A DNA stretch of 42,588 nt from Chlorobiaceae bacterium (GTDB lineage Bacteria; Bacteroidota; Chlorobiia; Chlorobiales; Chlorobiaceae), in the NCBI GenBank assembly GCA_013335405.1, contig JAAXVR010000025.1, forward strand, positions 1 to 42,588. Direction: 5' to 3'. Numbering within the stretch: the first letter of the stretch is position 1; each line of letters starts with the position of its first letter. The notes under the pieces were generated by a model. The model did not search any database and was not told where the DNA came from. It saw only the letters and a list, made by a program, of their open reading frames with translations. The translations under genes and the position numbers were made by a program. This document shows positions 1-42,588 of the stretch, one piece after another.

Positions 1-55
1 GCTTTTCCTACATTCATTTCAAAGAGTAAATTCAAAAGGTCCCTGATTTCAAACG

Positions 56-1372
56 ATGAGCCCCTCTCCGGAAGAACCTTCCATCCCGGACAGTGACGGT
101 ACGTCCGGAGTACGTTCTTCCGGAGCGGTACAGAAGATCATTGCCGCATTTCCCGCCTTTGCCAGCAGGAACTTCAGGCTCTATTTCATAGGGCAGATCG
201 TGTCGATGATCGGTACCTGGCTGCAGATGGTTGCCCAGGGATGGCTTGTTTTCGAAATGACCAGGTCCGCATTCTGGACAGGGGCAACTGCCGCAGCCTC
301 GTCGCTGCCCACCCTTTTTCTCTCGCTTTTCGGAGGCGTGATCGTCGACCGGTATGACCGCAAGACCATCCTGCTCTGGACGCAGGCAGCATCGATGCTG
401 CTCGCTTTCGTGCTCGGGTCTTTCACGCTGTCAGGCACCGTCACCATCCCGGTCATCATGGTGCTCGCTTTTCTTCTCGGATGTGTGGCTGCTGTTGCAA
501 CACCGGCGGTACAGGCCTTTCTGAGCGAAATGGTGGAGCGCGACCAGCTTCATTCGGCGGTTGCGCTGAATGCGGCGATTTTCAACGCTTCGAGGGTAAT
601 CGGCCCGGCTATAGCCGGTCTCACCATCGCATGGATCGGCACGGGAGGGGCTTTCATGGCCAACGGCCTGAGCTACGTCGCGGTCATCCTGGCGTTGCGC
701 GCTATCCGGACTCCCGCCGCACCCCCGCGCCCTGAAGCTCGTCTGCCAGCCCTTCAGTCGATCCGGGAGGGGATTGTCTACACCTGGGAGCATCCCCTCC
801 TCAGGACCATCGTGCTTTTCGTTTCAGTGATTTCGATTTTCGGCTGGTCGTTCATGTCGATGCTGCCTGTCGTAGCGCGAGACACCTTCAGCATGGGGTC
901 GGACGGCATGGGCTACCTCTACTCTGCTTTCGGCATCGGTTCGCTTACCGGCACGGTGCTGGTGTCCATGTCTTCGGGAAAAGTGAGGGCAACGCTCCTT
1001 GTGACAGGCGGAATCCTGCTCTTCTCGCTTGCGCTCACTGCATTCACGTTCACCGCAGACCGGTGGGTCGCGTTCGTGTTTCTCTTTATCGCGGGCATAG
1101 GATTGCTTTCGGCTTTCGCTACCATGACCGCCACGGTACAGCGCCTGGTCGAGGACCGGTACCGCGGCAGGGTGATGAGCATCTATCTCATGGTGCTGAT
1201 GGGTTTCATGCCGATCGGAAACCTGCAGGTCGGCCTCCTCTCCGAGCATTTCGGAACTGCAGCAGCGATACGTACGGGAAGCCTCGTCGTAATGCTCGCT
1301 GCGGTTTTCCTCTACCTCTATCGCGGAGAGATCGAGAAGGGGTGGCGCGATTACCGGCAATCGGATAGGTAG
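56..1372 (+). CDS. MFS transporter, EntS/MFS_3-like exporter
   Basis: This 438-residue protein is an inner-membrane major facilitator with about 12 predicted hydrophobic segments after a polar N-terminus of roughly 40 residues. The stretch around residues 41-70 (FRLYFIGQIVSMIGTWLQ) and the loop GGVIVDRYDRKTILL near residue 95, a version of MFS motif A (G-x3-D-R-x2-R-K), are typical of the MFS_3 family that includes the enterobactin exporter EntS. The family exports small molecules by proton antiport; the substrate cannot be read from sequence. The ATG is the first in frame, with an AAAGG about 14 bases upstream as a weak ribosome site. The gene stands alone, followed by msrB on the same strand after 128 bases. 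A short hairpin follows the stop codon. Confidence 0.85.
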   Translation: MSPSPEEPSIPDSDGTSGVRSSGAVQKIIAAFPAFASRNFRLYFIGQIVSMIGTWLQMVAQGWLVFEMTRSAFWTGATAAASSLPTLFLSLFGGVIVDRYDRKTILLWTQAASMLLAFVLGSFTLSGTVTIPVIMVLAFLLGCVAAVATPAVQAFLSEMVERDQLHSAVALNAAIFNASRVIGPAIAGLTIAWIGTGGAFMANGLSYVAVILALRAIRTPAAPPRPEARLPALQSIREGIVYTWEHPLLRTIVLFVSVISIFGWSFMSMLPVVARDTFSMGSDGMGYLYSAFGIGSLTGTVLVSMSSGKVRATLLVTGGILLFSLALTAFTFTADRWVAFVFLFIAGIGLLSAFATMTATVQRLVEDRYRGRVMSIYLMVLMGFMPIGNLQVGLLSEHFGTAAAIRTGSLVVMLAAVFLYLYRGEIEKGWRDYRQSDR

Positions 1373-1373
1373 T

Positions 1374-1388
1374 CCTTCATTTTGAAGG
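1374..1388 (+). terminator. Short hairpin after the MFS gene
   Basis: CCTTCA (1374-1379) and TGAAGG (1383-1388) form a perfect 6-bp stem with a 3-base loop two bases after the MFS stop codon. There is no T-run after it, so it is at best a weak transcription terminator or an mRNA 3'-end stabiliser. Confidence 0.3.
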
Positions 1389-1500
1389 TATCGGCGGATT
1401 TTCGATATTCATGAAATTACCCCCTCAGCCGCAAGGTTCACAGAGTCTGGAAACCCATACAGCTCGGGCTGGAGGGCATTGAAAAAAAAACGCGAGGACC

Positions 1501-2064
1501 ATGAAAAGAGCGCTTTTTTTCGTCGCCCTGTTTATTGCTGCGGTTTTTGCCTTCAGGGCCATTACCAGGACCGCCGTCATTCCGACGGCCATGTCCATGA
1601 TCAGCACAACTCCTGCTGTCAGGCCCTATGCTCCGCATCCCTATTATTCGCGGACCGATACGTCGAGGGTCGTGCTGCCCGACTCGGTATGGAAGAGAGT
1701 GCTTCCGGAGGTAGTCTACGATGTGGCGCGACAGGGTAATACCGAGCGGCAGTTCACCGGAAAATACTGGAATCACGACGGGAACGGAACTTACTTCTGT
1801 GCAGCATGCGGCAATGCGCTCTTCAGGTCCGATGCCAAGTTTGCCGCCTCGTGCGGCTGGCCGAGCTTTTTCGAACCGGTCCGCAGGAACAGCGTAACCT
1901 ACCATTCCGATTTTTCGTACGGAATGGTAAGGACAGAGGTGCAATGTGGCAGATGCGGCGCGCATCTTGGGCATCTTTTCGAGGATGGCCCCCAGCCGAC
2001 CGGCAAACGTTACTGTATGAATTCCGCGGTACTCGATTTCGAGCCCGATACAGGGCAAAGGTAG
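1501..2064 (+). CDS. msrB: Peptide-methionine (R)-S-oxide reductase MsrB, membrane-anchored or exported
   Basis: MsrB reduces methionine-R-sulfoxide in oxidised proteins. The 187-residue product has the full catalytic domain from about residue 60 to 182: two zinc CxxC pairs (C100/C103 and C149/C152), the CGWPSFF motif with a likely resolving C118, the RCGAHLGHLF block and the catalytic RYCMNS with C172. Cytosolic MsrB is about 140 residues. The extra N-terminal 45 residues start with a hydrophobic segment (residues 4-20) that looks like an uncleaved signal anchor, so the enzyme probably acts in the periplasm. GAGG lies 5 bases before the ATG and supports the start. No MsrA is encoded nearby. 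Confidence 0.93.
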   Translation: MKRALFFVALFIAAVFAFRAITRTAVIPTAMSMISTTPAVRPYAPHPYYSRTDTSRVVLPDSVWKRVLPEVVYDVARQGNTERQFTGKYWNHDGNGTYFCAACGNALFRSDAKFAASCGWPSFFEPVRRNSVTYHSDFSYGMVRTEVQCGRCGAHLGHLFEDGPQPTGKRYCMNSAVLDFEPDTGQR

Positions 2065-2092
2065 GGCCACGGTCTCAGGCCGTCGATCCCTC

Positions 2093-3721
2093 TCAGTGCA
2101 CCGATGAAAGATCGGCTTTTTCTCCTTTGTCTGTTTTTATCAGCAGGAGCAGCGGAATGCAGAGTACGAAGAGGATCGCGATCAGCATGAAAGCGTCCAT
2201 GTAGGCCAGGTGGTAGCTCTGCGTGGTTACCGTGCCCTCAAGGGCTTTCATTGCCGCCTGCTGGGCTTCGACCGGCGAGAACCCTCTCGACTGCGCGGCC
2301 TGCTGCACGGCGTCGAGACGGATCACAGCGGCAGGATCGAAGGGTGAGAGGTGGGTGAGCAGCTCGGTTCGGTGTTCCTGTACCCGCTGCGAAACATAGG
2401 TGTTGGTGATGGCGATGCCGAAAGAGCCTCCGAGCTGGCGCACCATGTTGTTCAGCCCGGTCGCCTGTCCCACATCCCTGCCGTGGAGCCCCGAAACGGC
2501 AAGCATGGTTACGGGGATGAAAATGAAGCCGAGCGCAATGCCGCGCAGGAGCAGGACCCAGAAAAAATTGGCCGCCCCGGACTGCAGCGTCTGCTGGCCA
2601 AGCTCCCAGCAGAAAAGGGCGAAAGCGGCCATACCGAACGACATGAGCAGTTTCGCTGAAACCCCTTTCTGCAGGGCGATGCCGAGAGGAAGCGAAATAA
2701 CCCCGGTCAATAGGGCGCTTGGAAACAGTACGAGCCCCGTCAGTACGGCAGTGAACCCGAGCAGGCGCTGAACGAAGACCGGAAAAACGAAAAGCGAGCC
2801 GTACAGACCGTAACCCACCACGAAGGTGAGGAGTGCGGCGATGGCGAGCGTCTTGCTGCGCGCAAGCACGCTGAGGTCCACCGCCGGATGCTCGAAATGC
2901 AGCTCCCACCAGACGAAGAGGGCAAGCGAGACTATGGCGATGATGGTGAACCAGGTGATAGAGGAAGTTTCGAACCAGTCTTTCGATTGGCCCCGTTCGA
3001 GGATGAACTGAAGGGACCCTATTCCCAGGGCAAGCAGACCGATACCCGCCCAGTCTATTTTCACGACATCGTGCTTCACCTTCGGTTCCCTGATGAAGGT
3101 ATAGGCGGACCAGGCGGCAAGCAGGCCGACGGGGATGTTGACGAAGAAGCACCATTCCCATGAGAAATAATCGACGAGGTAGCCTCCGAGCAGTGGTCCT
3201 ATGGTAGGTCCGAGCACGAGGCCCATCGAGAAGAGACCTGTAGCGGCGCCCCTCTCCTCCGGTTTGAACGTTTCATACAGGATGGCCTGCGACGTGGGCA
3301 GCAGGGCGCCTCCGCCGATCCCCTGGATGAAGCGGAAAAGCACCAGCATCCAGATGTTGTCCGCAATTCCGCAGAGCAACGAGGCAAACGTGAAGAGCAG
3401 GATCGAGCCTATGAAGTAGGTGCGCCGGCCCAGCAGGTTCCCGAGGAAACCTGAAAGCGGAATGACGATGACGTTCGCGATCGCGTAGCTCGTCACCACC
3501 CAGGAGACATCCTCGATACTCGCCCCGAGGTTTCCGCTGATGTGGTTGATGGCCACATTCACGATCGTGGTGTCGATAAGTTCGAGCATCGCTGCGATGA
3601 TCACCGTCACGGTGATGATCACCTTGCGGATACCGGTTTCATAGGTATGCACCGGCAGGGTTGCCGATGCGGTGGAGATCTCTGTTTTCATCTTGTCGCT
3701 GCTGCACCTTTCGGGCGCCAT
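2093..3721 (-). CDS. emrB: EmrB/QacA-type multidrug efflux MFS transporter (DHA2, 14 TM)
   Basis: This 542-residue protein matches the DHA2 drug:proton antiporter family, with about 14 membrane segments. Visible signatures are LIDTTIVNVA in TM1 (the D-x2-I-V-N-x-A signature), the motif A-like loop around LLGRR, and the antiporter motif C block GLVLGPTIGPLLGGYL near residue 165. It is the inner-membrane pump of an EmrAB-TolC type system and is the last gene of the tolC-uspA-emrA-emrB operon, beginning 10 bases after emrA. The ATG at 3721 lacks a clear ribosome site; a second ATG at 3691 has AGGTG about 13 bases upstream and is an alternative start. The gene converges on msrB. Confidence 0.92.
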   Translation of the reverse strand: MAPERCSSDKMKTEISTASATLPVHTYETGIRKVIITVTVIIAAMLELIDTTIVNVAINHISGNLGASIEDVSWVVTSYAIANVIVIPLSGFLGNLLGRRTYFIGSILLFTFASLLCGIADNIWMLVLFRFIQGIGGGALLPTSQAILYETFKPEERGAATGLFSMGLVLGPTIGPLLGGYLVDYFSWEWCFFVNIPVGLLAAWSAYTFIREPKVKHDVVKIDWAGIGLLALGIGSLQFILERGQSKDWFETSSITWFTIIAIVSLALFVWWELHFEHPAVDLSVLARSKTLAIAALLTFVVGYGLYGSLFVFPVFVQRLLGFTAVLTGLVLFPSALLTGVISLPLGIALQKGVSAKLLMSFGMAAFALFCWELGQQTLQSGAANFFWVLLLRGIALGFIFIPVTMLAVSGLHGRDVGQATGLNNMVRQLGGSFGIAITNTYVSQRVQEHRTELLTHLSPFDPAAVIRLDAVQQAAQSRGFSPVEAQQAAMKALEGTVTTQSYHLAYMDAFMLIAILFVLCIPLLLLIKTDKGEKADLSSVH

Positions 3722-3731
3722 GTTTTACTGA

Positions 3732-4784
3732 TTATTTCACCTTGATTTCAGCGATCACGTTCATTCCTGCCGCGAGAGGTTCCGACGGCTTTTCGGTAAA
3801 GACGATCTTCACCGGGATCCTCTGGGTGACTTTGACGAAGTTGCCGCTTGCGTTGTCCGGAGGCAGCAGGGAGAATTTCGCTCCTGTGCCTGACGAGAGG
3901 GATTCGACCTTTCCCCTGAACTCTTTGCCGGGGTAGGCGTCGACGCGGATGATGACCGGCTGTCCCGGGCGAACCTTCTCAAGCTGGGTTTCCTTGAAAT
4001 TCGCCACGACCCAGAGGTCGCTGCTTGCTACCAGAGCGATAAGCTGCTGGCCGGGAGCGACGTACTGGCCAGGCTGGACGTTCTTTTTCGAAACATGGCC
4101 TCCCGCCGGCGCAGTGATGGTGGTGTAGGAAAGCTGCAACTCCGCGTTACGGAGTTCGGCTTCACGCATTTTCACCTGAGCCGAAGCTGCCTTGTGCTGG
4201 CTTCCTGAAGCGGCGTAGCGTGCGCTTGAGGTTTCGGCGCCTGCGCGCACCGCATCGAATTCCGCCTGGGAAATCACGTCCTGCTGACGCAGGTTCCTGT
4301 TGCGCCTGAGATCCGCGCTCATCTTTCTTTCGGCCGCGGCAGCCTCGCTGATCTGTGCTGCAGCGGCCGATTCCGCGGCTTGTGCGCCGAGCAGGGCCGA
4401 GGCTGCCATTTCCTTCCTTACCTGATAGTCCGAAGGATCGAGTGTGATGAGGGTATCGCCCTTGCGGATGTTCTGGTTATCTTTGGCGAGCACCGTTTCC
4501 ACCTTGCCCGGGATACGGGAGATGACAGGGTAGATGTCTCCCTCAATCTGTGCGTTGTCGGTTTCCACGTAAAGATAGGAGTGGTAGAGCGCTTTGCCGC
4601 CCCAGAAGAGGCCGCCGAGGAGCAGCACCGCGAATATCGCTATGCGCACGGGATTTGCCGATGAGAGGGGTTTGCCCGGAAATGATTTTGCTGCTGTTCC
4701 GTTCACGGCTTCCTTTGCTCCCGATTGTTCTTGTTGTTCTGGCATTGTGTATGACGATAATGGTGTGTTTACTGAGACATTCAT
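3732..4784 (-). CDS. emrA: HlyD/EmrA-family periplasmic adaptor of the efflux pump
   Basis: The product is a membrane fusion protein linking the EmrB pump to the TolC channel. From the chosen start it has 350 residues: a cytoplasmic tail, one transmembrane segment at about residues 48-65, the biotinyl-lipoyl half-motif VETDNAQIEGDIYPVISRI, a coiled-coil hairpin rich in Ala, Glu and Arg (about residues 115-200), the second lipoyl half and a C-terminal beta-barrel. The reading frame is open upstream to 4847, but the ATG at 4784 overlaps the uspA stop as ATGA, the pattern of translational coupling, with GGAAG just upstream. Another in-frame ATG at 4745 has no ribosome site. Confidence 0.88.
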   Translation of the reverse strand: MNVSVNTPLSSYTMPEQQEQSGAKEAVNGTAAKSFPGKPLSSANPVRIAIFAVLLLGGLFWGGKALYHSYLYVETDNAQIEGDIYPVISRIPGKVETVLAKDNQNIRKGDTLITLDPSDYQVRKEMAASALLGAQAAESAAAAQISEAAAAERKMSADLRRNRNLRQQDVISQAEFDAVRAGAETSSARYAASGSQHKAASAQVKMREAELRNAELQLSYTTITAPAGGHVSKKNVQPGQYVAPGQQLIALVASSDLWVVANFKETQLEKVRPGQPVIIRVDAYPGKEFRGKVESLSSGTGAKFSLLPPDNASGNFVKVTQRIPVKIVFTEKPSEPLAAGMNVIAEIKVK

Positions 4785-5236
4785 TCTTCCGCCGGTTCTT
4801 CCGGGCAGGCATGAGTTCCGGGGAGCTTCAGCACGGCGACGGGACACTGCGCTTCTCGCATGACCTTTTCCGTCGTGCTTCCCACCAGCAGCCTCCTGAT
4901 GCCGGTGGAGCCGTGCGAGCCGATCACGATCAGGTCGACGTCGTGGTTCAGGGCGAACGAGGTGATGACCGCCGGCGGATTTCCGTAGTCCAGAGCGAAC
5001 CGGAGCCTGCAGTGATAACCGGAGAGCGTATCCGAATATCGGGAAAAGATATGGAGGGAGTCTTTCATGAGCCTTTCCCTGTCAACCTCTTCCGGGTTTC
5101 CGACGTGCAGGATGATGATTTCCGCCTCACCCTGGTTCATTTGCGAGCAATAACGAAGTTGTGCTTCGGATCCCGGTGAAAAATCGACCGGACAGAGGAT
5201 CTTTCTCGTGCATGGTGTCATGTGTTCGATCATCAT
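4781..5236 (-). CDS. Universal stress protein, UspA family
   Basis: This 151-residue single-domain Usp starts with the usual KILCPVDFSPGSEAQ strand and D residue and ends with the ATP-binding signature G-x2-G-x9-G-S/T, seen as GSHGSTGIRRLLVGST near residues 115-130. It is therefore expected to bind ATP and belong to the UspFG-like class. It lies 4 bases after tolC and overlaps emrA by 4 bases (ATGA), so it is translated as part of the efflux operon. Usp genes occur beside many transporters, but one placed between the outer-membrane channel and the adaptor is less common. A second ATG at codon 6 is an alternative start. Confidence 0.9.
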   Translation of the reverse strand: MMIEHMTPCTRKILCPVDFSPGSEAQLRYCSQMNQGEAEIIILHVGNPEEVDRERLMKDSLHIFSRYSDTLSGYHCRLRFALDYGNPPAVITSFALNHDVDLIVIGSHGSTGIRRLLVGSTTEKVMREAQCPVAVLKLPGTHACPEEPAEE

Positions 5237-5240
5237 CTGG

Positions 5241-6575
5241 TTATTGCCTGAACTGGTCGCCGGCAGCGCGTTTCAGGGCATAGGAATTTATCGTGCATGC
5301 ATAGAGTGCCTGCAGGTGGCCGAGCTCGGCTTCGGCGAGTGCAGCTTCTGAGTCGAGCAGATCGAGGGGGGTGGCAAGGCCGTTCTGGTATCTGATTCTC
5401 GCATGTTCGGCGGCGAGTTTTGCCTGGCTTACCTGAAGATCGGTCGTCCCTATTTTGCCGATGCTCGCTTTCAGCGAGTTCAGCGTCTGTTCGACCTCCT
5501 CCCGTATGCCCTGCTCGGTGTCGATCCTCTGCTCTTCTGCGGCTCGCATCATCGCCTTTGCCTCGCGGTTCTGCGCGCTTGTCCTGAAGCCGGTGAAAAT
5601 CGGGAGCTGGAGTTCCACCCCGGCGGCATAGTTCCTGCGGATTTCGTTGATGTCAGGTACGGGAGGGGTCAGGTATCCGTTGGTATAGCCGAATGCCGCC
5701 ATGCCGACGATTTTCGGAAGCCGTTCCTTTGCGGCAAGCGATTTCGTGTATTTGGCACTCAGCTCCTTTTCTTTCGCGAGCTCAAGCTCCACGCGCCGGC
5801 TCAATGCCGAAGCGGTCAGCGATTCCAGTTCATAGCCTGAAGGTGAAAACGCGAATTCGCCTTTCAGGTCGAGCGGGGTTCCCGGGCCGATACCGGTCAG
5901 CCTCCTGAAAGAGGTTTCGGTGTTTCTCAGGTCCGTTTCGAGATCGGTTTTCCTGTTCTGTGCGGCCGAAACCCGGACTTCTATGGATAGGACGTCGAAT
6001 CTCGTGGCAGCCCCCTCATTATAGAGCCTGCGAGCGTAATCGAGGCTTTTGCGGAGTGCAGTGATTTCCCTCTGCTGCACGCTGACGGCTTCCCTGAGGA
6101 AGATGATGCCGTAAAAGGTTCTGACCGAGGCATAGGAAAGATCCCTTCCGGTCATGTCGAGCTCGCAGCCTGCGCTTTTCCTTCCGGATTTCGCGATATC
6201 GACCTGGTTTGCCGTCCTGCCGAAATCGAACAGCATCATCTCAGCGTTCACTTTCGCATCGAAATTGTCGTTCGGCATGAATTTCATGGCAGTTCCGCTG
6301 AATTCCATTTCCGATACCGGGTCGATGTACCGGTAGCCGGTGCTGAATTTCACCTGCGGGAAAAACCCGCTGCGGCTTTCCGTCACCCTGGCGTCAGCCG
6401 CATTCAGACCTTCGGCGGCCTGTTTCATTTGCGGGTTGTTTTCCCTCGTGAGGCGGATGGCCTCTTCCACGGTTATGGGTCCTGACGGCGCTTCCAGTGC
6501 ATTGGCGGCAGCGGGGAGCTGTGCCGCAAGGAATGCGAGAGCGGCGAGGAAGGACAGGGAGCGGTTTTTTTTCAT
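5241..6575 (-). CDS. TolC-family outer-membrane efflux protein
   Basis: TolC-family proteins trimerise into an outer-membrane barrel with a periplasmic alpha-helical tunnel. From the ATG at 6575 the product has 444 residues. It begins with a Sec signal peptide (MKKNRSLSFLAALAFLAAQLP, cleavage likely after the Ala-rich segment near residue 25), followed by two OEP repeats of long helices and a C-terminal motif L-x-A-x(n)-A-L-K-R-A-A-G. The open frame extends to 6647, but that stretch contains the sigma-54 promoter and would spoil the signal peptide, so the later ATG is preferred. It is the first gene of the tolC-uspA-emrA-emrB operon. Confidence 0.92.
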   Translation of the reverse strand: MKKNRSLSFLAALAFLAAQLPAAANALEAPSGPITVEEAIRLTRENNPQMKQAAEGLNAADARVTESRSGFFPQVKFSTGYRYIDPVSEMEFSGTAMKFMPNDNFDAKVNAEMMLFDFGRTANQVDIAKSGRKSAGCELDMTGRDLSYASVRTFYGIIFLREAVSVQQREITALRKSLDYARRLYNEGAATRFDVLSIEVRVSAAQNRKTDLETDLRNTETSFRRLTGIGPGTPLDLKGEFAFSPSGYELESLTASALSRRVELELAKEKELSAKYTKSLAAKERLPKIVGMAAFGYTNGYLTPPVPDINEIRRNYAAGVELQLPIFTGFRTSAQNREAKAMMRAAEEQRIDTEQGIREEVEQTLNSLKASIGKIGTTDLQVSQAKLAAEHARIRYQNGLATPLDLLDSEAALAEAELGHLQALYACTINSYALKRAAGDQFRQ

Positions 6576-6611
6576 GGTCGGTCGATAAATGGTTAATCCT
6601 GATAACAGATT

Positions 6612-6627
6612 AACAATTATTGTGCCA
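6612..6627 (-). promoter_or_regulatory. Predicted sigma-54 (-24/-12) promoter of the efflux operon
   Basis: Read on the minus strand the sequence is TGGCAC-AATAA-TTGTT. The -24 box is a perfect TGGCAC, the spacing to the -12 TTG is the required 5 bases, and the only departure from TTGCW is T for C. Transcription would start near 6600, about 25 bases before the tolC ATG. Upstream activating repeats and a divergent sigma-54 activator gene support the call. Confidence 0.72.
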
Positions 6628-6710
6628 GAATCGGGAATTTCCTGCATCCGGCAGTGAAGCCTTATCAGGCAAGGATATCCGGTCGAAGAACCGTTTTTTT
6701 TATTTGATGA

Positions 6711-6729
6711 ATTCTGAAAAAATCAGAAT
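6711..6729. promoter_or_regulatory. Enhancer-like inverted repeat, copy 1
   Basis: ATTCTGA-AAAAA-TCAGAAT is a perfect 7-bp inverted repeat around a 5-A spacer. Its centre (6720) is about 120 bp upstream of the predicted sigma-54 start of tolC, a usual distance for an upstream activating sequence. It matches copy 2 over 18 bases. Confidence 0.75.
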
Positions 6730-6744
6730 ATTCTTGTAAATAGG

Positions 6745-6762
6745 TTCTGAAAAAATCAGAAT
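6745..6762. promoter_or_regulatory. Enhancer-like inverted repeat, copy 2
   Basis: TTCTGA-AAAAA-TCAGAA is an exact repeat of copy 1 shifted by 33 bp, close to three helical turns, so both sites face the same side of the DNA. It lies 19 bases before the ATG of the divergent activator gene, which suggests that the activator also controls its own expression. Confidence 0.75.
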
Positions 6763-6780
6763 CATCGGTTATTGATATGT

Positions 6781-8889
6781 ATGCGTTCAGATAACACCAT
6801 GGCTTCATTGAGCGAATCGCACCAGCTGATGCAGTATATCAGCGACGCCATCGGCACCATCAGGGAGCCGCAGGAGCTTTTCCGTACCCTTACCGGCAAA
6901 CTGAGGCTGATTTTCGAGTTCGATTCTGCGGTAATCATCACGTTCGATCGTGACAGACGTAATGTCAACGTGTTTTTCGAGATGCTGCGTTTCGAGGTTC
7001 CCGAATCCATCCAGAGAAAGAAAAGTCCTGTTGCCGGGTCATGGATCGAACCGCATCTTGGCGACACCACGGTGTCGGTGATCACCATCGAGGATGTGAT
7101 CGACCGCAACCCGACGGATTTTCCGGTCCCGAGGATGCTCTTTGATCTCGGCCTGCGCCAGGCGGTGCTCTCTCCCCTGCGCTCGGGAGGCAAGGTGATC
7201 GGGTTTCTGAACTTCGTGTCGAAACAGGTGAAAAGCTGGTCGGAAGATGAAAAAGAGCTGCTTGCAACGCTTTCGTCGCCGATCGCTGTCGCTGTCAGCA
7301 ATGCGGCGGCATATGAGGAGCTTCGCCAGCGCGAAGCTCAGACAGCAATGCAGCTTGCCGTCAACAATGCGCTCCTGACCATCAAGGACCGGAACCGGAT
7401 GATGCAGTCCGTCTGCGAACAGATAAACAAGCTCATGCCCTGTGCCTTTGTCGGCATCAGGGTTTTCGGCGAGGACGGAAAACCGAGGGTTTTCGACAAT
7501 TACATGCGCGATACGGAAGAGCGCTTTTCACCTGCATCATCAGCCATTCTGCACGATGCCCTTGGTTTCAGTGTAACCATGAAAGAGAGCTTTTCACTGA
7601 TATCCCTGCCGGGAGTCTATTCGGGAGATGATTTTACGCGGTTGTGCGGGAATTTCAGGCTGGTCGATCTGGTAAGGGAAAAATTCGGCATCTGTTCTGT
7701 ACTCGTTGTTCGCCTGTGGGATATTACAGGCAGCTGCGCCGGACTGATCATATCCGATACGGGCAGATCGTTCGGTGAAGAGGACCTTACGACCGTCAAT
7801 CTTATCGTTCCACAGCTTTCCCTGGCCCTGCAGAATTTCCTCGCCTTCGAAAAAATCGACGAACTGCGGCAACAGCTCGAGGGAGAAAAGATATATCTCG
7901 CCGAAGAGATAAAGGCCGCTCACAATTTCGAGGAGATCATCGGTCAGAGCGATGCACTGGTGAAGGTGCTCCGCCGGGTGAGCCAGGTTGCACCGACCGA
8001 CGCGACCGTGCTTGTCGAAGGTGAAACCGGGACAGGCAAGGAGCTTATCGCGAGGGCCCTGCACAATCTATCTTCCCGCAAGGAGCGGATGCTGGTGAAG
8101 GTCAACTGTGCTGCACTTCCGGCTTCGCTGATCGAATCGGAACTGTTCGGACACGAGAAGGGAAGTTTTACCGGTGCCATCGAACGTCGAGCGGGAAAGT
8201 TCGAACTTGCAAACGGCGGCACGATTTTCCTCGACGAAATAGGTGAGCTTCCACTGGAGCTGCAGGCAAAGATGTTGCGGGTGCTCCAGGAAAAGGAGCT
8301 CGAACGTATCGGCGGAAAGCAGGTCTTTCCTGTCGATGTGCGCGTCATTACCGCAACCAACCGGAACCTCGAAAAAGAGGTTGCCGAAGGGAAGTTTCGC
8401 GAGGATCTCTATTTCCGCCTGAACGCTTTCCCCATAGCTCTGCCACCGCTCAGGGAAAGGCGCGAGGATATTCCGATGCTTGTCCGGCATTTTCTGGAGA
8501 AGTTTTCAAGAGAGTTTGGCAAGGCGCTCCTGCCGGTGCGTGAAACCGACATGATGGAACTTCAGGCAAGGAACTGGAAAGGCAATATCCGCGAGCTCGC
8601 GCACTGTATTGAACAGGCGGTGATCCTTTCGGAAGGTGCGACACTCGATTTTTCTTCCGTGCTGATGCCGCATGCCGGAACTCTTGCCGAAGAGCATGGT
8701 GAACTTGTCACGCTGGAGGATTTCGAGCTTCAGGTCCGCTCCATGGAGCGCCGGCTCATTCTCGATGCCCTCGGGCGAACAGGCGGCAGGGTGAGCGGGA
8801 CGGGCGGCGCGGCCGAACTGCTCGGGATCAACCCGAAGACGCTCTATTCGCGCATCGACAAGCTCGGCCTCAGGAAGAGGTACGCCTGA
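6781..8889 (+). CDS. Sigma-54-dependent transcriptional activator with two GAF domains (FhlA/NorR-like layout)
   Basis: This enhancer-binding protein (702 residues from the ATG at 6781; TTG at 6772 and ATG at 6799 are alternatives) uses ATP to open sigma-54 promoters. Domains in order: GAF sensor about 10-180, second GAF-like sensor about 185-350, a linker helix, an AAA+ domain about 380-620 and a Fis-type helix-turn-helix near 650-700. The AAA+ part has Walker A GETGTGKE (about 414), the sigma-54 contact loop as GSFTGA (about 461) rather than the common GAFTGA, Walker B TIFLDEIGE (about 480) and the RFREDLYFRLN segment. It is divergent from the efflux operon and is its probable regulator. 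There is no receiver domain, so the signal is probably a ligand of the GAF domains. Confidence 0.93.
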   Translation: MRSDNTMASLSESHQLMQYISDAIGTIREPQELFRTLTGKLRLIFEFDSAVIITFDRDRRNVNVFFEMLRFEVPESIQRKKSPVAGSWIEPHLGDTTVSVITIEDVIDRNPTDFPVPRMLFDLGLRQAVLSPLRSGGKVIGFLNFVSKQVKSWSEDEKELLATLSSPIAVAVSNAAAYEELRQREAQTAMQLAVNNALLTIKDRNRMMQSVCEQINKLMPCAFVGIRVFGEDGKPRVFDNYMRDTEERFSPASSAILHDALGFSVTMKESFSLISLPGVYSGDDFTRLCGNFRLVDLVREKFGICSVLVVRLWDITGSCAGLIISDTGRSFGEEDLTTVNLIVPQLSLALQNFLAFEKIDELRQQLEGEKIYLAEEIKAAHNFEEIIGQSDALVKVLRRVSQVAPTDATVLVEGETGTGKELIARALHNLSSRKERMLVKVNCAALPASLIESELFGHEKGSFTGAIERRAGKFELANGGTIFLDEIGELPLELQAKMLRVLQEKELERIGGKQVFPVDVRVITATNRNLEKEVAEGKFREDLYFRLNAFPIALPPLRERREDIPMLVRHFLEKFSREFGKALLPVRETDMMELQARNWKGNIRELAHCIEQAVILSEGATLDFSSVLMPHAGTLAEEHGELVTLEDFELQVRSMERRLILDALGRTGGRVSGTGGAAELLGINPKTLYSRIDKLGLRKRYA

Positions 8890-8902
8890 TTCCGGGGGGT
8901 GT

Positions 8903-10096
8903 TTACCCGCAGACCTTCCTGACGGCTTCGGCGATGACCGGTATCCCTTCATCGATTTCTGCCGCGGAGTTGTTGCAGTAGGAGAGCCTCATCGTGTCGT
9001 TTTTCTTCCCGGCGGGGTCGAAGGTTTTGCCTGCAACGAAAACTGCGCCGCTTTCGATGGAGAGCTTCAATATCTCCGTAGAGTCGGTGCCTTCAGGCAG
9101 GGTGAGCCAGAAGTAGAACCCGCCGCGGGGCTCGTTCCATTTCACGTAACCGGGCATGTGGCGCTTCAGGGCGGCAAGCATGCCGGCAGCTCTAGACCGG
9201 TACTCCTGTCTGACTTTTTCGATATACGGGTAGATCAGTCCCGATCGGATGAACTCGTCGGCGAGCACCTGGGTATAACTGGACGAGCAGGCGTCTGCAG
9301 ACTGTTTGATGAGCTCGCACTTGCCGTAGATCTCTTCCGGAGCGAGCATCCATCCGAGCCGCAGGCCCGGACCGAGGATTTTCGAAAAGGAACCGGTATA
9401 GCAGATGTCGATTCCTTCGGGATTGATGGCTTTCATGGGTTTCAGGCGCAAGGCATCTTCCTGATGGAAGTAAAGGTCTCCGTATGCGTCGTCCTCGATG
9501 AGCGGAATGTCGCGCCCACGGAGTGAACCGATCAGACGTTCCTTGCGTTCGGTGGAATAGAGCAGGCCGGCTGGATTGTGGAAATACGGGGTGACATAGA
9601 GGAATTTTGCCTTCGGCATGCGACGAACCTCGTCATCAAGTTCGTCGGCAGCGATGCCTTCGCTGTCGACATTGATGCCCCGGAGGTCCGCACCGCAGGA
9701 CTTGAATGCCGAAAGCGCGCCGATGAAACAGGGGTTTTCGACAAGCACCGGATCGCCGGGATCGATGAATGCCCTGGCAAGAAGACTTATTGCCTGAAGT
9801 GATCCCGTTGTTATGAGGAGCCTGTTTTCATGCACAGGCAGGCCTTTTTTTTCAAGGAAGCCCTGAAGCGATTCAAGCAGCGACGGAAGGCCGGGTGTCG
9901 GCCCGTACTGAAAGGCGGCCTGTTTTTTTCTGATATCGAGCTGCGCGAAAAGCGCTTCGACATCACGAACAGGAAAGAGGTCGTTTCCGGGCATGCCGCC
10001 GGCGAAGGAGATGACATCCGGTCTCGAGGCCAGGGTCATGAGGTCCCTGATTTCCGATGACCGGAGCGACGATACCGCTTTTGAAAACCTTGGCAT
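8903..10096 (-). CDS. PLP-dependent aminotransferase, class I/II (2-aminoadipate/aromatic type)
   Basis: The product (397 residues) is a fold-type I aminotransferase. It shows SFAGGMPGNDLFPV near the N-terminus, typical of the LysN/ARO8-like subgroup, the GSLQAISLLARAF helix, the N-P-x-G block YFHNPAGLLYS, the IEDDAY aspartate that contacts the PLP ring nitrogen and the PLP lysine in SFSKILGPGLRLGW. The open frame extends to 10363, but the ATG at 10096 has GGAG 9 bases upstream and begins the recognisable fold. It is the last gene of the ior-paaK cluster, so transamination of aromatic 2-oxoacids such as phenylpyruvate or indolepyruvate is the best inference; the exact substrate is not shown by sequence. 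Confidence 0.9.
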   Translation of the reverse strand: MPRFSKAVSSLRSSEIRDLMTLASRPDVISFAGGMPGNDLFPVRDVEALFAQLDIRKKQAAFQYGPTPGLPSLLESLQGFLEKKGLPVHENRLLITTGSLQAISLLARAFIDPGDPVLVENPCFIGALSAFKSCGADLRGINVDSEGIAADELDDEVRRMPKAKFLYVTPYFHNPAGLLYSTERKERLIGSLRGRDIPLIEDDAYGDLYFHQEDALRLKPMKAINPEGIDICYTGSFSKILGPGLRLGWMLAPEEIYGKCELIKQSADACSSSYTQVLADEFIRSGLIYPYIEKVRQEYRSRAAGMLAALKRHMPGYVKWNEPRGGFYFWLTLPEGTDSTEILKLSIESGAVFVAGKTFDPAGKKNDTMRLSYCNNSAAEIDEGIPVIAEAVRKVCG

Positions 10097-10187
10097 TATT
10101 GATTTCTCCGCTGGAAGTTCATCCCTTCCTTTTCCTTGTGTCCTTGAAGTCCCTGCTGTTCCTTTCGTCCTTTTCCTGCTCTTCCCA

Positions 10188-10616
10188 TCACAACTGATAG
10201 ACATCGCTTTGCCGGAGGAGCTCCAGCTTGTGCTCCTGAAGCACTTCGATGAGTTTTTCGATCGATTCCGCCCTGATGATGACCGTGGCGTTGCACTCAC
10301 CTGATGCGAAGGCATACATGTATTCGATCGCCACGTTGTTGTCTGAGATGATCTGCAGCGCATGGTGAAGCCCGCCCGGCCTGTGTGGCACGATCATGCC
10401 GACGACATCGGTGACCTTGACCGCGAAACCGTTTTCCCTGAGTACCGCGGCGGCTTCTTCGGGGCGTCCGACGATCATGCGGAGGATACCGTAATCGGCG
10501 GTATCGGCGATGGAAAAAGCGGAGATGTTGATGTCGCTGGCGGCAAGTATTCCGGTCAGCTCGGTCAGCCGTCCGGTCCTGTTTTCAAGAAATACCGACA
10601 GTTGCTTGATGATCAT
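10188..10616 (-). CDS. Tandem ACT-domain protein linked to paaK/ior
   Basis: The 142-residue protein consists of two ACT domains (about 1-70 and 71-142). The first starts with IIKQLSVFLENRTGRLTELTGILAASDINI, where the Leu-x2-Asn-Arg-x-Gly pattern is the ACT ligand-binding turn; the second repeats the arrangement with NRPGG-like residues PHRPGGLHHALQII. Stand-alone ACT pairs of this type often sit beside phenylacetate-CoA ligase and indolepyruvate oxidoreductase genes and probably sense an aromatic amino acid. It follows paaK by 15 bases and precedes the aminotransferase by 91 bases. There is no catalytic domain, so a regulatory role is inferred. Confidence 0.88.
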   Translation of the reverse strand: MIIKQLSVFLENRTGRLTELTGILAASDINISAFSIADTADYGILRMIVGRPEEAAAVLRENGFAVKVTDVVGMIVPHRPGGLHHALQIISDNNVAIEYMYAFASGECNATVIIRAESIEKLIEVLQEHKLELLRQSDVYQL

Positions 10617-10631
10617 GGCTTCTTCGTTTCG

Positions 10632-11933
10632 TTAATGGAGTTTGCGCTTGTCGACGACGCGCTGCGCCTTGCCCATGCTGCGTTCGATGGTGCCCGGCTC
10701 GACCAGCCTGATCTCGGCGTGAAGGCCGAGGATGCCTGCGATGTTCGCCCTGATCCTGCGGCGCAGGTCCTCGAGCTCCCTGACCTCGTCCGAAAAGAAC
10801 TGTTCGTCGACCTCTACCTGGATCTCGAGTATGTCGAGGTTGTTCTGGCGGTCTACGACGAGAAGGTAGTGCGGTTTTGTTTCACTCATCTCGAGGAGCA
10901 CCGATTCAACCTGGGAAGGGAAGACGTTCACGCCGCGGATGATGAGCATGTCATCGGAACGGCCAACGCATTTTTCCATGCGTACGAGCGTACGGCCGCA
11001 ATCGCACTTTTCAGCATGGAGGCGGGTGAGGTCCCTCGTCCGGTATCGGATGAGCGGCATCGCTTCCTTGGTGGCAGGAGTGAAGACCAGTTCGCCGAGC
11101 TCGCCGTATGGCAGCACTTCGCAGGTGTCGGGGTTGATGATCTCGGGGATGAAGTGGTCTTCGAAAATGTGCATTCCCTTCTGACAGGGGCATTCCATGG
11201 AGACCCCCGGGCCGATGATCTCGCTGAGCCCGTAAATGTCGTAGGCTTTTATGCGGAGCAGCTTCTCGATCTGCGAGCGCATCTCCTCGCTCCAGGGCTC
11301 GGCGCCGAAAATGCCTGCTCTCAGTTTAATCTTGCGCGGATCGATTTTTTCCTCGATGAGCGCCTCGCCGAGGAATGCCGCATAGGATGGCGTGCAGGCG
11401 ATCAGCGTCGAACCGAAGTCTTCCATGAGCTGGAGCTGTTTTTTCGTGTTGCCGCCGGAAATCGGGATGACCGATGCTCCGATCTTCTCCGCGCCGTAAT
11501 GGAGGCCGAGGCCGCCGGTAAAGAGACCGTAACCGTATGCCACCTGGATGATGTCGTCGCGGGTGGCTCCGATCATGGCGAGCGAACGGGCGACCACTTC
11601 GCTCCACATCATGATATCGTTGTGGGTGTAGCCGACGACCGTCGATTTTCCGGTAGTTCCGCTGGAAGCGTGGAGCCTTACAATGTCCTGCTGGGGTTTG
11701 GCGAAAAGGCTGAAGGGGTAGTTGTCACGCAAATCCTGCTTTGTGGTGAATGGCAGTATTTTCAGGTCGTCGATGGAGCGGATATCCCCGGGCTCGATTC
11801 CTTTTTCCTGGAGCCTGGCGCGGTAGAACGGTACCGAAAAGTAAACCCGTTCCACCATCTCCTTCAATCTCGTTCCCTGCAGTTCGAGGAGGCTTTCGCG
11901 CTCCATGCACTCGTAATGCTCGTTCCAGATCAT
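10632..11933 (-). CDS. paaK: Phenylacetate-CoA ligase (AMP-forming)
   Basis: This enzyme activates phenylacetate or related aryl acids to CoA thioesters using ATP. The 433-residue product has the usual PaaK length and features: the P-loop-like AMP motif [17 protein letters not shown], the [12 protein letters not shown] adenine-binding region, YRTRDLTRL with the ribose-binding aspartate and a C-terminal lid domain from about residue 330 ([16 protein letters not shown]). It overlaps iorB by 4 bases (ATGA). A complete Paa oxygenase pathway is not present, so the enzyme more likely serves anaerobic interconversion of aryl acids and aromatic amino acids together with IorAB. Confidence 0.93.
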
Positions 11934-12520
11934 GTATCGGATGCTTGTTGTTGAGATAATTCCAGCCCCCTGCGGAAGGCGCGGATGTTCATTTCGACGA
12001 CGTCGGGCCCTTTTTTCAGGAAAAGTTGTTCAATGCCCGATTCCAGGTCATCGGTTGTGATGCCGGTATACGGAGCCGCAGCACCGAGCATCACCATGTT
12101 GGATGTTCTGACGTTGCCTGCCAGTCTGGCATGTTCTGCCGCGCTGACAAGAAGGGGTTTGTCCGTGCGGTGCAGTTCGGCGAAGATGGTTTCGAGATCC
12201 GGATAGCCCTGCATGTTGATCACGGGGTCAGTCGCGGTGACCACCTTCCCCTTCGGCGAGAGATATGGCAGGTAGCGGAGCGCTTCGAGCGGTTCCACCG
12301 AGAGGATCAGGTGCGAAGTGCCGCGGGATATGAGATCCGAATAGATTTTCCTCGCCGATATGCGCAGGTGCGACTGGACGGCCCCTCCCCGCTGGCTCAT
12401 GCCGTGCACTTCCGCCTGCCGGATGTGCAGACCCTTCCGGATGGCTGCGTGGTTGATGACCGAAGCGATGGTGAGGATTCCCTGGCCCCCGACTCCGGCA
12501 AGAATGATATTGAGCTGCAT
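11930..12520 (-). CDS. iorB: Indolepyruvate:ferredoxin oxidoreductase, beta (gamma-type) subunit
   Basis: The 196-residue protein is the small subunit of the 2-oxoacid:ferredoxin oxidoreductase family that binds CoA or completes the active site. It begins with [20 protein letters not shown], the hallmark glycine-rich strand of IorB/PorG subunits, followed by [25 protein letters not shown] 7 bases upstream supports the ATG. iorA lies 9 bases upstream and paaK overlaps at the end, so the three are surely cotranscribed. Confidence 0.93.
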
Positions 12521-12529
12521 GGCTTCTTC

Positions 12530-14131
12530 CTAAGGGTTAACCTGAGGGTTCCTTTTTTTTCGCGCGGCGTTCTCGATGCATTCCCGCTGCGCGATGACTA
12601 CCGAAACTCCTTCGAAGGCGATTTCCTCGCCGAGGACGGTGATGTTTTCATCGAGATGCGACTTCAGGGGGACGATTGTCCTGATATGTTCTTTTTCCAC
12701 GCCTATTCCGAGGCAGATTTCGACAAGCTTCGTCCCAGTTGCCGCAGAGGACTGGCCTCCAGTCATCGCGACCGTGTCGTTGTCGAGGATGATAACGGTA
12801 ATCGGAGCGCTGTCATTCACCGCATCGAGCAGCCCGGTCATGCCTGAATGGGTGAAGGTCGAATCGCCTATCACCGCGACTGCAGGCCGCAACCCGGCAT
12901 CGGCAGCCCCTTTTGCCATGGTGACCGATGCCCCCATGTCGACGCAGGTGTGGATGGCGTTGAAGGGAGGCAGGGCGCCGAGGGTATAGCACCCGATGTC
13001 GGAAAAAACATGTCTCTGGTCGTAGGAGCCCATGACGATGTTGAGCGCTTCGTAAAGATCCCTGTGCCCGCATCCCCTGCAGAGCTCGGGCGGACGGTTC
13101 GAGACGATTCCGGGTATCGGCAGGCCATGTTCAAGATGCCTGCCGAAAGCCCGGGCGATGATGTCGGTATCGAGTTCACCGGTTCTCGGCAGCGTTCCAT
13201 CGAGCCTTCCCCTGACAGTTTCTGTGCCACGGAATCCCCTGAGCAGTTCTTCATAGACGGGGTAGCCTTCCTCGGCGATGATCACCGATTCGCACATGCT
13301 GAAGAGTGCTTCTATTTTCCTGCGGGGAAGCGGATAGCTGCCGATTTTGAGCACGGGGCAGTCCAGTTCGAAAATTTCCTTCGCTTCCATGACATAGTTG
13401 TAGGCTATGCCGAACGCGATGACTCCTGTTCTGCCGGCTCCGGGTATGAGGGTGTTAATCCAGGAGTGTTCGGATAATTCTTCCAGCCTTGGCTGCATTT
13501 CGACGAGGTGCTCGTATTGCCTCCGGGCATTATGAGGCATGAGGACGAAGCGTTCAGGTGCAGGGATCGCTTTGAGGCTGTTCTGGGGCCTTTCGGGAGC
13601 GCTCTCGACGATTGCCCGCGAGTGCGACAGGCGGGTGGTGAGGCGCAGGATCACCGGAAGCATCAGGGCTTCGGACATGTCGAACGCATCACGGACGGCA
13701 TCGTACAGTTCCTGCTGCGAAGCGGGCTCTATGACCGGGACCATGGCGAACTTTCCGTAGACCCTGCTGTCCTGTTCGTTCTGTGAAGAGTGCATCGAGG
13801 GGTCGTCGGCGACGGCCAGCACAAGCCCTCCGTTCACCCCGGTGATGGCTGAGTTGATGAATGCGTCGGCAGCCACATTCAGTCCTACGTGTTTCATGCA
13901 TACCAGACTTCTTTTACCGGAGTAGGACATACCCAGCGCTGCCTCGAAAGCTGTTTTCTCATTGGCCGACCATGCCGACCGTACCGGAGAGTGCCGGTCA
14001 TCGGCGTTATTCTGGATGTATTCGGTAATTTCGGTCGAGGGCGTTCCGGGGTAAGCGTAGACGCCGGATATTCCGGCATCGAGTGCGCCGAGGGCGATAG
14101 CTTCGGCGCCAAGCAAAAGTCGTTTGTTCAT
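12530..14131 (-). CDS. iorA: Indolepyruvate:ferredoxin oxidoreductase, alpha subunit, lacking the ferredoxin domain
   Basis: IorA holds the thiamine diphosphate site that oxidatively decarboxylates aryl pyruvates to aryl-CoA with ferredoxin as acceptor; the reverse reaction makes aromatic 2-oxoacids. Visible parts are the N-terminal pyrimidine-binding domain (LLGAEAIALGALDAGISGVYAYPGTPSTE), the middle domain, RPPELCRGCGHRDLYEAL with its cysteines, and the TPP pyrophosphate motif GDSTFTHSGMTGLLDAVN with downstream LDNDTVAMTGGQ. The protein stops at 533 residues; IorA is usually about 600 or more with a C-terminal ferredoxin-like domain of CxxCxxC clusters. iorB begins 9 bases later, so nothing of that domain remains. 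Eight T at 12553-12560 (A8 on the coding strand) encode part of the lysine-rich C-terminus. Confidence 0.92.
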   Translation of the reverse strand: MNKRLLLGAEAIALGALDAGISGVYAYPGTPSTEITEYIQNNADDRHSPVRSAWSANEKTAFEAALGMSYSGKRSLVCMKHVGLNVAADAFINSAITGVNGGLVLAVADDPSMHSSQNEQDSRVYGKFAMVPVIEPASQQELYDAVRDAFDMSEALMLPVILRLTTRLSHSRAIVESAPERPQNSLKAIPAPERFVLMPHNARRQYEHLVEMQPRLEELSEHSWINTLIPGAGRTGVIAFGIAYNYVMEAKEIFELDCPVLKIGSYPLPRRKIEALFSMCESVIIAEEGYPVYEELLRGFRGTETVRGRLDGTLPRTGELDTDIIARAFGRHLEHGLPIPGIVSNRPPELCRGCGHRDLYEALNIVMGSYDQRHVFSDIGCYTLGALPPFNAIHTCVDMGASVTMAKGAADAGLRPAVAVIGDSTFTHSGMTGLLDAVNDSAPITVIILDNDTVAMTGGQSSAATGTKLVEICLGIGVEKEHIRTIVPLKSHLDENITVLGEEIAFEGVSVVIAQRECIENAARKKRNPQVNP

Positions 14132-14213
14132 CGAGCAAAAAAAAGTTCACCCGAAAGATCAGAAATTATTTCCTATGAAGCCAGCGAAATCGGCATGAAA
14201 GGTCTCCGGAATT

Positions 14214-15440
14214 TCATTTGCCGTCCGCGTTTGCCGATGGAGTTGTCGATGGGGGTTCCTTTTTCCTGAAATCGATTTTCAGGAATTCGTCCTCGTATCC
14301 CGCTTCCGCCACTCGCATACCTGCCAGGAAAACAGGGAGTATCACCCCTTTCTGGTAGTTCCCGATACGCAGGGTGAGGGAGTCGCCCAGCTGCAGCACG
14401 TTAGCCTCCATCCGGTTGTCGAAGACGAAGGGAAGGCGGATTTTCATGACGTAGTGGCCTTCGTCGATTTTCGTGATGGAGGTATGCTCCTCCCTGTAAA
14501 AGATATCGAGCGGGTTTTTCTGGCCGTACACCACATCTCCCACGGTCTTCAGCATTTCGAGTCCGAGGACCTCCCTGCGGAAAAGCGGTACTTTCGTGAT
14601 CGGTATCGGCGAGAATGAACGCTCGATCTGTTCGATATACTGCTGCTGGATGGATTTCCACTCGCTCATGTACTGGCCGTCAAGCTCGTCCATATAAACC
14701 CGGTTGATCACCACCTGATCGACGGTGATGTTGTAGAGGTTGAGGTAGGTGAGGGCGCGCATCGATTCCTTGATCACCATCTTTTCGGGGTTCATGACGA
14801 GGCGGACGGTTGTCTTCGTCCCGTCGGAAAGCAGGTCGATGATGCCGTCCACGGAGGTGAAGAGGTTTTCCACCTGGTTGTAAACCTCGACTTCGGGAAC
14901 CAGTTCGTGGAGCTTCCCGATTCTTTTCGAGAGCGGACGGATGACCGGTTTGACCACGAATTTTTCCAGGTTCCTGATCATTTTCAGGATCCAGCCGAAC
15001 GTTTCGGGCAGTGAGAGCAGGCGGAGGGTTTCCCCCGTCGGCGCACAGTCGACCACGAGGAGGTCGTATTCGCCGGATTCGTTGTAGCGTTTGATGTAGG
15101 AGAGCGAAAAGAGCTCCTCCATGCCCGGCAGTACGCCCATCTCTTCGACGTAGATACCCTTGATCCCCTGGACTTCCATCAGGTGGGCGAAGTGGGAGCG
15201 CACGATCTCCCAGTTCAGGGTCAGGTCTCCGTAGACGCTCACTTCCTGGCCGTAAAGGTTTTCGGCGATTTGTACAGGCGATGGGCCGAGCTGCACATCG
15301 AAAGAATCGCCAAGACTGTGTGCAGGATCGGTCGAAATGACGAGGGTTCTGTACCCCATAGAGGCCGCCTTTACCGCGGTGGCCGCTGCTATCGAGGTTT
15401 TTCCGACTCCTCCCTTTCCCGTAAAGACGATAGTCCTCAT
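14214..15440 (-). CDS. ArsA/GET3-family ATPase with C-terminal HSP20-like domain
   Basis: The 408-residue protein is a P-loop ATPase of the ArsA/Get3 family. It shows the deviant Walker [10 protein letters not shown] (residues 8-16), [14 protein letters not shown] (switch I), [17 protein letters not shown] (switch II) and the [12 protein letters not shown] segment. From about residue 325 it carries an added beta-rich HSP20-like domain ([26 protein letters not shown]), a combination seen in Chlorobi and cyanobacteria. There is one ATPase half only, unlike the duplicated arsenite pump ArsA, and no arsB or arsR is nearby. A role in targeting or chaperoning membrane proteins is more likely than arsenic resistance. 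GGGAGG supports the start. Confidence 0.9.
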
Positions 15441-15575
15441 GATCCTCCCCCATGCTGAAATGTCCCTTCCAGGATTTCCGGTATCAATAGAATAACATTT
15501 CCGGGAAGCTTATAATTCACCTTCAAAAGAGATTACCGAGGGCCTTTCCTCCGGCAGGGGAAGCGATGAGGTGTT

Positions 15576-16091
15576 TTACAGGAATACGATCATTTCATCG
15601 AGCGGTTTGCGGTTTTTCGGAACCGTGACGGCTCCCTGTGCCGCATAGCCGATGGGAGTGAATGCGAAGATTTCGTCTTCCGGCTCGAGCCGGAGAGCAT
15701 CGCGGAGCATTGCCGGATCGAAGGCCGCCACCCAGCAGGTGCCGAGCCCCTGTGCCGTGGCGGCGAGGACAAGGTGGTCCATGACGATGGCAAGGTCGGT
15801 CTCGAGGGAATTATAGCCATCCCTGCGCCGTACCCACGCAGCGCTTCTCTTTCCGGAAACAGCAAGTATGCACGGCGCGCTCCGGAGCCACTCACCGGGG
15901 TAGCATGCATGGAGCTTTTCCAGCATCCCGGGGGAACGGACGACATGGAACTTCCATGGCTGGAGATTCTTTGCCGAAGGGGCCATTCTTCCTGCATCGA
16001 GCACCTGGAGGAGGGTGTCGTCGGATACGGTTCGGCTTGTGTCGTAACTTCTTATGCTGCAGCGCGTTGAGGCAAGTTCGCGAAAGTCCAT
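15576..16091 (-). CDS. Nitroreductase-family FMN oxidoreductase
   Basis: This 171-residue protein has the nitroreductase fold: FMN contacts RCSIRSYDTSR at residues 9-19, DAGRMAPSAKNLQPWKF, a central helix with LAIVMDHLVLAATAQGLGTCWV and the C-terminal FTPIGYAAQ plus a basic KNRKPLDEMI tail. The family uses NAD(P)H and FMN to reduce quinones, nitro compounds or related electrophiles. GAAGGAG before the ATG gives a strong ribosome site. It lies 11 bases after the DUF1997 gene and is probably cotranscribed with it. Physiological substrate unknown. Confidence 0.88.
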   Translation of the reverse strand: MDFRELASTRCSIRSYDTSRTVSDDTLLQVLDAGRMAPSAKNLQPWKFHVVRSPGMLEKLHACYPGEWLRSAPCILAVSGKRSAAWVRRRDGYNSLETDLAIVMDHLVLAATAQGLGTCWVAAFDPAMLRDALRLEPEDEIFAFTPIGYAAQGAVTVPKNRKPLDEMIVFL

Positions 16092-16102
16092 GGAGTCTCC
16101 TT

Positions 16103-16717
16103 CTAAACCTTCAGGACGTGGCTGCCGAAGTCTTTCGAAATGGAATGGAACATTTTATTGGTAGCAGTCTGCATGATGAAGGACATGCCGGCGCTGGTCA
16201 TGGAGCGAATGATCTGTTCGGGGATGATCCTGAACGCAGGGTAAAGCACGAACCGGACATCGATGCGCAGATCGAATTGCACGCGGGTCCTCTGTTCGAT
16301 CATGGGGTGGAGGTAGAGCTCTCCGAAAGCCTTGCCCTCGAAGAGGTAGTTGCCCGGATCCTCGACCTTGCCTTCGACAGGGTAGTGCTTCCAGCCGATT
16401 TTCTTTCCAACCGTGTAGAGGTCGATCATCTCTTCGGTAAGCTCGTCAGGGTCGTTGCATTCGATATGTTCGGGCAGCTGCACCAGCAGTTCGTCGGTCT
16501 GCTCGACGTAAAAGACCACATCGAACGGGTTGTTCTGCGGGTCGGTGACGCGGAAGTGCCATTTGTAGACATTTTCGATGCCGGTCGGTTCTACGCTGTG
16601 GCAGAAAGGGTTGAATCCCAGGATTTTTTTCTGGTCCGAAAGGTAGGAGAACGTCCTGTCGAACTCCCCGTGAAAAATCCATTCGCCCCGGCTTACGCCT
16701 GTTGCATCCATTTCCAT
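16103..16717 (-). CDS. DUF1997 (SRPBCC-like) protein of unknown function
   Basis: This 204-residue soluble protein resembles DUF1997, a family found mainly in cyanobacteria, plants and green sulfur bacteria. The [19 protein letters not shown] start, the central beta strands with [23 protein letters not shown] and a long C-terminal helix suggest a START/SRPBCC-like fold with a hydrophobic pocket. GAGGAA 9 bases before the ATG supports the start; a second ATG is at codon 3. It forms a pair with the nitroreductase gene and sits downstream of prfA after a 137-base gap. No catalytic residues can be assigned. Confidence 0.75.
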
Positions 16718-16854
16718 TACAGCTGTTCCTCGTGTTTCATTTCACTGCGCATTTCAAGCATCGGTACGGTTATTCCTCAATGTAAAAAAAAAAGAAGAGA
16801 ATGGTTGAAAACCTCTCCCTTTGCCATTCGTCGTTGGTTGTGGAGATGGGGCGA

Positions 16855-17925
<1,071 letters not shown>

Positions 17926-17943
17926 GGAGCGCGATTCCTCCCG

Positions 17944-19305
17944 TCAGGGGTTAAGGATATCGTTGATGAGGATGTATGCGAAAAGCGCGAGAAGCAGCGC
18001 CATGCCGATCTGCTGAATGCGGATCTTCACTTCGAGCGAGAGTTCCCTCCGGAGGATCCCCTCCAAGGCGTTGAGGACGAACTGCCCGCCATCGAGGGCC
18101 GGAACCGGCAGCATGTTGATGACCGCCAGCGATATGGAGAGCATGGACAGGAAGAAAAGGAAGCTGACCGGACCCTGTTCGGCGCTCTGGTTCGCCATTT
18201 TCGCGATTTTGACAGGTCCTCCGACCGATTTTCCAAAATCCTCCTGGCCTGAAGCGATTTTGCCGAAACCCTGTACCGTCATGACGCTCATTTTCCAGGT
18301 CTGTTTCACGCCGCTTACGATCGATTCAACCGGAGAAAGCGTCCTCCTGCTGGTTTCGAGCGTCTGTTTCAGGGAAATGCCGATTTTGCCGGATTTGTCG
18401 GGTACGACGCTTGCCGTGAAAACCTGTCCCTGTGTGCGCACCAGGGGGAGGTCAAGGCTGTCCCCTTTTGCATGTTCGAGGTAGCGCCACTCGACGGTGA
18501 TGGGTTTCGATGCATTGGAGGAGATGATGCCGACGACCTCGGTCCAGTCAGTGACAGGCTGTCCGTTGATCGCCGTGATGAGTCCCCCCGATTTGAAGCC
18601 AGCGGCCCGGGCAGGCATGTTCGGGAGGACTTCCTCGATGAGCGGGGCGACGACCGGCCTTATGCCCATGCCTTTGTTGGCGCTTATTTTCGACATGATG
18701 TCGAATGGCGCGCTGAGCGTGAGCGTTCTGCCCTCTCGACGTACGCCGTAGGAGAGGTGGCGGGAGGTAAGAAGCTCGGGGTCGAGCGCCTGTTCCCAGC
18801 TCTCGAGAGTTTTCCCGTTCGCGGAAACGAACCTGTCGCCTGTTCGCATGCCCATCAATTCGAAAACCGATCCTTTTTCCACGAAGGCGGGGTTGCGGAC
18901 GCTGGTCCTCGATTCGCCGAGTGCAAGGGTGATGCCGATAAAAATCAGTGCGGAGAGCAACAGGTTCATCACGACACCTCCGGCAAGCACGACAAGGCGC
19001 TGCCAGACAGGTTTCGCCCTGAATTCCCATGGTTCCGGCTCACCGGACCGGAAGCCGGTGTCGAGGCTTTCGTCCACCATTCCGGCAATCTTCACGTACC
19101 CGCCGAGAGGGAAAACGCCGATGCCGTACTCTGTATCCCCTATTTTTTTCTTCCAGAGCCTCAGGTCGAAGAAATCGAACCCGATGTAGAATTTGTCAAC
19201 CCTCATGCCGAACAGCTTGGCAGTCAGGAAATGACCGAGCTCGTGTGCCGTGACGAGGATGAAGATGGCGAGCATGAAAAAAAATACCGTGCTTAGTGCG
19301 TCCAT
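17944..19305 (-). CDS. rseP: RIP metalloprotease RseP (site-2 protease)
   Basis: RseP is an inner-membrane zinc protease that cuts membrane-embedded substrates such as anti-sigma factors. The 453-residue product has the zinc site HELGH at residues 21-25 in TM1, the membrane-reentrant [12 protein letters not shown] segment, a PDZ region around 190-285 ([26 protein letters not shown]) and the third zinc ligand in [13 protein letters not shown] near residue 395, with four hydrophobic segments overall. It follows dxr by 36 bases, an order (dxr-rseP) common in many bacteria. No rseA or rpoE is seen in the window. Confidence 0.95.
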
Positions 19306-19341
19306 AACGAATGTTCAGGTTGACCTGGAATGGTTTCAGAA

Positions 19342-20490
19342 TTAAGCGATAAACTGTTTCGCGGTTTCGCGGGCCCAGCGGTCAGCCTGCAGGTACTCGT
19401 CGAGCTCGACCGGCGTATAGGCGTCATGAGCCTGCATGGTTTTATCGACCGTGTCTGCGATGTCGGTGAACCCGATTCTGTTTTCGAGAAATGCCGCGAC
19501 GGCGATCTCGTTCGCCGCGTTGAGAACGGCGGGGTACGTCTTTCCCGCCCTGAGCGCGTCGAAGGCGAGGCGGAGTGCAGGGAAGCGAACCATGTCAGGT
19601 TCTTCGAAGGTCAGCGTGCCGATTTTCGTGAGGTCAAGTTTTGCGATGCCGCTTTCACAACGCTCAGGCCAGGAGACGGCATAGGCGATCGGTGCACGCA
19701 TGTCGGGCATGCCCATCTGGGCCATGACGCAGCCGTCAATGTATTCGACCATGGAATGGATGATGCTCTGGGGATGGACCACCACGCCGATTTTTTCGGC
19801 AGGCACATTGAAGAGCCAGTGCGCTTCGATGACTTCGAGCCCTTTATTCATGAGGGTTGCAGAATCGATGGTGATTTTTGCTCCCATTGACCACTGGGGA
19901 TGTTTCAATGCCTGTTCCGGCCTGACGTTTTTCAGCTCTTCCGATGGTGTTTTCCTGAACGGTCCTCCCGATGCGGTCAGGATGAGGCGCTCGATATCTT
20001 CGGGCCTGTGACCGGCGAGTGACTGGAAAATAGCCGAATGCTCGCTGTCGACCGGAAGGAGGGTGACCTTGTGTTTTTTTACGAGGTCGGAAACAAGCTG
20101 ACCGGCCACGACAAGAGTCTCCTTGTTGGCAAGGGCGATATGCTTTCCCGCCCTGATGGCGCTCACGGTAGGGATGAGGCCTGCCGCACCGACGATTGCC
20201 GAGACGACCATTTCCGATCCCGGAAGGGCCGCGATCGTCGAGGCGCCCTCGATACCGTGGAAGATTTCGGGTTTGTGGTCCCCGAGCAGTTCCCGCAGTC
20301 TGTCAGCCGAAGCGGAATCTCTCACCGAAACCGCATCCGGACGGAACTCACTGATCTGTTCAGCGAGCAGAGCGACGTCATGACCTTCGGCAAGGCCGGA
20401 AACGCTGAATTTGTCAGGGTGCTGCCTGATCACGTCGAGCGTGCTGAGACCAATGGATCCTGTACTGCCGAGTATGGATAGAGATTTCAT
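19342..20490 (-). CDS. dxr: 1-deoxy-D-xylulose 5-phosphate reductoisomerase
   Basis: Dxr converts DXP to MEP with NADPH, the committed step of non-mevalonate isoprenoid synthesis, which feeds quinones and, if this is a phototroph, carotenoids and chlorophyll tails. The 382-residue product has the NADPH motif [14 protein letters not shown] at residues 7-20, the [10 protein letters not shown] block, the metal-binding [11 protein letters not shown] and [18 protein letters not shown], and [13 protein letters not shown]. No clear ribosome site precedes the ATG. It is the first gene of the run of minus-strand genes that starts next to the tRNA. Confidence 0.97.
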
Positions 20491-20612
20491 GGTGGTGAAA
20501 GGAAAAAGTTGCAGGAAGTGCTTCTCTCTGATTGTCGGGCTGAATTTATGCTTTTTCGTGAAGGCTTACAAGTAAAGGGATGTGCATGGCTTTTCGGTAC
20601 GGCTTTTCTTCT

Positions 20613-20640
20613 TTGTACTGAAAGGAAAATATCGTATACT
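20613..20640 (+). promoter_or_regulatory. Sigma-70-like promoter of tRNA-Val
   Basis: TTGTAC (20613-20618) and TATACT (20635-20640) are separated by 16 bases. Transcription would start near 20647, just before the tRNA 5' end at 20656. Confidence 0.6.
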
Positions 20641-20655
20641 GGTTGCCTTTCGCGG

Positions 20656-20729
20656 GGGTTCCTAGCTCAGCTGGTTAGAGCGACTGGTTTACACCCAGTA
20701 GGTCGGGGGTTCGAATCCCTCGGGACCCA
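20656..20729 (+). tRNA. tRNA-Val (anticodon UAC)
   Basis: The 74-base sequence folds into a complete cloverleaf: acceptor stem GGGTTCC/GGGACCC with one T-G pair, D stem GCTC/GAGC, anticodon stem ACTGG/CCAGT around loop TTTACAC with anticodon TAC at 20690-20692, a 5-base variable loop and T stem GGGGG/CCCTC around TTCGAAT. The discriminator is A and CCA is not encoded. UAC reads GUA and, when modified, other valine codons. The gene stands alone and has its own promoter and a terminator. Confidence 0.97.
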
Positions 20730-20752
20730 CAGATCATAAGACAAAACAAGAC

Positions 20753-20777
20753 AAAAGGCAGGAATCACCTGCCTTTT
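20753..20777. terminator. Rho-independent terminator shared by tRNA-Val and acyP
   Basis: AAAAGGCAGG (20753-20762) pairs perfectly with CCTGCCTTTT (20768-20777) around the loop AATCA. T-rich sequence follows on the plus strand and A4 precedes it, so it can act in both directions: after the tRNA and after ftsH-acyP. Confidence 0.9.
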
Positions 20778-20794
20778 CCTTTTTCCGGCAACCT

Positions 20795-21067
20795 TTACAT
20801 CATTACGGAAAATCCCGTCATTTCCGGGGACGGGAGCAGTTCCTCCACCAGCAGGGAGGATACTCTTGAGCGGGAGGGTCCCTTGCCTGCCCGCCGGATC
20901 AGTTCCTCGACAGCTTCTTCTGTTCCCTGGGCATCGATATCCACACTGCCGTCGGGGCTGTTCCGCACCCAGCCGCAGAGATAGAGTTCCGTGGCCGCCA
21001 TGTGTATGAACATTCTGTAACCTACGCCCTGGACGAAGCCGGCTGCTTTCAGTCGCACTCTTCTCAT
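20795..21067 (-). CDS. acyP: Acylphosphatase
   Basis: Acylphosphatase hydrolyses small acyl phosphates. The 90-residue product is of family size and has the phosphate-binding loop with catalytic arginine in GFVQGVGYR and the catalytic asparagine in GWVRNSPDGSVDI. It lies 14 bases after ftsH on the same strand and is probably cotranscribed, followed by a bidirectional terminator. Confidence 0.95.
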   Translation of the reverse strand: MRRVRLKAAGFVQGVGYRMFIHMAATELYLCGWVRNSPDGSVDIDAQGTEEAVEELIRRAGKGPSRSRVSSLLVEELLPSPEMTGFSVMM

Positions 21068-21081
21068 CGGCTATGATCCTG

Positions 21082-23181
21082 TCAGCTTTCCGTCTGGGTT
21101 CGCGACTCGCGGATCCTCGCGACAGCCTCTTCGAGTTCTGCTTTTTCCTTTTCGGAGAGGTTCATGCCGTTTTCCGTGTTTTCGGTAGCGAGCGTGATTT
21201 CCATTGACGGAGAGTTTTCATCTGCGGCAGGCTCTTCGTCGACCTGGGCCGGGAACAGCCCCGGAGGCCTCTTTCCGAGAATCTCCTCGATCTGGGCATA
21301 CTGCAGCATTTCCCTGCGGAGCAGTTCGCAGGCGAGCCGTTCGAGCTTGTCGCGGTTTTCTGTCAGCAGGTCGGTGACCCTGGTGCCTGCTTCGTTGATG
21401 ATGCCCATAACCTCACTGTCGATAAGGCGGCCGGTTTCATCGCTGTATTTCTTGTCGATGCCGGGACTTCCGAAGTACTGATTGTTGCTTTCGTAGAACG
21501 ACAGGTTGCCGATCTTTGCGCTCATACCGTAAACCATCACCATGTTGTAAGCGATGCTGGTGACTTTTTCGAGGTCGTTCTGAGCACCGGTGGATATTTC
21601 CGAAAAAATGATCTGTTCTGCTATACGTCCTCCGAGCAGGCCGCAGATACGGGCAAACAGTTCGTTCCTCGTCATGAGGTAACGGTCTTCGAGCGGAATG
21701 TTCATGGTGTAACCGAGCGCACTCATTCCTCTCGGGACAATCGAGATTTTCTGAACCGGATCGTTTTCGGGCATCAGCCAGCTCACGATGGCATGGCCGG
21801 CCTCATGGTATGCGACGATCTGTTTTTCTCTCGGGTTTATGACCTTGTTTTTCTTCTCGAGGCCAGCGACGACCCGCTCGATGGCATCTTCGAAATCCTT
21901 CATTTCGATGCTGCTCTTGTTGCGTCGTGATGCGAGCAGTGCCGCTTCGTTGGCAGCATTGGCGATTTCGGCGCCAGCGAACCCCGGAGTCTGCGTCGCC
22001 AGCGTTTTCAGATTCACGTCTTTCGACAGAGACAGCGATTTTGTATGGACCTTGAATATATCGATCCTTCCTTTCAGGTCGGGTTTGTCGACCATGATCT
22101 GGCGGTCGAAACGGCCCGGACGGAGCAGAGCCGAGTCGAGCACGTCGGGACGGTTTGTCGCTGCGATGAGAATGACCCCCTTGTCCGTTGCGAATCCGTC
22201 CATTTCAACCAGGAGCTGGTTCAGCGTATTTTCCCGTTCGTCGTTTGCGCCCATCATGTAGCCTTTGCCCCTGCTGCGGCCTACGGCATCGATTTCGTCT
22301 ATGAAGATGATGCAGGGTGCCTTTTCCTTTGCCTGTCTGAAAAGGTCGCGGACCCTCGCAGCGCCGACGCCGACGAACATTTCGACGAAATCCGATCCGC
22401 TGATGCTGAAAAACGGCACATCGGCTTCGCCTGCGACCGCCTTGGCAAGAAGTGTTTTTCCGGTTCCCGGAGGGCCGACGAGCAGCACGCCTTTCGGCAG
22501 TTTTCCGCCGAGCGTGGTGTACTTTTTCGGATCCTTCAGGAAGTCGACCACTTCCATCACCTCGGCCTTTGCCTCGTCAAGGCCAGCGACGTCCCTGAAC
22601 GTGATGCGGGTATGTTCGTCAAGGTTTTCGTAGAGAGCGGCCTTGTTTTTGCCGATGTTCATGAACTGTGAACCCGGGGCACCCATGCGCCTGAAAACGA
22701 AGAAATAGATGCCTATGAGGAGAGCGAATGGCAGCACCCACTGCACGAGTTCGCCGATCCATGTGCTGCTTGGAAGTCCCTGATACTTGACACCGTGGCT
22801 TTCGAGCAGCTCGATGAGCTGGTCGTCGCGGACAGGGTTGACCAGAAGCTCGTCCTGTTTCGCAGACGGCTGCATAAGCAGACCCGGTCCCTCCTGCGGC
22901 TTCTCTTTCTGCACAAGGCCGGAGCCTGGTGCCTGTTTGAGTTTCACATAGATTTTCTCGGGTGAAATCTTGACGGATTCAACCTTGTTTTCCGTGATGA
23001 ACTGCCTGAAGGTGCTGTAAGGTATTTCCTGGGTCGATCCCGACCAGAAGAATGCGAGCTGTATACCTATGAGAAGAACAATCACAACGGCATAGTACAG
23101 TATGGAGAACTTCGGGCGCGGTTCGTTGCTTTCCTGTTCGTTTTTGTATGGATTTGGAAATCTATTGGGTTTTTTTGCCAT
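21082..23181 (-). CDS. ftsH: ATP-dependent zinc metalloprotease FtsH
   Basis: FtsH is a hexameric membrane AAA+ protease that degrades misfolded membrane proteins and short-lived regulators. From the ATG at 23181 (a TTG one codon upstream is possible) the product has 699 residues: TM1 at about 28-48, a periplasmic domain of about 95 residues, TM2 near 145-165, Walker A GPPGTGKT (about 240), Walker [13 protein letters not shown], the second region of homology [22 protein letters not shown] and the zinc site HEAGH. The C-terminal tail of about 60 residues is acidic and poorly conserved. acyP follows. Confidence 0.97.
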
Positions 23182-23263
23182 CAATCATCAATCATGTTTA
23201 TAGATATGGCGGAAATCGCTTGCCTGTCCGTTCCGGACGTTTTCAAAACTTTCAATTTACAGG

Positions 23264-23291
23264 ATTATACCATTAAACGATAGAAAATCGT
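23264..23291 (-). promoter_or_regulatory. Possible ftsH promoter with an adjacent inverted repeat
   Basis: On the minus strand a perfect TATAAT lies at 23269-23264, about 80 bases before the ftsH ATG. Just upstream, ACGAT (23277-23281) and ATCGT (23287-23291) form a 5-bp inverted repeat with a 5-base spacer, placed between the -10 box and the expected -35. There is no good -35 match, which would fit a promoter helped or blocked by a regulator. It is not the CIRCE element. Confidence 0.35.
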
Positions 23292-23440
23292 ATTAAAACA
23301 TATCATATATTATATATCGGTAACGGTAAACGCACCGTAATAAGTTTCACGACACCTTTCTCCTGAGCCTTTTCCCGGTGGAAATACCGCCGGCGGTGCC
23401 TGGGAGGGGAATTGTTTCAGTACAGTTAAAATCACGAATC

Positions 23441-24265
23441 ATGAGTTCTGCCAGGGATAAGGCAAACAGCAGGATAAAAGACCTGAAATCCCTTTTATGC
23501 GTCGGCCTCGACACCGATGCGGAAAAAATACCTGCCGTTTTTTCAGGTTACCAGAATCCCGTTGTCGAGTTCAACCGCGCAGTCGTCAGGGCGACCGCCG
23601 ATGTCGCGGTCGCATACAAGATCAATACCGCGTTTTATGAGGCGAGGGGTATTGCGGGGCTGCACGATATGGAATTGACCATCAGGCATATCCCCGACAA
23701 TATCATGACCATTGCCGACGCGAAACGGGCGGATATCGGCAATACCAGTAAAATGTACGCGAAGGCATTCTTCGAGCACTGGCCTTTCGATGCGGTGACC
23801 GTCGCCCCGTATATGGGTTTCGATTCCCTTGAACCTTTTTTCGCTTATGAAGACAAGCTCGTTTTCGTACTCTGCCTCACGTCGAACCAGGGTTCAGCAG
23901 ATTTCGAGGAACAGGTGCTGCGGGACGGAAAGCCTCTTTACGAAAGGGTTCTCGGAAAAGTCGCTTCCTGGCAGAGGAATTCCAATGGCGGCGTTGTCGT
24001 CGGTGCCACGAAAAGCGCGGAGCTCGCCCGAATCCGCAGCGAGGCACCGGGCCTTTTCCTGCTCATTCCCGGCGTTGGCGCTCAAGGCGGTTCGCTCGAG
24101 GAATCCGCAACCCTCGGGGTCGACCTCGACCGTCAGAGCGCGGTGATCAACGTCAGCAGGGGGCTTATCTATCCGAAAGGCTCATTTGCGAGCATAGAAC
24201 GTTACGAGCTGGCGGTCGCGGAGGAAGCTGCCGCGATCCATTCGGGAATGCGAGGAGTTCTTTAA
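23441..24265 (+). CDS. pyrF: Orotidine 5'-phosphate decarboxylase (type 2)
   Basis: PyrF decarboxylates OMP to UMP, the last step of pyrimidine synthesis. The 274-residue product is of the longer type 2 family: LLCVGLDTDAEKIP at the start, the catalytic D-x-K-R-x-D-I-G-N motif seen as DAKRADIGNTSKMY and the phosphate-binding LIPGVGAQGGS near residue 215. The frame is open upstream to a GTG at 23378, but homology begins after the ATG at 23441. No strong ribosome site is seen. It is on the same strand as glmS, 67 bases ahead. Confidence 0.95.
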   Translation: MSSARDKANSRIKDLKSLLCVGLDTDAEKIPAVFSGYQNPVVEFNRAVVRATADVAVAYKINTAFYEARGIAGLHDMELTIRHIPDNIMTIADAKRADIGNTSKMYAKAFFEHWPFDAVTVAPYMGFDSLEPFFAYEDKLVFVLCLTSNQGSADFEEQVLRDGKPLYERVLGKVASWQRNSNGGVVVGATKSAELARIRSEAPGLFLLIPGVGAQGGSLEESATLGVDLDRQSAVINVSRGLIYPKGSFASIERYELAVAEEAAAIHSGMRGVL

Positions 24266-24332
24266 GGTTTGTTTATTTCAATCCCCACCGATCGTTGGAA
24301 AAGGCGGGGACAATCTGTTTAAGGGTACAGTC

Positions 24333-26177
24333 ATGTGCGGTATCGTAGGATATATAGGAATCAGGGAAGCGGCGCCTGTTCTTCTCAAGGGCCTCAAACG
24401 TCTTGAATACCGGGGATATGATTCCGCAGGGATCGCTCTGCAGAAGGGGAACCTGCTTGTCATGAAACAGAAAGGCAGCGTGAGCGGGCTCGAGCGCGCT
24501 GTAGGCAGGCTCGGTTCCGAAATAGGCGGTTCGACTGCCGGCATCGGCCATACCCGGTGGGCGACGCACGGGGAGCCAAGTGACAATAACGCACATCCGC
24601 ACCTGAACACTGCACAGGATATCGCACTTATCCACAACGGCATCGTCGAAAACTACTCCATTCTCAAGCAGGAACTCGTTTCCGCCGGATACCGCTTTAC
24701 TTCCGACACTGATTCCGAAGTACTGGTGCACCTTATCGACAGCATCTGGAAAAGCAACCCTGCACTCGATCTCGAGGCTGCGCTGAGGAATGCGCTCCAC
24801 CTTGTCGAAGGTGCATACGGGATCTGCGTGATCTCTTCGCGCGAACCCGACAAAATCGTTGTAGCCCGCAAAGGAAGTCCTCTTGTCATCGGTATCGGTA
24901 ACGGCGAGTTTTTCATCGCCTCCGATGCCGCACCGATCGTCGAATACACGAAAAAAGTTGTCTATCTGTCCGACGGAGAGCTCGCGGTCGTCACCAGGGA
25001 CGGGTATTATGTGAAGAACATCGAGAATGTGGAGCAGGAAAAAATCGTTACCGAGCTGGATTTTTCGATCGAAAAAATCGAAAAAGGCGGGTTCGAGCAT
25101 TTCATGCTCAAGGAAATCTTTGAACAGCCGGCCGTCATGCAGGATGTCATGCGAGGGCGTGTGCGCCTTTCGGAAGGGAAGGTATGTCTCGGCGGCATCG
25201 AGGACTCCCTTGACCGCCTGAAACAGGCAAAGCGCATCCTGATCTGTGCCTGCGGGACAAGCTGGCATGCGGGGCTTATCGGCGAATACCTTATCGAGGA
25301 GTTCGCCCGTATACCGGTCGAGGTCGATTACGCATCCGAGTTCCGATACCGCAATCCTATCGTGGGGGTTGACGATGTGGTCATCGTGATTTCACAGTCC
25401 GGAGAAACGGCCGATACGCTGGCCGCCCTCAGGACCGCAAGGGAAAAAGGGGCCCTTGTCATGGGGATATGCAATGTCGTAGGCTCGACCATCGCCCGCG
25501 AAACCCTCTGCGGCATGTACACCCACGCAGGTCCCGAAGTCGGTGTAGCATCGACCAAGGCGTTCACCGCACAGGTGATCGTTCTCTACATGCTGGCCCT
25601 GGCTCTCAGCAAGGGCCGGACCATATCGAACGATGAAATAGCCCTGAACCTGCGCGAACTTTCGCGCATTCCCGAGAAAGCGACGCGGATACTGGACCTT
25701 GACGAGCAGATTAAGGGCATTGCAGAACGCTTTAAAGACGCCCGAAATTTCCTCTATCTTGGACGAGGTTACAATTTCCCCGTAGCCCTCGAAGGGGCTC
25801 TCAAGCTGAAGGAAATCTCCTACATTCATGCCGAAGGCTATCCTGCGGCTGAAATGAAGCACGGTCCGATCGCCCTCATCGACGAGGACATGCCGGTCAT
25901 CTTCATAGCCACAAGAGACAGCACCTATTCGAAAATCCTCAGCAACATCGAGGAAGTGCGGAGCAGAAAAGGCAGGGTTATCGCAATTGCCAGCGAAGGG
26001 GACCAGGAGGTCGGCCATCTCGCCGAGCACGTGATTTACATTCCCCAGGCTTCCGGCCCCATCACGCCGCTTCTCACGGTCATTCCGCTTCAGCTTCTCG
26101 CATACCATATTGCCACCCTCCGCGGCTGCAATGTCGATCGACCCCGGAACCTTGCAAAGTCGGTTACCGTGGAGTGA
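24333..26177 (+). CDS. glmS: Glutamine-fructose-6-phosphate aminotransferase (isomerizing)
   Basis: GlmS makes glucosamine 6-phosphate for peptidoglycan and lipopolysaccharide. The 614-residue product has the N-terminal nucleophile Cys2 in MCGIVGYIG, the glutaminase region with GIGHTRWATHGEPSDNNAHPH, two SIS sugar-isomerase domains (about 290-420 and 460-600) with CGTSWHAG and SQSGETADT, and the typical C-terminus CNVDRPRNLAKSVTVE with the fructose-6-phosphate-binding lysine. No ribozyme-like leader is evident in the 67 bases upstream. Confidence 0.97.
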   Translation: MCGIVGYIGIREAAPVLLKGLKRLEYRGYDSAGIALQKGNLLVMKQKGSVSGLERAVGRLGSEIGGSTAGIGHTRWATHGEPSDNNAHPHLNTAQDIALIHNGIVENYSILKQELVSAGYRFTSDTDSEVLVHLIDSIWKSNPALDLEAALRNALHLVEGAYGICVISSREPDKIVVARKGSPLVIGIGNGEFFIASDAAPIVEYTKKVVYLSDGELAVVTRDGYYVKNIENVEQEKIVTELDFSIEKIEKGGFEHFMLKEIFEQPAVMQDVMRGRVRLSEGKVCLGGIEDSLDRLKQAKRILICACGTSWHAGLIGEYLIEEFARIPVEVDYASEFRYRNPIVGVDDVVIVISQSGETADTLAALRTAREKGALVMGICNVVGSTIARETLCGMYTHAGPEVGVASTKAFTAQVIVLYMLALALSKGRTISNDEIALNLRELSRIPEKATRILDLDEQIKGIAERFKDARNFLYLGRGYNFPVALEGALKLKEISYIHAEGYPAAEMKHGPIALIDEDMPVIFIATRDSTYSKILSNIEEVRSRKGRVIAIASEGDQEVGHLAEHVIYIPQASGPITPLLTVIPLQLLAYHIATLRGCNVDRPRNLAKSVTVE

Positions 26178-26218
26178 GTGAACAGCATCGCTTCATCGAT
26201 CGGGAGAATCCGGCAGGA

Positions 26219-28573
26219 TCAGGTCTGCTCTGCGGCAGACTGAGCAGTTACTGCATTCACCATGTTCATGAACTCCTTGATGCCGAAGGGTTTCGCGATG
26301 AAGTTCACGTTACCGCCGAATTCTTCGCTGTGACTGAATGCATCGAAACCGTAACCGGACATGAACATGTATTTCAGTTCCGGATTTTCCTTCCGCAACG
26401 TTCTGACCAGCTCGACTCCGCTCCTCCCCGGCAGCATGACATCGGTTATGATCAGGCCTATCCGTTTCCCGTGATCCATGAAAATGGCTTCCGCTTGTTC
26501 AGCGGTGTCTGCCGGCAGCACTTCAAAGCCCCGGGATTCCAGAAGAGCCCTGATCACTTTCAGGATTTCCGGTTCATCTTCCACCAGCAGAACGGCGGGG
26601 CTCTGATTCACCGGAGGCTGTCCGGGTTGTGGCCGTGCCTTTGACCGTTCAGAATCGTGGGATATCGGAAAATAAACCAGGAAGGAGGTTCCCTTTCCCC
26701 GTTCACTCATGCATTCGATGAACCCTTTATTCTGCTTGACGATACCGTCTACCACGGCCAGACCGAGGCCGGTGCCTTTCCCTTTTTCCTTGGTGGTGTA
26801 AAACGGTTCGAAGATGCGGGTGAGGCCTTCTTCAGTAATTCCGCATCCGTTGTCCGAAACAGAAAGCACGACCCACTCGCCGGAACCATCGCATGCCGAT
26901 GTGTCGGAATATTCGCACTCGCCCCCGCTTACGGTACGGGTTTCGATCGTGATGGTGCCAATGCCCGTGATGGCGTCCCGTGCATTGATGCACAGATTCG
27001 TAATGATCTGCACAAGGTGGGACGGGTCGATAGTGACCATTGCATGGCGTTGCTGCAGCTGCCAGCGGAATTCGATGTTTTCCTTGATCATGCAGCGAAG
27101 CATCGAATGAATCTTCATCAGTTCGTCCTCGAGATCGATCAGCCGGGGACGCCAAACCTGCTTTCTTGCATAGGCCAGCAGGTGGCCGACCAACTCCGAT
27201 GAACGGTTGACGGCGAGCCGGATGCCGTCGAGGTTTTCGAAAAACGGGTGTTTCCGGTCGATACGGCTGATGATAACTTCCGCATTTGCCATGATTGCCG
27301 AGAGCACATTGTTGAAATCGTGGGCTATGCCTCCGGCAAGCTGTCCGACCAGTTCCATTTTCCTGGCCTGCTGCAGCTGAGCCTGAAGCTTTTCCCTCTC
27401 GATTTCGGCGACTTTTCTTTGCGTGATATCCTGGACGATGCCGACGATATGATCATCATTGCTGTCCTCATTGAGGCTGAAGGTGCCGGTGAGGCTTATC
27501 CATCCGATATCTCCCGCAGCTTTCCTGATCCTGCATTCTAATTTGAAATCGGATTTCAAAGCAATGTCTCGTTCATAGTGTTTCCGGATCGCTGCGATCT
27601 CTTCCGGATCGATGTGCCGGAAAAAAGTTTCGACGGTCCATTCAGGCAGGAGCGAATTGTATCCGAAAATACGGTCATGTTCGATTGTCCGCTTTACCAT
27701 GCCGTTTTTCAGATCGAGATCCCAGATGCCGACATGGCTGTTTTCGAGCGCATAGTTCATCCTGGACTGGAAATTTTCATGGTCAATGCGGGTTGTTTTC
27801 TCTTCGGTGATGTCCCTCGAAATACCCGAAAGGATGATGTTTTTTCCCTGTTCGTCCTTCATCAGTCCCCCGATGCTCGAGAACCAGCGGACGTTGCCGT
27901 CTGTTCTCCTGATACGGAATTCCGTCTCCCATCCGTCAAGGGATGACTGCATTTCATTGAATATTGTCTGCACTTTCTCACGGTCTTCCTCAACGACATG
28001 ACCGAGGAAGAGCTCGTATCCCCAATTTCTCACCGGTTCTTCGTATCCGAGCAGTCGGTCCTGACCCGGCGTGCGGTAGACAATACCCTTTTCAAGGTCC
28101 ATCGACCATGCGCCTATATTGCATTTATCGAGGATCCTTTCCCACAGCTTTCTGCCCGGTTCGTTCCTTTCGTCCCTTTTCTGACGGGTTATCTCCTTTA
28201 CCGTTACGCAAAGGCATTCTCTGCCGTCATGACAGACTGGAACCGGATGGAAGGTGTGGCTGAATCGCTTTCCATTGAGACACTCTTCGAGGCTGCAGCT
28301 CGTGCCGGTATGGAGAACTTTTTCGATCACCGGTTTCCATATTGCCAAGGCATCCCTGTCGGAAAAACGGAAAGTACTTTCCCTGTCGCTCTCCGGGGTG
28401 GTTCCCGATGGAAGGTATCGGAAGATCCAAGCCGTTCCGGGAGGGTTGGCGTCGATGAGCTTGCCCGAAGGTTCAATGAGGAATAGGGGGTCACGTACGC
28501 ACTGGAAAAGAAGCCGCTTCCATTCGTCGAAACTTCCTGCCTCTCTATGGGCGGTTATCGGATTGCTTGACAT
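26219..28573 (-). CDS. Soluble hybrid sensor histidine kinase with PAS repeats and a receiver domain
   Basis: From the ATG at 28573 the protein has 784 residues; the frame is open to a TTG at 28648. Domains in order: an N-terminal PAS with its PAC (about 5-130), two further PAS/PAC units (about 140-260 and 265-395), HisKA with the phospho-acceptor histidine near 418 in LAGGIAHDFNNVLSAIM, the HATPase domain with NLCINARDAITG and GTGLGLAVVDGIV, and a C-terminal receiver whose phospho-aspartate is near 711 in LIITDVMLPGRSG. There is no membrane segment, so it senses a cytoplasmic signal. No partner regulator is adjacent; an output protein elsewhere or phosphatase-type self-control is likely. Confidence 0.93.
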   Translation of the reverse strand: MSSNPITAHREAGSFDEWKRLLFQCVRDPLFLIEPSGKLIDANPPGTAWIFRYLPSGTTPESDRESTFRFSDRDALAIWKPVIEKVLHTGTSCSLEECLNGKRFSHTFHPVPVCHDGRECLCVTVKEITRQKRDERNEPGRKLWERILDKCNIGAWSMDLEKGIVYRTPGQDRLLGYEEPVRNWGYELFLGHVVEEDREKVQTIFNEMQSSLDGWETEFRIRRTDGNVRWFSSIGGLMKDEQGKNIILSGISRDITEEKTTRIDHENFQSRMNYALENSHVGIWDLDLKNGMVKRTIEHDRIFGYNSLLPEWTVETFFRHIDPEEIAAIRKHYERDIALKSDFKLECRIRKAAGDIGWISLTGTFSLNEDSNDDHIVGIVQDITQRKVAEIEREKLQAQLQQARKMELVGQLAGGIAHDFNNVLSAIMANAEVIISRIDRKHPFFENLDGIRLAVNRSSELVGHLLAYARKQVWRPRLIDLEDELMKIHSMLRCMIKENIEFRWQLQQRHAMVTIDPSHLVQIITNLCINARDAITGIGTITIETRTVSGGECEYSDTSACDGSGEWVVLSVSDNGCGITEEGLTRIFEPFYTTKEKGKGTGLGLAVVDGIVKQNKGFIECMSERGKGTSFLVYFPISHDSERSKARPQPGQPPVNQSPAVLLVEDEPEILKVIRALLESRGFEVLPADTAEQAEAIFMDHGKRIGLIITDVMLPGRSGVELVRTLRKENPELKYMFMSGYGFDAFSHSEEFGGNVNFIAKPFGIKEFMNMVNAVTAQSAAEQT

Positions 28574-28913
28574 GGTGCTTGTCCGGGTGAATGGTGAGCG
28601 TTTGCCGACGGAGCGGGAATTCTCTCTTTTCGAAACAGGGTGAAGCAATCCGGAGACTTGGATACGCCCGTTTTCTTCCGACAGGTGTTGTGTTACAAGT
28701 ACATGAATTTACATTTTCTTCCAGTAAAGATCCATTTGCCTGCGAGCATGCAACATTGGGTTTCCCGTGATGCATACCGTTCTCCGCTATGTCCATGGGC
28801 TGTTTTTGCAGGCGGAGTGGCAGAGGGGAATTATTTCCACCCGAAGTTCGTTCACTTACAGATTTTATGGTGTCATCAGCCACGCATTTCTCCTGAACCA
28901 AACGAAAAGAACG
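28574..28913. other. Intergenic region between divergent kinase and epimerase genes
   Basis: These 340 bases separate two divergent genes. Both neighbouring frames run open into the region, but the products would have non-homologous N-termini. I see no convincing promoter boxes, terminator or RNA gene. The AT-rich stretch at about 28690-28730 is the likeliest promoter area. Confidence 0.5.
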
Positions 28914-29855
28914 ATGCAGGGACATATTATTGTGACCGGTGCTACCGGGGTCATTGGGACAGAGCTTGTCAAAGAACTCGACAAACGCGGTGAGCAGGTG
29001 GTGGTTTTCGTCCGGTCGCCGGAATCGGCGGCATTGAAAATACCCGGTGCTGCCGGCTATGTCAGATGGGATTCGTTCATGGAGAGCGGCGAATGGACTT
29101 CATCCATCGAGGGAGCAAAGGCAATTATCCATCTTGCGGGTAAACCGCTTCTGGAAGGACGATGGAATGAAGAGCATAAAAAGGAGTGCTATGATTCAAG
29201 GATCCTTGGTACACGCAACCTTGTACGGGCAATCTCGAACGCCGCAAAAAAGCCGGATGTTTTCCTTTCTTCTTCCGCGATCGGTTATTACGGATCTTTC
29301 GACCGTTGTGACGAGACCGGAGCTCTTCTCGAAACGGCGCCGGGAGGGAACGATTTTCTTGCCGGAATCTGTATCGACTGGGAGAAAGAAGCCCTGAAGG
29401 CAGAGCAGCTTGGCGTGCGTCTTGTTCTCCTTCGGACCGGAATCGTTCTTTCGACAAAAGGAGGAATGCTGCAGAAAATGCTGACGCCGTTCAATTTTTT
29501 CCTAGGCGGTCCTGTCGGTTCCGGCTTGCAGTGTATTTCATGGGTCCATATCGACGACGAGATCGCCGGCATTCTGGAGGCGCTCGACAACCCCGCTTAC
29601 CGGGGGCCCGTAAATATTGTCAGCCCGGAACCTGTTTCAATGAAAGAATTTGCCTCATCGCTTGGAGGCGTTCTGGGAAAACCGTCGTTTTTGCCGGTTC
29701 CCAAATTTGCAGTGCAGCTTCTCATGGGAGAGGGGGGGAATTACGCGGTGAAAGGCCAGAATGTGAAGCCGGGATTCCTGGGTGCTCACGGGTTCGTTTT
29801 TCGTTTTCCCGATCTTGCTTCGGCACTTGGAGACCTTGTGAAAAACGGCAAATAA
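28914..29855 (+). CDS. TIGR01777-type NAD-dependent epimerase (SDR39U1-like)
   Basis: This 313-residue protein is an extended short-chain dehydrogenase. It has the NAD(P) motif ITGATG-like VTGATGVIGTELVKEL at residues 6-21, the IHLAGKPL block, the SSSAIGYYG motif with the active-site tyrosine region, and the C-terminal DUF1731-type segment (LGGVLGKPSFLPVPKFAVQLLMGEG). The frame extends to 28767, but the ATG at 28914 begins directly at the nucleotide fold. The family is often annotated as a cell-division inhibitor SulA-like protein, which is not supported by function. Substrate unknown. Confidence 0.88.
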   Translation: MQGHIIVTGATGVIGTELVKELDKRGEQVVVFVRSPESAALKIPGAAGYVRWDSFMESGEWTSSIEGAKAIIHLAGKPLLEGRWNEEHKKECYDSRILGTRNLVRAISNAAKKPDVFLSSSAIGYYGSFDRCDETGALLETAPGGNDFLAGICIDWEKEALKAEQLGVRLVLLRTGIVLSTKGGMLQKMLTPFNFFLGGPVGSGLQCISWVHIDDEIAGILEALDNPAYRGPVNIVSPEPVSMKEFASSLGGVLGKPSFLPVPKFAVQLLMGEGGNYAVKGQNVKPGFLGAHGFVFRFPDLASALGDLVKNGK

Positions 29856-29893
29856 TATCAGACACGCACGTTATCTGCGCGGATCACATCCGT

Positions 29894-29931
29894 AAAAAAA
29901 AGCCGGACAGTACTTGCTGTTCTGTCCGGCT
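29894..29931 (-). terminator. Terminator of the RRM gene
   Basis: AGCCGGACAG (29901-29910) pairs with CTGTCCGGCT (29922-29931), a perfect 10-bp stem with an 11-base loop. Read on the minus strand it is followed by a run of T (A at 29894-29900 on the plus strand), as expected for a terminator 25 bases after the RRM gene. Confidence 0.9.
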
Positions 29932-29956
29932 GCAGATCGTGGAAAACGGGAAAAGC

Positions 29957-30232
29957 TCAGTAGCGCTGCTCTCTTCTCGCCGGCCTTTCTTCGCGGGGCC
30001 TCGCTTCGTTCACTTTTATGGTACGGCCTTTGAAATCCTTGTCGTTCATGGCTTCGATGGCTTCACGCCCATCGCTGTCGCTGGGCATGTCAACAAATCC
30101 AAAACCTTTTGACCGCCCCGAAAATTTGTCAGTGATGATGTTTGCGCTATCCACCTGCCCGAACTGAGAGAAGGCGGAGCGGAGATCATCCTCTGTAACG
30201 CCGTAAGGCAAATTGCCAACGTAAATATTCAT
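29957..30232 (-). CDS. RRM-type RNA-binding protein
   Basis: This 91-residue protein is a single RNA recognition motif with RNP2 IYVGNLPYG at residues 3-11 and RNP1 as KGFGFVDM near residue 45, followed by a short Arg/Glu-rich tail (ARPREERPARREQRY). Such glycine- or arginine-tailed RRM proteins are found in cyanobacteria and Chlorobi/Bacteroidetes, where they are often cold-induced and act as RNA chaperones. It is monocistronic with a strong terminator. The AT-rich leader upstream could include a regulated 5' untranslated region. Confidence 0.93.
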   Translation of the reverse strand: MNIYVGNLPYGVTEDDLRSAFSQFGQVDSANIITDKFSGRSKGFGFVDMPSDSDGREAIEAMNDKDFKGRTIKVNEARPREERPARREQRY

Positions 30233-30660
30233 TGTTTAAGCTGAGATGCATGTGCATTGATAGAAAAGAGACGCCGGCAAGTAACCAAGGCACAAATTAC
30301 TTGCATAGCGATCAGCCAACCATTGGCAGATTTCTGTGTTTAATTTACCGTAATAATTACCGGTTTTCAAAAATAAAATAATACAAGGAAACAAAATTCA
30401 TGGGACGCCGGAAATACACCAGATTATCCGGCGAAATTCACCTGATAACCACGATTCATTTCAGGCATTATCCTTCCCAGCCTCTCTCCGGCGCAGTCCG
30501 CCATTTCCCCGCAGCATTGCGTGCGGAAGGGATGATGTTTTTTTAAAATCACATTTATGTAAAAAATATCTGCCGAAAGTTTTGGAAAGCTTAAAAAAGT
30601 AACTACATTATTGTCGTTTTCGTTAATTAATTAGGCTTCTTTAACTCCATCCAAGTTGTT
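30233..30660. other. Long AT-rich intergenic region between rbp and amt, with hairpins
   Basis: These 428 bases contain no credible protein gene. Visible structures: the short palindrome GTAAT-A-ATTAC (30350-30360); an inverted repeat CGCCGGA/TCCGGCG (30406-30412 and 30427-30433) with a 14-base loop; and a hairpin CCGCA/TGCGG (30509-30513, 30522-30526) that extends with a two-base bulge and is followed by seven T (30538-30544). The last resembles an intrinsic terminator on the plus strand, far upstream of amt. No good sigma-54 site was found despite the nitrogen-related gene downstream, and amt has no clear ribosome site. Confidence 0.5.
30509..30544 (+). terminator. Orphan terminator-like hairpin upstream of amt
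   Basis: CCGCA and TGCGG pair around an 8-base loop, extended below by CC/GG across a two-base AA bulge, and T7 follows at 30538-30544. No gene ends just before it on this strand, so it could end a small RNA or attenuate the amt leader. Confidence 0.4.
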
Positions 30661-31995
30661 ATGAGTAAAAAACATTTTGCGCCTCTGCTTGCCGTTCCGG
30701 CAGCGATGATGCTGTTCCATGGAACAGCTCATGCGGCCGATCCGGTGGTAACCGATACCGGTACCACATCGTGGATGCTCACATCCACAGCTCTTGTGCT
30801 TCTCATGGTTCCCGGCCTCGCCATGTTCTATGGCGGGCTTGTGCGGACAAAAAACGTCATCGGCACCATGATGCACAGTTTTGCCGCCATGGTCATCATC
30901 GGCGTGCTCTGGCCGGTTGTCGGCTATTCGCTCAGTTTCGGCCCCAGTATCCTTGGCGGGCTTGTTGGCTGGGACGACAAATATTTCGTCCTGCAGGGCA
31001 TCGATGATACCATCATGTCGACGCAGATTCCGGAATACGTCTTCGCGATGTTCCAGGGGAAATTCGCCATCATCACTCCGGCCCTCATCGCCGGTGCTTT
31101 TGCGGAACGAGTGAATTTCAAGGGTTATGCTTTTTTTATCGCCCTCTGGAGCATTTTTGTGTACAGCCCGATCTGCCACTGGGTATGGGCAGGTGACGGC
31201 TTCCTCTTCAACCTCGGGGCGAAAGGTGCGATCGACTTCGCAGGCGGTACCGTCGTGCATATCTCTTCGGGCATCACCGGTCTTGTCGCTGCGCTTTACC
31301 TTGGCAAGCGGCGCGGTTATCCGAAAAACGTCATGCATCCGAACAATCTGACCATGACCCTTGTCGGAGCCGGTCTCCTGTGGGTAGGATGGTTCGGATT
31401 CAACGCAGGCAGCGCCATTGCCAGTAACCTCGATACCGCAAGGGCCCTGACTGTCACCCAGATGGCCGCCGCTTCGGGGGCTTTCACCTGGATGGTCATC
31501 GAGCTCTTCCACCATGGCAAGGCAACCAGTCTTGGTGTTGCATCAGGCATTCTCGCCGGTCTTGTCGCCATCACTCCGGCAGCAGGCGTCGTCCAGCCTG
31601 CCGGTGCACTCGCCCTCGGCGCAATCGCTACGGTCTTCTGCTATACCGCCATTCTCATCAAGAGCAAGGCCGGTTACGATGACAGCCTCGACGCTTTCGG
31701 CGTGCATGGTATCGGCGGTATCGTCGGCGCTATGTTCCTTACCTTCTTCATCCGTTCATCATGGATGGCCGATGCTGCCGAGAAAGCAGGCGGAAGCTGG
31801 ACGATCATGGACCAGCTTGGAGTCCAGGCTACGGCTGTCGGGGTCACCATAGCCTATGCGGCGATAGTTTCCCTTGTCCTGCTGTTCATTGTCGAGAAGA
31901 CAGTCGGGCTTCGCATCAAGGAAAACGATGAAATGTCCGGACTCGACCACAGTATGCACGGCGAGCAGGGCTATGGTCTTATCAACCCTAATTAA
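30661..31995 (+). CDS. amt: Ammonium transporter, Amt family
   Basis: Amt conducts ammonium into the cell. The 444-residue product starts with a cleavable signal peptide (residues 1-25, ending AHA), as in AmtB, followed by 11 hydrophobic helices. Family signatures include MFYGGLVRTKNVIGTM, the DFAGGTVVHISSGITGL segment with the first pore histidine and DAFGVHGIGGIVGAMF with the second. The C-terminal cytoplasmic tail GLRIKENDEMSGLDHSMHGEQGY is the conserved P-II contact region. A glnB-type gene follows by 11 bases, the standard amt-glnK pair. Confidence 0.96.
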   Translation: MSKKHFAPLLAVPAAMMLFHGTAHAADPVVTDTGTTSWMLTSTALVLLMVPGLAMFYGGLVRTKNVIGTMMHSFAAMVIIGVLWPVVGYSLSFGPSILGGLVGWDDKYFVLQGIDDTIMSTQIPEYVFAMFQGKFAIITPALIAGAFAERVNFKGYAFFIALWSIFVYSPICHWVWAGDGFLFNLGAKGAIDFAGGTVVHISSGITGLVAALYLGKRRGYPKNVMHPNNLTMTLVGAGLLWVGWFGFNAGSAIASNLDTARALTVTQMAAASGAFTWMVIELFHHGKATSLGVASGILAGLVAITPAAGVVQPAGALALGAIATVFCYTAILIKSKAGYDDSLDAFGVHGIGGIVGAMFLTFFIRSSWMADAAEKAGGSWTIMDQLGVQATAVGVTIAYAAIVSLVLLFIVEKTVGLRIKENDEMSGLDHSMHGEQGYGLINPN

Positions 31996-32006
31996 TTGAA
32001 AGCGTA

Positions 32007-32348
32007 ATGAAACTGATAACAGCAATCATACAGCCGGACAGGCTCGACCATGTTCGCGAGGCGCTTATCCAGGCCGATATAACAAGGATTACCGTAAGCA
32101 GGGTTACCGGCCACGGGCGGCAGGAGGATATCGAATTCTATCGTGGCCAGAAAATCGCTCCGAACCTGATTCCGAAAATCAGGCTGGATATCGCGGTGAA
32201 CAACGAGTTCGTCGATATCACGGTCGATACGATCATCAAAGCGGCAACCCATGATTCCGGTGTGATCGGTGATGGAAAAATTTTCATCACCCCTCTCGAG
32301 GAATGCATCAGGATCAGGACGAGGGAGCGCGGCGGCACGGCGATCTGA
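32007..32348 (+). CDS. glnB: Nitrogen regulatory protein P-II (GlnB/GlnK type), atypical T-loop
   Basis: P-II proteins sense 2-oxoglutarate and ATP/ADP, and when paired with Amt they block the channel under ammonium excess. The 113-residue protein has the start MKLITAIIQPDRLDHVREAL, the T-loop, GVIGDGKIFITP and the C-terminal RIRTRERGGTAI. The T-loop GHGRQEDIEFYRGQKIAPNLIPK is one residue shorter than in E. coli GlnB. It keeps the Tyr46 equivalent (Y45) but has isoleucine (I50) where GlnB has the uridylylated Tyr51, so control by uridylylation is not expected. Linkage to amt argues for a GlnK-like role. Confidence 0.95.
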   Translation: MKLITAIIQPDRLDHVREALIQADITRITVSRVTGHGRQEDIEFYRGQKIAPNLIPKIRLDIAVNNEFVDITVDTIIKAATHDSGVIGDGKIFITPLEECIRIRTRERGGTAI

Positions 32349-32391
32349 TCAACATCCGGGACAAGAATAGCCCGGTGGTCATACCATGAAA

Positions 32392-32428
32392 AGAGGCTGT
32401 CTCATATGTTGATGATGAGGCAGCCTCT
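32392..32428 (+). terminator. Terminator of the amt-glnB operon
   Basis: AGAGGCTGTCTCAT (32392-32405) pairs with ATGAGGCAGCCTCT (32415-32428) through 14 pairs with one G-T wobble, loop of 9 bases, followed by CTGTTTT. Confidence 0.88.
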
Positions 32429-32546
32429 CTGTTTTACCGAGGAAGGGAATACGTCGTTTCGAATGGAGCTTGCCGTGTTTCACTACCATTCCGATCCATG
32501 CTCTTTCCGTATTGCTTCGTTGTTTTCGGTGCAATCCGGCCGGCAG

Positions 32547-33110
32547 TCAGGAGGGGCCGGGAACCGGAACCTGCAGTTCTCTCCAGCCGGGGTAATAGGT
32601 GTTGAGCCATTTTTCGGCGGTAACCTCCCCGAGCTTTGCGGCTTCCCGGAAATCCAGCAGTTTTCCTGCCAGATCGCCGGTTTTGCTTTTCGCTATGCCC
32701 CTGTGAAAATATGCAGAGGCCATCCTCCGGTCTATTTCGAGTGCCTGCGTGAAATCCGGGATTGCTCCCGCATAGTCGCCGGTCATGTTTTTCAGCACAC
32801 CCCGGTTGTAATAGCCGACGACCCTGAAGAGCGGATCTTCTGAAGCGATGACCATCGTGAAGTCGTTTATTGCCTGCTGGTACTGTTTCAACTGCTGTTC
32901 CGCCACGGCCCTCATCTGGTAGGCCATGGTGAAGGCGGGGTTTGCCTCTATCGCTTTCGAATACAGCCTTACGGCCTCGATGAGGTTCCGTTGCTGGTGT
33001 TTCTGCATTCCGTCGCTGAAATAATCATCCGCAGGCCCGGCTGTTCCGACGGAGCCTGAAAACAACATCACCAGAGCCGTTGCAGTCAAACGGCGCAATA
33101 ACTTTTTCAT
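32547..33110 (-). CDS. Exported tetratricopeptide-repeat protein
   Basis: The 187-residue product has a signal peptide (MKKLLRRLTATALVMLFSGSVG, cut near residue 24) and then three to four TPR units: residues about 30-62 (QKHQQRNLIEAVRLYSKAIEANP), 63-97, 98-132 (YNRGVLKNMTGDYAGAIPDFTQALEI) and 133-165 (AYFHRGIAKSKTGDLAGKLLDF). TPRs mediate protein contacts, so it is probably a periplasmic scaffold. The ATG at 33110 was chosen over the longer frame to 33170 because the signal peptide starts there. It is divergent from scpA and has no functional neighbour. Confidence 0.85.
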   Translation of the reverse strand: MKKLLRRLTATALVMLFSGSVGTAGPADDYFSDGMQKHQQRNLIEAVRLYSKAIEANPAFTMAYQMRAVAEQQLKQYQQAINDFTMVIASEDPLFRVVGYYNRGVLKNMTGDYAGAIPDFTQALEIDRRMASAYFHRGIAKSKTGDLAGKLLDFREAAKLGEVTAEKWLNTYYPGWRELQVPVPGPS

Positions 33111-33312
33111 TGATCTCTGCTTCGATACAAGGGTGGATAAATGCATACGGCGGAGTACACCTCTCAACATTTAGATACAAATTGTTTTCGGAATTATACA
33201 GTTCAATTTCCGGGTTTTTTTCATCTTCCCTGTCACCGCTAATTCTTATGGCGGAAAGAGCGGCATTTTCTATCTTTGTTCCTACAGCTTCCACAACACA
33301 CCTTGCCGTACC

Positions 33313-34059
33313 ATGTTCAGAATCAGCCTCGACGAATTTGAAGGGCCGCTGGATCTGCTGCTTTTTTTCATCAGACGCGATGAACTGGATATATATAATA
33401 TTCCCATATCGAAAATAACGGCCGATTTCATCGGCTACGTCCACGCGGCAAGGACACTGAATCTCGAGGTTGCCGCGGAGTTCATCTACATGGCGTCGAT
33501 GCTGATGAGTATCAAGGCGAAAATGCTGCTTCCCCGTCCGGTACACGAAGGAGAACCCTCCGACGAGTTCGATCCGAGGGAGCAACTGGTTCAGCGACTG
33601 CTCGAATACAAGCGTATAAAGGAGGCCGCTGAAATGCTTGACCTGCTTTCGGGAGAGCGCAGCAGGCTTTTTTCTCGCGGGATGTTCGAAGAGTTCGAGC
33701 CTGAGGTCCTTGATGAATTCGACCAGGCAGTAAAGCGCCCCACCCTTTATCATCTCATTCAGGCATACCAGGCGGTGCTCGACAGCATTCCCAGGCCGAT
33801 GACCCGCAACGTCATGGACGCACCGGTCACGGTAGAGCAGCAGAGCTCGCTTATCCTGTCTAAACTTCGACAGGATGCACAGGTTTCTTTCCGAACGATG
33901 CTCGACGGCATCACCGAGCGCCTTATTTTCGTCGTCACCTTCCTTGCTGTGCTCGAACTCTGCAGGAACCAGCGGATCATGGTTCTGGTAAAAGAGGGGC
34001 ATGACGACTTCTGGATTGCCCGGAGGGTACAGGATGGATCTTCCAGTCTAACTATTTAA
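33313..34059 (+). CDS. scpA: Segregation and condensation protein A
   Basis: ScpA is the kleisin that bridges SMC heads in the bacterial condensin complex. The 248-residue product has the N-terminal kleisin helices (FRISLDEFEGPLDLLLFFIRRDELDIYNI and AAEFIYMASMLMSIKAKMLLPR), the middle linker and a C-terminal winged-helix region near 180-245 with FRTMLDGITERLIFVVTFLAVLELCRN. scpB is not adjacent. DUF1015 follows by 11 bases on the same strand. Confidence 0.95.
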   Translation: MFRISLDEFEGPLDLLLFFIRRDELDIYNIPISKITADFIGYVHAARTLNLEVAAEFIYMASMLMSIKAKMLLPRPVHEGEPSDEFDPREQLVQRLLEYKRIKEAAEMLDLLSGERSRLFSRGMFEEFEPEVLDEFDQAVKRPTLYHLIQAYQAVLDSIPRPMTRNVMDAPVTVEQQSSLILSKLRQDAQVSFRTMLDGITERLIFVVTFLAVLELCRNQRIMVLVKEGHDDFWIARRVQDGSSSLTI

Positions 34060-34070
34060 CATGTGAACCA

Positions 34071-35345
34071 ATGCCGGAAATACGTCCTTTCAGGGGATTG
34101 CGCTACAATCCCGTAATCGCGGGAGATATGGCCGACCTCATCTCGCCGCCTTACGATGTCATCCCACCGTCCATGCAGGAAGCCCTGTACGGCAGTTCGC
34201 CGTACAATTCGATAAAACTCGAACTGCCGAAAGAGGCCGACCCTTATGCCGCAGCGGCGCAGCGTCTTGCAGAGTGGCTGCAGGAAGGGATCCTCTTCGA
34301 GGAGTCGGAACCGGCCCTCTATCCCTGCAGCCAGACCTTCACCGATCATGAAGGGCATACCCATACGCGGAGCGGCTTTTTCGCAGCCCTGAGGCTTCAC
34401 GAGTTTTCCGAGCGGAAGGTGCTGCCGCACGAAAAAACCCTTTCGGGGCCAAAGGCTGACAGGCTGAATCTTTTCAGGACAACGAAAACCAACATCAGCG
34501 CTATTTTCGGTCTCTACGCCGATGCCGAAGGAATGGCCGACAGCCTTGTCGCTGCCTACACTTCCTCGCACGAACCGGTAGTCGACGCTATGTTCCAGGG
34601 GATTCGCAACCGGTTGTGGCGCCTTGCGGACCCGGAAACGGTAGCGCTTGTGCAGAAGGCCCTGCAAGACAGGAACGTCTATATAGCCGACGGCCATCAC
34701 CGTTACGAGACAGGTCTCAATTACCGCAGGGAGCGCGCGTCCGCGAACCCGGCCCATACCGGCGAAGAACCGTATAATTTCATCCTGGCATACCTGAACA
34801 ACATTCACGACCGGGGCCTGGTCGTTTATCCCATACACCGGCTGGTGCACAGCCTTCAGGGATTCGATGCGGCAGCCTTCCGAAGCCGCCTCGCTGAACA
34901 TTTCTTTGTGACGGAACTCGAGGGTCGGGCTGACATGAAAGCCTATCTCGAAACTGCCTCGTCAAGCTATGCCTACGGTATCGTGACCGCCGGCACCGTG
35001 CTCGGGATTACGCTCAAAGACGATCCCTCAGGGCTTCTCGACAGCGGGATTTCGCCAGCCCTTGGTCAGCTTGGCCTTGTCGTGCTGCACGAGGTGGTGC
35101 TGAACAGGGTACTCGGCATAGGACAGGACGCCCTTGCGAAACAGACCAATATCGTTTATGTGAAGGACGATGCCGAAGTGTTCGATGCTCTAGCCGACGG
35201 CAAGGCGCAACTCGGCTTCGTCGTCAAGCCGGCGACGGTCGGGCAGGTGCTTGCAGTATCCGAATCCGGTGGCGTGATGCCGCAGAAATCGACGTTCTTC
35301 TATCCGAAGATCATGACCGGTCTTGTTTTCAAACCACTTGACTGA
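34071..35345 (+). CDS. DUF1015 family protein
   Basis: The 424-residue soluble protein matches DUF1015 by its start EIRPFRGLRYNPVIAGDMADLISPPYDVI, the block LPHEKTLSGPKADRLNLFRTTKTNISAIFGLY and YIADGHHRYETGLNYR near residue 205. A member in archaea has been described as an ADP-dependent serine kinase (SerK); whether that activity applies here is unproven. The conserved His and Asp residues in ADGHHRYE could bind a nucleotide or metal. It lies between scpA and tsaE in a same-strand run, 6 bases before tsaE. Confidence 0.88.
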   Translation: MPEIRPFRGLRYNPVIAGDMADLISPPYDVIPPSMQEALYGSSPYNSIKLELPKEADPYAAAAQRLAEWLQEGILFEESEPALYPCSQTFTDHEGHTHTRSGFFAALRLHEFSERKVLPHEKTLSGPKADRLNLFRTTKTNISAIFGLYADAEGMADSLVAAYTSSHEPVVDAMFQGIRNRLWRLADPETVALVQKALQDRNVYIADGHHRYETGLNYRRERASANPAHTGEEPYNFILAYLNNIHDRGLVVYPIHRLVHSLQGFDAAAFRSRLAEHFFVTELEGRADMKAYLETASSSYAYGIVTAGTVLGITLKDDPSGLLDSGISPALGQLGLVVLHEVVLNRVLGIGQDALAKQTNIVYVKDDAEVFDALADGKAQLGFVVKPATVGQVLAVSESGGVMPQKSTFFYPKIMTGLVFKPLD

Positions 35346-35351
35346 TTCTGC

Positions 35352-35792
35352 ATGTCCGATGAGTACTTTTCCAGGTCGCCCGAAGAGACCCGTGAATATG
35401 CCCGGCGATTTGCGTCCGCTCTCAGACCGGATGAAACGGTTTCGCTGTCGGGCCAGCTCGGGGCCGGAAAAACCGTTTTCATGAGCGGCATCGCCGAGGT
35501 ATTCAACTGTGAGGGTCAGCTCTCGAGTCCAACCTTTTCCCTGCTCAACATCTATCACGGCTCACTCGAAGGGCGGGAGGTGACGCTGCATCATTTCGAC
35601 CTCTACAGGATCCGTACCCTTCGGGAGCTGGAAGCGACCGGATTTGACGAATACCTTTCCGGCGCGTATCTTTCGGTCGTCGAATGGGGCGACCGCTTTC
35701 CGGAGTATGCCGGTCGCTTTACCGCCAGCGTGACGCTCGAACATGCAGGCGGCGATACCCGGAGAATTGTCGTCAAACGGACCGGCCGATGA
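35352..35792 (+). CDS. tsaE: tRNA threonylcarbamoyladenosine biosynthesis ATPase TsaE
   Basis: TsaE is the ATPase that helps the TsaB-TsaD complex form t6A37 in tRNAs reading ANN codons. The 146-residue product has Walker A GQLGAGKT near residue 36, the switch SSPTFSLLNIYHG, HFDLYRI and a Walker B-like VVEWGDRFPEY. It overlaps tsaB by 4 bases (ATGA). tsaD and tsaC are not in the window. Confidence 0.95.
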   Translation: MSDEYFSRSPEETREYARRFASALRPDETVSLSGQLGAGKTVFMSGIAEVFNCEGQLSSPTFSLLNIYHGSLEGREVTLHHFDLYRIRTLRELEATGFDEYLSGAYLSVVEWGDRFPEYAGRFTASVTLEHAGGDTRRIVVKRTGR

Positions 35793-36463
35793 ATATTCTC
35801 GCAATCGAATGCTCGCATATTTCATTCAGCGCCGCAGTGCAGAAAGGCGGGGAAGTTTTCGAAGCTTGCGGCGCCGAGTGGCAGAAAACCGCTGAAGGGC
35901 TTGTCCCTCTCATTGCGGGGGTGATCGAAAAGAGCGGGCTTGAACGCAGCGCGCTCGATTGCGTTGCGTTTTCGTCAGGGCCGGGCTCCTTCACCGCGCT
36001 TCGGATCGGTATTTCTGCGGCAAAAGGGATCGCGTGGGGGCTTGGACTTTCTCTTGCAGCTGTGCCAACCCTGCCTGCGATGGCCTCGTCGCTGCAGTGT
36101 TCCGGGGTTTCCGTCATGGCGGTTGTCCAGTCGCGAAAGGGTGAGTATTTTCATGCCTGTTTCAGTCCGGAGGAGCTTTCGCCGGAAGCATGGCATGGAA
36201 ATGTGGAACGGGGGGATGCCGATGCAGTCGTTTCCGCCGCTTTGGCTGCGCCTCCGGAGACTGTCGTTGTCGGGCGCCAGCTCCTTGAACTGCACCCTCT
36301 TCTCGATGCTTCCGGCATAAGGCATGAAGAGGCCGGCTTTTTTTCTGCCTCATCGCTGCTGCCCGCCGCCCGGATATTCTGCTGCAGTGCCGATCCTGAC
36401 TCCCTCGGTGCAGTGGCGCCTGATTACCGTCAAATGTTCGTGCCCGGAGTTGGTGGAGTGTGA
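35789..36463 (+). CDS. tsaB: tRNA threonylcarbamoyladenosine biosynthesis protein TsaB
   Basis: TsaB is the non-catalytic ASKHA-fold partner of TsaD. From the ATG at 35789 (ATGA overlap with tsaE) it has 225 residues: NILAIECSHISFSAAVQ at the start, and the conserved FSSGPGSFTALRIGISAAKGIAWGLGL around residues 65-90 that forms the dimer interface with TsaD. The longer open frame back to 35684 lies inside tsaE and is not expected to be used. rsfS follows by 56 bases. Confidence 0.95.
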   Translation: MNILAIECSHISFSAAVQKGGEVFEACGAEWQKTAEGLVPLIAGVIEKSGLERSALDCVAFSSGPGSFTALRIGISAAKGIAWGLGLSLAAVPTLPAMASSLQCSGVSVMAVVQSRKGEYFHACFSPEELSPEAWHGNVERGDADAVVSAALAAPPETVVVGRQLLELHPLLDASGIRHEEAGFFSASSLLPAARIFCCSADPDSLGAVAPDYRQMFVPGVGGV

Positions 36464-36519
36464 ATGATTGCTATTTTTAGGATGAATCTGTTAAAAAAAG
36501 GGAAAGAAGGCGTTGTCTC

Positions 36520-36909
36520 ATGGAAAGTGTGAAAAAGAAGAAAAAGTCCCCTGCGGTTGATGTCAGGGAAGTAGACCCGGGTGAATTGCTTGCCAGAAGG
36601 TGTGCGGAACTTGTCGGTGAAAAGAAGTGCGAGGAGATCAAGATACTGGATCTGAGAGGGATCACTTCCGTTACCGACTTTTTCGTGATCGCGACCGCCG
36701 ACAACGAGCGCCAGTCGAAAGCTTCCGCCGAACATATCATTGAGGAGCTGAAAAAAGACGGTGAACGTCCACTGCATGTCGAAGGGCTCGATACCATGCA
36801 TTGGATCCTCCTCGATTATGTCAATGTTGTTGTACATGTTTTTCTGCCTGACGAGAGGCGTTTTTATGATCTTGAATCCCTCTGGTCCGATGCTCCGCAG
36901 ATTTCGTAA
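36520..36909 (+). CDS. rsfS: Ribosomal silencing factor RsfS
   Basis: RsfS binds uL14 and blocks joining of ribosomal subunits when nutrients are short. The 129-residue product has the Iojap domain: [32 protein letters not shown] and the later [38 protein letters not shown] lysine-rich N-terminal extension (VKKKKKSP) precedes it. AGAAGG 9 bases before the ATG supports the start. Confidence 0.95.
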
Positions 36910-36977
36910 AGCGAAATTCTGCATGCATCTAAGGACATTCCCATAAATTTCAGGCATCTGTTCAGTTACGAATTAAC

Positions 36978-37000
36978 CGGGATTTTTATACATTATCCCG
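36978..37000. promoter_or_regulatory. Inverted repeat upstream of gyrA
   Basis: CGGGAT (36978-36983) and ATCCCG (36995-37000) form a perfect 6-bp inverted repeat around an 11-base AT-rich centre, TTTTATACATT. The centre is -10-like, so the repeat may be an operator over the gyrA promoter, 39 bases ahead of the gyrA ATG, or a leader hairpin. Confidence 0.35.
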
Positions 37001-37038
37001 ACAGGATATTTACAGCCAATAACCACCAGGATTGACCC

Positions 37039-39528
37039 ATGCAGCGCGAAAGAATCCTCCCGATCAGTATTGAGGAAGAAATGCGGGATTCCTATCTCGA
37101 TTATTCGATGTCGGTCATTGTGAGCCGTGCGCTGCCTGATGTCCGGGACGGCCTGAAGCCGGTCCACAGGCGTGTACTGTACGGCATGCACGAGCTTGGC
37201 CTGCAGGCAGGCAAGCCGCACAAGAAATCCGCCCGTATTGTCGGTGAAGTGCTGGGTAAATACCATCCCCACGGTGACAGCGCGGTATATGACAGCCTCG
37301 TTCGCCTCGTGCAGGATTTTTCACTCCGTTATCCGCTGGTTGACGGCCAGGGCAACTTCGGTTCCATCGACGGCGACTCTGCTGCAGCCATGCGTTATAC
37401 CGAGGTCCGCATGAAACCGATCGCCGGTGAGATGCTCAAGGACCTCGATAAAGAGACCGTCGATTTTTCGCTCAACTTCGACGATTCGCTCGAAGAACCT
37501 ACCGTGCTTCCTTCAGCGATACCGAACCTTCTGGTCAACGGCGCTTCGGGAATCGCGGTCGGCATGGCGACCAATATACCCCCGCAGAACCTTCGTGAGG
37601 TCGTCGACGGCATGATAGCTCTCATCGAGAACCCGGAGCTGGAAATCACCGATATCATGAAGCATGTGATCGCCCCTGACTTTCCGACCGGAGGGATCAT
37701 CTACGGCTATGAAGGTGTTCGCCTGGCTTACCTGACCGGCAGGGGCAAGGTTGTCATCCGGGCCCGAGCCCTTGTCGAGGTGACGCAGAAAAACGGCAGG
37801 GAATCGATCATCGTTACCGAACTTCCCTACCAGGTCAACAAGGTCAGGCTCATCGAAAAAATCGTCGAGCTGGTCCACGACAAGAAGATAGAGGGTATTG
37901 CGGACATCCGTGACGAATCTGACAGGGACGGCATGCGCCTGGTCATCGAACTCAAGCGAGATGCCGTCGCAAAGGTCGTGCTCAACAACCTTTACAAGCA
38001 TACCCCGATGCAGGATACCTTCGGGGTGATCATGCTTGCGCTGGTTGATGGTGTGCCGAGGGTCCTGAACCTGAAGGAGATGATGGAGTACTACATCCGG
38101 CACCGCAATGAAATTGTCCTGCGCCGGACGCAGTTCGACCTCACCGCAGCCGAAAAGAGGGCGCATATCCTCGAAGGCCTCAAGATCTGCCTCGATAATC
38201 TCGACGAAGTTATCGCCATCATTAGGCAGTCGCCTGATGCGCAGGTCGCGCAGGAAAGCCTCATGACAAGGTTCGCTCTTTCGGATATACAGTCAAAGGC
38301 TATTCTCGAGATGCGCCTGCAGCGACTCACCGGCCTCGAACGCAAAAAAATAGATACGGAATACACCGAGACCCTTGCTCTCATCGACGAGCTCCGCTCC
38401 ATCCTCGCCAATCCACAGAAACAGTTGCAGATCATCCGCGAGGAGCTGCTGAAGGTCAGGGAGGTCTATGGGGACGCCCGCCGGACCGAGATCGTCCCGC
38501 AGGAGGGAGATTTCTCCATCGAAGACATGATCGCACAGGAAGATGTGGTCATCACCATCACCCACGACGGCTTCATCAAGCGTTTCCCTGTGTCGGGCTA
38601 CCGCAGGCAGGCAAGGGGAGGCAAGGGGGTTACGGGTGCACAGGCGAAACACGACGATTTCATCGAGCACATGTTCATCGCCTCGACCCATAACCACATC
38701 CTCTTTTTCACCAACCGGGGCCGTTGCCACTGGCTGAAAGTCTACGAAATACCGGAAGCGGGGCGCGCAGCCAGAGGTCGTTCGCTCGCCAACATCATGG
38801 AACTGCAGCCGGGCGAAAAGATCAAAGCGTACATCAATGTCCGCAACTTCGATGAACCGGGCTTCATCATCATGGCCACGGCTGACGGTACGGTAAAGAA
38901 ATCCGCACTTGAAGAGTTTTCGCATCCGCGCCGCAACGGTATCGCTGCAATCACCATCGAAGAAAACGACGAGCTGATCGATGCCCGCCTTACCGATGGT
39001 GACCACCAGGTCATTCTGGCCAAGAGTTCGGCTTTCGCCGTACGTTTCCCTGAGTCGGAAATCCGTCCGATGGGGCGCACGGCCATGGGAGTAAGGGGCA
39101 TTACGCTCGACAAGGATGAAAAGTGCATCTCGATGGTCACCACAAAGCGTTTCGACACCGCACTTCTCGCTGTGACCGACAACGGTTTCGGAAAGAGAAG
39201 CAGAGTCGAGGATTACCGTCTCACCAGACGCGGCGCACGCGGGGTGATCACGCTCAAGGCGCATGAAAAAATCGGTGTGCTTGTCGGGCTGCTCGACGTA
39301 AGCGACGAGGACGATCTGATCATTATCACCACACACGGCATCGTGAACCGCCAGCATGTTTCGGATATCCGGCTTGCCGGCAGGAATACATCCGGCGTGA
39401 GACTGATCCGGCTCATGGCGGGCGACAAGATTTCCGCTATCGCAAGGGTACCGAAGAGCGACGAAGAGCTTGATGGCACCGAATTCCCTCCCGAAGATCC
39501 GGACGGCCAGATCCAGCTTTTTGACTGA
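37039..39528 (+). CDS. gyrA: DNA gyrase subunit A
   Basis: GyrA cuts and rejoins DNA in the A2B2 gyrase that adds negative supercoils. The 829-residue product has the breakage-reunion domain with catalytic Tyr120 in AAMRYTEV and the quinolone region [13 protein letters not shown], where Ser81 and Asp85 (E. coli 83 and 87) are the sensitive-type residues. A coiled-coil is near 360-490. The C-terminal beta-pinwheel begins with the GyrA box QARGGKG near residue 530, which marks gyrase rather than topoisomerase IV. gyrB is not in the window. Confidence 0.97.
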
Positions 39529-39570
39529 TGATCCATGACGGTATGAGATGATAAATCAGGGAGGGGGCAT

Positions 39571-39684
39571 ATGGAACTGAACAGGCCTTACAGGATCAGG
39601 GAAAGCGCAGGGATGAAATATTACTGCGCCTGCGGCAAGTCGGCGAATCCGCCTTTCAGCGACGGGGCCCACAAGTTCCTGTAG
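39571..39684 (+). CDS. CDGSH-type iron-sulfur miniprotein with the third Cys replaced by Ser
   Basis: This 37-residue frame is preceded by a strong GGGAGGGGG ribosome site and contains CACGKSANPPFSDGAH (residues 19-34). It fits the CDGSH pattern C-x-C-x2-S-x3-P-x-C-D-G-S/A-H except that the third cysteine is serine. CDGSH proteins bind a 2Fe-2S cluster with three Cys and one His and handle electrons or clusters. Here only two Cys and one His remain, so the cluster may be held by Ser, be labile, or be absent. It lies 42 bases after gyrA and 43 before pyrG. Confidence 0.75.
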   Translation: MELNRPYRIRESAGMKYYCACGKSANPPFSDGAHKFL

Positions 39685-39727
39685 ATACAAAAAAAAGATT
39701 TTTTCAATCGGTCAATGACGAGATATT

Positions 39728-41410
39728 ATGGCTCGGCCTAAAAACGTGAAACATATTATTGTGACCGGCGGCGTTATCTCTTCGCTGGGGAAGGGTATAT
39801 TGTCGGCTTCGCTCGGCATGCTGCTCAAGTCGCGCGGTCTCAGGGTCGCCATACAGAAATACGACCCGTATATCAATGTGGACCCGGGAACGATGTCGCC
39901 CTACCAGCACGGGGAGGTTTACGTTACCGATGACGGGGCTGAAACCGATCTCGACCTCGGCCATTACGAGCGCTTTCTCGACGAATCGACATCGCAGTCC
40001 TCGAACCTCACCATGGGCCGTGTCTACAAGTCTGTTATCGACAAGGAGCGCAGCGGCGAATACCTGGGCGCAACAGTCCAGGTCGTTCCCCATGTGATCG
40101 ACGAAATCAAGGACAGGCTGGCCGAGCAGGCGAAAAACAGCAGTCTCGATATCCTGATCACGGAGATCGGGGGAACCATAGGAGATATCGAGTCTCTTCC
40201 TTTCCTCGAGGCCATGAGGCAGATGAAGCTCGAAATGGGGGATCGCAACCTTCTGAACATTCATCTCACGTTTGTTCCTTACATCAAGGCAGCAAGCGAG
40301 CTCAAAACCAAGCCCACACAGCACAGTGTGAAAATGCTCCTCGAGACAGGAATCCAGCCGGATATCCTGGTCTGCAGGAGTGAAAAGCCCCTTTCGAGGG
40401 AGATCAAGAACAAGGTGGGTCATTTCTGCAACGTCAACGACCTCGATGTCATCGGGCTGAACGACTGCGAGACCATTTACGAGGTTCCTCTCATGCTTCT
40501 GAAGGAGAAGCTCGACCAGCGTGTACTCAAGAAGCTCGGCTTCAAGATGTTCAAAGAGCCGAGTCTCGATCATTGGAGAGATTTCTGCAACAAGGTCAAG
40601 AGCCCGAAAGACGGAGAGGTGACCATCGGCATCTGCGGCAAGTACACCGAGTACCCGGATGCCTATAAATCGATCCTCGAGTCTTTCATTCATGCAGGAG
40701 CGAGCAACAACGTCAAAGTCAACATCAGGTTGCTCAGGGCCGAGGACGCCGAGCAGGATTCGTTCAACTTCTCGAGGGAGCTCGAAGGCATCTGCGGTAT
40801 CCTTGTGGCGCCAGGGTTCGGCGACCGCGGTATCGAAGGCAAGATCAGATACATCCGGTATGCGAGGGAAAATAATATTCCGTTTTTCGGCATCTGCCTC
40901 GGCATGCAATGCGCTTCCATCGAGTTTGCCCGCAATGTATGCGGACTGCAGGACGCGAATTCCACCGAATTCAACAAGCGGGTCCGCTTTCCGGTCATAG
41001 ACCTCATGGAGCATCAGAAAAAGATCAAGGAAAAAGGCGGTACGATGCGTCTCGGCAGTTATCCATGCATTATCAGGGAAGGTTCGAAAGCCTACGACGC
41101 CTACAGGAAATTTCTTATCAACGAACGCCATCGCCACCGCTACGAATTCAACAACACCTACCGCCAGGTTTTCGAGGACGGCGGTATCGTCTTTTCCGGT
41201 ACCTCACCGAACGGTGAGCTTGTCGAGATCATCGAACTGAAGGACCATCGCTGGTTCGTGGGTGTGCAGTTTCATCCGGAACTGAAATCGCGGGTATTGC
41301 GGGTTCATCCGCTCTTTCACGGTTTTGTGGCGGCAGCGAAGGAATATTCGAGGGGATCGCGCCAGATGGAGCTTGCTGTCGACATGACGTTGCCGATACC
41401 CGCGGAATAA
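39728..41410 (+). CDS. pyrG: CTP synthase
   Basis: PyrG aminates UTP to CTP using glutamine and ATP. The 560-residue product has the N-terminal synthase domain with the P-loop [11 protein letters not shown] at about 13-23 and [17 protein letters not shown], then the class I glutamine amidotransferase domain from about 290 with the nucleophile Cys in [16 protein letters not shown] and the His-Glu pair in [14 protein letters not shown]-rich terminator follows about 50 bases after the stop. Confidence 0.97.
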
Positions 41411-41461
41411 CGGCTGCTCTGCATTTTACGGTATCTTCCTCGTTTGCCGTATCTGTGCATG

Positions 41462-41477
41462 GCCCCCTCGCGGGGGC
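41462..41477 (+). terminator. Terminator after pyrG
   Basis: GCCCCC (41462-41467) pairs with GGGGGC (41472-41477) around a TCGC tetraloop, followed by TTTGCCTTTT. Confidence 0.8.
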
Positions 41478-41648
41478 TTTGCCTTTTCCCGGAAATGGAG
41501 CCTGTCCTGCGGTTCGTTCAGGATACAGCTCAACCTGTCGCGCAATACCCAAATTGTGGCATGGATCCGAAGTCGATACTGTTGATCGCTGTCTTATGAA
41601 TGAACAGGCGGGAGGGCTCTTGCAACAAGGCAACAACGTCCAAAAGAG

Positions 41649-42317
41649 ATGATCGAGGCGATATTATGGGATAATGATGGTCTTCTTGTCGACAGCGAGG
41701 CTCTTTTTTTCAACCTTACCCGTGAGGCATTCGCTGATGCGGGATTTCCGGTTGACAGCGCTTTCTGGGGCAGGGAGTACCTTGGAAACGCAAAACACAG
41801 CAGCGAAATCGCCCTCGAGCTCGGCATGCCGCCGGAACTGGCAAGAGGTGTTATCGCCCGCAGGAACGAGACCTTTCTCAAATGTCTCGAGCAACCGGTT
41901 CCGCTGCTGCCTGACGTTCCGGAAACCATCGGTGCGCTCGTCGGCAAGGTCCGGCTGGCGGTCGTGACCGGCAGCCCGAGGGACAAGGTCGAGATGATGC
42001 ACCGTGATAACGGTCTGCTCGGTCATTTCGAAGTCATCATTACCGACAACGACATCTCAAACCCGAAACCACACCCTGAACCCTATCTGAAAGCGCTGGA
42101 GTACCTCGGCCTCGAACCGTGGCAGTGTCTTGCAGTAGAGGATTCCCGGAGGGGCCTCGCATCGGCGCATACTGCCGGAATCCCGTGCGTCGTCGTGCCG
42201 AACGCACTTACCCGTCTTCAGCAGTTCGAACTTGCCTACGCGGTCGAAGAAAGGGTTTCGGGAGTATTGAAACATGTTGCAGCACTTACAGGAAGGTCCG
42301 ACATTGCATTGCTGTGA
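41649..42317 (+). CDS. HAD-superfamily hydrolase (beta-phosphoglucomutase/phosphatase-like)
   Basis: The 222-residue protein is a subfamily IA HAD phosphatase. Motif I is WDNDGLLVDSEALFF with the nucleophile Asp8 and acid/base Asp10, motif II is VVTGSPRDK near 104, and motifs III/IV are NPKPHPEPYLKALEYLG with the lysine and LAVEDSRRGLASAHTAG. A helical cap lies between motifs I and II. Substrates are probably small phosphosugars or phosphoglycolate-like compounds; the exact one is not clear. It stands alone, 238 bases after pyrG. Confidence 0.9.
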   Translation: MIEAILWDNDGLLVDSEALFFNLTREAFADAGFPVDSAFWGREYLGNAKHSSEIALELGMPPELARGVIARRNETFLKCLEQPVPLLPDVPETIGALVGKVRLAVVTGSPRDKVEMMHRDNGLLGHFEVIITDNDISNPKPHPEPYLKALEYLGLEPWQCLAVEDSRRGLASAHTAGIPCVVVPNALTRLQQFELAYAVEERVSGVLKHVAALTGRSDIALL

Positions 42318-42588
42318 ACCCGGAGAGGGTATTGATGGCAATCGGTATGAAGGGATACAAGTATCCTGGTCCAGCATTTTTTCGTGTTCTGCAGGTATTC
42401 GCCGCAATTCCTGTCTGCTTGTGACAGTATTTTCGTTTTTTGTCATAAAAAGTCAGAAAATATTTGGAAGAGAGGGATAGGGATGATACATTAGGAGCCC
42501 GTTGAAGAATGAGTTAAGGTCTGCGACGGGAGAAAGCCTCAAGGGGCATGTTATTTGACCAGGATGTTGATTAAGGGAAAGCGGGAAC
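42318..42588. other. Terminal 271 bases without a supported gene
   Basis: No credible protein gene is seen. Structures present: GGATA-CAAG-TATCC hairpin (42353-42366), a weak terminator-like stem CTGTC/GACAG (42411-42415, 42423-42427) before T-rich sequence, and CCCGTTG/CGACGGG (42498-42504, 42524-42530; one G-T). The phrase GGAGCCCGTTGAAGAAT at about 42494 recalls ends of some insertion sequences, but the window stops too soon to tell. Confidence 0.4.
42411..42427 (+). terminator. Weak terminator after the HAD gene
   Basis: CTGTC and GACAG pair around a 7-base loop and are followed by TATTTTCGTTTTTT. The 5-bp stem is short, so the call is tentative. Confidence 0.35.

Follow-up and report, generated by a model that had tools for sequence, protein, structure and literature searches.

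The short ORF between gyrA and pyrG in the window (the whole stretch of 42,588 nt of Chlorobiaceae DNA analysed here) is best explained, with a probability that we place at roughly 70 %, as what remains of a tandem-motif CDGSH protein (type 6, CISD3-like) that has lost both a repeat and a cluster cysteine. The ORF lies on the forward strand at 39571–39684, with an ATG at 39571, a TAG stop at 39682–39684 and the product MELNRPYRIRESAGMKYYCACGKSANPPFSDGAHKFL; a purine-rich, ribosome-binding-like stretch, GGGAGGGGG (39559–39567, forward strand), is found directly 5' of the start, and the 37-residue frame with a ribosome site proposed in the initial annotation is thus real. Its neighbours, as assigned with Pfam, are gyrA upstream (37039–39528) and the CTP synthase gene pyrG downstream (39728–41410), both on the forward strand, followed outwards by an RsfS gene 5' of gyrA and a gene for a HAD-type hydrolase 3' of pyrG. 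Against the Pfam zf-CDGSH profile the product scores 34 bits (E-value 3.5e-8; curated cut-off 29.5 bits), and as such the match is not due to chance and the initial assignment to the CDGSH family was right. By profile score, therefore, the protein belongs to PF09360; of the three cysteines and one histidine that serve as ligands in this family, it carries Cys19 and Cys21 (codons within 39625–39633, forward strand) and His34 (39670–39672, forward strand), the third cysteine being replaced by Ser30. The serine codon is AGC at 39658–39660 (forward strand), such that PFCDGSH had correctly been read as PFSDGAH. A second intact CDGSH copy in the same genome was excluded, as none was found above the Pfam cut-off and the Cys pattern gave 0 matches. 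The genome also encodes a member of the BChl_A family (bacteriochlorophyll a, FMO protein; E-value 6e-229), which makes a green sulfur bacterium its most likely source.

In order to place the ORF among its relatives, 65 genomes of the genus, including its own, were searched with the tandem protein of genome G030. Matches were obtained in 51 genomes, giving 52 loci because G071 has two; one of these (L046) was skipped by the motif-parsing script, which handled 51, and was read separately as an intact tandem. In the genus, the gene between gyrA and pyrG specifies a tandem two-motif protein of 72–76 residues with a 36-residue repeat: two in-frame motifs are present in 49/52 loci, and a tandem with both ligand sets intact in 46/52. 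The repeat offset is 36 codons in all 28 relatives of the first set and in 48 of the 51 parsed loci, the remaining three being two single-motif copies and a frameshifted one. The two single-motif loci are the window itself and G084 (L062), whilst the frameshifted locus, L053 on contig C53 of G071 (G071:C53), has CDG changed to RVG in motif 2, leaving a remnant that reads FRVG. Additionally, three otherwise tandem proteins bear a single change in motif 1, with the second Cys altered to Phe in L029 (G002) and CDG to CNG in L057 (G076) and L063 (G085), which suggests some tolerance of damage to motif 1 within the genus. The location is equally constant, with gyrA 5' of the gene in 28/28 relatives of the first set and pyrG 3' of it in 27/28 (the DNA 3' of the gene in L014 is given as N), and both neighbours present at the loci read later. 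In the sister genus, too, 8 of the 21 genomes were found to have the tandem form. Hence the window ORF is orthologous to the type 6 proteins, by its place between gyrA and pyrG and by sequence match, and has a single motif where type 6 members have two, ∼20 residues apart in one chain.

Fourteen of the 65 genomes gave no match to the tandem query. In five of these (G004, G011, G022, G035 and G064) the gene is absent and only a spacer of 58–83 bp separates gyrA from pyrG (loci L035, L036, L037, L038 and L064). As L035 groups with the gene-bearing L010, L051 and L045, a separate clean loss is suggested for it. The place could not be read in G008, G023, G033, G034, G062, G072, G077, G087 and G088, which stand outside the 52-locus counts; in these nine genomes no pyrG start was found, and a partial gyrA end was seen in G062 only.

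That the window ORF has one motif only is certain. Its sequence makes it likely that the front of repeat 1 (codons 1–24) has been fused to the final part of repeat 2 (codons 25–37) by an exact, in-frame collapse of 108 bp. The protein resembles repeat 1 up to codon 24 and repeat 2 beyond it: among the first 28 relatives, Ala25 occurs in repeat 1 of none and in repeat 2 of 21, and Phe29 in repeat 1 of none and in repeat 2 of 24. The chain ends soon after His-Lys in repeat 2 only, and the window frame stops two codons past this pair. By summed log2 odds, positions 19–24 lean towards repeat 1 (by 4) and positions 25–37 towards repeat 2 (by 16). At the nucleotide level, a hybrid matches the ORF at 89 of 114 nt with the tandem gene on contig C27 of G071 (G071:C27) as parent (80 for repeat 1 alone) and at 84 of 114 with that of G030 (78 for repeat 1 alone). 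The switch falls at nt 67–72 of the ORF relative to G071:C27 and at nt 68 relative to G030; the likely junction lies at 39630–39643 (forward strand), where the repeats share CTGCGGC in G071:C27 and CTGCGGAA in G030. The small size of the protein is therefore best read as the outcome of this collapse rather than as an ancestral minimal form.

The gain in matching bases offered by the hybrid is modest, ranging from 0 to 12 nt with a median of 6 across 43 tandem parents of 74 residues, and its absence against some tandem relatives is what would be expected if there were no hybrid at all, but a truncation of repeat 1 past its motif, a loss of repeat 2 and ordinary substitutions giving rise to the residues that resemble repeat 2. 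Ala25 is indeed present in motif 1 at 7/8 loci from the sister genus and in that of G075 (L056), and the sister-genus loci L068, L069 and L070 have KSAN in repeat 1. Phe29 and the stop two codons past His-Lys nevertheless fit repeat 2, as does the distance from the stop to pyrG, which resembles that in the relatives; counted as far as His-Lys, the missing codons amount to exactly one repeat period, making such a truncation improbable. For the hybrid, we infer that 36 codons were deleted in frame between the repeats, perhaps by slippage or recombination within a short stretch, close to the C-x-C-G codons, that both repeats have in common. A single base change, from TGC or TGT to AGC, would also have removed the third cluster cysteine, a direction indicated by the relatives.

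A second collapse is found in G084, the closest relative, which encodes a 40 aa CDGSH protein with a single motif and a complete set of four ligands (Cys-Cys-Cys-His). The sister of G084, G071:C27 (L052), is still tandem, and the two are identical at 729 of 732 residues (99.6 %) over GyrA–PyrG. The G084 gene matches that of G071:C27 at 115/123 nt if a switch is placed inside the shared run CTGCGACGGC, and at 101 without one. In a FastTree phylogeny of 64 loci (L014, lacking pyrG, was dropped), G071:C27 and G084 group together with a support of 0.983, within a clade that includes the window (0.984). Because G071:C27, a tandem locus, shares with G084 a branch that leaves out the window, two collapses are called for; a single deletion common to the window and G084 was excluded on this ground, and the junctions differ as well. 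To judge from sequence, the G084 event is likewise a 108-bp collapse, independent of that in the window. We also observed that the two gyrA–pyrG contigs of G071 carry differing CDGSH copies, that on C53 being frameshifted with its motif 2 ruined, which suggests a strain mixture, contamination or a duplication. Given the listed completeness (86 %) and contamination (4 %) of G071, its two contigs may stem from different organisms.

The initial annotation had envisaged a natural Ser-ligated centre, and had named Cys at this site in relatives, looked for between gyrA and pyrG, as the sign of a sequencing error or a degrading gene. Cys is what the relatives have: the third position of motif 1 is Cys in 51/51 other gyrA–pyrG loci of the genus, and motif 2 likewise has Cys there in each of the 49 loci where it is in frame. 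Furthermore, a scan for the AGY-encoded Ser form of the motif in contigs of 84,980 species, a collection that may omit records near the window's own genome, gave five matches (about three being expected by chance by our own arithmetic), none of which lay in a CDGSH-like frame upon translation and two of which had a stop inside the motif; the pattern itself does recover the window. The TCN-encoded Ser form was present in 0 of 394 genomes of the phylum, 205 of which hold the Cys form. With no genuine case in either search, Ser as a conserved variant was excluded and the proposed centre is unsupported; among the material scanned, the AGY form of the third cysteine was found only in the window. 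An equivalent change of the third Cys in mitoNEET, C83S, is described as one that 'completely abolishes' cluster binding (PMC11383524). According to Lin 2011 (PMC3174974), types 5 and 6 are dominant in Chlorobi, 17 % of type 5/6 proteins have one degenerate motif, and the Cys-to-Ser changes listed in such motifs are judged most likely disruptive; serine is therefore already known in degenerate motifs.

A universal Cys at this site in the other loci, TGC and AGC being a single base apart, would also be consistent with a sequencing or assembly error, either at the Ser30 codon or at the deletion, with the true gene having the Cys or the tandem arrangement, and the assembly is a draft in 62 contigs. 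Its completeness of 99.99 % and contamination of 0.1 % argue against this, as does the similar collapse in another genome, G084. The repeats of G071:C27 and G030, moreover, share exact runs of only 6–10 nt, from which an assembly collapse would not be expected. A single-base error at Ser30 is possible, and an error of either kind is overall an unlikely explanation.

If the collapse and the cysteine loss are genuine, what the protein still does has to be weighed. By analogy with 3tbn, the ancestral tandem protein is predicted to have had a pseudo-dimeric fold that carried two [2Fe-2S] clusters; with half of this fold and three of four ligands, the product in the window most likely holds no normal cluster. 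It could, on the other hand, work as a homodimer, either with an unusual 2Cys-Ser-His cluster or in a cluster-free role. Single-motif CDGSH proteins are described as homodimers (PMC3174974), and the collapsed gene of G084 still specifies all four ligands. The start, the ribosome site and the frame are intact in the window, and 13 of the 14 positions that are strongly conserved (≥ 96 % of 45 intact tandem relatives) are retained. Accelerated evolution as a proof of decay was not found, codons 1–24 showing no clear excess of amino acid change, with dN values of 0.110–0.162 between the window and four relatives and of 0.017–0.191 among those relatives. Such a working homodimer is set against the lack of any genuine Ser-containing CDGSH protein in the searches above and the effect of the corresponding mitoNEET change, and we regard it as doubtful. 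We consider it similarly improbable that, in one clade of green sulfur bacteria, tandem (Class II) proteins have recently given rise to single-motif (Class I) CDGSH proteins at least twice through the exact removal of a repeat, with G084 a one-step working homodimer and the window copy retained with a cluster that is Ser-ligated or absent.

With a gyrA dS of ∼0.9 between the window and G084, neutrality along the whole branch would, by our estimate, have altered far more than one of the 14 positions, and therefore any decay is recent. A recent onset fits a late collapse, and equally a product that is still useful. We favour decay because a ligand and half the fold have been lost, because neighbouring copies are frameshifted or collapsed and because five spacers are empty. 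The window protein is thus most likely a remnant of recent collapse that probably lacks a cluster, and its gene is probably decaying; the loss would extend to function as well as to the cluster, and a decaying gene is more likely than a serine-held cluster of a novel type.

The nearest structural counterpart is PDB entry 3tbn, which we infer to be MmCISD, a type 6 protein from Magnetospirillum, since the three structures in PMC3174974 agree with the three 3tb entries. The G071:C27 tandem matches it over residues 3–73 of 76 (E-value 1e-17), and the window ORF matches each of its halves, differing in having one motif, one ligand fewer and half the length. Residues 5–18 of the window product also match the part of 3tbn that precedes its first motif, so that the initial description is overstated in reducing the protein essentially to the cluster loop. 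The degenerate type 5/6 CISDs described in PMC3174974, by which degenerate tandem CDGSH proteins are already known, also have a damaged cluster motif; these keep two motifs, only one of them degenerate, whereas in the window a repeat is gone and the sole motif is damaged. With the single-motif proteins (types 1, 3 and 4; Class I), such as mitoNEET (C72, C74, C83 and H87), the window ORF shares the 2-9-4 ligand spacing; unlike them it would have arisen by collapse of a tandem gene, and it is without the third Cys. A 2018 study proposed that single-motif CDGSH proteins were perhaps derived from two-motif ones by deletion, and noted the loss of one CDGSH domain in bacteria (PMC5859297). Paired, recent and exact one-repeat collapses beside a near-identical intact sister were not seen described in the excerpts covered by a small literature search. 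The serine itself carries little weight if, as is likely, the window gene is decaying. Of greater interest is that the window and G084 would be natural examples of recent collapse for which a nearly identical tandem gene, that of G071:C27, is available in intact form, by virtue of which the step from a two-motif to a single-motif CDGSH protein becomes testable at the bench.
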